Shown piece by piece: positions 1 through 56,135 of a stretch of 56,135 bases of DNA. The notes beneath the pieces were generated by a model. The model had not been told where the DNA came from and made no database searches. It worked only from the letters and a program-made list of their open reading frames with translations. A program made the position numbers and the translations under genes. The stretch comes from Bacteroidales bacterium (GTDB lineage: Bacteria; Bacteroidota; Bacteroidia; Bacteroidales; ML635J-15), in contig JAFGVU010000074.1 of assembly GCA_016937855.1 (NCBI GenBank), positions 1 to 56,135 on the forward strand, in the 5' to 3' direction. The first letter of the stretch is position 1, and every line of letters starts with the position of its first letter.

Positions 1-3000
1 ATCAACCCCGGCAACAGCAGGAAATACAGTAAACTCGGCTGCTAATTATACCGTAACTGTAACTGCAGCAAATGGATGTACTGATACAGAATCCATCAAT
101 ATCACACAAAATACAACTCCACCAACTGCCGGAATTACAAACAATACCGGAACAACAGATTTAACATGTATTACAACCATTATTGATTTAACAGCAACAG
201 GTGGAGGAAATTATAGCTGGAATGGTGGAACAAATAGTGGTTCAGCTAATAATGGTTTTATGTCTCCCGGTAGTTACACAGTAACAGTAACTGCAGCTAA
301 TGGATGTACTGATACAGAAAATATTTTGATCACTCAAAGTGCCGTTCCGCCAGTTGCAGGAATTACAAACAATACTGTGACTACAGAGCTCAATTGTACA
401 AATTTATTCGTAAGTTTAACCGCAACAGGTGGTGGAACATACTCTTGGAGTGGTGGTTCAACGCCTGCAACAGCAGATAATGTAATTTCAACACCTGGAT
501 TGTATTCTGTTACAGTGACACTAGCTAATGGCTGTACAGATTCGGAAATTATCAATATTACACAAAACACAACTCCGCCGACTGCCGGAATAACAAACAA
601 TACAGGAACCACAGTGCTTGATTGTAACACAACATCAATTAATTTAACCGCAACCGGAGGTGGAACTTACGCCTGGAGTGGTGGATCTTCTATGGCAACA
701 GCAGGAAATACAGTAAATTCTGTCGGAAATTATACAGTAACTGTAACCGCAGCAAATGGATGTACCGATACAGAATACATCAATATCACACAAAACACAA
801 CCCCGCCAACTGCCGGAATCACAAATAATACCGGAACAACAGTTTTAAATTGTAATACTACATCAATCAGTTTAACCGCAACCGGAGGTGGAACTTATGC
901 CTGGAGTGGCGGATCTACACCTGCCACAGCAGGAAATACAGTAAATTCTGCCGGAAATTATACCGTAACTGTAACCGCAGCAAATGGATGTACAGATACA
1001 GAATCAATCAATATAACACAAAATACAACTCCTCCAACTGCCGGAATCACAAACAATACCGGAACAACAGTATTGGATTGTAATACTACTTCAATTAGCT
1101 TAACCGCAACCGGAGGTGGTACTTATGCCTGGAGTGGTGGATCTTCACCGGCCACAGCAGGAAATACAGTAAATTCTGCCGGAAATTATACTGTAACTGT
1201 AACCGCAGCAAATGGATGTACCGATACCGAATCGATAAATATCATGCAAAACACAACTCCTCCAACTGCCGGAATCACAAACAATGCCGGAACAACAGTT
1301 TTAGATTGTAATACTACATCGATTAGTTTAACCGCAACCGGTGGTGGAACTTATGCCTGGAGTGGTGGAGCAACACCGACAATCGCCGGAAATAATGTAA
1401 ATTCTGTCGGAAATTATACCGTAACAGTAACGGGAGCCAATGGTTGTACAGATACAGAATCAATCAATATTACACAAAATACAACCCCACCAACAGCAGG
1501 AATTACAAACAATACAGGAACAACAGTTTTGGATTGTAACACAACTTCGATCAGTTTAACAGCTATAGGAGGTGGTACTTATTCTTGGAGTGGAGGGTTA
1601 AGCCCTGCAACAGGAAGCAATACAATAAACTCTGCCGGGAACTATACTGTTACAGTTACTGCAGCAAATGGATGTACAGATTCTGAATCAATCAATATAA
1701 CACAAAATACAACTCCTCCAACTGCCGGAATCACAAACAATACCGGAACATACTTTCTGAATTGTAATACCACATCAATCAGTTTAACAGCAACAGGTGG
1801 AGGAACATACTCTTGGAGTGGTGGATCATCTCTGGCAACAGCTGGAAACACTGTGAACTCGGCGGGTAATTATACAGTAACTGTTACCGGCACAAATGGC
1901 TGTACCGATACCGAATCAATTAATATTACTCAAATTCCAGCGTTACAACTTACGTTAAGTGGTATTAATGCGATTTGTGGTGGAGCAGGAGGGACCGTCA
2001 ATTCACAAGTGTCAGGAGGCTCACCCAGCTATGATTACTTATGGTCAAATTTAGCTATTTCGGCAAGTATTAATAATGTTGCACCCGGAAATTATACACT
2101 CACCGTAACAGATAGCGATAACTGTACTATTTCACAAACCTATGAAATTGATAATTCAGGATCAATAAATGCTTCAATTCAACAGATTCAAGGATTAGGT
2201 TGTAATGGTGATGAAACCGGGATATTGCTTGCAAACTCAAGTAATGCAGTTTTACCTGCTCTGTACAATTGGAGTACTGGTAGCACAAATGCTCAAATAA
2301 GTGGATTGGGTGCCGGAGACTATAGAGTTACAGTTACTGATAATTGGGGATGTAGTGGTATTGCTTCTTCTTCTTTAATCGATCCACAAGGAATGATGAT
2401 AAATGCAAATGTAAATTCTGTTTCCTGTCATGGGGATGAAGATGGAAGTATTAGTTTGTCGGTATCTGGTGGAAATTATCCGTATGACTATTTGTGGAAT
2501 AATAGTTTAACATCTGCAAACATAGCTGATCTCTCGTCAGGCACATATACTGTAACTGTGACAGACAATCAAAACTGTACGGTAACTGGTGAATATGTTA
2601 TAGTTAATCCTGAAAAAATAGATCTTAATTTGAATTTAACCAATATTGAATGTTTTGGATTGGCTAACGGAAGCATTGTTATGACTGCAAGTGGAGGAAC
2701 CGAACCTTATAACTTCTCACTAATGTTTAATAACAGCGTCATAAATGGTAGAGAGCAAACAGGATTGTCTGCCGGAAATTATACTGCACAAGTTGTTGAT
2801 AATAATAACTGTATAACTACGATAGCAGCATCAATTTTAGAACCATCAGAGCTTCAATTGTCGTATGAAACATATAATCCTTCGTGTAGAGGAAATGATG
2901 ATGGTTATGTTCATATATTGGCTATTGGTGGAACTGCACCGTATTTATATATGTGGGATTCTTATGTCATGGATACAGGAATGATTTCCGGGCTTGAAGA

Positions 3001-3349
3001 AGGAGTTTATAACTTTACTGTAATTGATGGTAATAACTGCGAAAAGAAACTCAATTTAATAAGTTTAAGTGATACAGAGGTTGATTGTATTCGTATTCCG
3101 AACGCATTTACACCAAACTCTGATGGAATTAATGACGAATGGTTAATTCAGAATATAGAACTATTCCCGGAGGCTCAGATAAATATTTTTAACAGATGGG
3201 GACAAATTATGTACAGCGGACTAGGTAGCTCTGATCCTTGGGATGGACAATATAACGGGAAGTTTGTTCCCGCGGGGTCTTATGTATATACAGTAAACCT
3301 ATATACCAGCGAAAAAACATACAATGGTGTGGTTACTGTTGTTTACTAG
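1..3349 (+). CDS. Giant repeat adhesin with T9SS type B sorting domain (5' truncated)
   Basis: The reading frame is open from the first bases of the window, so the N-terminus and signal peptide lie outside it; the first ATG in frame (260) is internal. The N-terminal part is a run of 76-residue Ig/PKD-like repeats, each with a conserved GGGTYxWSGG segment and a YTVTVTAANGCTDTE strand. From about base 1937 there are five SprB-like repeats (pattern C-G-D/N-x-D-G...YTVTVTDNxNC). The last 90 residues form a gliding-motility-associated C-terminal domain (IPNAFTPNSDGINDEW, then IFNRWGQIMY and PAGSYVYTV), which is the type B signal for secretion through the T9SS and surface attachment. A cell-surface adhesin is inferred. 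It converges on ilvA and shares a hairpin terminator with it. Family assignment is firm; ligand unknown. Confidence 0.92.
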   Translation, partial: STPATAGNTVNSAANYTVTVTAANGCTDTESINITQNTTPPTAGITNNTGTTDLTCITTIIDLTATGGGNYSWNGGTNSGSANNGFMSPGSYTVTVTAANGCTDTENILITQSAVPPVAGITNNTVTTELNCTNLFVSLTATGGGTYSWSGGSTPATADNVISTPGLYSVTVTLANGCTDSEIINITQNTTPPTAGITNNTGTTVLDCNTTSINLTATGGGTYAWSGGSSMATAGNTVNSVGNYTVTVTAANGCTDTEYINITQNTTPPTAGITNNTGTTVLNCNTTSISLTATGGGTYAWSGGSTPATAGNTVNSAGNYTVTVTAANGCTDTESINITQNTTPPTAGITNNTGTTVLDCNTTSISLTATGGGTYAWSGGSSPATAGNTVNSAGNYTVTVTAANGCTDTESINIMQNTTPPTAGITNNAGTTVLDCNTTSISLTATGGGTYAWSGGATPTIAGNNVNSVGNYTVTVTGANGCTDTESINITQNTTPPTAGITNNTGTTVLDCNTTSISLTAIGGGTYSWSGGLSPATGSNTINSAGNYTVTVTAANGCTDSESINITQNTTPPTAGITNNTGTYFLNCNTTSISLTATGGGTYSWSGGSSLATAGNTVNSAGNYTVTVTGTNGCTDTESINITQIPALQLTLSGINAICGGAGGTVNSQVSGGSPSYDYLWSNLAISASINNVAPGNYTLTVTDSDNCTISQTYEIDNSGSINASIQQIQGLGCNGDETGILLANSSNAVLPALYNWSTGSTNAQISGLGAGDYRVTVTDNWGCSGIASSSLIDPQGMMINANVNSVSCHGDEDGSISLSVSGGNYPYDYLWNNSLTSANIADLSSGTYTVTVTDNQNCTVTGEYVIVNPEKIDLNLNLTNIECFGLANGSIVMTASGGTEPYNFSLMFNNSVINGREQTGLSAGNYTAQVVDNNNCITTIAASILEPSELQLSYETYNPSCRGNDDGYVHILAIGGTAPYLYMWDSYVMDTGMISGLEEGVYNFTVIDGNNCEKKLNLISLSDTEVDCIRIPNAFTPNSDGINDEWLIQNIELFPEAQINIFNRWGQIMYSGLGSSDPWDGQYNGKFVPAGSYVYTVNLYTSEKTYNGVVTVVY
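113..1936 (+). repeat. 228-bp tandem coding repeats (about 8 units)
   Basis: The codons for TPPTAGITNN recur at 113, 569, 797, 1025, 1253, 1481 and 1709, with a diverged copy at about 341, giving an exact 228-bp (76-codon) period. The array extends upstream past base 1. Units are very similar at DNA level, so recombination between them could change the copy number without breaking the frame. Position 1937 onward leaves the array and enters SprB-like repeats. Confidence 0.93.
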
Positions 3350-3362
3350 ATCCGAAAAACTG

Positions 3363-3390
3363 AAAAAAAAGGGGGATAAAAATTCCCCCT
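3363..3390 (-). terminator. Rho-independent terminator overlapping the ilvA stop codon
   Basis: Read on the minus strand the sequence is AGGGGGA, a short A/T loop, TCCCCCT, then eight T. This is a GC-rich 7-bp stem followed by a U tract. The stem begins inside the TAG stop codon of ilvA (3389-3391). On the plus strand the same hairpin lies 20 bp after the adhesin stop, so it may serve both convergent genes, although the U tract favours the minus strand. Confidence 0.8.
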
Positions 3391-4633
3391 AAATCAAATA
3401 TCTAAACAAATCTCCCGAAGGATTTAAATACTCATAGATAATCGAGTGCTTTTCCATTCTCGATATAAGTTTTTCCAGATCACTTTTATCAATAAGCTCT
3501 ATTCCAATTAGTGCAGGTCCTTTTTCCCGTGAACTTTTCTTTGTGTATTCGAAGAAGCTAATATCATCGTTTGGTCCTAAAACATTGTTTAAAAATTCAC
3601 GTAGAGCACCGGCTCTTTGTGGGAAACGAATTATAAAATAATGCTTTAGTTGATCGTGCAGTAAAGCACGCTCCTTTATTTCTTCCATTCGTGTTATATC
3701 ATTATTTCCTCCACTGATAATGCAAACTACAGTTTTGCCTTTTATTTCAGATTTAAATGAATCTAGAGCAGATACAGAGAGAACACCGGCAGGTTCAACA
3801 ATAATTGCATCTTTATTATAAAGTTTGATAATATCCGAACAAATTTTTCCTTCGGCGACCGTAACTGTCTTGTACAGTTTGTCTTGACAGATATCAAAAC
3901 ACAATTCACCAACTTTTTTCACAGAGGCTCCATCAACAAACCGGTCTATTTCGATAAGACTTACGACTTTGCCAGCTTCTAAAGATTTTGTCATTGAAGG
4001 GGCTCCTCCGGGTTCGGCTCCAATAATTTTTGTTTTTGGTGATGTTGACTTTAAAGCAGAACACACTCCTGCAGCTAGTCCACCGCCTCCAATCGGTAAA
4101 AAGACAAAATCGGGAGTTGTGTTTAACTGTCGCAAAATTTCTATTGCTACACCTGCTTGTCCGACAATAACTTTTTTGTCATTAAAAGGATGAATAAAAA
4201 CCTGATTGTTTTCGGCACAATACTTCTCTGCAGCCAAGTAAGCATCGTCAAAAGTATCTCCGGTAATTACAATATTGCAAAACTCACCACCAAACATTCT
4301 TACTTGCGCAATTTTTTGTGATGGAGTACTGGCAGGCATAAATACGCTAAATTTAATTCGTAATGCATTGCAAGTATATGCAACACCCTGAGCATGATTT
4401 CCTGCGCTTGCACAAACTATTCCTTTTGATTTTTCTTCGTGTGACAGGCTAGCGATTTTATTATAAGCCCCGCGAATTTTATAGGATCGCACTACTTGCA
4501 AATCCTCTCTTTTAAAATAGATATTTGCCTCAAACAAGTCTGATAAGTTCACGTTTCTTTCCAGAGGAGTGGTCTTTATGAAATCTGCTCTGTTGTTGTA
4601 GTCGATTATTATGTTTTCAAGTGTTACACTCAT
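3389..4633 (-). CDS. ilvA: Threonine ammonia-lyase (threonine dehydratase), biosynthetic
   Basis: PLP enzyme converting L-threonine to 2-oxobutanoate, the entry step to isoleucine. The 414-residue protein has the PLP lysine motif RSYKIRGAYN, the ASAGNHAQG loop, the glycine-rich PIGGGGLAAG loop and a short C-terminal ACT-like domain (HYFIIRFPQRAGALREFL), typical of the compact Bacteroidota form. I chose the ATG at 4633; an in-frame extension to 4687 reads antisense of a leftover ilvC end and is unlikely to be translated as IlvA. It is the last gene of the ilvDBNC-A operon. The start lies 11 bp after the stop of the ilvC remnant, which suggests ilvC once directly preceded ilvA. Confidence 0.95.
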   Translation of the reverse strand: MSVTLENIIIDYNNRADFIKTTPLERNVNLSDLFEANIYFKREDLQVVRSYKIRGAYNKIASLSHEEKSKGIVCASAGNHAQGVAYTCNALRIKFSVFMPASTPSQKIAQVRMFGGEFCNIVITGDTFDDAYLAAEKYCAENNQVFIHPFNDKKVIVGQAGVAIEILRQLNTTPDFVFLPIGGGGLAAGVCSALKSTSPKTKIIGAEPGGAPSMTKSLEAGKVVSLIEIDRFVDGASVKKVGELCFDICQDKLYKTVTVAEGKICSDIIKLYNKDAIIVEPAGVLSVSALDSFKSEIKGKTVVCIISGGNNDITRMEEIKERALLHDQLKHYFIIRFPQRAGALREFLNNVLGPNDDISFFEYTKKSSREKGPALIGIELIDKSDLEKLISRMEKHSIIYEYLNPSGDLFRYLI

Positions 4634-4644
4634 AGTATAAAATC

Positions 4645-4781
4645 TTATTTCGGACGCAATTTTCTCACTTCTGTACCGGTTGCCCATAATTCTGATTCTC
4701 GTATTTCCTGTAATTCCATTTCCAGGTTTTTTCTGTAATCTGGTTTTGAGTTTGATTCAATTACAATTTTTGCTTCGTTGC
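4645..4781 (-). pseudogene. Remnant of an ilvC 3' end (partial duplication)
   Basis: Bases 4642-4781 align without gaps to 4930-5069, the 3' end of intact ilvC, with 16 mismatches in 140 bp by my count. The first 31 and last 50 bp are identical; all differences lie in the middle. In the ilvC frame the remnant reads on from about NEAKIVIESNSKPDYR to EVRKLRPK and the same stop codon, with seven mostly mild amino-acid changes and no frameshift. It has no start codon of its own. It ends 11 bp before ilvA, the normal spacing of adjacent operon genes, so it probably marks the original ilvC-ilvA junction. Confidence 0.88.
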
Positions 4782-4786
4782 TATTC

Positions 4787-4886
4787 CCTACACACCCTTG
4801 TTTTCCTAAAGGAACCCTGCGCACAACTGCTTAACTGTTAAGCTATGTGCATGGCGTACCTTTAAGGAGTAAAAGGGGTGTGGAGG
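4787..4886. repeat. 100-bp imperfect palindrome (REP/MITE-like hairpin element)
   Basis: The two halves are near-complementary over about 50 bp: the outer arms CCTACACACCC and GGGTGTGGAGG, the inner arms CCTAAAGG and CCTTTAAGG, and the centre GCTTAACTGTTAAGC. A few mismatches and single-base bulges occur. It sits exactly between the ilvC remnant and intact ilvC and would form a long hairpin in the operon transcript. It contains no ORF. From memory, large hairpins of this kind are dispersed repeats in some Bacteroidota genomes; that could not be checked here. Confidence 0.8.
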
Positions 4887-4932
4887 CATTATACATTTTT
4901 TTTACTCACTAAAACAATGTTAGAACCATATC

Positions 4933-5973
4933 TTATTTCGGACGCAATTTTCTCACTTCTTTACCGGTTGACCACAACTCTGATTCACCAATTTCTTTCA
5001 ATTCTTTGTCAAGATTTTGTCTGTAATCTGGTTTTGAGTTTGATTCAATTACAATTTTTGCTTCGTTGCCTGAGTAAACGCTATCGTATAATTCTTCGAA
5101 AACCGGTTTTACGGCATCACGGAATTTATTTTTCCAATCCAAAGCTCCTCTTTGGGCAGTTGTTGATGTGTTTGCAAACATCCAGTCCATTCCATTTTCA
5201 GCAATAAGTGGCACCAGGCTTTGAGTTAACTCTTCGACTGTTTCGTTAAATGCTTCGGACGGGCTGTGACCTTTGCTACGCAATAAATTGTACTGTGCTT
5301 CAATTGCTCCAGCCAAAGCTCCCATTAAAATTCCTCTTTCGCCTGTTAAATCGCTCACAACCTCGTTTTTAAAGCTTGTTTCAAATAAGTAACCGGATCC
5401 GATTCCAATACCAAGCGCAAGAGCCGTTTGTTCTGCATTTCCGGTATAATCCTGAAATACTGCATAACTTGAATTTATTCCTTTTTTCTCGAGAAACAAT
5501 CGTCTTACACTAGTTCCGGAGCCTTTTGGCGCAACTAACACAACATCTACATCCGGAGGTGGTATTATTCCTGTTTGATCATGAAAAACAATGCCAAATC
5601 CATGCGAAAAATATAGAGTTTTATTCTCAGTCAAACCATTTTTCACCATTTCCCATGTTGATATCTGGCCTGCATCCGAGAATAAATTCATGATGATATC
5701 AGCATACTTAACAGCATCTTCCGGCTCGAACAGACTGAGATTTTCTTTCCACAAATCTTTTACTGCCTTTTCGTAGCTTTCTGTTCCTTTGCGCTGTCCA
5801 ACGATTACATTGAACCCATTTTCTCTTAAATTCAGAGCTTGAGCAGGTCCTTGCACTCCATAACCAAGCACAGCAATAGTTTTGTCTTTTAAAACTTCTC
5901 TGGCTTTTTCCAGACTAAATTCTTCTCTAGTGATAACTTTTTCTAAAGTTCCTCCAAAATTTATTTCTGCCAT
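4933..5973 (-). CDS. ilvC: Ketol-acid reductoisomerase (NADP+)
   Basis: Converts acetolactate and acetohydroxybutyrate to the dihydroxy acids of valine and isoleucine synthesis. The 346-residue protein has the nucleotide-binding motif AVLGYGVQGPAQALNLREN, the PKGSGT segment and the metal-site region DLTGERGILMGALAGAIEAQ, the usual sequence of Bacteroidota IlvC. The ATG at 5973 begins MAEINFGG, 7 bp after the ilvN stop; the in-frame extension to 6027 overlaps ilvN and is rejected. The terminal 140 bp are duplicated downstream (4642-4781), with the palindrome between the copies. Confidence 0.96.
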   Translation of the reverse strand: MAEINFGGTLEKVITREEFSLEKAREVLKDKTIAVLGYGVQGPAQALNLRENGFNVIVGQRKGTESYEKAVKDLWKENLSLFEPEDAVKYADIIMNLFSDAGQISTWEMVKNGLTENKTLYFSHGFGIVFHDQTGIIPPPDVDVVLVAPKGSGTSVRRLFLEKKGINSSYAVFQDYTGNAEQTALALGIGIGSGYLFETSFKNEVVSDLTGERGILMGALAGAIEAQYNLLRSKGHSPSEAFNETVEELTQSLVPLIAENGMDWMFANTSTTAQRGALDWKNKFRDAVKPVFEELYDSVYSGNEAKIVIESNSKPDYRQNLDKELKEIGESELWSTGKEVRKLRPK

Positions 5974-5980
5974 TTTATTA

Positions 5981-6520
5981 TTATTTTGATTTATAAATAT
6001 TTTCTTTTTCGTTAAGATGTTCCTCAAGACTTTTCATCGGCTTTGTAATTGCAACCCGTCCCGACCTTACGAATTCAAGAATTTCATATTTCTGCAAACT
6101 TCCGTAAAGTTCTTTTGTTTCCTCGGGATATCCGGTTTTTTCAATTACAATGTAATCGTTTGTAATGCTCAATACTTTTGCCGAAAACTTTCTAACAATG
6201 TCCTCAGTATAATCGGCTTGAGAAATGCTTTTTGCACGTATTTTATACAATGCTATTTCTTGATAAACAAGCTCTTCGTTGGTGTGCTTAAATGCTTTGT
6301 AAACTTCAATTTGTTTCTCCAATTGATTGACGATTATATCAGCCATTTCGTCAGTTGTAAATAAAACTATAGTATAGCGATGTATCCCTTTTATTTCTGA
6401 TTCACTGGCTGTTATACTTTCGATATTTAGCTTGCGTCGAGTAAAAACTGTGGTAACCCGCAAAAGTAAACCCGGAGCATTTTCGGTAAATACTGATATT
6501 GTATATTCTTTAGTTTTCAT
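5981..6520 (-). CDS. ilvN: Acetolactate synthase small (regulatory) subunit
   Basis: Regulatory partner of IlvB, mediating branched-chain amino-acid feedback. The 179-residue protein begins with an ACT domain (YTISVFTENAPGLLLRVTTV, then RRKLNIESITAS) and has a C-terminal second domain, the normal architecture. The ATG at 6520 lies inside the end of ilvB (11-bp overlap), indicating translational coupling of the two subunits. ilvC follows after 7 bp. Confidence 0.95.
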   Translation of the reverse strand: MKTKEYTISVFTENAPGLLLRVTTVFTRRKLNIESITASESEIKGIHRYTIVLFTTDEMADIIVNQLEKQIEVYKAFKHTNEELVYQEIALYKIRAKSISQADYTEDIVRKFSAKVLSITNDYIVIEKTGYPEETKELYGSLQKYEILEFVRSGRVAITKPMKSLEEHLNEKENIYKSK

Positions 6521-8231
6521 AAGTTAATAGGATATTTGATACAGATTCTCCAGCCGGTATCATTGGTAAAACATTTAATTCCTTGCCAACCTGAACTTCG
6601 AGAAAAAAGCAATTGTTAGATTTAAGCATCAGATTTATTCCATCAGCAAGCTCGTCTCTTTGCGTTATTTTTTTGCTCTCGATGCCATAAGCACTAGCAA
6701 TGGCAGTAAAATTAGGATTGCTCATTTCTGTGTATGAGTATCTGCGCTGAAAGAACATTTCCTGCCATTGCCTTACCATGCCCAAAAACTCATTGTTTAA
6801 AAGTACAATTTTAATATTGAGATTATTTTGTACAATTGTCGCAAACTCCTGAATTGTCATTTGCAAACCTCCATCCCCGACAATTAGAATTACATCTCTT
6901 TCAGGGGCTCCCAGTTTTGCTCCTATCGAAGCTGGTAGCCCAAAACCCATAGTTCCTAAACCGCCCGAACTGATAAAAGAGTTTGGTTTATTAAATTGGT
7001 AATATCGTGCAGCAAACATTTGATTTTGTCCAACATCAGTTACAATTAATGCTTCTCCTTTAGTTATTTCACTAATCGTGTTTATGACTTCGGCCATGTG
7101 AATAGCACCTGAATATGGTTTAGTTTGATTGTTAATCACTTTTTCAAATTCTATATCATAGCAATCACGGAAACTCCTTATCCATTGGGCTCGTTCTTTA
7201 AATTTTACATTTTTAAGCATTTCCTGAATAATTTCCTTCGCATCACCACACAGTGGATAATCGGCTTTTATATTCTTGTTTATTTCTGATTTGTCAATTT
7301 CGATATGAATAATTTTAGCTTGACTTGCATACTTCTGCGGATTACTTGTAATTCTGTCGTCGAAGCGCATTCCTATTGCAATAATAACATCGGCATTATT
7401 TGTATTGATGTTTGGACCATAATTTCCATGCATTCCAACCATTCCAAAATAAAGAGGATGATCAGCAGGCATAGCCGACATTCCCAAAAGTGTTGTCGCC
7501 ACAGGAATGTTTGCTTTTTCTACAAAATCCGCTAATTCTTTACTAGCATCCGAAATTAGAACGCCATGTCCTGCAATTATCAAGGGCTTCTTCGAGTTGT
7601 TAATTACATTCACTGCATCTGAGATTAACAAATCATTTTTAACAGGGAAAGGCAAATAAGTTCTGATGAAATCAGTTGATTTATACTCAAAATCGAATAA
7701 TTCTTGCTGAGCATCTTTAGTAATATCAATCAATACAGGACCCGGTCGCCCATTTTTTGCAATGTAAAATGCTTTCGATATAGCTTCAGGAATCTCTTTT
7801 GCAGATGTTACCTGAAAGTTCCATTTTGTTACCGGAGCCGAAACTGAAATTATATCTGTTTCCTGAAAGGCATCCGAACCCAGAAATTTTGAGTTTACCT
7901 GACCGGTAATGCAAACTATTGGAGTTGAATCCATCAGAGCATCTGCTAAACCGGTAATAAGATTGGTTGCCCCCGGACCACTTGTTGCAAAACAAACTCC
8001 TGTCTTTCCGCTTGCTCGGGCATAGGCTTGTGCAGCATGAACAGAACCTTGTTCATGTCTTGTTAAGATGTGATTTAAGTTATCAATGTAATCGTATAAG
8101 GCATCATACACAGGCATAATTGCTCCGCCAACATATCCAAACAAAAGTTCGGTTTTTTCGGCTAACAAACTAAGTATTACAGCTTCCGAACCACTAACAT
8201 TTTTCTTCTCGTACCAATTTCTATTTTTCAT
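6510..8231 (-). CDS. ilvB: Acetolactate synthase large (catalytic) subunit
   Basis: Thiamine-diphosphate enzyme making acetolactate or acetohydroxybutyrate. The 573-residue protein shows the N-terminal TPP-activating glutamate in TRHEQGSVHAAQAYARASG, the central FAD-binding-type domain, and the C-terminal TPP motif beginning IVGDGGLQMT and ending LLNNEFLGMVRQWQ. Length is normal. The ATG at 8231 follows the ilvD stop by 4 bp and the gene overlaps ilvN by 11 bp. Confidence 0.96.
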   Translation of the reverse strand: MKNRNWYEKKNVSGSEAVILSLLAEKTELLFGYVGGAIMPVYDALYDYIDNLNHILTRHEQGSVHAAQAYARASGKTGVCFATSGPGATNLITGLADALMDSTPIVCITGQVNSKFLGSDAFQETDIISVSAPVTKWNFQVTSAKEIPEAISKAFYIAKNGRPGPVLIDITKDAQQELFDFEYKSTDFIRTYLPFPVKNDLLISDAVNVINNSKKPLIIAGHGVLISDASKELADFVEKANIPVATTLLGMSAMPADHPLYFGMVGMHGNYGPNINTNNADVIIAIGMRFDDRITSNPQKYASQAKIIHIEIDKSEINKNIKADYPLCGDAKEIIQEMLKNVKFKERAQWIRSFRDCYDIEFEKVINNQTKPYSGAIHMAEVINTISEITKGEALIVTDVGQNQMFAARYYQFNKPNSFISSGGLGTMGFGLPASIGAKLGAPERDVILIVGDGGLQMTIQEFATIVQNNLNIKIVLLNNEFLGMVRQWQEMFFQRRYSYTEMSNPNFTAIASAYGIESKKITQRDELADGINLMLKSNNCFFLEVQVGKELNVLPMIPAGESVSNILLTYEN

Positions 8232-8235
8232 CTTT

Positions 8236-10056
8236 CTAAACTATTCTTATAGCTCCCTTATCAGCAGAGCTAACATGTTTTGAGTATATTTTTAAGGCAA
8301 CTGAAACTTCTCTCTTGCGATTCTTTGGGGTAAAAGCATCTATTCCTCGCATTTTTACTCTTTCATGTCTTTCAATTATCTCAGATTGAGAAATATTAAG
8401 AATTATCGTGCGGTTTTTGACATCAATTTCGATTATATCTTCATCTTGAATTAGTGCAATTTCTCCACCTGCTGCTGCTTCGGGCGATATGTGTCCTATT
8501 GACAAGCCGGAGGTTCCTCCCGAAAAGCGACCATCGGTAATTAATGCACATGTTTTGTCTAGCCCTTTCGATTTTAAATATGTTGTTGGATAAAGCATTT
8601 CCTGCATTCCCGGACCACCGGCAGGTCCTTCGTATCTAATAACAACAACATCGCCATGAGATATTTTATCATTTAAAATCGCATCACACGCCTCTTCTTG
8701 CGATTCAAAAACTTTTGCATGTCCTTTGAAGTAAAATAGGGATTCATCCATTCCGGCAGTTTTAACTAAACATCCGTTTTTTGCTATATTTCCATACAAA
8801 ATTACTAGCCCGCCATCTTTGTAATACGCATTATCTAATGATCTTATGCAGCCCGATTCTCTGTTATAATCAAAATTGTCAAAATATTTATTTTGCGAAC
8901 CTGCCGTATAAGATTTTACACCTCCGGGCGCACTTAGATAGATATTGGTAAACTCATCCTTATCTCCAAAAATGCTATATCTTGAAATTGCTTCATTCAG
9001 ACTTAAGCCATCTACCCTTTTAGATGATTTGTCGATAAGATTTTGCTTACCAAGTTCTTCAATAATCCCCAAAACTCCTCCTGCACGATTCAAATCTTCG
9101 ATATGATAGTCAGAGGATGGAGATATTTTGCATAAACATGGTATTTTTGAGGTAAGATGATGTATATCTTCTAAGCTAATATCGATTTTTGCTTCGTTTG
9201 CAGCAGCTAACAAATGTAAAATTGTATTTGTTGAACCTCCCATTGCAATGTCAACAGCAAAAGCATTTAAAAACGCATTTTTATTTGCAATATTTGCAGG
9301 CAAAACATTTTCGTTTCCATTAAAATAATACTCGTTGGCGAGATCAACGATTCTGTGAGCGGCTTGTTCAAATAGTTTTAGCCTGTTTTCGTGAGTAGCG
9401 AGGATAGTTCCGTTTCCTGCCAAACCAAGTCCAAGAGCTTCGATTAGGCAATTCATAGAATTTGCGGTAAATAATCCGGAACATGAGCCACATGTAGGAC
9501 AAGCAGATCTTTCGTAGTTTAACAGCTCTTCGTCAGATGTGCTTTTGTCCGCTCCTTTAATCATTGCGTGCACTAAGTCTATGGGTTTCCCATTTAGTTT
9601 CCCCGCCTCCATTGGACCGCCGGAAACAAATATCGTTGGAATATTTAATCTTAAAGCTGCCATCAGCATCCCGGGAGTAATTTTATCACAATTGCTAATA
9701 CAAACCAATGCATCAGCTTTGTGGGCATTACACATATACTCAATGCTATCAGCTATTAAATCTCTTGATGCTAATGAATAAAGCATTCCACTATGTCCCA
9801 TTGCAATACCATCGTCTATTGCGATAGTGTTAAATTCGGCGGCAAAGCATCCTTGCGATTCAATTATTCCTTTAACAAACTGTCCCATATCTTTTAGATG
9901 AACATGTCCGGGAACAAATTGTGTAAATGAATTTGCGATAGCAATTATTGGCTTTCCAAAATGCTCATCACGCATTCCATTTGCGCGCCACAGGCTTCTC
10001 GAACCCGCCATAAGTCTTCCGTGCGTCGAAGTTTTGCTTCTTAATTCTTTTTGCAT
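8236..10056 (-). CDS. ilvD: Dihydroxy-acid dehydratase
   Basis: Fe-S dehydratase forming the 2-oxo acid precursors of valine and isoleucine. The 606-residue protein has the cluster-ligand motifs [11 protein letters not shown] and [19 protein letters not shown], the [15 protein letters not shown] segment and the conserved C-terminal domain. The ATG at 10056 (MQKELRSK) is chosen over a TTG nine bases upstream. It is the first gene of the ilvDBNC-A operon, preceded by a good -7/-33 promoter candidate. The branched-chain aminotransferase (ilvE) is not in the window. Confidence 0.96.
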
Positions 10057-10082
10057 ACTAAGCAATTAAAATGTTATTGATG

Positions 10083-10113
10083 CAAATATATGATAGCTTT
10101 ATAAACTGATAAA
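10083..10113 (-). promoter_or_regulatory. Candidate Bacteroidota promoter for the ilv operon
   Basis: On the minus strand a TATATTTG (-7 consensus TAnnTTTG) at 10090-10083 is preceded after 19 bp by TTTA at 10113-10110, close to the -33 TTTG consensus. The -7 element ends 26 bp before the ilvD ATG. Assigned by consensus only. Confidence 0.5.
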
Positions 10114-10387
10114 TATCGATGACATAAACTGATTTTTTTTGGGATAAATTGTAAAATATCCTTTGACGTCGATAATTGATTTTCAGATTTTGCTTTTTAG
10201 GGATGAAGAGTTTTTGTGACTTAAAAGTTAAAAAATGTTTATCTTATTATAAAAACGAATAACCGTTTGCCCCAAGATATAGCAATTTGCAACAATTGTA
10301 ATCCTTACACCACATAAGATTTTAATGAGGTTAAGTTAGAGTTAAATTAGCGAAAATTAAATTATTACGCAAATAAATTAAATTACT
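10114..10387. other. Divergent intergenic region between ilvD and the anchor-L gene
   Basis: This AT-rich stretch separates two divergent operons. I see no ORF, tRNA, riboswitch or strong hairpin. No clear TAnnTTTG element was found for the rightward gene; the closest is TATCCTTTG near 10157, which has one extra base between TA and TTTG. Confidence 0.4.
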
Positions 10388-13300
10388 ATGAAAAAATCTT
10401 TTTTAACTTTATCAATGGCTTTCTTGCTATTCTGTTCCAATTATCTTGAGGCGCAGATTGCCGTAGAAAACTATACGTCTCTGTCCAATGCAGAGGCAGC
10501 AAATGCCCTAGTGGATTCTCTTATGGGTGATGGTGTAACTTTCTCAAATGTCTCTTTTCAGGGAGTGCGTTCTGCATCTGGATATCAGATGGGATATTTT
10601 ACAACTGCAACAACAACAGCAGCCGATATGGGCATTACTCGCGGGGTTGCGCTTTGTTCAGGTGATACAGACTTAATAAGTCACCCTTTAGGAGGTGATC
10701 CCGGTGCTGCAAACACATTTTCTAGGACTTATACGTCTTCTACAACTGGTGAAATCAGAAAAAGCACAGCAAGTATTAATGATATGGATGTTTTAGCAGA
10801 AGGAGGAAGTTGGTATAATGGCTGTATCCTGGAATTTGATTTTGTTCCAGATGGCGATTCTGTAGTTTTTAATTATGTTTTCGGAAGTGAGGAATATGCA
10901 GATAATATTAATTTTACAAATTATCAATGTACAGAATATAATGATAAGTTTGGATTTTTAATCAGTGGACCAGGCGTTTCGGGTGGTGCAGGCTATGATG
11001 ATGATGCACGTAATATTGCCAGATTGAATAATGGCTCTGAAGTGGGTATAAACTCTGTAAATGATGGAGCTGTTGGAAGTTCTGCAACACCTAATGGCCC
11101 GGGTTATTGTTCTGCTACTAATCCGGATTGGGTACAAGGAGTTCCTTCTCCAGAATTTAGTGGCTATATTGATGGGACACAACTAAATGGAAATACTATT
11201 TTATTAAAGGCTGCCCAAGGTGGTCTAACTCCTGGAGCAACATATCATATTAAATTATTAATACTTGATGCTAGAGATGCAGCTTATGATGCCATTGTTT
11301 ATATTGAAGCTGGTTCTTTTTCCAGTCCTCAACCCTCTATTGTTTTAACGGCATCTCCATCGACAATATGCGACGGCGAAACTTCAGAACTTGTTGTCGA
11401 AACGAACGAACTTACTACACCTATTACTTATGCGTGGAGCGAAGGCACAACAAACATAACAGCTTTTGAAAATGATACTATATATGTTTCTCCATCAATC
11501 AATACTACATATACTGTAACTGTTACAGATGCTATGATGCAGCAATATATTGAATCTGTTGATGTGATTGTAACCCCGCTTGTTACACCAACATTTAATG
11601 CTGTTGGTCCATATTGTAGTGGTGATGCTATTCCGGCTCTTCCGACAAGTTCTACTAATGGAATCGATGGAACATGGTCTCCCGCAATTAACAACACTGC
11701 AACAACACTTTATACATTTACTTCCGATGGTGGACAATGTGCAACAAATACAACACTAACAATTGATATTACATCTCCGGTAACACCAACTTTCGATGCT
11801 GTTGGACCATTTTGTAATGGCGATGCAATTCCTGCCTTGCCAACAACCTCAATAAATGGGATTGATGGAACATGGTCGCCGGCGATTGATAACACTATTA
11901 CTACCTTATATACTTTTACTCCCGATGGTGGAGAGTGCGCAACCACCCAAACTTTGACCATAGATATTACTCAACCAACTCTTCCAACTTTTAATGCTGT
12001 TGGTCCATATTGCACTGGAGATATTATTCCTGATTTACCAACAACTTCAACAAATGGAGTTGATGGATCATGGTCGCCAGCGATTAACAACACCGCTACA
12101 ACTGAATATACTTTTACGCCTGATGCCGGTCTGTGCGCTTCATCAACAACTCTTACAATTACAGTAAATCCTCCGGGAACTGTTCCAAGTTTCGATGCGG
12201 TTGGACCGTACTGTAGCGGTGATGCTATTCCTGCACTACCAACAACATCAACTAATGGTATTACTGGCGATTGGTTACCAGCAATTAATAATACTGCTAC
12301 AACAGAATATACTTTTACTCCTGTTATCGGACAATGTGCAACAACTACGACCCTAACAATAACAGTGAACGATCCTGTCGATCCTACATTTGATGCAGTT
12401 GGTCCATACTGTAATGGTGATGTAATTCCTGCACTGCCAACAACTTCGAATAATAGTATAGATGGTACTTGGTCGCCTGCCATAGATAATACTATTACAA
12501 CAGAATATACTTTTACTCCCGATGGCGGAGAGTGTGCAAACTCAACAACTCTAATTATAGACATCACGCAGCCAACTAATCCTACATTTGATGCAGTTGG
12601 TCCATACTGTAATGGTGATGTAATTCCTGCATTGCCAACAACTTCATTAAATGGAGTAAGTGGTACTTGGTCGCCTGCCATAGATAATACTATAACAACT
12701 GAATATACTTTTACTCCTGATGGTGGAGAATGTGCAAGCTCAGCAGCTTTGACAATTAACATCACTCAGCCAACTAATCCAACATTTGATGCAGTTGGTC
12801 CATACTGTAATGGTGATGTAATTTCTGCACTTCCAACAACTTCATTAAATGGAGTAACAGGCTCATGGTCTCCGGCTATTGATAATACTGCAACAACCGA
12901 ATATACATTTACTCCAACAGTTGGTGAATGTGCTAATTTAATAACTCTTACAATTGCGATAGATGATCCTGTTAATCCGGTATTTGATCCTTATGGCCCT
13001 TACTGTCAGGGTGAGCCGTCAGTTGTTTTACCGCAAGTGTCCAATAATTCTGTGAGTGGATCGTGGAATCCAAGCAATATTAATACAGTAAATTCAGGCA
13101 CAAGCAATTATGTGTTTACTCCAAATCCTGGTGAGTGTGCAAATTTATACGATATTGACGTTGTTATTGACCCAAGAATCAGTCCTGAGTTTAATGATTT
13201 TGGACCATACTGTGTTGGTGCTACTGCCGAATTGTTACCATCTATTTCTGATAATGCAATTAACGGATCATGGTCTCCTGCAGAAATCTCGACAAGTACT

Positions 13301-14110
13301 GATGGAACCACAACTTACACATTTAATCCAGATGCAGGTGTTTGCGCTTCGGTTTACACAACTGATGTGATTGTTAATCCTAATCTTGTTCCAAGTTTTA
13401 GCGATTACGGACCATATTGTGTTGGGGATGTTGCACAAACACTTCCTTTGGTTTCTGAAAACAGTTTAAATGGAACATGGTCGCCAGAGTATATTGATAC
13501 AGAAAATATTGGTATTGTAACATATACTTTTACTGCTCAGGGTGTCGATTGTTTTGAATTATATTCAACAGACATAACTGTTTTCGACTATCCTGAGGTA
13601 ACTATTTATATTGCTGATTCTATTCTTTTTTCAGGAGAGGAAACTACTGTAGAAGTAAGTGGTGCTGATTCATACACATGGGTAAGTGCAGGCCTGTTTC
13701 CTTGCGATAATTGTAGTTCAGCTATTTTTACAGCTCCAAGTGAGCAAGCAGAAGACGAAACATTTGAGTTCGTTTTATTTTCTGAGTCCAATGGTTGCCA
13801 GGTGACAGACACCGTACTAATAACAGTTTTAGGTGATATTCCTTTAATGATTCCAAGCGGATTCTCGCCTAATGGTGATGGAAATGCGGATACCTGGATA
13901 ATTCAGGGACTTGAACGACTTAATAATAGTGAGGTTCAGATTCTTAATAGATGGGGTAATAAAGTTTACCAATCGACTCCATACAATAATGATTGGGGAG
14001 GCGAAAATTTATCGGGAGGCAAACTTCCGGCAGGTACTTATTACTATGTTTTTAAACCCGATAGAGATGGTGAAGACTCTTACTCCGGGTATGTTTATAT
14101 TAACTATTAA
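10388..14110 (+). CDS. Secreted anchor-L/repeat protein with T9SS type B sorting domain
   Basis: A 1240-residue exported protein with a Sec signal peptide (KKSFLTLSMAFLLFCSNYLEAQ region). Residues about 30-310 form a choice-of-anchor L domain (FDFVPDGDSVVFNYVFGSEE, GFLISGPG, YHIKLLILDARDAAYDAIVY). One Ig-like segment follows, then ten repeats of about 66 residues with the pattern FDAVGPYCNGD...LPTTS...GTWSPAI...YTFTPDGGECA. The C-terminus is a gliding-motility-associated type B domain (IPSGFSPNGDGNADTW, ILNRWGNKVY, PAGTYYYVF). It starts an apparent operon with PorP/SprF and a PorE-like protein, which typically accompany type B cargo. Surface adhesion is inferred; ligand unknown. Confidence 0.93.
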   Translation: MKKSFLTLSMAFLLFCSNYLEAQIAVENYTSLSNAEAANALVDSLMGDGVTFSNVSFQGVRSASGYQMGYFTTATTTAADMGITRGVALCSGDTDLISHPLGGDPGAANTFSRTYTSSTTGEIRKSTASINDMDVLAEGGSWYNGCILEFDFVPDGDSVVFNYVFGSEEYADNINFTNYQCTEYNDKFGFLISGPGVSGGAGYDDDARNIARLNNGSEVGINSVNDGAVGSSATPNGPGYCSATNPDWVQGVPSPEFSGYIDGTQLNGNTILLKAAQGGLTPGATYHIKLLILDARDAAYDAIVYIEAGSFSSPQPSIVLTASPSTICDGETSELVVETNELTTPITYAWSEGTTNITAFENDTIYVSPSINTTYTVTVTDAMMQQYIESVDVIVTPLVTPTFNAVGPYCSGDAIPALPTSSTNGIDGTWSPAINNTATTLYTFTSDGGQCATNTTLTIDITSPVTPTFDAVGPFCNGDAIPALPTTSINGIDGTWSPAIDNTITTLYTFTPDGGECATTQTLTIDITQPTLPTFNAVGPYCTGDIIPDLPTTSTNGVDGSWSPAINNTATTEYTFTPDAGLCASSTTLTITVNPPGTVPSFDAVGPYCSGDAIPALPTTSTNGITGDWLPAINNTATTEYTFTPVIGQCATTTTLTITVNDPVDPTFDAVGPYCNGDVIPALPTTSNNSIDGTWSPAIDNTITTEYTFTPDGGECANSTTLIIDITQPTNPTFDAVGPYCNGDVIPALPTTSLNGVSGTWSPAIDNTITTEYTFTPDGGECASSAALTINITQPTNPTFDAVGPYCNGDVISALPTTSLNGVTGSWSPAIDNTATTEYTFTPTVGECANLITLTIAIDDPVNPVFDPYGPYCQGEPSVVLPQVSNNSVSGSWNPSNINTVNSGTSNYVFTPNPGECANLYDIDVVIDPRISPEFNDFGPYCVGATAELLPSISDNAINGSWSPAEISTSTDGTTTYTFNPDAGVCASVYTTDVIVNPNLVPSFSDYGPYCVGDVAQTLPLVSENSLNGTWSPEYIDTENIGIVTYTFTAQGVDCFELYSTDITVFDYPEVTIYIADSILFSGEETTVEVSGADSYTWVSAGLFPCDNCSSAIFTAPSEQAEDETFEFVLFSESNGCQVTDTVLITVLGDIPLMIPSGFSPNGDGNADTWIIQGLERLNNSEVQILNRWGNKVYQSTPYNNDWGGENLSGGKLPAGTYYYVFKPDRDGEDSYSGYVYINY
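11582..13590 (+). repeat. 198-bp tandem coding repeats (10 units, 7 regular)
   Basis: Ten 66-residue units occur in the anchor-L protein. Units 1-7 have a 198-bp period with one extra codon at the end of unit 3; starts fall at 11582, 12377 (unit 5), 12575 and 12773. Units 5-7 are nearly identical in DNA. Units 8-10 are diverged and a little longer. The gradient suggests recent amplification of the middle units. Confidence 0.9.
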
Positions 14111-14121
14111 ATCTGAAAGTC

Positions 14122-15033
14122 ATGCAAAAAATAATTATAACAATAGTAATTTTAAGTGGTCTTTTGTTTACAAATAGTTTGTACTCGCAACAAGACCCAA
14201 TGTTTTCGCAATATATGTTTAATACTTTAAGTGTGAATCCTGCCTATGCAGGAAGCGCCGGGTGCATAACAACCAGTCTTATCTCTCGACATCAGTGGCT
14301 TGGTTTAGATGGAGCACCTCAAACTCAAACTTTTGTTGTTCATGCTCCAATGAAGAAGCAAATTGGTGTAGGAGCTTCAATTATTAGGGATCAGGTAGGA
14401 CCAGTCAGGAATTTCTCATTTCAGGGAAATGCATCGTATCATCTGCAAATTGATGATAACAACCTTTTATATTTTGGTTTAATGGCAGGAATAAATTCTG
14501 CAAACTTTAACTTTACTTCGGTTGAAGGCGTAAATACTGATGATGTTTCTTTTCAGCAAAACTTCAAAGCTGTTAAACCAATTTTTGGATTTGGGTTGTA
14601 TTATCGTCATCCAAAAGCTTATGCAGGTTTTAGTATCCCAAATCTCGTAGAAACAAATTATTTGGGCGAAAATGCAGAGTGGGAGCATAAAAGGCACTTT
14701 TTTGCAATTGCTGGTTACGTTATGGATATCAACGATGATTTTAAATTGCGCCCCACGGCAACACTACGTTATACTAAAAATTCACCCTTATCGGCAGAAG
14801 TAACAGGCACAGTGATTTTAAAAGATTTGCTTTGGGTTGGATTGCTTTATCGCGTTGGTGATGCAGCCGGAGCATTGTTATGCCTGCAGGTTAACCGACA
14901 AGTGAGAGTTGGCTATTCTTATGATTATAGTCTTAACGTTTTAAGAGGTCATCAATCGGGATCGCACGAAATTATGCTTAGTTATGATTTTAATAACTTC
15001 CCAAAGAAATTTGCGTCTCCTCGTTATTTTTAG
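14122..15033 (+). CDS. PorP/SprF family type IX secretion system membrane protein
   Basis: A 303-residue outer-membrane beta-barrel with a signal peptide (IITIVILSGLLFTNSLYS) and the family hallmark right after it: QQDPMFSQYMFNTLSVNPAYAGS. Family members sit next to large type B T9SS cargo and are thought to retain or help secrete them at the cell surface. The ATG lies 11 bp after the stop of the upstream cargo gene and 21 bp separate it from the PorE-like gene, so the three form one operon. Its specific partner is inferred from neighbourhood. Confidence 0.93.
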   Translation: MQKIIITIVILSGLLFTNSLYSQQDPMFSQYMFNTLSVNPAYAGSAGCITTSLISRHQWLGLDGAPQTQTFVVHAPMKKQIGVGASIIRDQVGPVRNFSFQGNASYHLQIDDNNLLYFGLMAGINSANFNFTSVEGVNTDDVSFQQNFKAVKPIFGFGLYYRHPKAYAGFSIPNLVETNYLGENAEWEHKRHFFAIAGYVMDINDDFKLRPTATLRYTKNSPLSAEVTGTVILKDLLWVGLLYRVGDAAGALLCLQVNRQVRVGYSYDYSLNVLRGHQSGSHEIMLSYDFNNFPKKFASPRYF

Positions 15034-15054
15034 TAATGTAAAAAAGTATAAGTT

Positions 15055-16881
15055 ATGAAAAATTATTATATAGTAATATTATTATGCACATTTTTATCCA
15101 CTTCTGCTGTATTGATTTCGCAGGATGATAAGAGCATATATAGCGTCATTCCAACTGATTTTAACTCTGAAGTTTCAGATTTTTCTGCTACATATTTTCA
15201 TACCGATATTGTATGGGTTTCGGATAAAGGTAGTGCTATCCCTTTAAGTCCAAAGTTTTCGGAAACTGGACGCAGCTTTTTTAATCTTTATACAAATTCG
15301 GAAATCTTTCAAATACAGAGTCTTGTCGATAAAATCAACTCAAAGTATCATGAGGGGCAAATCTCCGTTTCAAAGGATGGTAATACAGTTTTCTTTACAC
15401 GGAATGCTTACGTAAATAAAGAAAAACGTTGGTCATACGATTATAAAATGAATTTGCAGATTTTTTATGTCAAATTCGAAAATGGATTGTGGTCTGATGA
15501 GATTGAAGTTCCCGTAAATAATACCGAGTATTCTGTTGGACATCCTGCATTAAGTCAAGATGAGAAGTACTTATATTTTTCTTCTAATATGCCCGGTGGA
15601 TACGGTGGTAGCGATTTATATAGAATAGAGTATAATAATGGCTCTTGGGGAGACCTTGAAAATTTAGGTCAAAAAATAAACACATCATACGATGAATTAT
15701 TCCCTTTTATCTCCGATATTGGTGATCTTTACTTTGCCTCAAATGATTCGTCAGGAATGGGCGGCTTGGATATTTATAAGGCAGAGAAATCAGATGGATC
15801 TTATTTGCGTGGTGAAATAATGCCCGCGCCAATCAATACTGAATTTGATGATTTTGCCTTTGTAAAACAAAAAGACACGGGAAAAGACAATGGCTTATTG
15901 AGTTCAAACCGACCAAACGGATCGGGTATTGATGATGTATATTATTGGGAATATCTGGTTAAACCATTTGCCATTAAAGGAACTGTTACAAATACAAAGG
16001 GAGCTGTTGTTGCCAATGCTACATTAGATTTTGTGGATGTAAACGGGATAAAACAAAATGTTCATACAAACGGCGATGGCCAATATCGAGTTTCGGCTGA
16101 GCGTAATGGGACATATCATATAGATATTGATCATCAGGATTATTTTAATGATTATTTTGATATTGTAGCTAAAGCTGATTTGCTTACCGAATTCTTTGTT
16201 TACGACATAGTTTTGGAGGATTTTCCAAGTTTTAAAATTCGACCTGTAGATGAACAGGGAGTGCCAATTATTGATATGAATGTTAGAATAAATTGTGATA
16301 ACGAGGATATGTTTACAGGACTTTCGACAGAAGAAGGTATATTTTGGGAATTCCCGCATAAATATAGGAGAGGAGATAGTATTTCAATCTTAATTGACTT
16401 TAATAAAACAGGTTATCTAAACAAGAAAGTTACTTTTAATATGGTTGTTGAAGATGGTGGAGATGTTGTAATTCCCAAGGAGCAGTTGGTGTTTGTGAAG
16501 GCAGAGGAAAAACTGGAGATTTCAAAAATTATCGATTTACAACCAATTTATTATGATTTTGCAAAATGGGACATACGTCCTGATGCTGCTTTAGAGCTAG
16601 ATAAAGTTATTGAGTTTTTAAATAATAATCCTAATATATCGATTGAGTTAAGCTCACATACCGATTGTCGTGGTAGCGATTATAGTAATTTGCAATTGTC
16701 AGACAAAAGAGCAAAATCTGCCGCCGATTACATAAAGAAAGGCATTAGTAATCCAAATCAGATTTATGGAAAAGGATATGGTGAGACAAAGCCTATTCAT
16801 AGCGATTGTGCAGGCTGTACTGAAGAACAGCATGCCGAAAACCGTAGAACAGAGTTTACTATCGTTAAGGTAAGTGAATAA
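15055..16881 (+). CDS. PorE-like OmpA family protein (WD40-like propeller, CarboxypepD_reg, OmpA)
   Basis: A 608-residue periplasmic protein with an N-terminal signal sequence (VILLCTFLSTSAVLIS) and no clear lipobox cysteine. Residues about 95-300 contain PD40/WD40-like blades (GHPALSQDEKYLYFSSNMPG; LFPFISDIGDLYFASND; SSNRPNGSGIDDVYYWE). A carboxypeptidase-regulatory-like beta domain follows (about 310-380). The C-terminal 110 residues are OmpA peptidoglycan-binding (YYDFAKWDIRPDAA, then SSHTDCRGSDYSNLQLSDKR, ENRRTEF). This order matches PorE, which links the T9SS to peptidoglycan. It is the last gene of the cargo-PorP-PorE operon and is followed by a TTCG-loop terminator. Confidence 0.9.
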   Translation: MKNYYIVILLCTFLSTSAVLISQDDKSIYSVIPTDFNSEVSDFSATYFHTDIVWVSDKGSAIPLSPKFSETGRSFFNLYTNSEIFQIQSLVDKINSKYHEGQISVSKDGNTVFFTRNAYVNKEKRWSYDYKMNLQIFYVKFENGLWSDEIEVPVNNTEYSVGHPALSQDEKYLYFSSNMPGGYGGSDLYRIEYNNGSWGDLENLGQKINTSYDELFPFISDIGDLYFASNDSSGMGGLDIYKAEKSDGSYLRGEIMPAPINTEFDDFAFVKQKDTGKDNGLLSSNRPNGSGIDDVYYWEYLVKPFAIKGTVTNTKGAVVANATLDFVDVNGIKQNVHTNGDGQYRVSAERNGTYHIDIDHQDYFNDYFDIVAKADLLTEFFVYDIVLEDFPSFKIRPVDEQGVPIIDMNVRINCDNEDMFTGLSTEEGIFWEFPHKYRRGDSISILIDFNKTGYLNKKVTFNMVVEDGGDVVIPKEQLVFVKAEEKLEISKIIDLQPIYYDFAKWDIRPDAALELDKVIEFLNNNPNISIELSSHTDCRGSDYSNLQLSDKRAKSAADYIKKGISNPNQIYGKGYGETKPIHSDCAGCTEEQHAENRRTEFTIVKVSE

Positions 16882-16903
16882 TGTTCTTATTTGCGTAGTG
16901 GTT

Positions 16904-16932
16904 AAGCTGCCCTTCGGGGTGGCTTTTCTTTT
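16904..16932 (+). terminator. Rho-independent terminator after the PorE-like gene
   Basis: AAGCTGCCC, a TTCG tetraloop and GGGTGGCTT form a 9-bp stem (two G-T pairs) followed by TTTCTTTTA. It lies 22 bp after the stop codon, between convergent genes. Confidence 0.8.
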
Positions 16933-16960
16933 ACTTTTTTGCAGACTAAAAAATATTGGC

Positions 16961-17986
16961 TTATTCCATATCTATCAAATTAACAGCATACTCAATAACA
17001 TTATCCACTCCGGTTTCGTTTGCATCAGCAGATAAAATTACTGTGTGGTTGGGGGGAACGCCATCTTCGTAATTGTTGCCATCAACAGCAATAGTGCGAG
17101 TTATTGAGAAGCGATATGTCCAACCGTTTGGTAATTGTCCACCATTAGGTAATCCTAAACCGCCACCGGTTGTGTCACCAACTAAAACTACATCATCAAA
17201 TGCATAGGTGCATACCGAAAAAAACGACGAAGCACTATATGAACCTCTATCGGTTAAAATGATAATTTTGTTTTTATATACATCTCTTTCTGTAGCATTT
17301 GAGTAAACAGACTCCAGATTTGTAAAATCATCTTCGGCAAGTCCTGCCTTTATCTGGGTGTCGTACAAAAGTCTTTCGTCATTACAAAATAAACTTAAGA
17401 GTTTAAAAACATTGTCAACATAGCCTCCACCATTTTGTCGAATGTCAATAATTAAGCCTTGAGTATTTTTATATCTTTCCAAAAGAAAATCTAATTCATA
17501 ATTACTTATTATTGAATTGCTAAATGAGGAGTATCTGATATAGCCAACATTACCATTATCAATAAAATTGTGTACAAATGAACCTGTAGTATAGTAATTA
17601 TCTTTAAGATAGTTTTCTTTAATTATTCGCGTGTTTATGTTTACAGGTCCTAATAATGTTATGTCAAATCGCGATAAATTAAATGGAGAAAAAAGGTTTA
17701 CATGACCATCTCTAAGCTCATTTAGCATACTTCCTAGTACATTAAAAAGGCTGTCGCTACTCATTTCGTTGCTAATCTGAGGACGATAAACTTCGTAGAT
17801 GCTGTCCCAATCTATTTCTTTATATTCCAAAAAGGCATACTTTTCGTTTACCTCGTTCCATAAATAATTAAAGTTTTGAACCGGCGTGTTTTCAATTTCT
17901 TTCTCGAATGCAAGCTTTTCGCATGACGAAAAAGTAAGCATTGTAGCAAAGACTATTACAACCACGATATATATATTTGATTTCAT
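16961..17986 (-). CDS. S41 family peptidase, lipoprotein
   Basis: A 341-residue serine protease of the C-terminal-processing/tricorn-core type. The N-terminus is a lipoprotein signal (VVVIVFATMLTFSSC). An N-terminal helical part carries the tricorn-like LNELRDGHVNLF motif. The S41 core has GLIIDIRQNGGGYVDNVFKL and the catalytic-serine region TDRGSYSASSFFSV. No PDZ domain is evident between them, so it is shorter than CtpA. The ATG at 17986 is preferred over TTG at 17995. The upstream gene stops 11 bp before it, so the two are probably co-transcribed. Substrate unknown. Confidence 0.85.
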   Translation of the reverse strand: MKSNIYIVVVIVFATMLTFSSCEKLAFEKEIENTPVQNFNYLWNEVNEKYAFLEYKEIDWDSIYEVYRPQISNEMSSDSLFNVLGSMLNELRDGHVNLFSPFNLSRFDITLLGPVNINTRIIKENYLKDNYYTTGSFVHNFIDNGNVGYIRYSSFSNSIISNYELDFLLERYKNTQGLIIDIRQNGGGYVDNVFKLLSLFCNDERLLYDTQIKAGLAEDDFTNLESVYSNATERDVYKNKIIILTDRGSYSASSFFSVCTYAFDDVVLVGDTTGGGLGLPNGGQLPNGWTYRFSITRTIAVDGNNYEDGVPPNHTVILSADANETGVDNVIEYAVNLIDME

Positions 17987-17997
17987 AACTGACAATT

Positions 17998-18846
17998 TTA
18001 ATTGATTTTAAAAATAAGACTGAATAAAACCGCATGCTTAGACATGTCTAGTCGGTTCGAAGAATATTTACCTGTCGTGAAAAAATCCCAATAGTATGCA
18101 AATCTATACATGTTTCCATTTTTGAGAAATCTTGCTAGTGATATGTTTGAATTTAATCCCGGAAAAACTTTACTTTTGAATTTATAGTTTGGCAATAACA
18201 TGTCGGAGTTTAGGGTGGAGTTCCCAGGATTTGTAAAACCTTGTCTGTAAACAAGTGAATAAACAGGTACTCCTATTTTAAATGATGCTAGATAGTGTTT
18301 TTCTTTTCGAGTGTATTTAAATAACCATAAAAATTTCTTTTGTTTTTCTTTTTTAGTGAAATCTTTGGTAATCATATAGTTTAGGTTAAAACTGCTTATG
18401 TTATCAAAAGAAAATGCTGCGTTTTGAAAAGCATTGTTAACTCTTAGTGCAGTATAATTACTTAAGGATGTTCCGGGATAATGTTTAAATCCAGTGTCGT
18501 CATAATCAGTGTAATGCCGATAATAAAAAATCTCACCGTTAAAAGTATTTGCAGAGGCAGTAAAGAAATCATCGTCTGTTGCTCGAATTAACAACCCGTT
18601 ATAACTGCTTAAGCTTGTTTGAATTAAATTTTTCCCAAAGAATCCCGAGTATGTGATGTCTATTGCCGGTAAAAATGCAGTGTAAAATAATGGAGAAGTG
18701 CCCATGTCTCGCAAACTTCCTGTTGCTAGTCCTGCACTGATGTCGATATAATTACTTTTCTGTTTGTCACTGATATTGTCGTCTTGAGCGTATGCAACTT
18801 TTACACTAAAAAGTATAAAAATTATTGCGATTAGTTTATAATTCAT
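17998..18846 (-). CDS. Conserved envelope protein of unknown function (probable beta-barrel)
   Basis: A 282-residue protein with a clear signal peptide (LIAIIFILFSVKVAYAQ). The mature part has alternating aromatic/polar strands (YTAFLPAIDITYSGFFGKN; NGEIFYYRHYTDYDD) ending in LFSLIFKIN, suggesting an outer-membrane beta-barrel. I do not recognise a named family. It lies directly upstream of the S41 lipoprotein and probably shares its transcript. Function unknown. Confidence 0.65.
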   Translation of the reverse strand: MNYKLIAIIFILFSVKVAYAQDDNISDKQKSNYIDISAGLATGSLRDMGTSPLFYTAFLPAIDITYSGFFGKNLIQTSLSSYNGLLIRATDDDFFTASANTFNGEIFYYRHYTDYDDTGFKHYPGTSLSNYTALRVNNAFQNAAFSFDNISSFNLNYMITKDFTKKEKQKKFLWLFKYTRKEKHYLASFKIGVPVYSLVYRQGFTNPGNSTLNSDMLLPNYKFKSKVFPGLNSNISLARFLKNGNMYRFAYYWDFFTTGKYSSNRLDMSKHAVLFSLIFKIN

Positions 18847-18871
18847 TGTAATGGTTTTTCAAAGTTGTTTC

Positions 18872-18913
18872 TATTTTTGCAAAAATATAGTTTTGATATT
18901 TAATAAACGCAAA
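18872..18913 (-). promoter_or_regulatory. Palindromic promoter candidate for the envelope protein/S41 pair
   Basis: A perfect 16-bp palindrome TATTTTTGCAAAAATA lies at 18872-18887, so each strand carries a TAnnTTTG -7 element. For the leftward genes the element is at 18887-18880, preceded after 22 bp by TTTG at 18913-18910. The -7 element ends 33 bp upstream of the ATG at 18846. Confidence 0.45.
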
Positions 18914-18999
18914 AATAGAAACTAATCTAAAATAAAAGTAACTATCTAGATAAATTATCTTTGTGTATTTGATTTTTGTATTTGTATTTCAATAAATTA

Positions 19000-19034
19000 C
19001 CCCGTGCCCCATGCCCTATGCACCAAGTCCCATG
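19000..19034. repeat. Degenerate heptamer repeat (about 5 units)
   Basis: Five successive 7-mers: CCCCGTG, CCCCATG, CCCTATG, CACCAAG, TCCCATG. They stand out as GC-rich within an AT-rich 300-bp gap (18847-19149) that otherwise holds no ORF or RNA gene. The 7-bp period is the same as in the longer array at 23423-23695, although the sequence differs. Confidence 0.6.
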
Positions 19035-19149
19035 CAAATCTTTATTTCAAACCAGCCAAATAATTACAAAAAAATTATTATTATTGTGAAATTACGATTA
19101 AATAATCATCGTTATAGCGTTTTTTATTATTAATCTAACAATTGCAACT

Positions 19150-19836
19150 ATGAGACTCTTTTTAAAATCGACCTTTTTGGGTTTTGTAATTCTTTCGCTG
19201 CTTTTTTGCTCGTGCCGACAATTATTGCCTGTGAAGATTAAACGTGATAAAAAAACTGAGATTAAAGACGATCCAATTCATATCTCTGAATCGGAATGCG
19301 AATATCTTACCGATTCTCTTGATCTATTTGGAATATACGAAATTCCTTACTATTATGGCGGATTAAGTCCGCAGTATCCAATTGCGTATTCTTATTTTTC
19401 ATTGAATTATGATGAAGAATCAGCTGGCTTTCAGATTTCAGGAGGCATGATTGGTTTGGCTGAGAATCCAATAGTTATTGTAGATGGCAATTATGTTGTT
19501 ATAGACTCAAAAGAGAAATTCCAGACAACATTTGCTCCAATTGAGAGCGAGGAGGAAGCCTTGGCTTATGTTTGTGCATACACTGGAACTTATCCTCAGT
19601 ATGAGTTCGACTTGCCTTTCCGTTATCGAAAATATATGAGAATACTCCCTCAATCTTATGCTGAAAAAACCGAAAATGGTTACCTTGTTGTTTCTTACGA
19701 TTATGATGTCTTTGGTTGCGGTCCGCATACACATTGGTATGTCGAAAGTTTTGTCGATTTTGATGGAAATGTAAAAGAAGTCGATAGAAAAAAAGCATAC
19801 GAAGACCCAATAGAAGACCGTTTGTGTGTTGATTAG
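19150..19836 (+). CDS. Hypothetical lipoprotein
   Basis: A 228-residue protein with a lipoprotein signal (FLGFVILSLLFCSC, cysteine at about residue 21-23), so probably attached to the outer or inner membrane. The mature part is mixed alpha/beta and acidic, with conserved-looking stretches such as IPYYYGGLSPQYPIAYSYF and VFGCGPHTHWYVESF. No domain is recognised. It precedes a PfkB kinase by 81 bp. Function unknown. Confidence 0.6.
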   Translation: MRLFLKSTFLGFVILSLLFCSCRQLLPVKIKRDKKTEIKDDPIHISESECEYLTDSLDLFGIYEIPYYYGGLSPQYPIAYSYFSLNYDEESAGFQISGGMIGLAENPIVIVDGNYVVIDSKEKFQTTFAPIESEEEALAYVCAYTGTYPQYEFDLPFRYRKYMRILPQSYAEKTENGYLVVSYDYDVFGCGPHTHWYVESFVDFDGNVKEVDRKKAYEDPIEDRLCVD

Positions 19837-19917
19837 CAGTCGTTTTGAAAAATTATATGGAAAAATCTCAATTGGGTTTGCATATTATTTTTATTTTTGT
19901 CTGCATAAATAAAAGTT

Positions 19918-20862
19918 ATGCGAAAGATATACTGTATTGGTGAGACTGTTTACGATATTTTGTTTCAAGGTGGCAAAGCAATTGAATCTCGTCCCGGCGG
20001 ACCGGTGTTAAATGCTGCTGTTACATTGGGAAGGCTAGGAGAGAAGGTGTATGTCGTTGGCGATCAGGCCGATGACGCTATTGGTCACATTATTGCCGAC
20101 TTTCTTGTCGAAAACAGAGTTTCAACCAAATATCTTACATTATATAGCGGTGCTAAGTCGAGGATGTTGCTGGCATTTTTGAATGAGTTTAATGAACCAT
20201 CATATAGTTTTTACAAAATCAGAGTTGATGGACCTGTAAAAATAATGTTCCCGGAAGTGAAAAAGGACGATATAGTGCTTTTCGGTTCTTTTACTTCGAT
20301 AAAAAAAGAAGTGCACAGTGACTTAATAAATTGTCTTAAAACTGCACGAGAAAATGGTGCCTTAATCGTTTATGACCCAAACTTTAGACCGGTTCACATT
20401 AAAATCAGAGATCAGATAATAGACTTCGTTCACGAAAATATTTCACTCTCGCATATTGTAAAAGGATCTAACGAGGATTTTCAGAATTTATTTGAAGCAA
20501 ACTCTGCAATTAGTGCAAAGGAAATAATATCTAAGCATGGTTGCCATAATATGATTTATACTGCAAATAAATACGGTGTTAATTTGTTTACAGGCGATTT
20601 TCATAAGATTTTTGATGTCCCTCGAATCGATCCGGTTTCAACTGTAGGAGCAGGAGATAACTTTAGTGCAGGACTTATCTATGCCATAATACAAGAGAAT
20701 ATTTATGCTTCGGACCTCGAAACACTTGATCATAATGTGTGGCGAAAAATAATTCGTGTTGCAATCGATTTTGCAATAAATGTTTGCCTTAGTTACGATA
20801 ATTATATTTGCGACGATTTTGTCACAGACTATATCGTAAATGGTCGAATTAAGGAATGTTAA
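19918..20862 (+). CDS. PfkB family carbohydrate kinase (fructokinase-like)
   Basis: A 314-residue ribokinase-fold enzyme phosphorylating a sugar or related substrate with ATP. It starts IYCIGETVYDILFQGG, has the PfkB first signature region RPGGPVLNAAVTLGRLG, the fructokinase-like VYDPNFRP motif, and the catalytic second signature DPVSTVGAGDNFSAG with the aspartate base. Family is firm; substrate is not, though the DPNFRP segment favours a fructokinase-like role. It converges on the Memo/AMMECR1/radical SAM gene with only 6 bp between stops. Confidence 0.88.
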   Translation: MRKIYCIGETVYDILFQGGKAIESRPGGPVLNAAVTLGRLGEKVYVVGDQADDAIGHIIADFLVENRVSTKYLTLYSGAKSRMLLAFLNEFNEPSYSFYKIRVDGPVKIMFPEVKKDDIVLFGSFTSIKKEVHSDLINCLKTARENGALIVYDPNFRPVHIKIRDQIIDFVHENISLSHIVKGSNEDFQNLFEANSAISAKEIISKHGCHNMIYTANKYGVNLFTGDFHKIFDVPRIDPVSTVGAGDNFSAGLIYAIIQENIYASDLETLDHNVWRKIIRVAIDFAINVCLSYDNYICDDFVTDYIVNGRIKEC

Positions 20863-20868
20863 TAGAAA

Positions 20869-23376
20869 CTATTTCCAATTGCCATTTATTTTCTTACCAC
20901 ATTCCGGACAAGTGCCGGTAAAGCCTTCCGTTTGTGCTTCAAATCCATTGCGCTCAATAACGATCGCATTACAATATGGACAAATTGTATTTCTTTTCTC
21001 TGAATTTACATTGCCCAGATAAACATACTTTATTCCATGTTCTTTTGCAATACTGTATGCTTGCTCAAGCGTTGTTAATGGTGTCGAAGGCACATCCTGC
21101 ATTTTGTATGATGGATGAAAACGACTAAAATGCAACGGCACATCTTCAAATCCATTATCCGATAACCATTTGCACATTTCTTCAATCATTTTTAAATTGT
21201 CGGAGTGGTTAGGAATTATCAAATTCGTAATTTCAAGCCAAACACCTTGCTCTTTTAGTGTTTTGAGAGTATTTAGTATAGGCTGGAGGCTAGCTGTTGT
21301 AATATCACGGTAAATAGAATCGCTAAAGCATTTGAGGTCGATATTTGCTGCATCAATAAATGGGATTAATTCCAGTAATGGCTCTTGGTTTATAAAACCA
21401 TTTGAAACTATGATGTTTTTTAATCCTTTTTCGTGTGCAAGTTTTGCCGTTTCAAGCATAAACTCATAAAATACCGTTGGCTCAGTATATGTGTATGAAA
21501 TTGAATTACAATTGTTCTTAATTGCTGTGTAAACAATTTGCTCAGGACTTGCTTCGGTAAAGTCAATATTCATGGGTGAAACTTGCGATATACTAGAGTT
21601 TTGGCAATTTTTACAATGTAAATTACATCCTGCTGTTCCGATAGAAAAAGTATTTGAGCCCGGATAAAAATGATATAGAGGCTTTTTCTCAACTGGATCG
21701 ATATGAACAGCAACTATTTTACCATAACTCATTGATATTAAATCGCCATTCTCGTTTTTTCTTGCATTGCAAAGTCCTATGCTTCCGGGTTTTAAAATGC
21801 ACTCATGTGGACATAGTTTACAGATCACTTTGTTGTTATCAAGTTTTTCGTAATACATTGCTTCTTTTTGAGGACTTATTCCAAAATCCTTTTCAGAAAA
21901 AATAATAGCTTCGTAGGTATATATATCGGCATGTTTCCAGCCATCGTAACTCAAACCTGCTTTGTCGCGTGCACAATGTCCCAAAAATTCTTCCAAGGTC
22001 CAACCGGTTTCGGTTGCTACTTGCGGTAAAAATGTGCCTCCACGATATCCGCTTTTTATGTAAATACCATGTTTTCCTAATTCTATTTCCGAAATACTGT
22101 CTATTTTTTTCATAGGGGTCAAAACAGAAATCTCAATGTCAATTTCATCAAGCTCAGACTTGGTTACAGGCGAAAATCTATGGTCTTTTTGTGATGCTGC
22201 AATTGCCATCTCTACAATAACCTCATAGAGCGGAATATCCGGTTCAAACCGGCCTATGCATCCTCTCAAATTGCCGTTTTTATGAAGTGTTACAAAAGCT
22301 CCACAATGAGAATTGAGATTTTCGGAGAAATTTATTCCACTTAAATCGGGCTTGGTGTTTTTGTCGATTTGTGTTTCAATACTTAAACGTGCTATTTTTA
22401 GCAGTTGAATTTTTTCTTCGTCACTTAATTTAAATGTACTATCGTCCGATGCAGTAATAGATATTGCCCAATAACCAACAACCCTGTCATGACTGCCATA
22501 TTCAGAATCACCTGAGTTTTTGTATTGTATTTTATTGTATTCATAATCTTGATTTGTCAAATACATTAAAGTTAATGCTGCTGACCAACCACAAATATTT
22601 GTTGCAAGGTTCTCTATATTTGACTTTTTGTATTTATTAATGACATCAATAAAGTTGTCTGGGTTGGAACTGCACAAAGCATCACATGTGATACTATCAA
22701 TTTTTACAGCATTTTCATAATCAGGATAGTGTGAAAAATCACTTGAAATGACAAAAGCATTGTTTTCTGTGAAGTAGGGTTTTAAAACATTTGCGATTTC
22801 TTGAATCTCGGATATGTTACTTGTACCTATTACAATTGGAACGATATTGAAATCATTTTGTAAATGAAATTGTAGTAATGGCAATTGAACTTCGATGCTA
22901 TGTTCGGTTTTATGAGCATCGGCATGAAACGAAAAAACACTATTATTATTTATTAACTCGTTGCACAATTGAGTATTTACAAAAACTTCACCAAGTGGAG
23001 TTTCATAATTTCCAATATTATAAATGGAAGCGCCGTCAAAATAGCTGGTATGACTTGATGCTAAAATAAATATATTCTCGTATTGCTTTTCAGGATTTAT
23101 CTGATTTATTGCACTTGCTGCGACCTCACCGCTAAAAACATATCCTGCATGAGGCGATATAACTGCAATAGCATCTTTTTTTCTTTCCTTTGCCGGAGCA
23201 AATAAATGTATTAAATCGTTTCTTAGGCTTGATTCATCACCGGAATAGAATTGACCTGCAACAGCTGGTTTTCTGTTCATAGTATTATCGTTTTTTGTTG
23301 TTTGTGGTTTAATGTGATTGTTCAAACAAAACATAAAGATGGAAAATAAAAAGTATATTTTGAGTGTTCTCCCCAT
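20869..23376 (-). CDS. AmmeMemoRadiSam triple fusion (Memo - AMMECR1 - radical SAM)
   Basis: One 835-residue polypeptide joins the three proteins of the AmmeMemoRadiSam system. The Memo-like part (protein B) begins KPAVAGQFYSGDE and includes VISPHAGYVFSGEVAAS. The AMMECR1 part (protein A) has the hallmark LRGCIGRFEPD. The radical SAM part has an upstream cysteine cluster (CKLCPHEC), the C-x3-C-x2-C cluster GCNLHCKNCQNS, and a C-terminal zinc-ribbon-like pair (CPYC, CPEC). The reaction of the system is unknown. The ATG at 23376 gives a signal-like leader (IYFLFSIFMFCLN); the ATG at 23280 (MNRKPAVAGQF) would give a cytoplasmic protein and may be the true start. A TAnnTTTG promoter lies just upstream, abutting the heptamer array. 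Confidence 0.9.
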   Translation of the reverse strand: MGRTLKIYFLFSIFMFCLNNHIKPQTTKNDNTMNRKPAVAGQFYSGDESSLRNDLIHLFAPAKERKKDAIAVISPHAGYVFSGEVAASAINQINPEKQYENIFILASSHTSYFDGASIYNIGNYETPLGEVFVNTQLCNELINNNSVFSFHADAHKTEHSIEVQLPLLQFHLQNDFNIVPIVIGTSNISEIQEIANVLKPYFTENNAFVISSDFSHYPDYENAVKIDSITCDALCSSNPDNFIDVINKYKKSNIENLATNICGWSAALTLMYLTNQDYEYNKIQYKNSGDSEYGSHDRVVGYWAISITASDDSTFKLSDEEKIQLLKIARLSIETQIDKNTKPDLSGINFSENLNSHCGAFVTLHKNGNLRGCIGRFEPDIPLYEVIVEMAIAASQKDHRFSPVTKSELDEIDIEISVLTPMKKIDSISEIELGKHGIYIKSGYRGGTFLPQVATETGWTLEEFLGHCARDKAGLSYDGWKHADIYTYEAIIFSEKDFGISPQKEAMYYEKLDNNKVICKLCPHECILKPGSIGLCNARKNENGDLISMSYGKIVAVHIDPVEKKPLYHFYPGSNTFSIGTAGCNLHCKNCQNSSISQVSPMNIDFTEASPEQIVYTAIKNNCNSISYTYTEPTVFYEFMLETAKLAHEKGLKNIIVSNGFINQEPLLELIPFIDAANIDLKCFSDSIYRDITTASLQPILNTLKTLKEQGVWLEITNLIIPNHSDNLKMIEEMCKWLSDNGFEDVPLHFSRFHPSYKMQDVPSTPLTTLEQAYSIAKEHGIKYVYLGNVNSEKRNTICPYCNAIVIERNGFEAQTEGFTGTCPECGKKINGNWK

Positions 23377-23398
23377 TTTACATTTCTCGGTCTTTTTG

Positions 23399-23432
23399 CA
23401 AATATACAAAAATTCTGAATAAAAACTCTAAA
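23399..23432 (-). promoter_or_regulatory. Candidate promoter abutting the heptamer array
   Basis: On the minus strand TATATTTG lies at 23406-23399, 22 bp before the ATG at 23376. About 22 bp further upstream is TTTA (23432-23429), formed by the first units of the heptamer array. The -33 side of this promoter is therefore made of repeat DNA. Confidence 0.45.
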
Positions 23433-23695
23433 CTCTAAACTCTAAACTCTAAACTCTAAACTCTAAACTCTAAACTCTAAACTCTAAACACTAAACACTA
23501 AACACTAAACACTAAACACTAAACACTAAACTCTAAACTCTAAACTCTAAACTCTAAACTCTAAACTCTAAACTCTAAACTCTAAACTCTAAACTATAAA
23601 CACTAAACACTAAACACTAAACACTAAACACTAAACACTAAACACTAAACACTAAACACTAAACTCTAAACTCTAAACTCTAAACTCTAAACTCT
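23423..23695. repeat. 39-unit heptamer tandem array with block structure
   Basis: Exactly 273 bp of 7-bp units with no phase break. AAACTCT and AAACACT occur in blocks: 9 of the first, 6 of the second, 9 of the first, one AAACTAT, 9 of the second, 5 of the first. It fills most of the gap between the AmmeMemoRadiSam gene and the VWA/OmpA gene. Further right (23696-23803) there are only degenerate pieces such as AGGCACT; no ORF is present. Confidence 0.95.
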
Positions 23696-23747
23696 AGACA
23701 CTCATAACTTTAGGCACTCTAGGCACTTTCAACTTTAGACAGGCCGT

Positions 23748-23767
23748 CCCCTGAGCGAAGTCGAAGG
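23748..23767. repeat. Short dispersed-repeat-like motif
   Basis: CCCTGAGCGAAGTCGAAGGG is a GC-rich 20-mer with matching ends (CCCT/AGGG) in an AT-rich gap. From general knowledge, very similar intergenic motifs recur in many Bacteroidota genomes; only one copy is seen here. Confidence 0.4.
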
Positions 23768-23803
23768 GTAGGCACTCCCAACTCAAGGCACTCAATACAC
23801 TCC

Positions 23804-26161
23804 TCACTGCAACAACAATACCTCTATTCTTCGATTTTCTGCTGCCTTCCAATCTTCATCTTCGGTAGTCCATATTGGATGTTTTTCGCCTAGTGGGATT
23901 AGAATAATTCTCTCCTGATTAATTCCTTTTTCAACAAAGAATTTTTTGGCCCAGTCACATCTTCTGTCTGAGAGTTGTAAATTATACTCGTCTGTATCAA
24001 CTAGATCGGTATGACCAAAAATAGCGACAGAAAGACTTGTATCTTCAATAAGCTTTTCAACAAGTAGCTCAACATTTTCAACATAATCATCAATTAAAAT
24101 ATCTCCATTAAAATTAAAATAGCCAATTGCCTGAGGTAATGTTATCGGTGTTTTGCCGTTGTACAAGCTATCGTACATATTCCAATATGCATTCGGAATG
24201 GATTTTGATTCGTCCAAATCATCGGGTATTTCAGTAAAAACAGGCTTGTGGGTTGTGATTTTTTCTCCTATGTTATTGTTGTATGTGAGCTTAATACCAT
24301 TGAAATTTTCTAATGAGTTTGGTTTAAAACTTACAACATAATAATTTGCGCTTAGGTATGGTAACTCAGTCCAAACTCCAATTATTTCTTTGTCTGAGTT
24401 TATCTCAAAGTATTTTCCTCCAGTATATGCCGACAAAACTTCTAGTAATGCTCTGTTAACATTGTCTCCAAAAGCTATGCATGTAATTTTTATATCGTTG
24501 TCTTTTGCATATTTCGCAATCTGCATTGCACTTATTGCTTTCGCGTTCTTGACAAAAAGAGATGAATTCTCGTAACCATCTGTAAAAATTATAATTTCTT
24601 TGGGTTGTTTAGACTCTTTTAGACTTATTAAACCTTCGCCTACTGCTGCGTAAAGAGCTGTTCCTCCACCAAACCCCCAAAGACCTTTTCTCAAATATCT
24701 CGAGTTTAGAGCTGCCTTGTCTTTTGTTAGCTCAGAAATTATACTAATTTTATCATCAAATTTAACAATACTTAAATTGTCTTGATCATACTTGTTGATT
24801 ATAAATGATTGTGCAGCATGCTCAAGTGTATTTATCGGCTCAATCATAGAACCACTGTAATCCAAAACCATTGAAATGTCTCGTGGAATTGTCTCTTTGG
24901 AAACATATTCCTCTACTTTAAAGTTTGTAATTTGTTTACTTTTTCCTCCTGTGTAAGTTTCAACTAGTCCAATAAAGTGTTTTTTCGATTCCTGATCGCT
25001 AATTGCAGGAGGCGCAAGTCCGTGAACAAAATTCCCTGAGCTATCAACAACAAGAACATATAGTTTTACTAAATCGGGATATTCGCTTAAATCTGTTGAG
25101 AATATCTCATAATCTAATCTAACGTTTTTTTGAATTTTGGAGTAGTCGGTTTCGCCGGAAATATATTTTCGGCTAATCATGTGTGTTTTAAATGCTCTTT
25201 GATCGGTATTGCCATTTAAATATGCAGTTAGGGTGATGATTTCATCACTTTCAGGTTTGTGCTTAAAAAACCCTTTTAAAGGCTGCGAAACATCAGAGCA
25301 AGATAGTTTTACAGAATCAGCATCTTCAACAAGCCAAGTTAAAGTAATATCTTCGCCTCTAAAAAATGTCTTATTGCCTGTGAAAACCTTAATTTTAGAA
25401 TCATAAACTTGGATGCTAAAGTCTTTAACCTCGTAAGTACCATCTGACCGATATATTTCTGCTCTAAATTGCGAATTTTCACTTACCTCAATGTAAATAT
25501 CGCCAATAGGAGGCAATGCTCCGCTAAGATTTATGAATTTTATACTATCTGTATTTTTAAACTCCCACGAAATATTAACATTTGAGTTGCGTGGAACTTT
25601 AAAAGGATAATCAAATTTTTCAATTATTTGTACTTTTACTTTCTTAGATTCACCAGAGGCAAAGCCGTATTTATTATATGCGGTAATTGATATTACTGTG
25701 TCTTTTGAGGCTTTAAAGGGGATTCTGCCTGTAAGGTCAAAATCTTCTTCAAGACCAAATATTCTAACGTATTCTGCGTTTTCTGCTGTCCAGCTTATTG
25801 ATGCTTGTTCTTCGTCTGTTATTTGAGATGGAACACGAAAATCAATAATTGTAGGTTGCAATACTTTTACTCTGATCTTTTTTCGCATGCTCTGATTTCT
25901 TTTATCAGCAAAAAAAGTATAGGCGGTGGTCTGTTCAGGTGCAATAGTAATTGACCCGTTTAATGGCAACCTCTTATTACTAATCTCATAGCAAAAAACA
26001 CTCTTGGCATGCTCCGATTCCCAGGATATCGTTACAGAATCGCCAAGCGAAATAGTGTTTTTATCAGTAAATACTTTTATACGTGGCTTTTTGGCAGAAA
26101 CATCTAAAACACAAATCAGTAATATTATACTGATAAAAATTAGGTGGCGGCAAATTTTCAT
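23804..26161 (-). CDS. VWA domain and OmpA domain envelope protein
   Basis: A 785-residue exported protein (signal HLIFISIILLICVLDVSA). The first 330 residues look like four Ig-like beta domains with recurring pattern (SLGDSVTISWESEHAKSV; RGEDITLTWLVEDADSV). A von Willebrand A domain follows, with the MIDAS motif DYSGSM and downstream TDGYENSS. The C-terminus is an OmpA-type peptidoglycan-binding domain (GHTDLVDTDEYNLQLSDRRC, AAENRRIEV). It probably displays a metal-dependent adhesion module in the periplasm anchored to peptidoglycan; partner unknown. The ATG at 26161 gives a clean signal peptide and is preferred to the ORF extension upstream. Confidence 0.87.
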   Translation of the reverse strand: MKICRHLIFISIILLICVLDVSAKKPRIKVFTDKNTISLGDSVTISWESEHAKSVFCYEISNKRLPLNGSITIAPEQTTAYTFFADKRNQSMRKKIRVKVLQPTIIDFRVPSQITDEEQASISWTAENAEYVRIFGLEEDFDLTGRIPFKASKDTVISITAYNKYGFASGESKKVKVQIIEKFDYPFKVPRNSNVNISWEFKNTDSIKFINLSGALPPIGDIYIEVSENSQFRAEIYRSDGTYEVKDFSIQVYDSKIKVFTGNKTFFRGEDITLTWLVEDADSVKLSCSDVSQPLKGFFKHKPESDEIITLTAYLNGNTDQRAFKTHMISRKYISGETDYSKIQKNVRLDYEIFSTDLSEYPDLVKLYVLVVDSSGNFVHGLAPPAISDQESKKHFIGLVETYTGGKSKQITNFKVEEYVSKETIPRDISMVLDYSGSMIEPINTLEHAAQSFIINKYDQDNLSIVKFDDKISIISELTKDKAALNSRYLRKGLWGFGGGTALYAAVGEGLISLKESKQPKEIIIFTDGYENSSLFVKNAKAISAMQIAKYAKDNDIKITCIAFGDNVNRALLEVLSAYTGGKYFEINSDKEIIGVWTELPYLSANYYVVSFKPNSLENFNGIKLTYNNNIGEKITTHKPVFTEIPDDLDESKSIPNAYWNMYDSLYNGKTPITLPQAIGYFNFNGDILIDDYVENVELLVEKLIEDTSLSVAIFGHTDLVDTDEYNLQLSDRRCDWAKKFFVEKGINQERIILIPLGEKHPIWTTEDEDWKAAENRRIEVLLLQ

Positions 26162-26306
26162 ATCAGAATTTTTATATTTTAACGAAAATAAAACAAATTT
26201 TATTGAGTACAGCATAAAAAAATATCATATTTCTTGCGAAACATATTCCTGCATCAATGGGATGTTGAAAAGGGAATGAAAATTGTTTATCTTTATATTC
26301 TAAAGA

Positions 26307-26909
26307 ATGTTGATTATGAAAAAATATTTGGAAATAAAATCTTTATCAATTATCAGCTTATTATTTTTTCTGATAATAATGATTTTAGTTTTTGAATCTT
26401 GTGAAACAGCCTTTTTGAATCCATCTAATGGTGCTGCTCGAGGAATTATTAACATAAACTCCGATAGCTTGAGGAATGATTCTGCGATAATTGAAAGCGC
26501 CGATAGTTTGTTAGTTTTATCTGAAGTTAATCATATTGACAAACAAACTAGTTTTCAGGAAAAGGAAAGAATTGAGCTTGTTCGGTATGAGGAAGGTCCC
26601 GGCGATAACAATTTCAATGGAAAACCTCTGACAGTTCAAATGGAGATTCACAGCGATGATTATAAACTTATTCCCGATACACTTTTATTTATTGTTAAGC
26701 AAAAATATCAGAGTTGGGAATCTTATTTTCCAGTGTCAATTGCCGATAATTTTGATGAGGGAATATCGACAGAGCATATTCATTATCCTGAACTTACAGT
26801 AAATTTTCAATTGTTTGAAGATGGGCTTTCCGAAAGGCCATACTTGATTGTACCAGTAAAAGTTTATCGAGATAGAAGTGGTATTACTCATTCATATTTT
26901 ATTGAGTGA
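26307..26909 (+). CDS. Hypothetical lipoprotein
   Basis: A 200-residue protein with a long hydrophobic leader (IISLLFFLIIMILVFESC) ending in a cysteine that fits a loose lipobox. The mature part is acidic and mostly beta (LTVQMEIHSDDYKLIPDTLL; LTVNFQLFEDGLSERPYLIV). No family recognised. ATG at 26307 and 26316 are both possible; the second gives the usual MKKY start. Divergent from the VWA/OmpA gene. Confidence 0.55.
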   Translation: MLIMKKYLEIKSLSIISLLFFLIIMILVFESCETAFLNPSNGAARGIININSDSLRNDSAIIESADSLLVLSEVNHIDKQTSFQEKERIELVRYEEGPGDNNFNGKPLTVQMEIHSDDYKLIPDTLLFIVKQKYQSWESYFPVSIADNFDEGISTEHIHYPELTVNFQLFEDGLSERPYLIVPVKVYRDRSGITHSYFIE

Positions 26910-26941
26910 AATAATAAAATTTTGTTAAAATCTGTTATTTA

Positions 26942-26972
26942 CTTGAATGATAATGATTGTTTAATAACTTTG
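26942..26972 (+). promoter_or_regulatory. Candidate promoter of the CtpA-type protease
   Basis: TAACTTTG at 26965-26972 matches TAnnTTTG exactly. CTTG at 26942-26945, 19 bp upstream, fits the -33 element at three of four positions. The leader to the ATG at 27031 is about 50 bp. Confidence 0.55.
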
Positions 26973-27030
26973 TAGTGTAATTTTTGTTATCAGTTTGACT
27001 GATATATTTGTTGAAGAAAAATTTTAAAAA

Positions 27031-28629
27031 ATGAGATTTTCTAAATTAGTTTTAGCTTTTGTTTTTGTATTTATTTCAAGTTTTACCTTTGCTCAGGACC
27101 TAAACAGTCAGACGCGTAAGTTTAATAAGTTGCTCGCATTAATCGAAATGACTTATGTCGATTCTGTCGATATTGATGAACTTGTGGAGGTTGCAATTAT
27201 TGAAATGCTTAAAGATATGGATCCCCACTCAGTTTATATCAGCTCCGAAGAAATTGAGAAAATGAAAGAGCCTCTCGAAGGCAGTTTCGATGGAATTGGA
27301 ATTCAGTTTCGCCTTATGGAAGATACTTTGGTCGTAGTGGGGGTAATAAGTGGTGGACCGTCTGAGAAAGTAGGTTTGATGACCGGCGACCGAATTATTG
27401 CTGTTGATGATGAAAATATAGCAGGAGTAGGGATTGACAATGCTGGAGTTGCCGAAAGATTAAGAGGTAAAAAAGGAACACAGGTTGTAGTTACCATCAA
27501 AAGACGTAATGTTAAGAAACCTTTGGAGTTTAAAATCATTCGCGATAAAATTCCAATTTATAGTGTCGATGCAAGTTATATCACAGAAAATAATGTTGGA
27601 TATATTAAGCTAAATAGATTTGCCAGATCTACCGAGGAAGAACTTGATTCAGTGTTCCAAAAATTTGAAAATGCCGGAGTAAAAGATATTATTTTAGACT
27701 TGTCAGGAAATACCGGTGGTTATCTCGATAAAGCTGTTAGTTTATGTGATGAATTTATGAAAGAGGATAAACTTATCGTATATACCGAAGGTTCAAAAAT
27801 GCCTCGTACTGAATACAAATCAACAGATAAAGGACGATTCAAAAAAGGAAAACTTGTTGTTATTGTTGATGAAGGGTCTGCTTCTGCTTCGGAAATTGTT
27901 TCGGGTGCTTTGCAGGATTGGGACAGAGCTGTAATAGTTGGACGAAGAACTTTTGGTAAAGGTTTGGTGCAACGCGAAATGATGCTTACTGATGGATCCG
28001 CTGTCAGACTTACAATTGCTCGTTATTATACCCCAACAGGACGATTGATTCAAAAACCTTACGAAGAAGGTTACGACGAATATTCTCAGGATATCGCAAA
28101 CCGATTCTTGCACGGCGAATTCTCTAATGTGGACAGTATTCAGTTTGCCGACTCATTAAAATTTACAACTCTGGTTTACAAAAAAACAGTTTATGGTGGC
28201 GGAGGTATTATGCCCGACGATTTTGTAGCTGTTGATACTACTCTACGATCCGATTATCATGTAGAATTACTTCGCAAAAATATTCTATTTACTTTTGTTT
28301 CAAAATATGTGGATAGAAATCGTGCTAGTTTGAGTGCTCAATATGCTGATGTCCAGTCGTTTAAGTCTGCTTTTGTTGTCGATGATAATCTTCTGGCAGA
28401 ACTTAAAGCCGAGGCTATAGAGGCTGAAATAAATATAGACTCTCTCGCAAAACCAACGCCCGAACAAGATTTATATCTGAAAAATCATCTTAGATCTTTA
28501 ATAGCAGGTGACATCTGGCGCAATAATGAGTTCTGGCAGATTTACAATGAATTTAATCCTTTCTTTAAACATGCCGAAAGTATTATTCTCGACGAAAAAC
28601 TATACAACTCTATGTTAAAGGGAAAATAA
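27031..28629 (+). CDS. S41 family C-terminal processing peptidase (CtpA-like)
   Basis: A 532-residue periplasmic serine protease. After a signal peptide (LAFVFVFISSFTFAQ) come the N-terminal region with MLKDMDPHSVYIS, a PDZ domain (GIGIQFRLMEDTLVVVGVIS; GLMTGDRIIAVDDENI), and the S41 core with DLSGNTGGYLDKAV, the catalytic serine in VDEGSASASEIVSGAL and the catalytic lysine in RRTFGKGLVQ. Such proteases process or degrade envelope proteins by their C-termini. The stop codon overlaps the ATG of pnuC by one base (TAATG), so the protease heads an operon with NAD-salvage genes; that linkage seems positional only. Confidence 0.92.
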   Translation: MRFSKLVLAFVFVFISSFTFAQDLNSQTRKFNKLLALIEMTYVDSVDIDELVEVAIIEMLKDMDPHSVYISSEEIEKMKEPLEGSFDGIGIQFRLMEDTLVVVGVISGGPSEKVGLMTGDRIIAVDDENIAGVGIDNAGVAERLRGKKGTQVVVTIKRRNVKKPLEFKIIRDKIPIYSVDASYITENNVGYIKLNRFARSTEEELDSVFQKFENAGVKDIILDLSGNTGGYLDKAVSLCDEFMKEDKLIVYTEGSKMPRTEYKSTDKGRFKKGKLVVIVDEGSASASEIVSGALQDWDRAVIVGRRTFGKGLVQREMMLTDGSAVRLTIARYYTPTGRLIQKPYEEGYDEYSQDIANRFLHGEFSNVDSIQFADSLKFTTLVYKKTVYGGGGIMPDDFVAVDTTLRSDYHVELLRKNILFTFVSKYVDRNRASLSAQYADVQSFKSAFVVDDNLLAELKAEAIEAEINIDSLAKPTPEQDLYLKNHLRSLIAGDIWRNNEFWQIYNEFNPFFKHAESIILDEKLYNSMLKGK

Positions 28630-29222
28630 TGCCTGTTTTTAATTGGATTGTTGAGAACTGGATTGAGTTGTTTGCAGCTTTATTCGGATTGGTCGGGATA
28701 TTCTTGCAGATTAAACAAAATCATTGGTATTGGCTTACTTCTATTGTGATGGTTAGTTTGTATATCTGGGTGTTTTTTGATGCAGGCTTTTATGCCGACA
28801 TGTCTTTTCAATTTTACTATTTAATTATTAGCATCTATGGATGGTATTTTTGGATAAGCGGAAAAACGAAACTCGAGAACGATAATGTGATAAAAACTTC
28901 GAAACTAAGTGTTAAACAATGGCTCTTTAGCATATTGTTAAGTTTCGTTTTCTTTGGATTTATCCTCTTTATTTTAAAGAAATTTACCGATTCCGCAGTG
29001 CCTGTTGGCGATGCATTTACAACAGCCCTGAGCTTTGTGGCAACATGGTTACTTGCTCGTAAAATTCTTGAAAATTGGCTTTTTTGGATTGTTATAGATG
29101 CTGCATCAACCGGATTGTATATTTACAAAGGATTGTATCCTACCGCAGTTTTATTTACTGTTTTGACAATACTCGCATTTGTTGGCTATTTTAAATGGAA
29201 AAAAGCTTTTGTATATGATTAA
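28629..29222 (+). CDS. pnuC: PnuC-type nicotinamide riboside transporter
   Basis: A 197-residue inner-membrane protein with about seven hydrophobic segments and PnuC features: WIELFAALFGLVGIFLQIK, NHWYWLTSIVMVSLYIWVF, and YYLIISIYGWYFW. Family members take up nicotinamide riboside (or thiamine in PnuT variants). The next gene encodes a NadR-like kinase and overlaps it by 8 bp, which supports nicotinamide riboside as substrate: the kinase would trap it as NMN. Confidence 0.9.
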   Translation: MPVFNWIVENWIELFAALFGLVGIFLQIKQNHWYWLTSIVMVSLYIWVFFDAGFYADMSFQFYYLIISIYGWYFWISGKTKLENDNVIKTSKLSVKQWLFSILLSFVFFGFILFILKKFTDSAVPVGDAFTTALSFVATWLLARKILENWLFWIVIDAASTGLYIYKGLYPTAVLFTVLTILAFVGYFKWKKAFVYD

Positions 29223-29742
29223 CAAAATTAAAATAGTTATTACCGGGCCTGAATCAACAGGAAAATCGACTCTCACCAAACAATTGTCGGAATATTACAA
29301 TGCTGATTGTGTTGCCGAGTTGGCAAGAGAATTTATCGAAAAACTTGGACGAAAATATGCTTTTGATGATGTCTGCGAAATTGCCAAACTACAAATAAAT
29401 GCCGAGCTTAATACACCCAATCAGGATGGTGAAATTGTGTTTTATGATACCGACCTAATCGTAACAAAAATATGGTTTAAACGAGTATTTGATAAAGTGC
29501 CTGATTGGATAGACACTCATTTGCAAAATCATCCTGCGTATTTACATTTGTTGTGCTATCCCGATTTGCCATGGGTTTACGATCCTGTACGAGAAAATCC
29601 GGATAACAGATTAGAGCTTTTTGACGAATACGAATCTGAGATTAAACAACTTGAAATTCAATATCATATTATTACCGGAGTAGGCGAGGAGCGATTTCGA
29701 AATGCTGTAAAGAGTATTGAGAGTTTTTTAGCACTGAAATAA
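29215..29742 (+). CDS. NadR-like nicotinamide riboside kinase (AAA family P-loop)
   Basis: A 175-residue P-loop kinase with Walker A GPESTGKSTLTKQL, the NadR-type VAELAREFIEKLGRKYAFDD region and the FYDTDLIVTKIWF strand. It corresponds to the C-terminal kinase half of NadR; no NMN adenylyltransferase domain is present. The ATG at 29215 overlaps the pnuC stop by 8 bp, implying coupled translation. The longer frame from 29179 lies inside pnuC and is rejected. Inferred role: phosphorylation of nicotinamide riboside in the cytoplasm. Confidence 0.88.
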   Translation: MINKIKIVITGPESTGKSTLTKQLSEYYNADCVAELAREFIEKLGRKYAFDDVCEIAKLQINAELNTPNQDGEIVFYDTDLIVTKIWFKRVFDKVPDWIDTHLQNHPAYLHLLCYPDLPWVYDPVRENPDNRLELFDEYESEIKQLEIQYHIITGVGEERFRNAVKSIESFLALK

Positions 29743-29970
29743 CAATGCTTTTAGGAGAATGTTAATATCTAAAATCACTTTTACAAACGCGAAATTGCTT
29801 AATCATATCTCAATTATGTTGGCATGTTATAAAAGCAGGCACTGATTAGTCGAAATCCTTCTTAAAATCAAAAGCAATTTAAGGCTGTGGGAATAGTTAA
29901 GTGATGTATTATCAATTCAAAATGCAATTATTAAACTAATAATATGATTTCTTCGTGCAATATTCAAATT
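29743..29970. other. Gap with no recognised feature
   Basis: AT-rich DNA between the NadR-like gene and the 32-bp-period array. No ORF, RNA gene or strong hairpin was seen. Confidence 0.4.
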
Positions 29971-30048
29971 TATACTTTAAATTTGCATTGTAAAATTAAA
30001 GTTGTACTTTAAATTTGCACTGTATTATTAAACTTATACTTTAAAATT
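29971..30048 (+). repeat. Array of 16-bp repeats at exact 32-bp period, upstream of the AAA/DUF4143 gene
   Basis: Copies start at 29971 (TATACTTTAAATTTGC), 30003 (TGTACTTTAAATTTGC) and 30035 (TATACTTTAAAATT, interrupted). Spacers are 16 bp and unrelated. The third copy is split by the IS; removing the IS and one target duplication gives TATACTTTAAAATTGT followed immediately by the ATG of the ATPase gene at 31299. A fourth upstream copy is not evident. Confidence 0.82.
30040..30048 (+). repeat. Left 9-bp target-site duplication of the IS
   Basis: TTTAAAATT directly precedes the left end of the element and is identical to 31288-31296. It lies within the third array repeat. Confidence 0.88.
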
Positions 30049-31140
30049 CTAAGTACATGACAAAAAATTGCAACATAATTTGAATTTTTCAAGATTATTG
30101 CTAAAAATCAGATTTGCCAAGTAATCTAGCCCATATTTAAATAAGGATTTTGCTTTTCTTTTGTGTTTTTTTATTTTTATAGGAACAGTTTTATTTAAAA
30201 ATATTCCGGTTTTATATGCCCAGACATAAGCAATAAGTACCAAAGCTAATAACTTTTCAATTCTTTCAGGGTCTTTTAGATGCGTATCTTCAATGTTAAA
30301 TCCGCTTGACTTTAAAGCCCTAAAGGCTGTTTCTATTTGCCATCTTTGTTTATATGTGCTTTGAGCAAGGTTTTGACTTTCAAAAGAAACGATTATTTGT
30401 AATTATGGTTTACCTTCTTTACTTTTTGCCAATGATCCAGAAATAAAACATTTTTGTTTTCCAATATAAAACGCATGTCTGTAATAATCTGATTGGTTGC
30501 ATTTCAGATGACTAAAAAGCCTTGATACATTGTATTTTCTCTGATTCTTTTTATTGAATGCAATGAAATTATTGCGTATCCTAACATGATATTTTATTTT
30601 GTTTGTATTCAAATATTTCATCCATTGCTCACCAATAAATTCTCTGTCAGCCAAAAGGAATTTTATAGAGTCTTTACCAAATAAGTTTATGTAGTGATTC
30701 ATAAGATTTATTCTTTCTTTAGTTGATGAATTTCCAAATTTTGGCAGTAGCTTAAATAGTATTGGAAATGCGACACCGTCGTAAACTATTGCAATGACAA
30801 GAAAGTTGATATTCGTTTGCCCAAACTTCCAATTTGTCCTATCCATTGCTAAACTATATGGAGGGTCATGTGGTAGTAACGAATAAATCAATTTTGCAAT
30901 TAGGTCAAGATCTAATTTAAACTCAGAAATAAAACGTTGAATACGCCTTAATGATGAATCTACTTTTGCTGTATGATCAAAGTATATAGCTAACTTCTCG
31001 AAACAAACAGTCTGTGCTGAACATAAAGCAGTTATAAATAGTCCAATAAATTTTATTCTTGCTAGATTTAAACTTTTTCCAAAGATACTTATCAATGTGT
31101 CATTTAAAATGCTAATTTTACTTTCAACTTTGGTAGTCAT
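30049..31140 (-). pseudogene. IS4 family DDE transposase with an in-frame stop
   Basis: The reading frame from ATG 31140 (MTTKVESKIS) runs to the TAG at 30049-30051 and would encode 363 residues, broken only by a TAA at 30403-30405. Upstream of the stop are both catalytic aspartates (SLAMDRTNWKFG; FLLADREFIGEQW). Downstream, in the same frame, is the IS4 signature Y-x2-R-x3-E-x6-K (YKQRWQIETAFRALK), which holds the catalytic glutamate. The truncated product therefore lacks the glutamate and should be inactive unless the stop is read through. An apparent further extension starts at a TTG at 31203. Confidence 0.88.
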
Positions 31141-31287
31141 ATACGTTAGTTTTAGACGTGAGAATTTATTATCTAACGTATTGATTGCCAGAGTTTTATG
31201 CAAGTAATTTGTTTGTTATTTGTTAATAGTAGATTGTTGATAATTATTTGATTATCAGAAAATTAAGAATTTTTGTCATGTACTAAG
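30049..31287. mobile_element. IS4-like insertion sequence, 1239 bp
   Basis: The ends are inverted repeats: CTAAGTACATGACAAAAA on the left and, read inward from the right, CTTAGTACATGACAAAAA (one mismatch). A perfect 9-bp direct repeat TTTAAAATT flanks the element (30040-30048 and 31288-31296), so the boundaries are well supported. It carries one DDE transposase on the minus strand, which has an internal stop. The intact ends and target duplication point to a fairly recent insertion. It landed in the last upstream repeat of an AAA ATPase gene, 11 bp from the start codon. Confidence 0.92.
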
Positions 31288-31296
31288 TTTAAAATT
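31288..31296 (+). repeat. Right 9-bp target-site duplication of the IS
   Basis: TTTAAAATT follows the right inverted repeat. The ATG of the disrupted ATPase gene begins two bases later. Confidence 0.88.
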
Positions 31297-31298
31297 GT

Positions 31299-32443
31299 AT
31301 GTATTTAAGAAAACAAATATTTGAAGGATTAGAAAAGGAATCATGCTTTTTTTGGGGTGCTCGACAAACCGGTAAAACTACATTGTTAAAGCAAATGTTT
31401 CCCGATTCAATTTATATTGATTTCTTGATTAATTCTGAGTTTTTACGTTTTAGTAGCAATACGGATTTGTTGAGAGAAGTAGTCGAAGCAAATAATAGCG
31501 ACAAGCCTGTAATAATTGATGAAGTTCAACGTTTGCCGGAATTGTTAAACGAAGTTCATTGGTTAATTGTGAACAAAGGTACGCAGTTTATTTTAAGCGG
31601 TTCTAGTCCGCAAAAATAATCAGAGCAGGAGTAAATTTATTGGGCGGTAGAGCTTTACGCTATGAACTTTATCCATTGGTGTATTCTGAAATTGATAATT
31701 TTAATCTAAAAAAGGTTCTAAGTTGGGGAAGTTTACCGCGACACTATTTGTCCGAGAATCCCAAAAAACTTCTGTCTGCGTATATTGGCTCTTACTTGCG
31801 TGATGAAATTATTGCAGAGGCTAAACTGCGAAATATTACAGCTTTTACTAAATTTCTCGAATCTGCTGCTTTTTCAAATGGTGAAATTGTAAATTATTCA
31901 AATATGGCTACCGATTGCGGTGTTAGCTCTGTAACTGTTAAGGAATATTTCGGCATTTTAGAAGATACTCTTATCGGACGATTTGTACCTGCTTATACAA
32001 AAAAAGCTAAAAGACGTATTGTAAGTTCTCCAAAATTCTATTTTTTTGATATAGGTGTTGCAAATTTCCTGCACAAACTTAATGGAGTTGTCGAAAAAAC
32101 TGAAGCTTATGGCAAGGCTTTGGAACATCTTGTTTATCTTGAGATGTACGCTTATTGCAAATACAATGATTTAGATTATGAAATTTCTTATTGGCGAACA
32201 TCTGCTCAAACAGAAGTGGATTTTGTTGTTGGTAATGCCGAAATTGCAATAGAAGTAAAAGCTGCTGACAATGTTCAAAACAAACATTTAAGAGGATTGA
32301 AACAATTTGCTGATGATTATCAGCCTAAAAGATCTATTGTTGTAAGCACAGATAAATATTACCGAAAGAGTGATAATATTGAAATGATGCATATAGAATA
32401 TTTTTTAAATGAACTTTGGAACAATAGAATTATAAATAGCTAA
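31299..32443 (+). pseudogene. AAA ATPase with DUF4143 domain, frameshifted
   Basis: The first part (31299-31619) has a Walker A motif WGARQTGKTTLLKQ, Walker B PVIIDEVQRLPEL and sensor LSGSSPQK, then stops. The second part continues in another frame as IIRAGVNLLGGRALRYELYP, the normal continuation in this family, and runs to 32443. One extra A in the run of five A at about 31612-31616 would restore the frame. The C-terminal half has the DUF4143 features, including the PD-(D/E)xK-like TEVDFVVGNAEIAIEVKAAD. Such ATPases are common in prokaryotes with unclear roles. The IS sits just upstream, so expression was probably lost first; slippage on the A run cannot be excluded. Confidence 0.85.
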
Positions 32444-32604
32444 AAATATAATCATGATTTCGTTTCGATAAACACACTAAGACTATTTCAGTAGTTAAAA
32501 TAGAATTTTTGATAAGAATTTTTACAAAATTGTTCAATCGATTTTCGATTTTTTGTATATTGCAATTTTGTATATAATATCAATTGAAGAAAACACTATT
32601 TTAC

Positions 32605-33072
32605 ATGGAAAAATACTTAAACCAACTTATTGAGGATCTTGCAAAAGCAGAGGCAAATCCCACTCCGGAACCCGATTTTGGAACAACTTATAAAGAGTTC
32701 GAGAAGATGATGTTGGAAATCGAAAAAGGAGAACTGATTTCATCCAAAGAAATGCTAAATGTGAGTTACGAAGAATTGCCTCCCGCAAAAATGCTTACCC
32801 CTGAACAGATCGACAAACTGTTAAATGCTATTTTTAATGCACTAGAAGCCAAAGGTACAGATATTAGTGTTCCAAGTGGAAATGCCCCACAAGAAGTAAT
32901 ATACGAAGCAATCCGCGAACACTTCCAAGAGGGGTTTCGTGTTATTCCTGGTTGGACAATTGATTTCTGTAGTGGCTGCTGCGAATGTTGTCACTTTGAG
33001 AACTATTGCGATACAAACAAAGAAGAATGGTTACCTGATGATTTTAAAAATGATAACGAAAGTCTGTCATAA
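32605..33072 (+). CDS. Small acidic protein with C-terminal cysteine cluster
   Basis: A 155-residue cytoplasmic protein, acidic and largely helical, starting MEKYLNQLIEDLAKAEA. Near the C-terminus is a dense cysteine group, DFCSGCCECCHFENYC, which could bind zinc or an Fe-S cluster. I recognise no named family, although the layout resembles conserved hypothetical proteins of Bacteroidota. ATG 32605 is preferred to a TTG at 32584. It stands alone between the broken ATPase and comEC. Confidence 0.65.
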   Translation: MEKYLNQLIEDLAKAEANPTPEPDFGTTYKEFEKMMLEIEKGELISSKEMLNVSYEELPPAKMLTPEQIDKLLNAIFNALEAKGTDISVPSGNAPQEVIYEAIREHFQEGFRVIPGWTIDFCSGCCECCHFENYCDTNKEEWLPDDFKNDNESLS

Positions 33073-33210
33073 ACCGGATTTATACCAATTTATATCTGGT
33101 GTTTTGATATTATATAAATCTGCATCTAGGCAACCTATTTGTAAACCGTATATCAATCAACTTGTGCAAGGCGTGGCGGTTGAGTATAAAAAACCGTAAA
33201 GAATCCAGAC

Positions 33211-33266
33211 TTTACATTGCCAACAAAAACCTTTATCGTGATACAAAATAAATCAGGCAATGTAAA
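33211..33266. repeat. 11-bp perfect inverted repeat with 34-bp loop
   Basis: TTTACATTGCC at 33211-33221 and GGCAATGTAAA at 33256-33266. It lies between convergent genes but has no U tract, so it is not a typical terminator. It may be a dyad binding site or the remains of a small mobile element. Confidence 0.5.
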
Positions 33267-33303
33267 CGTCAATGAAAAGAAAAATAAACTATTTGCTTTT
33301 TTT

Positions 33304-35433
33304 TCAACCTCCAACAACAAACGCACCTTTTTCTTGAACGTTGTGTATGTTGAGATTTAGTGTATCATTTTCGGTCAGCCATTCATCTATACGATAATAA
33401 CTGTTACTTCCATCAATAATAATGGTGTCAAATTCAAAAACATCAATTAAATCACTAAGTTTTGTCGGAGAGTTGTTCGATAGTATGATATAATCCAATT
33501 TTGTCTTTTCTTCATAATCATATACAGCCGGGAAAAAATTATTATCCGCAATAAAAATCCTTAAATCGTCAAATCCTATAAAACCTTTTTTGTAAAAAAC
33601 CGACTGATTGTCGATCACGGCAACATTGCTTAAGACTGACTGATAAGTTGGAGAAATATCAATATACTTCTCTCGGTCGAGACCTTTTTTTAGCCAATTG
33701 TTTTTAGCCGTAAACTCGATCTGTTTGTTTGCAACCGAATCGATGTTTGCAAATAGAATATTGTCTTTGCCTTCGATGATATTTATTGCCGTAATTTTGT
33801 TGATATTATAAACAATAACATATTTTTGCTCTTTTGATTCGATATCTTGAAAAAGATTTATTGCCGAAAAAACAATAACAAAACTGATGGCTGCAAACAA
33901 GTGCTTATATTTTTTTGTGTTAAAAAAGAAAACTGCGAATAAAATTATTGCTCCATATAGCACAAATAGCTGCAATCCACTTATATAAATGTTTTCGCTA
34001 ACTGAAAATGGCAACGACTCTATGCCTTTGCTTAAAAAATTCATCGATTTTACCGATAATGCGAGTAGCTTGATAATAAATGGGGCAAAAAATCCTAAAC
34101 CCGAAAAAATAAATGCTAATATACACAACCAAATTGCAATCGTAGAGAGTGGAATCAGTAAATAATTTGCTAATATAAAATAGTTTGAAAACTGATGAAA
34201 ATAAAATAGTCCTAATGGAGCGGTAGCAATTTGTGCAGCTACCGAAACAGCTGTTAGCGACCAAACTTTATCAATCCACTTGTTTTTTACCTTAAATATT
34301 TCATAGATCTTTGGATATAATAATATTATGCCAATTACAGCAGCATAAGACAGTTGAAAACCAATATTTGTTATGCTTAATGGATTGATAATCAGCAAAA
34401 TAAAAGCAGAAATGGCAATTGCATTTAGCGAACCTGACGGGCGTTTCTGTATATTGCCCAAAGCAATTATGCTAAACATCAGAGCAGCACGGCTAACCGA
34501 TGGAGAAAGTCCGGTGAGTGTTGCATAGAGCCATATAAAAATGATAATTAGAGCTGTTTTTATGTATTTTAGTTTGTCTGATTTTAGAAAAGAAAAAATG
34601 AAAACTAAAATCCCATAAATAATCCCTACGTGCAAACCCGAAACAGCAAGTATGTGCATTGCCCCCGATGATGAGTAGGAGTGGCGTATCTCATCGCTTA
34701 GTTTGTCTTTGTAACCAAGTGCAAGTGCAGAAATAACCGCTAATTCGTCGTCACTCAGTCCGTTTTTTTCAAGATTGGATATTAGGGTTTGTCTAAAATT
34801 AAGCAGTTTCATTTTGATGTCGAATCCCGGTTCGTTTTGTAGTATTTGCCAATCGTCGCCGGCAATAAAATCAGAACTGTAAATCAAGTTGTAAGTAAGA
34901 TATTTTTTGTAATCAAACTCTTCGGGATTGCCTTTGTTTTCGATTTCTGAAAGTTGTGGACTGAAAATTATTTTGTTTCCTGCTTTAAGATTTTGCGAAC
35001 GCTCATCATTTTCGATATAAAGCAATGTTTTTCCACTAGCCGATTGCCAGGTGTTATCATTTTTTACCGCAATGATATTGAGGTTTAATTTTGTAGTTTT
35101 GTCAGATATTTTTGGGTCTTCGCTGATTTCTCCAATTATGTAACCGCTGTATGAATTCAGATTTTCGTCACTATTATGACTAGTATATAGAGTTGTGATT
35201 AGCACGCCAAAACTTACTAATGTAAAATTAATAAGCAGTCCTTTTGCTAAACTAAGTGTGTAATTATCGAAAAGATGCAGAGCAATATTTGCAAGAATCA
35301 GGCAAATTGTAATTATTAAAAAAGGCTTTGATAGAGGTTCAAAAATAATTGCCAGAATAATTCCTAGCATAAAAGCTATAGTTATCCTGACAAAAGGATA
35401 TTTTCTGATCTCCTCTATCAGACTAAAATTCAT
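33304..35433 (-). CDS. ComEC/Rec2 family competence/internalisation protein
   Basis: A 709-residue polytopic membrane protein thought to form the channel for DNA uptake. The N-terminus has three hydrophobic segments and a DUF4131-type domain (about 30-190). The Competence domain follows with the hallmark SSGAMHILAVSGLHVGIIYG and TGLSPSVSRAALMFSIIALG, then several more membrane segments. The last 200 residues are soluble but lack the HxHxDH metal-binding motif of the metallo-beta-lactamase domain found in many ComEC proteins. It follows a TPR lipoprotein gene by 4 bp. Confidence 0.9.
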   Translation of the reverse strand: MNFSLIEEIRKYPFVRITIAFMLGIILAIIFEPLSKPFLIITICLILANIALHLFDNYTLSLAKGLLINFTLVSFGVLITTLYTSHNSDENLNSYSGYIIGEISEDPKISDKTTKLNLNIIAVKNDNTWQSASGKTLLYIENDERSQNLKAGNKIIFSPQLSEIENKGNPEEFDYKKYLTYNLIYSSDFIAGDDWQILQNEPGFDIKMKLLNFRQTLISNLEKNGLSDDELAVISALALGYKDKLSDEIRHSYSSSGAMHILAVSGLHVGIIYGILVFIFSFLKSDKLKYIKTALIIIFIWLYATLTGLSPSVSRAALMFSIIALGNIQKRPSGSLNAIAISAFILLIINPLSITNIGFQLSYAAVIGIILLYPKIYEIFKVKNKWIDKVWSLTAVSVAAQIATAPLGLFYFHQFSNYFILANYLLIPLSTIAIWLCILAFIFSGLGFFAPFIIKLLALSVKSMNFLSKGIESLPFSVSENIYISGLQLFVLYGAIILFAVFFFNTKKYKHLFAAISFVIVFSAINLFQDIESKEQKYVIVYNINKITAINIIEGKDNILFANIDSVANKQIEFTAKNNWLKKGLDREKYIDISPTYQSVLSNVAVIDNQSVFYKKGFIGFDDLRIFIADNNFFPAVYDYEEKTKLDYIILSNNSPTKLSDLIDVFEFDTIIIDGSNSYYRIDEWLTENDTLNLNIHNVQEKGAFVVGG

Positions 35434-35437
35434 AACA

Positions 35438-35974
35438 TTATTCGTATTTGTTAATGTCTTCGAAGATATCGACTAATTGTTCGTCGCTAATTCCTAAAAA
35501 CATTAGAGCAGCTTCTGCATCTTTAACAAATGTATGCTCGGGGTATTCTTCTACATATTTTGTGTAAAAGATTCGTGCTTTTTCGTAATCCCCAATATAA
35601 TTATCATACACAAAACCTTTCATAAAGATAACAGTAGGGTATTTTGGATAATCAGTGTAGTCTGTTTCTATTTGCGTTAGATATCTTACGGAATTGTGGG
35701 GTTGAGAAAAATTCATTGCAATTTCCGAAGCTTTAAAAAGATACTCGGGGCAAAGACTGTCCTGCGGATAATTTTCGACGTAATTTAGATATTTGTCAAC
35801 CATTTCCAGAGCCTTATCTTTGTCAGGTTCGATGTCGTCAAATAAATCTTCTTCAAAATCGCTAATTTCTTTTGAGAGTTTTTGTTGTTCTGTTAACTCT
35901 TGTGGCTGGTTGTTTTTACAAGAAAATGTAAATAACCCGATAACAATAAAAAGGAAAATAAGAGTTCTGTTCAT
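35438..35974 (-). CDS. TPR-containing lipoprotein (BamD-like)
   Basis: A 178-residue protein with a lipoprotein signal (LIFLFIVIGLFTFSC) followed by helical repeats of TPR type (KYLNYVENYPQDSLCPEYLF; ARIFYTKYVEEYPEHTFVKD). The pattern resembles BamD/YbgF-type proteins but it is shorter, so an outer-membrane assembly role is only a suggestion. ATG 35974 is used; a TTG lies six bases upstream. comEC starts 4 bp downstream, so the two are translated from one message. Confidence 0.7.
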   Translation of the reverse strand: MNRTLIFLFIVIGLFTFSCKNNQPQELTEQQKLSKEISDFEEDLFDDIEPDKDKALEMVDKYLNYVENYPQDSLCPEYLFKASEIAMNFSQPHNSVRYLTQIETDYTDYPKYPTVIFMKGFVYDNYIGDYEKARIFYTKYVEEYPEHTFVKDAEAALMFLGISDEQLVDIFEDINKYE

Positions 35975-36063
35975 ATTCAAAATAATTTTACTTTTAAGAA
36001 TCCAAAAATAGTAAAAAAAACAATATTCAACTATGATAATTCCGAAACAACAAAGTCTAATTA

Positions 36064-36930
36064 TTATTTCTCAGCGATTAGTTTTTGCTTTGCCTCAGCA
36101 ATTTTTTTTGCCATTGCCGGACTGACTTCAGGATATTTTAGTTTTAGAGATTCTAGTTTTTCTTTTAAAATCTGGCTAACCAATAGACGTGAGAACCATT
36201 TTTTGTCGGATGGTATAACATGCCAAGGAGCTGTTTCAGTGGAAGTGTTTTTTAGCATTTGCTCAAATGCAAACATGTAATTGTCCCAATGTTGTCGTTC
36301 TTCGATATCTGCAGCAGAAAATTTCCAGTTTTTTTCTTGGTTTTCGATTCTTTCCAGAAAACGCTGTTTTTGTTCTGCTTTTGAGATGTTTAAGAAAAAC
36401 TTTAGTACAATAATTCCATTATCAGTTAGGTATTTTTCAAAATTATTGATTTGTTCAAATCTTTTTTGCCAAAATCTGTCGGAGTTTATATAATCGAGTG
36501 GAAGTTTTTGGGCATTTAGATATTCTGGATGCACCCGACAAACAAGTACTTCTTCGTAATATGACCGATTAAAAATTGCAATATTTCCTCTTTCGGGTAA
36601 ATGTTTGGAACATCTCCATAAAAAATCATGATCTAATTCCTCAGACGAAGGACTTTTAAAACTTTTTACCTGACATCCTTGTGGATTGACAGTTGACATA
36701 ACATGTTTTATTATTCCATCTTTTCCTGCAGCATCAAGAGCTTGCAGTATTATGAGTACACCATACTTGTTGTAAGCATATAGTTTCTCTTGTAGAGACG
36801 CAAGGTCAAAAATATTATCATTAAGTAATTCTTTTGCCTCTTTTTTGTCATGAAATGAACCAGTGTCTTTTGGAGAAAAATCCAAAAGGCTTTGACCGCG
36901 TTGAAACTTATATTTACTAATTTCAATCAT
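36064..36930 (-). CDS. Polyphosphate kinase 2 family protein
   Basis: A 288-residue PPK2 enzyme transferring phosphate between polyphosphate and nucleotides. It has the Walker A-like LQALDAAGKDGIIKHV, the lid/Walker B-like region FNRSYYEEVLVCRVHP, and the C-terminal PSDKKWFSRLLVSQIL. The sequence is of the short single-domain type; whether it prefers AMP, ADP or GDP cannot be told from this. A peptide deformylase gene lies 27 bp upstream, so they may be co-transcribed. Confidence 0.9.
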   Translation of the reverse strand: MIEISKYKFQRGQSLLDFSPKDTGSFHDKKEAKELLNDNIFDLASLQEKLYAYNKYGVLIILQALDAAGKDGIIKHVMSTVNPQGCQVKSFKSPSSEELDHDFLWRCSKHLPERGNIAIFNRSYYEEVLVCRVHPEYLNAQKLPLDYINSDRFWQKRFEQINNFEKYLTDNGIIVLKFFLNISKAEQKQRFLERIENQEKNWKFSAADIEERQHWDNYMFAFEQMLKNTSTETAPWHVIPSDKKWFSRLLVSQILKEKLESLKLKYPEVSPAMAKKIAEAKQKLIAEK

Positions 36931-36957
36931 ATTTAACTTTTATTAAGCCCAGTCTTG

Positions 36958-37506
36958 TTAGTTTTTAACTTTATACGAAGTGGCAACCTTGCCTTTAGTG
37001 ATATTGTTTAGTTTGGTTTTAATAAATCGTTTTTTTATCGGCGAGATTTTGTCAACAAACATTATCCCGTTTAAATGGTCATATTCGTGTTGGATAATTA
37101 TTGCAGGATATCCCTTGAGGTTTTCGGTTACTTTATTAAAATCACTGTCCAAGTATTCGATGGTCAGATTATTAATTCTGTTAACACTTTCGTTAATGCC
37201 TGGCACACTCAGACATCCTTCCTCGATAGCAATTGTTTCTTCGGTGTTAAAAGTTATTTTTGGATTGATAAAAACTCGTTTAAATCCTTCGAGTTCGGGT
37301 TCGTCCTTTGCCAAAACATTGGCGTCAATTGTTATTAAATTGATGTTTTTGCCAATTTGTGGAGCGGCAAGTCCAATCCCGTCTGCTTTATACATTGTCT
37401 CGAACATGTTATCAATTAACTCGTCTAAATTTGGATAATCTTTATCGATATCAACAGATTTTTTCCTTAATACAGGATTGCCATATAAATAAATTGGAAG
37501 TATCAT
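36958..37506 (-). CDS. def: Peptide deformylase
   Basis: Removes the formyl group from nascent proteins. The 182-residue enzyme has all three motifs: GIGLAAPQIG, EEGCLSVPG and QHEYDHLNG, which supply the metal ligands (Cys and two His) and the catalytic glutamate position. The ATG at 37506 overlaps the end of ruvX by 4 bp (ATGA), indicating translational coupling. Confidence 0.97.
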   Translation of the reverse strand: MILPIYLYGNPVLRKKSVDIDKDYPNLDELIDNMFETMYKADGIGLAAPQIGKNINLITIDANVLAKDEPELEGFKRVFINPKITFNTEETIAIEEGCLSVPGINESVNRINNLTIEYLDSDFNKVTENLKGYPAIIIQHEYDHLNGIMFVDKISPIKKRFIKTKLNNITKGKVATSYKVKN

Positions 37507-37925
37507 AAGTTATAATTTTCTTTTTCTAAATAAGATTGTAAAATAATTGTTGCACTAATTTTGTCAACAGTAGTTTTATCTTTTCGTTTTTCCTTTTTTA
37601 TGCCTACATCTATCATAGTTTGGAACGCCATTTTTGATGTAAATCTTTCATCAACTTCAACAAATTCCATTTCTTTAAAGACTTTTTTCAACCTGTTTAA
37701 AACTGGTTCTATGTATTTAACCGATTCAGAAGCTGTGTTGTTCATCTGAACAGGCATCCCAACAATAATTTTTTCTACCTCATTCTTTGCAAAATAGTTT
37801 GTCAGATAAAGCTCTAGTTCATGAGTAGGAACTGTTTCCAACGCAGTTGCTATAATACGGCTTGTGTCGGTAACTGCTATTCCGGTTTTTTTTCTCCCAA
37901 TATCTAAAGCGAGGTATCTTTTCAT
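37503..37925 (-). CDS. ruvX: Putative pre-16S rRNA nuclease / Holliday junction resolvase RuvX (YqgF)
   Basis: A 140-residue RNase H-fold protein with the family start RYLALDIGRKKTGIAVTD, the IIVGMPVQMNN segment, VEVDERFTSKMAFQTM and a C-terminal KISATIILQSYLE. Catalytic acidic residues (D7 region, E in VDERFTS, D near the end) are in place. The ATG at 37925 is the family start; an upstream in-frame extension is not conserved in character. It is followed by def with a 4-bp overlap. Confidence 0.92.
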   Translation of the reverse strand: MKRYLALDIGRKKTGIAVTDTSRIIATALETVPTHELELYLTNYFAKNEVEKIIVGMPVQMNNTASESVKYIEPVLNRLKKVFKEMEFVEVDERFTSKMAFQTMIDVGIKKEKRKDKTTVDKISATIILQSYLEKENYNL

Positions 37926-37990
37926 TTTTTTTGCAAAAATATTGAGGTTTTTGTTATAAAACAACCAAAATGAAAAATTTTCGTTAAAGA

Positions 37991-38024
37991 TTTGAATTTT
38001 ATATTAAAATATTACTTATATTTA
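37991..38024 (+). promoter_or_regulatory. Candidate promoter of the type A anchor-L gene
   Basis: TTTG at 37991-37994 and TATATTTA at 38017-38024 (one mismatch to TAnnTTTG) are spaced by 22 bp. The gene begins 30 bp downstream. Confidence 0.4.
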
Positions 38025-38053
38025 CGGTCTAAAAGCATGAAAATTACGCAGTT

Positions 38054-40384
38054 ATGAAAAAAATTCTATCATTATTCTTATTTTTGACAATATGTCTGGC
38101 AGGTATTTCGCAAATTACAACAAGCGAAGATTATGAAATATCTGTTTTAGTTACCGACACATTGATTAACGGCTGTACAACCGCCAGCAATGTTACAGTA
38201 AATAATGGAGCTTATGGATATTTTACAAAAGGCAATTCAAGTTTTCCTTTTGAGTCGGGTATTATTTTAGCATCAGGGGATATTGATAATGCTGAAGGTC
38301 CGAACTCTGGTGGTAGCGTTGGTAATGGAATTGGTAGCGGTGGCGATCCCGATTTGCAAGCATTATCCCCCGGATATACAATTAACGATGCTACGGTGCT
38401 TGAATTTGACTTTATTCCGGCAAGTGACACTATAAGATTTAATTATATCTTTGGTTCGGAGGAGTTTCCGGAATTTGTTGGGTCTAATTTTAATGATGTG
38501 TTTGGGTTTTTTCTATCTGGACCTGGTATCAATGGCCCATATTCAAACAATGCTGTTAATATTGCAATACTACCTAATAGCCAACCGGTAACAATTGATA
38601 ATGTTGATCCAGGTTATTATATTGGATCTCCTGGTACTGCAGCAGGCACTTTTAATAATGCAGTGCAATATGATGGAAATACAATCGTATTAACTGCTCA
38701 GTATGTTTTAACAGCATGCGAGACTTACCATATTAAATTAGCAGTTGGTGATGCTGGTGATTCATCATACGATTCAGGAGTGTTTATCGAAGCAGGTAGT
38801 TTTATTTCGGGTGCGTCTATCGAGGTTGTTAATAATGCTCAGGTAGGAGATGCTGCTGATTTATGGGAAGGATGTCAAAATTATTATGTTGTGTCGCGCG
38901 AAGAAGGTGCAGCAACAGATACCGAGGTTGTTATTGATGTTATGATAGCACCAGATTCAGAAGCTTCCGAAGGTGTTGACTTTACTAATTTCCCTACTCA
39001 AGTCGTGATTGAAGAAGGTGATATGACTGACACTATTTTTTACTCTGCTTTTAATGATGGGACAGAAGAGGGACACGAAACTATTATTGTAATGTTTTAC
39101 ACTGCATGCCCGTGTGGAAATATGTCAACAGCTGTTTATGATACTATTTGGATTTATGATGCTGAGTTTATTAAAGGCGGTATTCAGGATGTACAAACAT
39201 ATTATTGTGGAGTTGACGCTCCGGAGTCTGTTACTTTAGTTGGAAATTGTAATATCGATCCAAATGTCGATTACCATTGGAGTACAGGGGAGGATACCGA
39301 TGAAATTGTTGTTTATCCCGAACCTGGCGCAACAACATATTGGGTGACAATGATTGATCAATGTGGTAATGAGGTTTATGATTCTGTTACCATTCGAATA
39401 TCAGACATGAATGAGACTAATCATACACTTATAAATCCATCATGCTATAACGAGTGCGATGGTTATATAGAAATGACTATGGATGGAGAATTTGCCCCAT
39501 TTACTTACACTTATGCTAATAGCTTGTATCAATATATTCCTGATAGCGTGCACCATTCTAGTTTAGGAACTTTTGGAAATCTTTGCCCAGGTACATATAA
39601 AATTACGGCAACTGATAATATTGGCTGTTTTATCAGATATGAGTATGTCTTGGATAACCCCCCTCCGGTTAATTTATCAATAGGTATTCTTGAATCAAAT
39701 ATGGAGTTTTGCGAAGATCCCGGCAGTATTGTATTAAATGCTGAGTCAAATCAGCCCGATCCAATTTTTATGTGGAGCAATTCACAAACAACAGAATCTA
39801 TTACTGTTACACCAAATGTGGGGGAAAATGATTATTGGGTGAAAATATATGATAATTGTGGCAATTTTTATCAAGATAATATTTCGATAAAGTACTCAAA
39901 TATGTCGGTAAATGTCACCACAGAACCGGATATGGGCTCATGTAACGGATCTGCTTCTGCATTCGCTAATGATGGAATTTTTCCATATACTTATTATTGG
40001 CAGTCTCCAATTTCAGCTTTTGGAAATACCCAGACAGGTCTATGTTTTGGCCATTATGAGGTGCTTGTAACAGACCAAATAGGCTGTGAATTTACCGAAT
40101 ATGTGTACGTTGAAGAGCATAATTCTGTTCCGCAATCTTATTACGACGACATTTTTACTCTATTTCCTAATCCAACCGAGGGGAAAATCACTCTTGATTA
40201 TAAAAAGGGTAACTATCAAAACATACATATCGTTATCACTGATATTAAAGGAAGTGTTGTTTATGAAACTAATCTGAATGATAATTCTACAATTATTGAT
40301 GGGCTAAAGTGTGGGGTTTATTTTGTAGAACTGTATGACGGTAATTCAATGACAGCTGTACAAAAGTTAATAGTGACAAAATAA
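38054..40384 (+). CDS. Choice-of-anchor L protein with T9SS type A sorting domain
   Basis: A 776-residue exported protein (signal ILSLFLFLTICLAGISQ). Residues about 25-250 are a choice-of-anchor L domain (EFDFIPASDTIRFNYIFGSE, FGFFLSGPGI, YHIKLAVGDAGDSSYDSGVF). A Calx-beta-like segment (SEASEGVDFTNFPTQVVIEE) and two SprB-like/PKD-like domains follow. The C-terminus is a type A sorting domain (LFPNPTEGKITLDY, VVYETNL, GVYFVELYDG, VQKLIV), in contrast to the type B ending of its anchor-L relative at 10388. It is a single gene followed by a hairpin. Surface or secreted adhesin inferred. Confidence 0.92.
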   Translation: MKKILSLFLFLTICLAGISQITTSEDYEISVLVTDTLINGCTTASNVTVNNGAYGYFTKGNSSFPFESGIILASGDIDNAEGPNSGGSVGNGIGSGGDPDLQALSPGYTINDATVLEFDFIPASDTIRFNYIFGSEEFPEFVGSNFNDVFGFFLSGPGINGPYSNNAVNIAILPNSQPVTIDNVDPGYYIGSPGTAAGTFNNAVQYDGNTIVLTAQYVLTACETYHIKLAVGDAGDSSYDSGVFIEAGSFISGASIEVVNNAQVGDAADLWEGCQNYYVVSREEGAATDTEVVIDVMIAPDSEASEGVDFTNFPTQVVIEEGDMTDTIFYSAFNDGTEEGHETIIVMFYTACPCGNMSTAVYDTIWIYDAEFIKGGIQDVQTYYCGVDAPESVTLVGNCNIDPNVDYHWSTGEDTDEIVVYPEPGATTYWVTMIDQCGNEVYDSVTIRISDMNETNHTLINPSCYNECDGYIEMTMDGEFAPFTYTYANSLYQYIPDSVHHSSLGTFGNLCPGTYKITATDNIGCFIRYEYVLDNPPPVNLSIGILESNMEFCEDPGSIVLNAESNQPDPIFMWSNSQTTESITVTPNVGENDYWVKIYDNCGNFYQDNISIKYSNMSVNVTTEPDMGSCNGSASAFANDGIFPYTYYWQSPISAFGNTQTGLCFGHYEVLVTDQIGCEFTEYVYVEEHNSVPQSYYDDIFTLFPNPTEGKITLDYKKGNYQNIHIVITDIKGSVVYETNLNDNSTIIDGLKCGVYFVELYDGNSMTAVQKLIVTK

Positions 40385-40410
40385 TTTCATTTCGTATAAT
40401 ATTGAGCCAA

Positions 40411-40446
40411 AAAGTCTCATTTGTGATTTGCAGATGAGATTTTTTG
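40411..40446 (+). terminator. Rho-independent terminator after the type A anchor-L gene
   Basis: AGTCTCAT and ATGAGATT pair across a 13-base loop and are followed by a run of T. It lies about 30 bp after the stop codon. Confidence 0.6.
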
Positions 40447-40505
40447 TTTTGTAGTTTAAAAAGAATTTGTATTTTTAAAAAAATAATTTTTGTAAAATTC
40501 AGGTT

Positions 40506-42257
40506 ATGTCAAGAGAAATCAAATTCAGTTTAGTTTATCGTGATATGTGGCAATCGAGTGGGAAATATGTACCTCGTCTTGATCAACTTAAAAAAATTGC
40601 ACCTGTAATAATTGATATGGGATGTTTTAGCCGTATTGAGACAAATGGGGGTGCTTTTGAACAAGTAAATTTGCTTTATGGCGAAAACCCAAATCAAGTT
40701 GTAAAGGAATGGGTTAAACCTTTTAACGAGGCAGGAATTCAGACTCACATGCTCGAACGAGCGCTCAATGGTATTCGAATGTATCCTGTCCCGGCAGATG
40801 TGCGTCGCTTAATGTTTAAAGTAAAAAAAGCGCAAGGTGTTGATATCGCGCGTTCTTTTTGCGGGTTAAATGATCATCGAAATCTCGAACTTTCAATAAA
40901 ATATGCAAAAGAGGCCGGAATGATTTCTCAGGCAACACTTAGTATAACTCATTCTGATATACACACTGTAGAATATTATATGGGAGTTGTTGAAAAAGCA
41001 ATGGAATACGGTGCAGATGAGATTTGCTTAAAAGATATGGCTGGAGTTGGCCGTCCTGCAACTCTCGGACGACTTGTCAGAGAAATTAAAGCTGCTTATC
41101 CAGATGTGATTGTGCAGTATCATGGACATTCTGGTCCTGGTTTCTCAGTTGCATCAACTCTCGAAGTCGCACGAGCAGGAGCAGATTATATTGATGTTGC
41201 TATGGAACCTCTTGCTTGGGGAACTGTGCATCCCGATGTAATTACAATACAGGCTATGCTCAAAGATGCAGGATTTAAAGTTCCGGATATTAATATGAAA
41301 GCATATATGCAAGCCAGAACTTTAAATCAAGAGTTTATTGACGACTTTTTGGGGTATTGGATAAATCCTAAAAACAGATATATGACCTCGCTGCTTGTGG
41401 GTTGCGGTTTGCCTGGAGGTATGATGGGAAGTTTAATGGCCGACCTGGAAGGTGTTCATCAAGGTATAAATCAATCATTGGCTGCTTCAGGTAAAAACAT
41501 TCTCAGTGTTGACGAATTATTAGTTTTACTTTTTGAAGAAGTGCAATTTGTATGGCCTAAACTTGGCTATCCGCCTTTGGTAACTCCATTTAGTCAGTAT
41601 GTCAAAAATGTGGCTTTAATGAATGTCATGTTTATGTTACAAGGCAAAGGTAGATTCGAAATGATCGATAAGAACACTTGGGATATGATATTAGGCAAGG
41701 CCGGAACTTTACCCGGACCTCTTGCTCCTGAAATACTTGAACTAGCTAAGTCCGGAGACAAGGAGTTTTACTCCGGCGTGCCTCAAGATGCTTATCCTGA
41801 TGAATTGGATAAGTTTAGAGCAGAAATGATTCAAAATAATTGGGATCTTGGAGAAAATGATGAAGAGTTATTTGAGTTCGCAATGCACGATAGACAATAT
41901 AGGGATTATAAATCCGGCGTAGCAAAACAGAGATTCCAAGAGGAATTGGCAAATCATAAAAATCAAAGGACTATTAGCACAACTAAACCATCGCCTAGTT
42001 CAAATAATCCAAAAATCAAGGAAATAAAATCTCCATATATGGGAAAACTGTATTTCGATTTGTCTTTAGATATGGATCCTCAATGCGTGCAATGTGGTGA
42101 CCCCATAACAGTCGGTAAGAGAATATGTTACTTAGAATCTTATCATAATTATCAAGAAATCGTATCAGACTTTAATGGCCGGCTTAAGGAAGTGTTCTTT
42201 GATCATGGAGATTTTGTTAATAAAGATGAGGTAATTGCTTTAGTTGAAGTAGATTAG
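40506..42257 (+). CDS. Pyruvate carboxylase/oxaloacetate decarboxylase alpha-type carboxyltransferase, biotin lysine missing
   Basis: A 583-residue protein with a carboxyltransferase TIM barrel and a C-terminal lipoyl/biotinyl-like domain. Barrel metal and lysine sites are present: YRDMWQSSGKY, EICLKDMAG (carbamylated-lysine strand) and VQYHGHSGPG (HxH). The following conserved carboxylase domain is also present (LVGCGLPGGMMGSLMADLEG). The C-terminal domain folds like a biotin carrier (PYMGKLYF to ALVEVD), but the usual EAMKM site reads ESYHN, so the biotinyl lysine is absent. It may act with a separate carrier or have a changed role. No decarboxylase beta or carrier subunit lies nearby. ATG at 40506 is close to an AT-rich leader. 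Confidence 0.85.
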   Translation: MSREIKFSLVYRDMWQSSGKYVPRLDQLKKIAPVIIDMGCFSRIETNGGAFEQVNLLYGENPNQVVKEWVKPFNEAGIQTHMLERALNGIRMYPVPADVRRLMFKVKKAQGVDIARSFCGLNDHRNLELSIKYAKEAGMISQATLSITHSDIHTVEYYMGVVEKAMEYGADEICLKDMAGVGRPATLGRLVREIKAAYPDVIVQYHGHSGPGFSVASTLEVARAGADYIDVAMEPLAWGTVHPDVITIQAMLKDAGFKVPDINMKAYMQARTLNQEFIDDFLGYWINPKNRYMTSLLVGCGLPGGMMGSLMADLEGVHQGINQSLAASGKNILSVDELLVLLFEEVQFVWPKLGYPPLVTPFSQYVKNVALMNVMFMLQGKGRFEMIDKNTWDMILGKAGTLPGPLAPEILELAKSGDKEFYSGVPQDAYPDELDKFRAEMIQNNWDLGENDEELFEFAMHDRQYRDYKSGVAKQRFQEELANHKNQRTISTTKPSPSSNNPKIKEIKSPYMGKLYFDLSLDMDPQCVQCGDPITVGKRICYLESYHNYQEIVSDFNGRLKEVFFDHGDFVNKDEVIALVEVD

Positions 42258-42736
42258 TTTTGAATTGTACTAATGCAGGATGAGTTAATCTCAAAAATAT
42301 GAACATTGAATCGCTCTAAAGTTTTACCTAAAAATTTTGGTTCTTCGGTTACATATACTTCTAATAACCAATCTGCATTTGCACTATATGGTGAACTGCA
42401 GTAACCTTCTGTTTTGTCGGGTGTGAAAACAATCTGAAATGGCTCATCGTTCTTTAAACCTGTTAAAATAAGAGAATCACATGATTTGCTAATCTCAACA
42501 GACGGAGTTACCCACATGTCGGAAGATGTCTCATAAAATTTGCCGTATTCATCCGGCGCAATCATTGTCGTGCGAGGTTTAACCGTGTTTGCATAATATC
42601 GATCAACCTGAATCGAGTCTTGCGTATTATTTCTAAATGCCAAGGCATGGTTCTCGTATTGGTCGGTGCAGCCCGAAAAAACAATTATGGTCACAATAAT
42701 AATTGCGATGATAGAGATGTTGAATAATTTAGTCAT
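42254..42736 (-). CDS. Hypothetical lipoprotein
   Basis: A 160-residue lipoprotein (signal ISIIAIIIVTIIVFSGC). The mature part is mainly beta (ENHALAFRNNTQDSIQVDRY; LLEVYVTEEPKFLGKTLERF). No family recognised. Its ATG overlaps the end of the upstream NamZ-like gene by 8 bp, so it is translated with it and may act in the same envelope process. It converges on the carboxyltransferase gene with a 4-bp overlap of ends. Confidence 0.65.
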   Translation of the reverse strand: MTKLFNISIIAIIIVTIIVFSGCTDQYENHALAFRNNTQDSIQVDRYYANTVKPRTTMIAPDEYGKFYETSSDMWVTPSVEISKSCDSLILTGLKNDEPFQIVFTPDKTEGYCSSPYSANADWLLEVYVTEEPKFLGKTLERFNVHIFEINSSCISTIQN

Positions 42737-43955
42737 ATATTAGATATTTACTTCGGATTTTTTTAAATTCTGAAAGCTGAGGTTCCCAAGATTCTCTAAT
42801 TTCTTGTTCGCTCAGCTTATTTTCAATTTGAGACCTAAATACCGAACTCCCCGATACTAGTTCAATAGAGTTGTTTTTTTTAAAGAAGTTTTGCTTGTCA
42901 GGAAATAAACTAAAAACTTTAATTATTAGACCAATATTTAATCTTTCTTTTTGCCATTCAAAGATGGAATTATTTTCTGATAAATCGAAACCGTAACACA
43001 GTTCACCATTAAGTTTTGGGTCTGAAGCTCCTTTGTTTGGTTGAGGAGTGAAGGTGAAATTGGCTTGATCTACCTTATTGAAATTAGGGTGACCTATTAT
43101 CTGGAATTGTTTATTTGTGCCTCTACCTATACTTAAATTAGTAGATTCGAAAAAGCATAGGGTTGGATACAATTCTATGGATCTGTCATTTGGTAGATTT
43201 GGTGAAGGTGGGATGGGTAACAAATATTTTGTCGAACGCGAATAATTTGTACAAGTGACTACTGTTAAATTGCAACTAATCTTATTTTGTAACCATTTTT
43301 CACCATTAATCATCAACGCATATTCGCCGATTGACATCCCGTAAACAACCGGTACAGGATGCATCCCGATAAAAGAACGATTATTAGCCGTATCTAAAAC
43401 TGGTCCATCAACATAGTGGATATTTGGATTCGGTCTGTCGAGCACAATAACAGGTATTTCATTTTCAGCACAAGCTTCCATAACATAATGCAATGTTGAA
43501 ATATAAGTGTAAAATCTTGTGCCGACATCTTGTAGATCAAACACAACAATGTCAATACCTATTAGTTGATCATCATAAGGTTTTTTGTTTTTGCCATAAA
43601 GTGAAACTATTGGTAACCCGGTAGTTGGGTCAATGCTGTCATCAATTATTGCTCCTGCATCTGCATCGCCTCTAAAACCATGCTCAGGACAAAAAACTTT
43701 AACTATATTTATTCCCGAATTTAATAGAGTATCAACCAAATGGATGTCTTTAATTATACTTGTATGATTGGCAACTACTGCAACTTTTTTGTCTTTAAGT
43801 AAATCAAAATAGGCTTTTGTGTCATATATTCCGGGATAAACTATTGTATCTGTATTATCAACTAAAATTTTAGTTTTCTCATCTAAACTTGCTGAATTTT
43901 GGGAATTGCACGATAAAAATATTATCGCAGATAGTATTACTAAGAGACTACTCAT
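42729..43955 (-). CDS. DUF1343/NamZ-type exo-beta-N-acetylmuramidase, lipoprotein
   Basis: A 408-residue protein with a lipoprotein signal (SSLLVILSAIIFLSC). The DUF1343 domain shows KVAVVANHTSIIKDIHLVD, VKVFCPEHGFRGDADAG, LIGIDIVVFDLQDVGTRFYT and VLDRPNPN. Members of this family (NamZ) release N-acetylmuramic acid from peptidoglycan fragments, which suggests cell-wall recycling in the periplasm. ATG 43955 is used; a TTG lies upstream. A small lipoprotein gene follows with an 8-bp overlap. Confidence 0.88.
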   Translation of the reverse strand: MSSLLVILSAIIFLSCNSQNSASLDEKTKILVDNTDTIVYPGIYDTKAYFDLLKDKKVAVVANHTSIIKDIHLVDTLLNSGINIVKVFCPEHGFRGDADAGAIIDDSIDPTTGLPIVSLYGKNKKPYDDQLIGIDIVVFDLQDVGTRFYTYISTLHYVMEACAENEIPVIVLDRPNPNIHYVDGPVLDTANNRSFIGMHPVPVVYGMSIGEYALMINGEKWLQNKISCNLTVVTCTNYSRSTKYLLPIPPSPNLPNDRSIELYPTLCFFESTNLSIGRGTNKQFQIIGHPNFNKVDQANFTFTPQPNKGASDPKLNGELCYGFDLSENNSIFEWQKERLNIGLIIKVFSLFPDKQNFFKKNNSIELVSGSSVFRSQIENKLSEQEIRESWEPQLSEFKKIRSKYLIYD

Positions 43956-43973
43956 AAAAATCAGTTTTATTGA

Positions 43974-44002
43974 CAAAAATAACTGAAATAGTTTTCTTTA
44001 AA
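43974..44002 (-). promoter_or_regulatory. Candidate promoter of the NamZ-like gene
   Basis: On the minus strand TATTTTTG at 43981-43974 matches TAnnTTTG, with TTTA at 44002-43999 after a short 17-bp spacer. The ATG is 19 bases downstream. Weak on the -33 side. Confidence 0.35.
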
Positions 44003-44186
44003 GCTTTTGTTTGCAGAAGTTTACAACAAATAATTGTTAATTTTTAGGACTCTTAGTTTAATTATTAAAAAAATGATCAATTTATAAAAAAAATAAAAAT
44101 ATTTTATCATAATGGTTAGTACTTTGTACAAAATAATGATTTTTGAAAACAGACAAATTACAGGGCTTGTATGATATTGTTATTTT

Positions 44187-44951
44187 TTAACGATATCCAA
44201 CAGCACCATAAACAATAAATCCGGCAACTTCATGAATTAGTAATCTCCAGCCTTCGAGAACTTCTGATTTTGGAACAAATATTTGATCTAATGTGAATTT
44301 TCTATTGCCTGAGTATCGGTCTGTAACATAAGTGTCAAATACAAATCCTTGTTTACTAAAACAAGCTGCTGCGCGACGCATATGATATGCACTTGTTATC
44401 AGGAGGTATGTGTTTTGATTCTCTTTTGGATTTAGAATTTTGGCTGATTCAAAGGCATTTTCGTAGGTGTTTTTTGACAGAGATTCGATTTCTATATCAC
44501 ATTCAGGAATACCTACCAAAACTAAAAAATCCTTTAAAATATCTGATTCTTTGTGTTTTTGATTAAATATTTCGCCCGATCCACCTGTAATGAATATTTT
44601 TTTGCAGTAACCCAAGCGATAAAGTTCTACAGCCTGCATCAATCTATCATTTGAAGATTTAAAATTAATTCTTTCGTATTTATCATCATAGGTAATCATG
44701 CCTGTTAGTACGATTACATAATCGTATTTTTGCTTTAATTCGGTTTTTTGTTTTGCATCGGGTTCCCAAGCTCTCATAAACTCGTGAAAAATAAAAGGAT
44801 TTGTGAAGAAAACTAAAAATGCAAATGCGACAATAGCTAGAAAACGTCGTAGTTTTTGTTCTTTTATAATTAAAGAAAGTGCAAATAGTACAATAATCCA
44901 AATAACTGGAGAAATTAAGTATTGTAATATTTTGGATAAATAGAAAAACAT
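44187..44951 (-). CDS. YdcF/ElyC/SanA family protein (DUF218)
   Basis: A 254-residue protein with two N-terminal membrane segments (ILQYLISPVIWIIVLFALSL; FLAIVAFAFLVFFTNPFIF) and a periplasmic DUF218 domain: DYVIVLTGMITYDD, LYRLGYCKKIFITGGSGE, LITSAYHMRRAAACFSKQG. ElyC-type proteins affect envelope biogenesis and lipid-carrier metabolism; the reaction is not established. ATG 44951 is used instead of the TTG at 44957. It stands alone, with a 231-bp AT-rich gap (43956-44186) downstream. Confidence 0.85.
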   Translation of the reverse strand: MFFYLSKILQYLISPVIWIIVLFALSLIIKEQKLRRFLAIVAFAFLVFFTNPFIFHEFMRAWEPDAKQKTELKQKYDYVIVLTGMITYDDKYERINFKSSNDRLMQAVELYRLGYCKKIFITGGSGEIFNQKHKESDILKDFLVLVGIPECDIEIESLSKNTYENAFESAKILNPKENQNTYLLITSAYHMRRAAACFSKQGFVFDTYVTDRYSGNRKFTLDQIFVPKSEVLEGWRLLIHEVAGFIVYGAVGYR

Positions 44952-44992
44952 AATCAAAATTAGTTTAAAAAGAATGTTTTTTAATAAAAGCT

Positions 44993-45023
44993 ATTGTTCA
45001 ATCAACAAAATTATTTAATTTTA
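44993..45023 (+). promoter_or_regulatory. Candidate promoter of glutamine synthetase
   Basis: ATTG at 44993-44996 and TAATTTTA at 45016-45023 are separated by 19 bp, each one base off consensus. The gene begins 40 bp downstream. Confidence 0.35.
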
Positions 45024-45063
45024 TCAAAATTTGGTCAGAATCTAAAATTAAAATTAAAATATT

Positions 45064-46575
45064 ATGGGAAAAAAGCAATTTGAATTAAATCCTCATGTTC
45101 TTGAGAAGTGGTTAAAGAAGCCTTCAAAAGATTTTACTAAGCAGGATATTATTGATTTTATTGTTGGGAATGAAATTGAGATGCTAAACTTTCGTTATGT
45201 TGCAAGCGATGGGAAATTAAAGACATTAAATTTTGTCATTAATAGTTTGGAGCACCTTGATCAGATTCTATCTACAGGTGAGAGGGTTGATGGGTCTAGT
45301 CTATTTGCTTTTATTGGAGCAGGTTCGAGCGATTTGTATGTTGTTCCACGCTACAGCACTGCTTTTGTTAATCCTTTTGAGGAAGTGCCAAGCATTGATA
45401 TCCTATGTTCATATTATAATAATGAAGGAAAGCCTTTGGAGTCTTCTCCTGAATATATTTTGCGTAAAGCACATGCTGAGTTCAAATCATCTACAGGATA
45501 CAATTTTAAAGCATTAGGTGAGCTCGAATATTATATTATTGCCAATCGTGATGAAAATCAGCTTTTTCCTGCGGTTGATCAAAAAGGTTATCATGCCTCG
45601 GATCCTTTTGGTAAGTTTGAGTTTATTCGCAAAGAAGCCATGCATCTTATTGCAATGTGCGGAGGTAAAATTAAATATGGTCATTCCGAAGTTGGTAATT
45701 TTACTGATGAAAAATATTACTATGAACAACAGGAAATAGAGTTTTTACCTTGTGATGCCGAATCTGCTGCAGACCAAATGATTATTGCAAAGTGGATTTT
45801 GCGTAAGCTTTGTAATGATTACGAAGTAAATATTAGTTTCGCACCTAAAATTACTGTTGGCAAGGCAGGAAGTGGATTGCATATTCATATGATGCTAGAG
45901 AAAAATGGTAAAAATATGATGGTCGTTAATGATAAATTAAGCGATGATGCAAAAAAAATGATCGCCGGACTTCTCGATCTTGCCGGAGCTTTAACAGCTT
46001 TTGGAAATACTATTCCTACTTCTTATTTACGACTTGTCCCACATCAAGAAGCTCCAACAAATATTTGTTGGGGTGATCGTAACCGAAGCGTTTTGGTTAG
46101 AGTTCCTTTGGGCTGGACAGGTGAAATTAATATGGTAAAGGATGCAAATCCTCAAGAAACCGGAGAAATAAAAATGTTGGATAGTAAACAAACTGTCGAG
46201 ATTCGTAGTGGTGATGGTTCTGCCGATGTTTATTTATATATGGCTGGTATTATTGTTGCTGCTCAACATGGGCTGCAAATGCCAAACGCACTAGAATTGG
46301 CTGAAAAACTATATGTAAATGTTAATATTTTCCACGAAGAACATAAAGAAAAACTTGATAGCTTACAAGGATTGCCAGTTTCGTGTTACGAGTCTGCTTT
46401 GGCACTCGAAGAAAAGCGCGAGATATTCCAAAAAAGTGGCGTGTTCCAATCAGGATTAATCGATAGCACAATAAAAATGCTCAAATCACATAATGATGAG
46501 CACTTGAGCGAAGAACTTTATGGAAAACACGACGAAATTTATAAGTTGGTAATGAAGTATTTGCATTGTATGTAA
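45064..46575 (+). CDS. Glutamine synthetase (type I-like)
   Basis: A 503-residue enzyme making glutamine from glutamate, ammonia and ATP. It has the DGSS signature (TGERVDGSSLFAFIGAG), the metal/substrate segments LGELEYYI and GHSEVGNFTDE, the GKAGSGLHIHMML motif and the glutamate-binding RLVPHQEAPTNICWGDRNRS. It is the approximately 500-residue class, not the 700-residue GSIII of many Bacteroidota. I did not see the classical adenylylation tyrosine motif. It has its own terminator. No PII or ammonium transporter gene is adjacent. Confidence 0.9.
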   Translation: MGKKQFELNPHVLEKWLKKPSKDFTKQDIIDFIVGNEIEMLNFRYVASDGKLKTLNFVINSLEHLDQILSTGERVDGSSLFAFIGAGSSDLYVVPRYSTAFVNPFEEVPSIDILCSYYNNEGKPLESSPEYILRKAHAEFKSSTGYNFKALGELEYYIIANRDENQLFPAVDQKGYHASDPFGKFEFIRKEAMHLIAMCGGKIKYGHSEVGNFTDEKYYYEQQEIEFLPCDAESAADQMIIAKWILRKLCNDYEVNISFAPKITVGKAGSGLHIHMMLEKNGKNMMVVNDKLSDDAKKMIAGLLDLAGALTAFGNTIPTSYLRLVPHQEAPTNICWGDRNRSVLVRVPLGWTGEINMVKDANPQETGEIKMLDSKQTVEIRSGDGSADVYLYMAGIIVAAQHGLQMPNALELAEKLYVNVNIFHEEHKEKLDSLQGLPVSCYESALALEEKREIFQKSGVFQSGLIDSTIKMLKSHNDEHLSEELYGKHDEIYKLVMKYLHCM

Positions 46576-46618
46576 GTGATATTTGCATAATGTAAATTGG
46601 TCGCAAAGAAATTAAGTG

Positions 46619-46674
46619 AGCCTAGACAAAAAGTTGAAATTTAAAATAGACTTTTTATTAGGCTTATTTTTTTG
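46619..46674 (+). terminator. Terminator after glutamine synthetase
   Basis: AGCCTA-GAC-AAAAAGT and ACTTTTT-AT-TAGGCT pair around a 15-base loop and are followed by a T-rich run. It lies about 44 bp after the stop codon. Confidence 0.65.
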
Positions 46675-46797
46675 CAATAAAAATAGGATAATTGCGACAA
46701 ATTAAAATTATTTTACTATTTTTATAATGAAATATTTGAGAAAATTAATAAACTGTCGGGTAGTATCTTAATTGCCTGAATACTATTATTATTTAAT

Positions 46798-48921
46798 ATG
46801 GATGAAAGTTTAATAATCGGGTTGATTAATAATATTGCATTCGCATTGTGCTTTTCGATGTTATACGATTATTTCTGGATAAATGCGAAACATTTGCCGG
46901 GTATAGTTAAGCAGATTGTTCTAGGTTCAATTATTGGGGCAATTTGTATTGTTCTTATGATGACATCAGGAAAACTATTTCCCGGAATTTTCCTTGACAC
47001 TCGATCTGTTATTTTGTCAATTTCAGGTTTGTTCTTTGGTTTTATTCCAACTGCTGTTGCAATGCTCGTTGCTTCAGTTTACCGAATTTTTGTTGGAGGT
47101 GATGGAGTCTATATGGGAGTGGCTGTAATTATTAGTTCAGGAACTATTGGTGTTTTATGGGGAAGTCTGAAAAAATCATGGAGGGATAATAAACCTGTTT
47201 TTAATCTTTTAGCTTTAGGAACAATTGTTCATATTGCGATGCTATTGTGCACAACTTTTCTCCCTAATGGTCAAGTTGTTAAGGTTGCAAAATCTATAAT
47301 TATGCCTTTATTGTTAATTTATGTGCCAGGAAATGTGCTGTTGGGATGGTTGATGTTGCGTCAGGAAAAAAATGCAGAAAATCGCCTTGCCTCCAAGAGA
47401 TTGAGTGAATCGGAACGTAGATTTACCGAGTTGCTTAGTAATATCAACTTGCTTTCGATTATTTATGATTTAAACGGGAAAGTGAATTTTGCTAATAATT
47501 ATTTCTACGATCTGACGGGATATAAATCCAAAGAAGTTATAAATTATGATTGGATTCCACTTCTAATCGAAAGAAATCAAAGAAAAATTGTTCGTTCAAA
47601 AATGGTTAATCCTCAATTAGAGACCTTGTATGAGTTCGATATTCTAAGCAAATCGGGTGATACTATTAAAGTACTTTGGAATAACGTCGTTCTTAGGGAT
47701 GATTTTGATGAACCAATTGGTATTGCTTCTATAGGACAGAATGTTACAGCGCAAAGAGTTGCCGAAAGCAAACTAATAGAGGCAAAAGACTTAGCTGTCA
47801 AAAGTGATAAACTAAAATCAATATTTCTTGCAAATGTGAGCCACGAAATCAGAACGCCTCTTAATGCAATTGTAGGTTTCTCGGAATTGTTCGCAGATGA
47901 TAATGTCGATCAAGAAACCAGAAAAGAATACTACCAAATTATCAAATCTTCTTCTGATAACCTGTTAAGCATAATTAATGATATTCTGGATTTATCTAAA
48001 CTTGAGTCAAAACAGATGCAGTTAAATTTACAGGAGTTTAATCTAAGCAATCTAATGAACAGTACTTTTATGATTTTTAAAGAACATCCACTCTTAAAAG
48101 TCAAACAAGAAATAGAATTGGTTATGGATTTTCCCGAAAGCTTGCATAATTTAGTTTTTCTGTCTGATAGTGTCAGAGTTCAACAGGTGCTTGATAATCT
48201 TATTCTTAATGCGATTAAATATACAGAAAAAGGGACAATTAAATTTGGGGTTAATAGATTTAGTGATAAAGGGAATATTTGTATTGAGTTTTATGTGCAA
48301 GATACTGGTCTAGGAATCTCTCCTGAGAATTGTCAAATGATTTTTGAGCGATTTAGACAGGTTGAGGAGGATGTTTATCATCAGGGGGCCGGATTAGGCT
48401 TGAGCATTAGCAAAGGTATAGTGGATTTGCTTGATGGACAAATTTGGGTTGATTCTAAACTAGGTAAAGGAAGTAAGTTTGTATTTAATTTTAAAATCGG
48501 GAAGCATACAACTGTTGATGCCCGAAAATCGGTCGATGATAATGAGTTTGCCAATATCAATGGAAAAAAAATACTTGTAGGAGAGGATGACTATAATTCA
48601 TTCTATTTTATTAAAGTATTATTAAAGAATTTCGAAATTGAATTAATGCATGCTGCTAATGGCAAGCAGGTTGTAGAGATGGCGAGAGAATTTATGCCCG
48701 ACTTAGTTTTGTTGGATTTGAGTTTGCCCGAAAAATCAGGATTCGAATGTTTTGACGAGATTAAAGATATTTCAAACGAAATAAAAATTATTGCACAAAC
48801 TGCTTATGCATCAGAGGATGATAGAGATAAATGCCTGTCTTTGGGCTTTGATGAATTTATTAAAAAGCCGATAAAACGTTTCGATTTTTATAACATAATT
48901 AACGAGATTCTTAAACCATAA
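46798..48921 (+). CDS. Hybrid sensor histidine kinase/response regulator
   Basis: A 707-residue membrane sensor. Residues about 1-195 are a 5TM LytS-type receptor (FPGIFLDTRSVILSISGLFF; SVYRIFVGGDGVYMGV), followed by a PAS domain (about 215-330), a HisKA domain with the phospho-accepting histidine in NVSHEIRTPLNAIVGFSE, a HATPase domain (DNLILNAIKYTEKG, DTGLGIS, GAGLGLSISKGIV) and a C-terminal receiver with the aspartate in LVLLDLSLPEKSG. No output regulator gene is adjacent, so phosphate probably passes to a distant partner. Signal unknown. Gap 46576-46797 upstream holds the glnA terminator. Confidence 0.93.
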   Translation: MDESLIIGLINNIAFALCFSMLYDYFWINAKHLPGIVKQIVLGSIIGAICIVLMMTSGKLFPGIFLDTRSVILSISGLFFGFIPTAVAMLVASVYRIFVGGDGVYMGVAVIISSGTIGVLWGSLKKSWRDNKPVFNLLALGTIVHIAMLLCTTFLPNGQVVKVAKSIIMPLLLIYVPGNVLLGWLMLRQEKNAENRLASKRLSESERRFTELLSNINLLSIIYDLNGKVNFANNYFYDLTGYKSKEVINYDWIPLLIERNQRKIVRSKMVNPQLETLYEFDILSKSGDTIKVLWNNVVLRDDFDEPIGIASIGQNVTAQRVAESKLIEAKDLAVKSDKLKSIFLANVSHEIRTPLNAIVGFSELFADDNVDQETRKEYYQIIKSSSDNLLSIINDILDLSKLESKQMQLNLQEFNLSNLMNSTFMIFKEHPLLKVKQEIELVMDFPESLHNLVFLSDSVRVQQVLDNLILNAIKYTEKGTIKFGVNRFSDKGNICIEFYVQDTGLGISPENCQMIFERFRQVEEDVYHQGAGLGLSISKGIVDLLDGQIWVDSKLGKGSKFVFNFKIGKHTTVDARKSVDDNEFANINGKKILVGEDDYNSFYFIKVLLKNFEIELMHAANGKQVVEMAREFMPDLVLLDLSLPEKSGFECFDEIKDISNEIKIIAQTAYASEDDRDKCLSLGFDEFIKKPIKRFDFYNIINEILKP

Positions 48922-49002
48922 ATCCAATCCTATTGTAACTAAATGTGTAAGATATGCGTTGGAAGTGTTAAGATGTTATAACTTAAACGATTTGTATCTA
49001 AT

Positions 49003-49956
49003 ATGGATAAAAATGTAATGATAACTTGTGATAAACTTTGTAAAACCTATAAAGGAGAGCCCCATCCTGCAATAAATAACATCAGCTTAAATGTAAGTGC
49101 AAATACAGTTTTTGGCTTTTTGGGTCCTAATGGTGCCGGAAAAACTACAACAATAAAAATTTTGACCGGACTTATGAGACCTGATAGTGGTGAAGTAAAA
49201 ATTGCAAAGCAAATTGTTTCAGTCGATTCGGTCGATGTCAAGCAAGATGTCGGATATCTTGGGCAAGAACCGAAAATGTACCCTTGGATGAAGTGTAGAG
49301 AATTATTGCTTTTTGTTGGTAAATTATTTGGACTTGATCAAAGCGAAAGAAAAACACGTGCAGACAATCTTTTGCAAATGGCCGGATTAGCACACGCTGC
49401 TGACAAAAAAATATCAGCACTCTCGGGAGGAATGTTACAGCGCCTTGGAATTGCACAGGCTTTGATGGGAAATCCTAAAGTGCTATTTCTCGATGAACCA
49501 ACATCTGCACTAGACCCAATCGGAAGAAAAGAAGTGCTCGATTTTATCGCACAGATTAAAGAAAAATGCACTGTATTTATGTCAACTCACATATTGTCTG
49601 ATGTAGAACGTGTTTGTGATACTGTGGCAATAATTAATAAAGGGGAGATAGTATTACAGGAAAACATAAATAGCCTTAAATCCAGATTTGCCGAAAAAAT
49701 TGTTGAAATAGAAACCGTAAACTCAGAAGAACAGACTAGACTGATGAATATTCTCAAACTAAACAAAAGTTTAAATATATTAAAATCGGAAAATAGTAAA
49801 ATAATTATTCATCCTGAAAACCTTGAGAAGGAAAAACAAATATTGCTCGGTATTATAAAAGATCATAATATCGATATTGTTAAATTTCAATTGCAAAATC
49901 CTAGTTTAGAGGATGTTTTTGTTAAATTAGTAGGAGGGGCACAAGATGAAAACTAA
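49003..49956 (+). CDS. ABC transporter ATP-binding protein
   Basis: A 317-residue ATPase with Walker A GPNGAGKTTTIKIL, signature LSGGMLQRLGIAQ, Walker B VLFLDEPTSALDP and an H-loop in MSTHILSDVERVC. The 80-residue C-terminal extension is usual in exporters of the ABC-2/NosF-like kind. It overlaps the permease gene by 11 bp, and the overlap contains a strong GGAGGGG ribosome-binding site for it. Confidence 0.93.
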   Translation: MDKNVMITCDKLCKTYKGEPHPAINNISLNVSANTVFGFLGPNGAGKTTTIKILTGLMRPDSGEVKIAKQIVSVDSVDVKQDVGYLGQEPKMYPWMKCRELLLFVGKLFGLDQSERKTRADNLLQMAGLAHAADKKISALSGGMLQRLGIAQALMGNPKVLFLDEPTSALDPIGRKEVLDFIAQIKEKCTVFMSTHILSDVERVCDTVAIINKGEIVLQENINSLKSRFAEKIVEIETVNSEEQTRLMNILKLNKSLNILKSENSKIIIHPENLEKEKQILLGIIKDHNIDIVKFQLQNPSLEDVFVKLVGGAQDEN

Positions 49957-50710
49957 TATGTATTTTACACTGTTGACAAAGGAATTGGTTGAGCAAATGA
50001 AAAATGGAAAACTGATTATTTTTATTTTTGTTTTTGGATTTTTTGGTTTACTATCACCAATTTCCGCTAAGTTTATGCCCGATATTATCGCTAGCTTTAC
50101 CGAAACTCAAAACATACAAATCATCGTTCCAGAGCCAACTTGGCTAGATGCTGTAGGACAATACATTAAAAATCTTACTCAAATGTGTATGTTTATTGCA
50201 ATTATAATCTATATGGGGTTAATATCTCGGGAAAAAGAGACTGGTACATTGGTGTTCCTTTTGGTAAAGCCTGTGAAAAGAAGCACGTTTATTCTTGCGA
50301 AATTTAGCTCGGTTTTAATTGTTGCAATTATCAGCATGATTGGTTCTTTTGTTGCAGCTTCAATATTTTCGTATTTTTATTTTGATGGCTTTGATATTGC
50401 TGGGTTTGCAAAGTTAAATATGCTCATGCTATTATATCTCGTTAATATACTTTTTATTACTGTTTTGTTTAGCTCTATTTTTAAGTCTCAAATAATTGCA
50501 GGGATTTTATCTTTTGGAGCATTTCTAGTTTTGAGTTTAATGGCACAGATTGGGGCAGTGTCGAAGTTTATACCATCGGGATTGATGTCTGAAGCAAATA
50601 ATGCTATTGTCGGAAATCCTATAAATGCAGGAGTAGTTATTAGTAGTTTTTTGTTCTTGGTTTTGAGTGTTATTTTGTCTATTATTTTATTTAAAAAGTG
50701 GGAACCTTAA
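49946..50710 (+). CDS. ABC-2 type transporter permease
   Basis: A 254-residue membrane protein with six hydrophobic segments (LIIFIFVFGFFGLLSPI; MCMFIAIIIYMGLIS; VVISSFLFLVLSVILSIILF). The SREKETGTLVFLLVKPVKR segment after the second is typical of ABC-2/NosY-like permeases. It is translated from a start inside the ATPase gene (11-bp overlap) and together they form a full exporter. Substrate unknown. Confidence 0.9.
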   Translation: MKTNMYFTLLTKELVEQMKNGKLIIFIFVFGFFGLLSPISAKFMPDIIASFTETQNIQIIVPEPTWLDAVGQYIKNLTQMCMFIAIIIYMGLISREKETGTLVFLLVKPVKRSTFILAKFSSVLIVAIISMIGSFVAASIFSYFYFDGFDIAGFAKLNMLMLLYLVNILFITVLFSSIFKSQIIAGILSFGAFLVLSLMAQIGAVSKFIPSGLMSEANNAIVGNPINAGVVISSFLFLVLSVILSIILFKKWEP

Positions 50711-50780
50711 ACAATGTTTTCTGTTTATTTTTAAAAGACTTAACTAAATTTATTAAGTTGAGTATTAAAAATAGACAATT

Positions 50781-51236
50781 ATGAATGATGAAGAATGGAA
50801 TATTAAAAATTACATCGATAATCTACCTCAGGACAGAAAAGATGCTCTAATAAAAATCAGACAAACAATTAAAGAAAATCTTCCGGAGGGTTTCGAAGAA
50901 CAAATGGCTTATGGTATGCCATCAATTGTTGTTCCGCACAGTACTTATCCTGATGGATATCACTGTAAGCCTTCACAAGCATTACCATTTATTAGCTTTG
51001 CCTCACAAACGAATTACATAACTTTTAGCCACATGGGTTTATATGCCGATAATGAATTGATGAATTGGTTTAAAACTGAATATGATAATTATATCCCAAC
51101 AAAACCTGATATTGGTAAAAGTTGTATTAGATTTAGAAAACCCGAGCAAATTCCTTATGAACTTATTGCAGAACTCGTTAGCAAGATGACACCACAACAA
51201 TGGATTGATCTTTACGAGCAAAGTTTTAAGAAATAA
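50781..51236 (+). CDS. DUF1801 domain protein
   Basis: A 151-residue soluble protein with the DUF1801 pattern: YIDNLPQDRKDALIKIRQTI, EEQMAYGMPSIVVP, FISFASQTNYITFSHMGLY and GKSCIRFRKPEQIP. The family is widespread with a fold resembling YdhG and frataxin-like chaperones, but no settled function. It lies 70 bp after the ABC permease, probably as a separate unit. Confidence 0.85.
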   Translation: MNDEEWNIKNYIDNLPQDRKDALIKIRQTIKENLPEGFEEQMAYGMPSIVVPHSTYPDGYHCKPSQALPFISFASQTNYITFSHMGLYADNELMNWFKTEYDNYIPTKPDIGKSCIRFRKPEQIPYELIAELVSKMTPQQWIDLYEQSFKK

Positions 51237-51320
51237 TGAGGTTTACTGAATTATTATTTGGATCTTTCTTCAAATAATTAATAATTTTTGTAACTTTAGA
51301 TTAAATTTAAAACTTAAATT

Positions 51321-51737
51321 ATGAAATACATCTATTATTTGGCAATTTTATTGGGCCTTGGTGTTATGGTCTATTTTTATGGGATAAATTTCGACAATAT
51401 GTCGGAAACTATGCTTGTTAATTCTGTTCTATATTGGTATGTTCCACTAACTTTCGGGCTGTATGGAATTGCGGCATATAAAGTTAAAAAGCTTTCCGAA
51501 AGTCAATCTGGAAATGCTGTTCAGTTAATGTTCTCAGGCAAAAATATTGGACTGACGGTATTGGGATTATTTATTGTTGTATATACCGGGGTGATAGGAG
51601 TGTTTTTGTTTATTGTTCCATTGCTTGCTGTTAAAATAAAGTCCAAAGCTTACGATTTCTTAGTTGCTTTAATCGGTTCGCTTATTTGGTTGGTCGGATT
51701 ATGGGCATTCTTCTTTTTTCTTTGGTCATCATTATAA
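51321..51737 (+). CDS. Small membrane protein, unknown function
   Basis: A 138-residue protein with four hydrophobic helices (YYLAILLGLGVMVYFYGI; LYWYVPLTFGLYGIAAY; VLGLFIVVYTGVIGVFLFIV; VALIGSLIWLVGLWAFFFF). No family recognised. It is followed by the aminotransferase gene after 6 bp, so the two are probably co-transcribed. Confidence 0.65.
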   Translation: MKYIYYLAILLGLGVMVYFYGINFDNMSETMLVNSVLYWYVPLTFGLYGIAAYKVKKLSESQSGNAVQLMFSGKNIGLTVLGLFIVVYTGVIGVFLFIVPLLAVKIKSKAYDFLVALIGSLIWLVGLWAFFFFLWSSL

Positions 51738-51743
51738 CAAAAC

Positions 51744-52856
51744 ATGCATATAAAACCTTTTAAACTAGAACGATATTTTGCAAAATACGAATTTAGTACA
51801 AAGTATCTGATTTCGAGCTCCGATTGCGATGGATATAGTCTCGATTATATTCTTGCTTGCGCAAACTCAACAGAACGCGAATTGTGGGATAATCTGAAAT
51901 TCTCCTATACCGATTCAACTGGTTCCGATTTTTTGCGTGAGGCAATAAAAAATCATTACTTATCCATAAATTCTGACGAAATTGCAGTGATGTCTCCAGG
52001 CGAAGCAAATTTTATTTTGATGAATGTTTTGCTTAAAAACGGAGATGAGGTTGTTTGTATGTCGCCTGCATATCAAAGTTTGTATCAGGTAGCCGAAAGC
52101 CTTGGCGCAAAAGTTAAGTTTTGGTTGCCTCAGGAAACATCCGATGGCTTTTACTTCGATCCTGATATTCTTAATGAGCTGGTATCCGAGAAGACAAAAC
52201 TTATAATTGTTAATTTTCCTCATAATCCGACAGGCTTTGTCCCTAATGTAACTGATCTGCAAAAAATTGTAGAAATAGCAGAAAAATACAATATTGTACT
52301 GTTCTCCGATGAGATGTATCACAAAATTATTCATGATCCTAATTTTCAACTACCGGCTATTTGTGATATGTATGAGAATGCTGTAAGTCTTTGGGGTATG
52401 GCAAAATCGTTTGGCCTTGCCGGAATGCGATTTGGTTGGCTAGCGACCAAACGCAAAGATATTCTTAATGAGATTGTCGCATTTAAAGATTATCTTTCTA
52501 TTTGTAATAATGCAGCCGGAGAAGTACTGACTACAATTGCCTTAAATCACTCAGAGTGTTTTATTGACCCAAATATCAAAAAGATTTTAAAGAACAAAGC
52601 CATATTTGCTGATTTTGTTGAGGAAAATTCAGATTTGCTCGATTTTTATAACACCAGAGCTGGATCTACAGCATTTGTAAAACTGAAATCTAATCTAAAA
52701 TCTTATGAGTATTGTGAAAATTTGGTAAACAATTCAGGAATAATGATGATTCCGTCCGAAATGTTCGATTATGGGAGTTCACATATTCGAATTGGTTTTG
52801 GAAGAGAAAACTTTAGCGAAGTATTAAGCGTTTGGGAAGCTTTTATACGTGAATAG
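51744..52856 (+). CDS. PLP-dependent class I/II aminotransferase
   Basis: A 370-residue fold-type I aminotransferase. Visible features are NFPHNPTGFVP (Asn to the PLP ring), FSDEMYHKI (Asp to the pyridine nitrogen), the Schiff-base lysine in WGMAKSFGLAGMRFGW, and SSHIRIGFGRENF (carboxylate-binding Arg). Substrate cannot be assigned. The protein is a little shorter than AspC, as in many Bacteroidota aminotransferases annotated as MalY-like or unknown. It follows the small membrane protein by 6 bp. Confidence 0.88.
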   Translation: MHIKPFKLERYFAKYEFSTKYLISSSDCDGYSLDYILACANSTERELWDNLKFSYTDSTGSDFLREAIKNHYLSINSDEIAVMSPGEANFILMNVLLKNGDEVVCMSPAYQSLYQVAESLGAKVKFWLPQETSDGFYFDPDILNELVSEKTKLIIVNFPHNPTGFVPNVTDLQKIVEIAEKYNIVLFSDEMYHKIIHDPNFQLPAICDMYENAVSLWGMAKSFGLAGMRFGWLATKRKDILNEIVAFKDYLSICNNAAGEVLTTIALNHSECFIDPNIKKILKNKAIFADFVEENSDLLDFYNTRAGSTAFVKLKSNLKSYEYCENLVNNSGIMMIPSEMFDYGSSHIRIGFGRENFSEVLSVWEAFIRE

Positions 52857-52923
52857 CTATTTAGTACCTGATTGAATTTTGGAAAAATAATCCAGAAATC
52901 ATAGATAATATTCAAAATAAAGT

Positions 52924-53068
52924 GTTGTATTAAAACTACATAATAGTAATTATAATGTTGTATTAAAACAACAAAAAAAATAATTAATGTTGTAAGAAAA
53001 AGACAAAAAAGTTTAAAAATGTTTTAATAATACAATAATATAGTGTATATTTGTTGTATAAAAACAAC
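52924..53068 (+). repeat. Array of five 16-bp repeats at 32-bp period ahead of an AAA ATPase gene
   Basis: Copies start at 52924, 52957, 52989, 53021 and 53053 (steps 33, 32, 32, 32). The best copies are GTTGTATTAAAACAAC (52957) and GTTGTATAAAAACAAC (53053), with inverted ends GTTGT/ACAAC; 52989 and 53021 are degenerate. Spacers are 16-17 bp, AT-rich and unrelated. The last copy ends three bases before the ATG at 53072. Confidence 0.85.
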
Positions 53069-53071
53069 AGT

Positions 53072-54268
53072 ATGGAATCTTTAATACGTTATTCAGAAAG
53101 AAAGCTTAATAAAACCCTGATATCATTTTCGAGGTATTTGCTTGATGAAATTGAATGGGACGATACACTTATTGGGATAAAAGGCGCAAAAGGTACAGGT
53201 AAAACGACCATAATGTTGCAAAGGTTAAAGTCTGTTTATGGTAATTCGGATAAGGCAATGTATGTTTCGCTTGATAATTATTATTTCACAAAAAACAGAT
53301 TGTTCGATTTTGCAGAAGAATTTTATCTGATGGGTGGCCGAGCATTATTTCTTGATGAAGTTCATAGATACCCAACATGGTCAATAGAAATTAAAAATCT
53401 ATATGATATTTATGACGATTTAAAAATCGTTTTTTCCGGTTCCTCAGCTTTGCAATTACAAAAAGCCGAAGGAGACTTGAGTAGAAGGGCAGCAATATAT
53501 AATCTCCATGAATTGTCATTTAGAGAGTATCTTGAGTTAACAGGTAAAGGTGAGTTTGATAAGTTTTCGCTGAAAGATATTTTGGATAATCATAAAGAAA
53601 TAGCAAACTCTGTTATTGATAAATTATCAATCATTCCGGAATTTAGAAACTATCTTAAAGAAGGAGCATATCCATTTATAAAAACTGCAAAAGGCCAAGT
53701 TTATGACAGGCTGTTAAATACACTAAATGTTACGATAGAAAGTGAGTTGCAAATCATAGAGGGTATAAATTATAATACAGCCTATAAACTAAGACAACTT
53801 GTTGCAATATTGTCAGATTCTGTTCCTTTTAAAGTTAATATATCCGACTTAAGTCGAACAGTTGGTTTAAGCAGAGATGTTTTATTACGATTGCTTAAGG
53901 CATTAGACAGAGCAAATTTGATTAAAGGAATAAAAGCCGAAGGGTCTGCAATGGGATATTTAACAAAACCTGATAAAATATATTTGAATAACACCAATTT
54001 GCTTTTAGCTCTTAACTCTGTAGATAAAAATATTGAAGGTACTGTAAGAGAAACATTTTTTATGAACCAAATGATACAAGCTCATGAGGTTAAGTCTTCT
54101 AAAACCGGAGATTTTATTATTGATGACAAGTATTTGTTCGAGGTTGGTGGCGCAAAAAAAGGATTTGCTCAAATATCAAATATCAAAGATTCGTATATCG
54201 CAGCAGATAATATTGAAACAGGGGTTGGAAATAAAATACCACTTTGGCTTTTTGGTTTTATGTACTAA
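53072..54268 (+). CDS. AAA family ATPase (AAA_14-like), preceded by a repeat array
   Basis: A 398-residue P-loop ATPase with Walker A GIKGAKGTGKTTIMLQRL, Walker B ALFLDEVHRYPTW and sensor IVFSGSSALQ. A helical middle and winged-helix-like region (FKVNISDLSRTVGLSRDVLL) follow, and a C-terminal nuclease-like strand pattern (GDFIIDDKYLFEVGGAKKGF) in which the usual ExK reads ExG. It resembles the broken AAA/DUF4143 gene at 31299. Function of this class is unclear. The ATG at 53072 starts right after the array's last repeat; an apparent start at 53051 is a TTG and not used. The gene is not clearly in an operon. Confidence 0.85.
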   Translation: MESLIRYSERKLNKTLISFSRYLLDEIEWDDTLIGIKGAKGTGKTTIMLQRLKSVYGNSDKAMYVSLDNYYFTKNRLFDFAEEFYLMGGRALFLDEVHRYPTWSIEIKNLYDIYDDLKIVFSGSSALQLQKAEGDLSRRAAIYNLHELSFREYLELTGKGEFDKFSLKDILDNHKEIANSVIDKLSIIPEFRNYLKEGAYPFIKTAKGQVYDRLLNTLNVTIESELQIIEGINYNTAYKLRQLVAILSDSVPFKVNISDLSRTVGLSRDVLLRLLKALDRANLIKGIKAEGSAMGYLTKPDKIYLNNTNLLLALNSVDKNIEGTVRETFFMNQMIQAHEVKSSKTGDFIIDDKYLFEVGGAKKGFAQISNIKDSYIAADNIETGVGNKIPLWLFGFMY

Positions 54269-54385
54269 TTTACTTGATTACGATATTGATGTTTTAAGTC
54301 TCAATCAAATAAAAGCTAATTTTTAGCGTTTTTATTTAAACACTATACAACCAATTCGAAACAGATTTACACTTTATTGCAGAGT

Positions 54386-54916
54386 ATGGATCAGAAGACA
54401 CAAAAAATATTGATCGAACGCTGTTTAAAAAACGACAGAAAATCGCAACGGGAGTTGTACGAGTTATACAAAAATGCCATGTTTACTTTGTGTCTTCGTA
54501 TTACTGCCGACCACGATGATGCAAAAGATGCTCTGCAGGATGGCTTTATCGCTGTTTTTAATAGCTTGCCGTCTTTTAAAGGGCAGTCAACAGTCGGCGC
54601 ATGGATTAAGACCATTATTGTACGAACTGCTTTGCGTAAAACCAAAAAGCTGAATTTTGATAGTCTCGAAAATATTGAGGATCAGACTGTAAGCTTTGAC
54701 GATAGCTTTAGTGGCGAAGTTTTGCACAATGCAATTATGAAACTTGATCCGGGATTTAGAACTGTATTCATACTCTACGAAGTTGAAGGATATTCACATA
54801 AGGAAATTGCCGAAATGACAAAAATCAGCGAAGGCACATCCAAATCTCAGCTTCATTATGCGAAAAAGAAACTTCAGTCAATAATTGTAAATCATTATGA
54901 GTATGAAAGACGATAA
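54386..54916 (+). CDS. ECF-type RNA polymerase sigma factor (sigma-70 family)
   Basis: A 176-residue sigma factor with region 2 (YELYKNAMFTLCLRITADHD, DDAKDALQDGFIAVFNSLPSF) and region 4 with its helix-turn-helix (DPGFRTVFILYEVEGYSHKE, ISEGTSKSQLHYAKKKLQ). No extra domains. The ATG at 54386 is preferred over a TTG nine bases upstream. The downstream membrane protein starts within it (14-bp overlap), the normal pairing of an ECF sigma factor with its anti-sigma factor. A T9SS-related regulon is possible, given the fused domain of that neighbour. Confidence 0.92.
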   Translation: MDQKTQKILIERCLKNDRKSQRELYELYKNAMFTLCLRITADHDDAKDALQDGFIAVFNSLPSFKGQSTVGAWIKTIIVRTALRKTKKLNFDSLENIEDQTVSFDDSFSGEVLHNAIMKLDPGFRTVFILYEVEGYSHKEIAEMTKISEGTSKSQLHYAKKKLQSIIVNHYEYERR

Positions 54917-56135
54917 CTTAAAATCAGCAATTGAAAACTTGCCGGAATTCGAAGCTCCGGATGTTTGGGATGGTATAGAAAATGGAATAAAATATAAAAG
55001 AGTAAAGTATATATTTGTCGGTCTGTCTATTTTGATTTTGGTTTTATCAGGGGGCTTTGCGATAGAGAAATTTGTCCTTGAGATTAATGATTATTCTTCA
55101 ATAGACAATTTTTATGTAAAAAACAATCTTTATGGTTTGTCTGATGTTCATATTCATGATACAAATTCGGATTTTAGTTTCCAAACATCTGAGGGAACAG
55201 ATTTAAGAAATGATTTTATACAAAATTACGAAGGAAATAATGAACTAATTTCACGTGTTGATAATTCGGTTGAATTGGAGATTGAAATAGACAAAACTAT
55301 TCATGAATCAGATATTGAAAACTTTTCTGATAATTTTAACTCGCTTTTTAAAATAGAAACTGTTGTGATTCGAGATGAAAAAGGAGGGAACCTTGTTCGT
55401 AATCCGGGTTTTGAGGATCATAGAGCTTGTCCTTCTGGTATTAATGGAAGGAAATCTCGTAAATTATTGCCCGATTGGTTTGTGCCAAACAGAGGAACAC
55501 CCGATTATTTTCATGTTTGTGGAGCAAAAGATGCCGGAGTCCCTGACAATTTTGCAGGAAGCATAAAACCTCATTCGGGACAAGCTTATGCCGGCATTAT
55601 TTTGAGAGAAAACTTTACGCGTGACAACAAGATAACCGGGGAAAAGCCTGAAATATACAGGGAGTATCTTCAGAATGAACTTATTAACGAGTTGGAAAAA
55701 GGTAAAACTTATAAAATACAGTTTTATGTATGCAATTCATCTAATTCGCGTTTTGCTGTTGATGGTGTTGGTGCTTGCCTGACAGTTGAAAATGAGTGGG
55801 TTAATCACAAAGAAGTTATGGAACTTGTACCTGTTGTTGAAAATCCTGTCGGGAATATCCTTATGAATCAAAACTATTGGGTCGCTATCGAAGGATTTTT
55901 TACTGCTCAGGGTGGTGAGAAATATTTAACAATTGGGAACTTTAAGAATAACTTCTCAACTAATTATATGATGCAAAATAATGCAACTGCTTTTAATTAT
56001 TCGTACTATTATATCGACGATGTAAGTGTGATAGAGGTAGAGGAAAGGGTTGAGACAAAATTAATCAACTCTAATAACAGTGAAGTGACAAATTTGCAAA
56101 CCGATGAAATTGCACAAGAGAGAACAGGAGATTGG
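54903..56135 (+). CDS. Probable anti-sigma factor fused to a T9SS-type extracellular domain (3' truncated)
   Basis: The frame is open from the ATG at 54903 to the end of the window (411 codons, no stop). Residues 1-38 are a short charged cytoplasmic segment with LPEFEAPDVWDGIENG, typical of small anti-sigma N-termini in Bacteroidota. One membrane helix follows (YIFVGLSILILVLSGGFAI). The outer part begins with a linker and a domain containing NLVRNPGFEDHRACPSG, DYFHVCGAKDAGVPDNFAGS and SYYYIDDVSVIEVEE. From memory, the NPGFED start and DDVSV end resemble carbohydrate-binding-like N-terminal domains of T9SS-linked OmpA proteins. What follows beyond the window is unknown. Its start overlaps the sigma gene by 14 bp. 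Confidence 0.75.
   Translation, partial: MKDDNLKSAIENLPEFEAPDVWDGIENGIKYKRVKYIFVGLSILILVLSGGFAIEKFVLEINDYSSIDNFYVKNNLYGLSDVHIHDTNSDFSFQTSEGTDLRNDFIQNYEGNNELISRVDNSVELEIEIDKTIHESDIENFSDNFNSLFKIETVVIRDEKGGNLVRNPGFEDHRACPSGINGRKSRKLLPDWFVPNRGTPDYFHVCGAKDAGVPDNFAGSIKPHSGQAYAGIILRENFTRDNKITGEKPEIYREYLQNELINELEKGKTYKIQFYVCNSSNSRFAVDGVGACLTVENEWVNHKEVMELVPVVENPVGNILMNQNYWVAIEGFFTAQGGEKYLTIGNFKNNFSTNYMMQNNATAFNYSYYYIDDVSVIEVEERVETKLINSNNSEVTNLQTDEIAQERTGDW

Follow-up and report, generated by a model that had tools for sequence, protein, structure and literature searches.

A putative operator array before a solitary AAA_14/DUF4143-type ATPase gene of a Bacteroidales bacterium, its layout among homologues and its covariation with the winged helix of the ATPase

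The locus and its ATPase

The features of the window (the whole stretch of 56,135 nucleotides analysed here) are collected in Table 1. The subject of our computational analysis is a gene for a 398-residue ATPase and the DNA directly before it, where five 18-bp palindromes of the form TG...CA occupy positions 52923–53069 at steps of 33, 32, 32 and 32 bp, leaving a gap of 2 bp between the end of the last unit and the ATG. The initial annotation had described five 16-bp repeats with 16-bp spacers at this place. The repeats exist, but the unit is better described as an 18-bp palindrome with the consensus TGTTGT-N6-ACAACA, of which the 16-mers miss the outer T and A. Compared with copy 2 over 18 nt, copies 1 and 5 are 94% identical and copies 3 and 4 are 78% identical. 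An array score that combines palindromy with a step of 32 or 33 bp, and whose significance is measured against dinucleotide shuffles, reaches z = 20 in the 200 bp upstream of the gene and was matched by none of 1000 shuffles, confirming that the five-repeat array before the start codon is real. In the 4.44-Mb genome assembly TGTTGT-N6-ACAACA has two exact matches, both within the array, and 34 matches with up to one mismatch, compared to 26 for a reversed-pattern control. The candidate cognate sites of the ATPase lie in its own promoter and are private to it.

Table 1. Features of the window (positions counted from its first letter)
Feature	Position	Strand	Remarks
Second array, three 19-nt copies, 32-bp steps	29966..30048	.	
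Insertion sequence between second array and its gene	30049..31287	-	nearly matching inverted ends, 9-bp flanking duplication
9-bp flanking repeat of insertion sequence	30040..30048 and 31288..31296		
DDE_Tnp_1 ORF of insertion sequence	30403..31203		
Broken second AAA_14/DUF4143 gene	31299..32443	+	two ORFs, 31299..31619 and 31640..32443
Operator unit 1 (putative)	52923..52940	.	TGTTGTATTAAAACTACA; one change from perfect half-sites
Operator unit 2 (putative)	52956..52973	.	perfect half-sites TGTTGT/ACAACA
Operator unit 3 (putative)	52988..53005	.	degenerate
Operator unit 4 (putative)	53020..53037	.	degenerate; centre -24.5 from G of -7 box
Presumed -7 box	53046..53053	+	TATATTTG, match to TAnnTTTG
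Operator unit 5 (putative)	53052..53069	.	perfect half-sites; centre +7.5 from G of -7 box
AAA_14/DUF4143-type ATPase, 398 aa	53072..54268 (stop included)	+	solitary gene
AAA_14 nucleotide-binding domain, residues 32-154	53165..53533	+	PF13173, 94.3 bits against curated cut-off of 27
Winged helix, residues 234-305	53771..53986	+	AlphaFold model
Recognition helix, residues 268-280	53873..53911	+	residues 267-269 among top half-site-covarying columns
C-terminal domain, residues 321-398	54032..54265	+	endonuclease-like fold suspected; atypical catalytic signature

The ATPase passes the curated cut-off of the AAA_14 family, and its Walker A and Walker B motifs (GAKGTGKTT and LFLDEVH) are intact, with G38, G41, G43, K44 and D95 invariant in 111 sequences. 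It misses the curated cut-off for DUF4143 (PF13635; 24.3 vs 28.1 bits), which some homologues pass (for example, with 36.7 bits at G003:C17). The AlphaFold model (pLDDT 93.6, pTM 0.91) places nucleotide-binding, helical and winged-helix parts in a single chain, as is characteristic of STAND NTPases and SSO1545-like proteins, and the modelled fold resembles SSO1545, CED-4 and the cores of plant NLRs. The winged helix of the model consists of helices 234–249, 257–264 and 268–280 and a wing between strands 284–289 and 302–305. The C-terminal domain is suspected to have an endonuclease-like fold; the PD-(D/E)XK signature D...(D/E)-x-K is absent from it, as the invariant residues D347, E357 and K363 give E-x5-K and not E-x-K.

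The protein falls within known families: in addition to AAA_14, three PADLOC profiles for PDC-S01 align with the greater part of it (E = 3e-21, 9e-21 and 9e-17) and three further PDC-S01 profiles match it weakly. The assignment to PDC-S01 is made at the level of profile matches (best E = 3.1e-21). The source genome contains 12 matches to the ATPase, the gene itself counted (six of the others at 41–45% identity, one truncated), and 21 DUF4143 matches in total. The flank past the 3' end of the match at a truncated paralogue (L007, G000:C237) contains 8-bp-spaced and longer direct repeats. With the source genome counted in both cases, members are present in 213 of 393 genomes sampled from the order (E ≤ 1e-60) and in 24 of 198 sampled from the phylum (E ≤ 1e-40). 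Among 50,697 phage records, one contains a homologue (E ≤ 1e-8).

A second array in the window is separated by an insertion sequence from a broken gene of the same general type. This gene was matched by the DUF4143 search and not by the search with the window ATPase, and therefore belongs to another subfamily. Elsewhere in the window, a 7-bp tandem repeat with about 39 copies, grouped into AAACTCT and AAACACT blocks, occupies positions 23423–23696 between two tandem minus-strand ORFs (20869–23409 and 23804–26215). Longer tandem repeats, with periods near 228 bp (8.5 copies, positions 1–1934) and 198 bp (6.7 copies, positions 11588–12915) that are multiples of three, perhaps encode repeat domains of large proteins.

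Array layout and promoter register among homologues

We gathered 364 homologous loci, 20 of which were short fragments of genes also taken full-length and some of which represent the same gene from two collections. Of these loci, 298 provided a usable full-length gene and promoter, and removal of 29 near-identical promoters left 269. The initial annotation had made its reading depend on homologous genes carrying a 32-bp period upstream, and most of them do: the array score reaches p ≤ 0.01 in 200 of the 269 promoters, where about 2.7 would be expected, and p ≤ 0.05 in 224, while 69 miss the p ≤ 0.01 level; the genes are related, so that these counts are not independent events, and the automatic choice of the start codon may be wrong at some loci.

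The period itself is narrowly defined. A first look covered 87 usable upstream regions, 79 of them non-redundant; over these 79, mean autocorrelation was highest at lag 33 (z = 2.11 ± 0.21) and second highest at lag 32 (z = 1.70 ± 0.19), with a further harmonic at 64–66. Values of z > 3 at lags 31–34 were found in 60 of 138 near homologues and in 10 of 28 genes from other, more distant DUF4143 subfamilies (30 loci, of which 29 had a gene and 28 remained after length and redundancy filters), compared to 1 of 129 downstream stretches and 0 of 82 promoters of neighbouring genes, a control with 37% GC against 28% in the ATPase promoters and thus unmatched in composition. Scanning single lags from 19 to 55 over the 269 promoters, we found z > 4 at lag 33 in 132, at lag 32 in 65, at lag 31 in 16 and at lag 34 in none; among 83 neighbour promoters the corresponding counts are 1 at lag 33 and 0 at lag 32. 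At least one of the 37 lags exceeds z = 4 in 192 of 269 homologue promoters and in 9 of 83 neighbour promoters.

Given the low GC content of these promoters, chance repetition in AT-rich DNA has to be considered as a source of the signal. Each family score and z was computed against shuffles of the same promoter, the peak is confined to 32–33 bp and its harmonic, and the score of the window promoter was never attained in its own dinucleotide shuffles. We reject chance periodicity, to which we assign a negligible probability, on the grounds of the 200 homologue promoters, the lag scan and these shuffles.

The step is not the same everywhere. Four loci (L006, L154, L356 and L361) have half-sites of the TGCTTT type at a 29-bp step; scored at steps of 32 or 33 bp, L006 had seemed to fall outside the pattern (p = 0.34) until this step was found. 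The earlier argument that a period of about three helical turns would place bound proteins on one face of the DNA fits the arrays with 32–33 bp but is not universal, given this 29-bp subclass. At two of the more distant DUF4143 genes (L196 and L197), upstream repeats judged by eye have a step of about 22 bp, or two helical turns. Arrays in Campylobacterota are weaker and shorter, with 7 of 19 promoters at p ≤ 0.01. In the plasmid collection, six of eight promoters reach p = 0.0033, the floor for 300 shuffles (Parabacteroides distasonis L365, Emticicia oligotrophica, Runella slithyformis, Segatella copri and two from Persicobacter psychrovividus), and promoters from Aliarcobacter cryaerophilus (p = 0.66) and P. 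distasonis L372 (p = 0.53) are without array signal; a Bacteroides finegoldii record (L370) was excluded from the promoter test as its gene looks broken. Some records of this collection bear ordinary metabolic genes and may be pieces of chromosomes.

The presence of relatives on plasmid records, together with the iteron-like spacing, raises the question whether the ATPase is a replication initiator and the array its origin element, of an iteron- or ORB-like type. The first Foldseek match to the ATPase is Cdc6/Orc1 on origin DNA (2qby, E = 8.9e-8), with a TM-score of only 0.31. The occurrence of several copies per genome argues against an iteron replicon, and we regard a replication role as very improbable. 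The initial annotation had also named iterons, a binding partner and a mobile-like module among its readings. These find no support: no mobility feature was seen to go with the array, and the aminotransferase gene that precedes the window ATPase recurs upstream of the ATPase in 4 of 136 loci. No widely conserved neighbour was found among 371 neighbour ORFs at these 136 loci, in flanks of no more than about 1.5 kb. Even the largest neighbour families, two in number and one of them the aminotransferase, account for only four loci each, and we therefore reject a conserved partner gene within these flanks. A co-directional ORF starts within 60 bp downstream at 15 of the 136 loci, and a divergent ORF lies within 300 bp upstream at 21.

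The arrays are in register with the promoter. The -7 box of Bacteroidota has the consensus TAnnTTTG, and in the window the first TG of unit 5 is the last TG of the presumed box, so that unit 5 should cover the transcription start. Among the 200 arrays with p ≤ 0.01, 170 have TAnnTTTG within 90 bp of the ATG, compared to 8% of shuffled 90-mers. Measured from the last G of the box, the centres of the units are concentrated near +8, -24, -56, -88 and -120. A unit is centred between -33 and -15 in 149 of the 170 arrays with a box, and a unit lies over the start in 63. Units 4 and 5 of the window are both at family-preferred positions, of which about -24 is the commonest.

Proteins bound near the promoter core or over the start usually block the polymerase. 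Occupancy of these sites should likewise impede transcription, and we therefore favour repression over activation, although the position of a site by itself cannot tell a repressor from an activator. The ATPase could instead activate the promoter from the array, or switch conditionally, repressing at rest and activating when triggered. In favour of this are units that reach as far upstream of the -7 box as about -120 and -152, as in activator arrays, and a fold that is that of a nucleotide switch; against it, the most constant sites are those near the promoter core and over the likely start. We consider activation or conditional switching unlikely.

Half-sites and the recognition helix

The geometry of the array is conserved across the family and its letters are not. 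The 200 arrays contain 90 distinct half-site hexamers, a count that depends on the register chosen for the unit and is inflated by shifted registers. One genome (G018) retained seven arrays after the redundancy filter, and no two of them have the same half-site (TGACTT, TCACTT, TGCTAT, TAGTGT, AGGTTA, TGCGCA and TGTTTT). TGCGCA also occurs at relatives of one of these genes in genomes G006 and G014, and in genome G013 two genes have AGGTTA in common. We compared half-sites between pairs of genes for 44 genes from 13 genomes. Where the proteins are at least 70% identical, all 28 pairs from different genomes agree in five or more of the six letters, compared with 16 of 815 between-genome pairs and 2 of 66 within-genome pairs below 55% identity. 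Half-sites thus diverge with descent: orthologues agree and paralogues mostly differ. Selection for paralogues to avoid each other's sites is unsupported by the comparison of 2 of 66 within with 16 of 815 between genomes. The outer half-sites are better kept than the spacers in 325 of 425 pairs of related genes.

The 200 genes with an array at p ≤ 0.01 were also used to ask which residues of the ATPase covary with the half-site. Excess information about the half-site is greatest at D269, E230, S267, S261 and V220, followed by G295, R268, T263, G286, T298 and G35; after correction for column variability, the leading columns are D269, S267, E230, R268 and S261. In a pair test, five columns gave a correlation of 0.243 compared with 0.170 for the best of 500 control sets, but these columns had been picked on the same data, and for this reason we added a window scan and a split-half test. 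In the scan over 390 eight-residue windows, the top seven begin at residues 261–267 and the eighth at 294 (best correlation 0.205, median 0.017). When the genes were divided into two disjoint halves from different clades, the window 266–273 was equalled or beaten by 6 and 2 of the 390 windows, itself counted. D269 is not among the top 14 columns in the second half, and G35 and L52 of the ATPase domain are also high in the first. The covarying columns outside the winged helix are E230, V220 and, in the ATPase domain, G35.

In the AlphaFold model residues 267–269 form the start of the recognition helix. The strongest covariation with the half-site therefore falls at the beginning of this helix, within the ATPase's own winged helix. 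R269 is accompanied by G as the fourth letter of the half-site in 13 of 16 genes from only three clades, an association that may be partly an effect of unit register.

A host regulator or nucleoid protein, in place of the ATPase, could in principle bind the arrays. A common factor is improbable because it could hardly follow the several different half-sites found before paralogues in one cell, and the covariation of the site with the recognition helix of the ATPase itself also argues against it; we judge binding by such a host factor to be highly unlikely. The suggestion of the initial annotation that the ATPase binds an operator array gains support from the position of the array on the promoter, the solitary gene and the winged-helix covariation, and the ATPase is the putative reader of the array.

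Proposed autoregulation and its relation to known systems

These results lead us to propose that each ATPase, by binding the operator array before its gene, controls its own expression, probably by repression, a scheme that we consider likely. The array would consist of operators for the gene directly downstream, and the ATPase would read them through its own winged helix, probably as one dimer per 18-bp palindrome; adjacent dimers, separated by about three helical turns, would cooperate. The most likely outcome of binding is repression of the gene, resulting in negative autoregulation, because one site is just upstream of the -7 box and another over the likely transcription start. The nucleotide state of the STAND-like core would control binding. 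Since half-sites mostly differ between paralogues, each ATPase would act mainly on its own gene.

We further speculate, with considerable doubt, that the family is self-locking. The resting protein (for example, with ADP) on its private array would keep its gene nearly off, and a trigger, perhaps caused by a phage, would change the nucleotide state, free the winged helix, open the promoter and release a nuclease-like effector.

Autoregulation, operator arrays and STAND cores are each already known. Their combination in most examined members of a candidate defence ATPase family was not found in the literature searched, which includes few subscription journals, nor was DUF4143 together with palindromic upstream sites and an ATPase. 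The passages available on PDC-S01 count 9986 instances in archaea and 29494 in bacteria, call it the fourth commonest prokaryotic defence type and describe PDCs as unvalidated; the words 'promoter' and 'operator' are absent from the main text of the same paper (PMC12988326). The window protein matches PDC-S01 profiles and the operator array is an added feature.

Archaeal AAA+ ATPases of the SSO1545 type (2fna and 2qen) are 17% and 15% identical to the window ATPase. STAND NTPases such as CED-4, Apaf-1 and plant NLRs differ in having a repeat sensor domain, which the window ATPase is without, and it is in the window family that the winged helix bears a DNA-covariation signal. Among NLRs, Rx1 uses its NB-ARC to bind, bend and melt DNA, with no specific site named in the passages available (PMC4599002). 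IniR, as far as the accessible text describes it, is like the window ATPase a transcriptional regulator on an AAA+ domain modelled on SSO1545, but it has a separate LuxR-like C-terminal DNA-binding domain and its target is the iniBAC operon (PMC5760070). BrxR, CapW and RptR, in the excerpts available on them, are DNA-binding regulators of defence genes. Their operators are palindromic. These regulators are encoded by separate genes, whereas the window ATPase would itself contain the reader, which would act on a multi-site array with a fixed step.

If the members are self-wired DNA-binding switches, the function of PDC-S01 becomes testable, and the array supplies both a reporter and a binding assay. 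The relation between residues 267–269 and the half-site would then represent a specificity code, and the family would provide a bacterial case of the winged helix of an NLR-like core reading a specific DNA site. If the self-locking reading is also true, sensor, repressor and effector would be one polypeptide, and the recognition helix and the array would coevolve in each copy.
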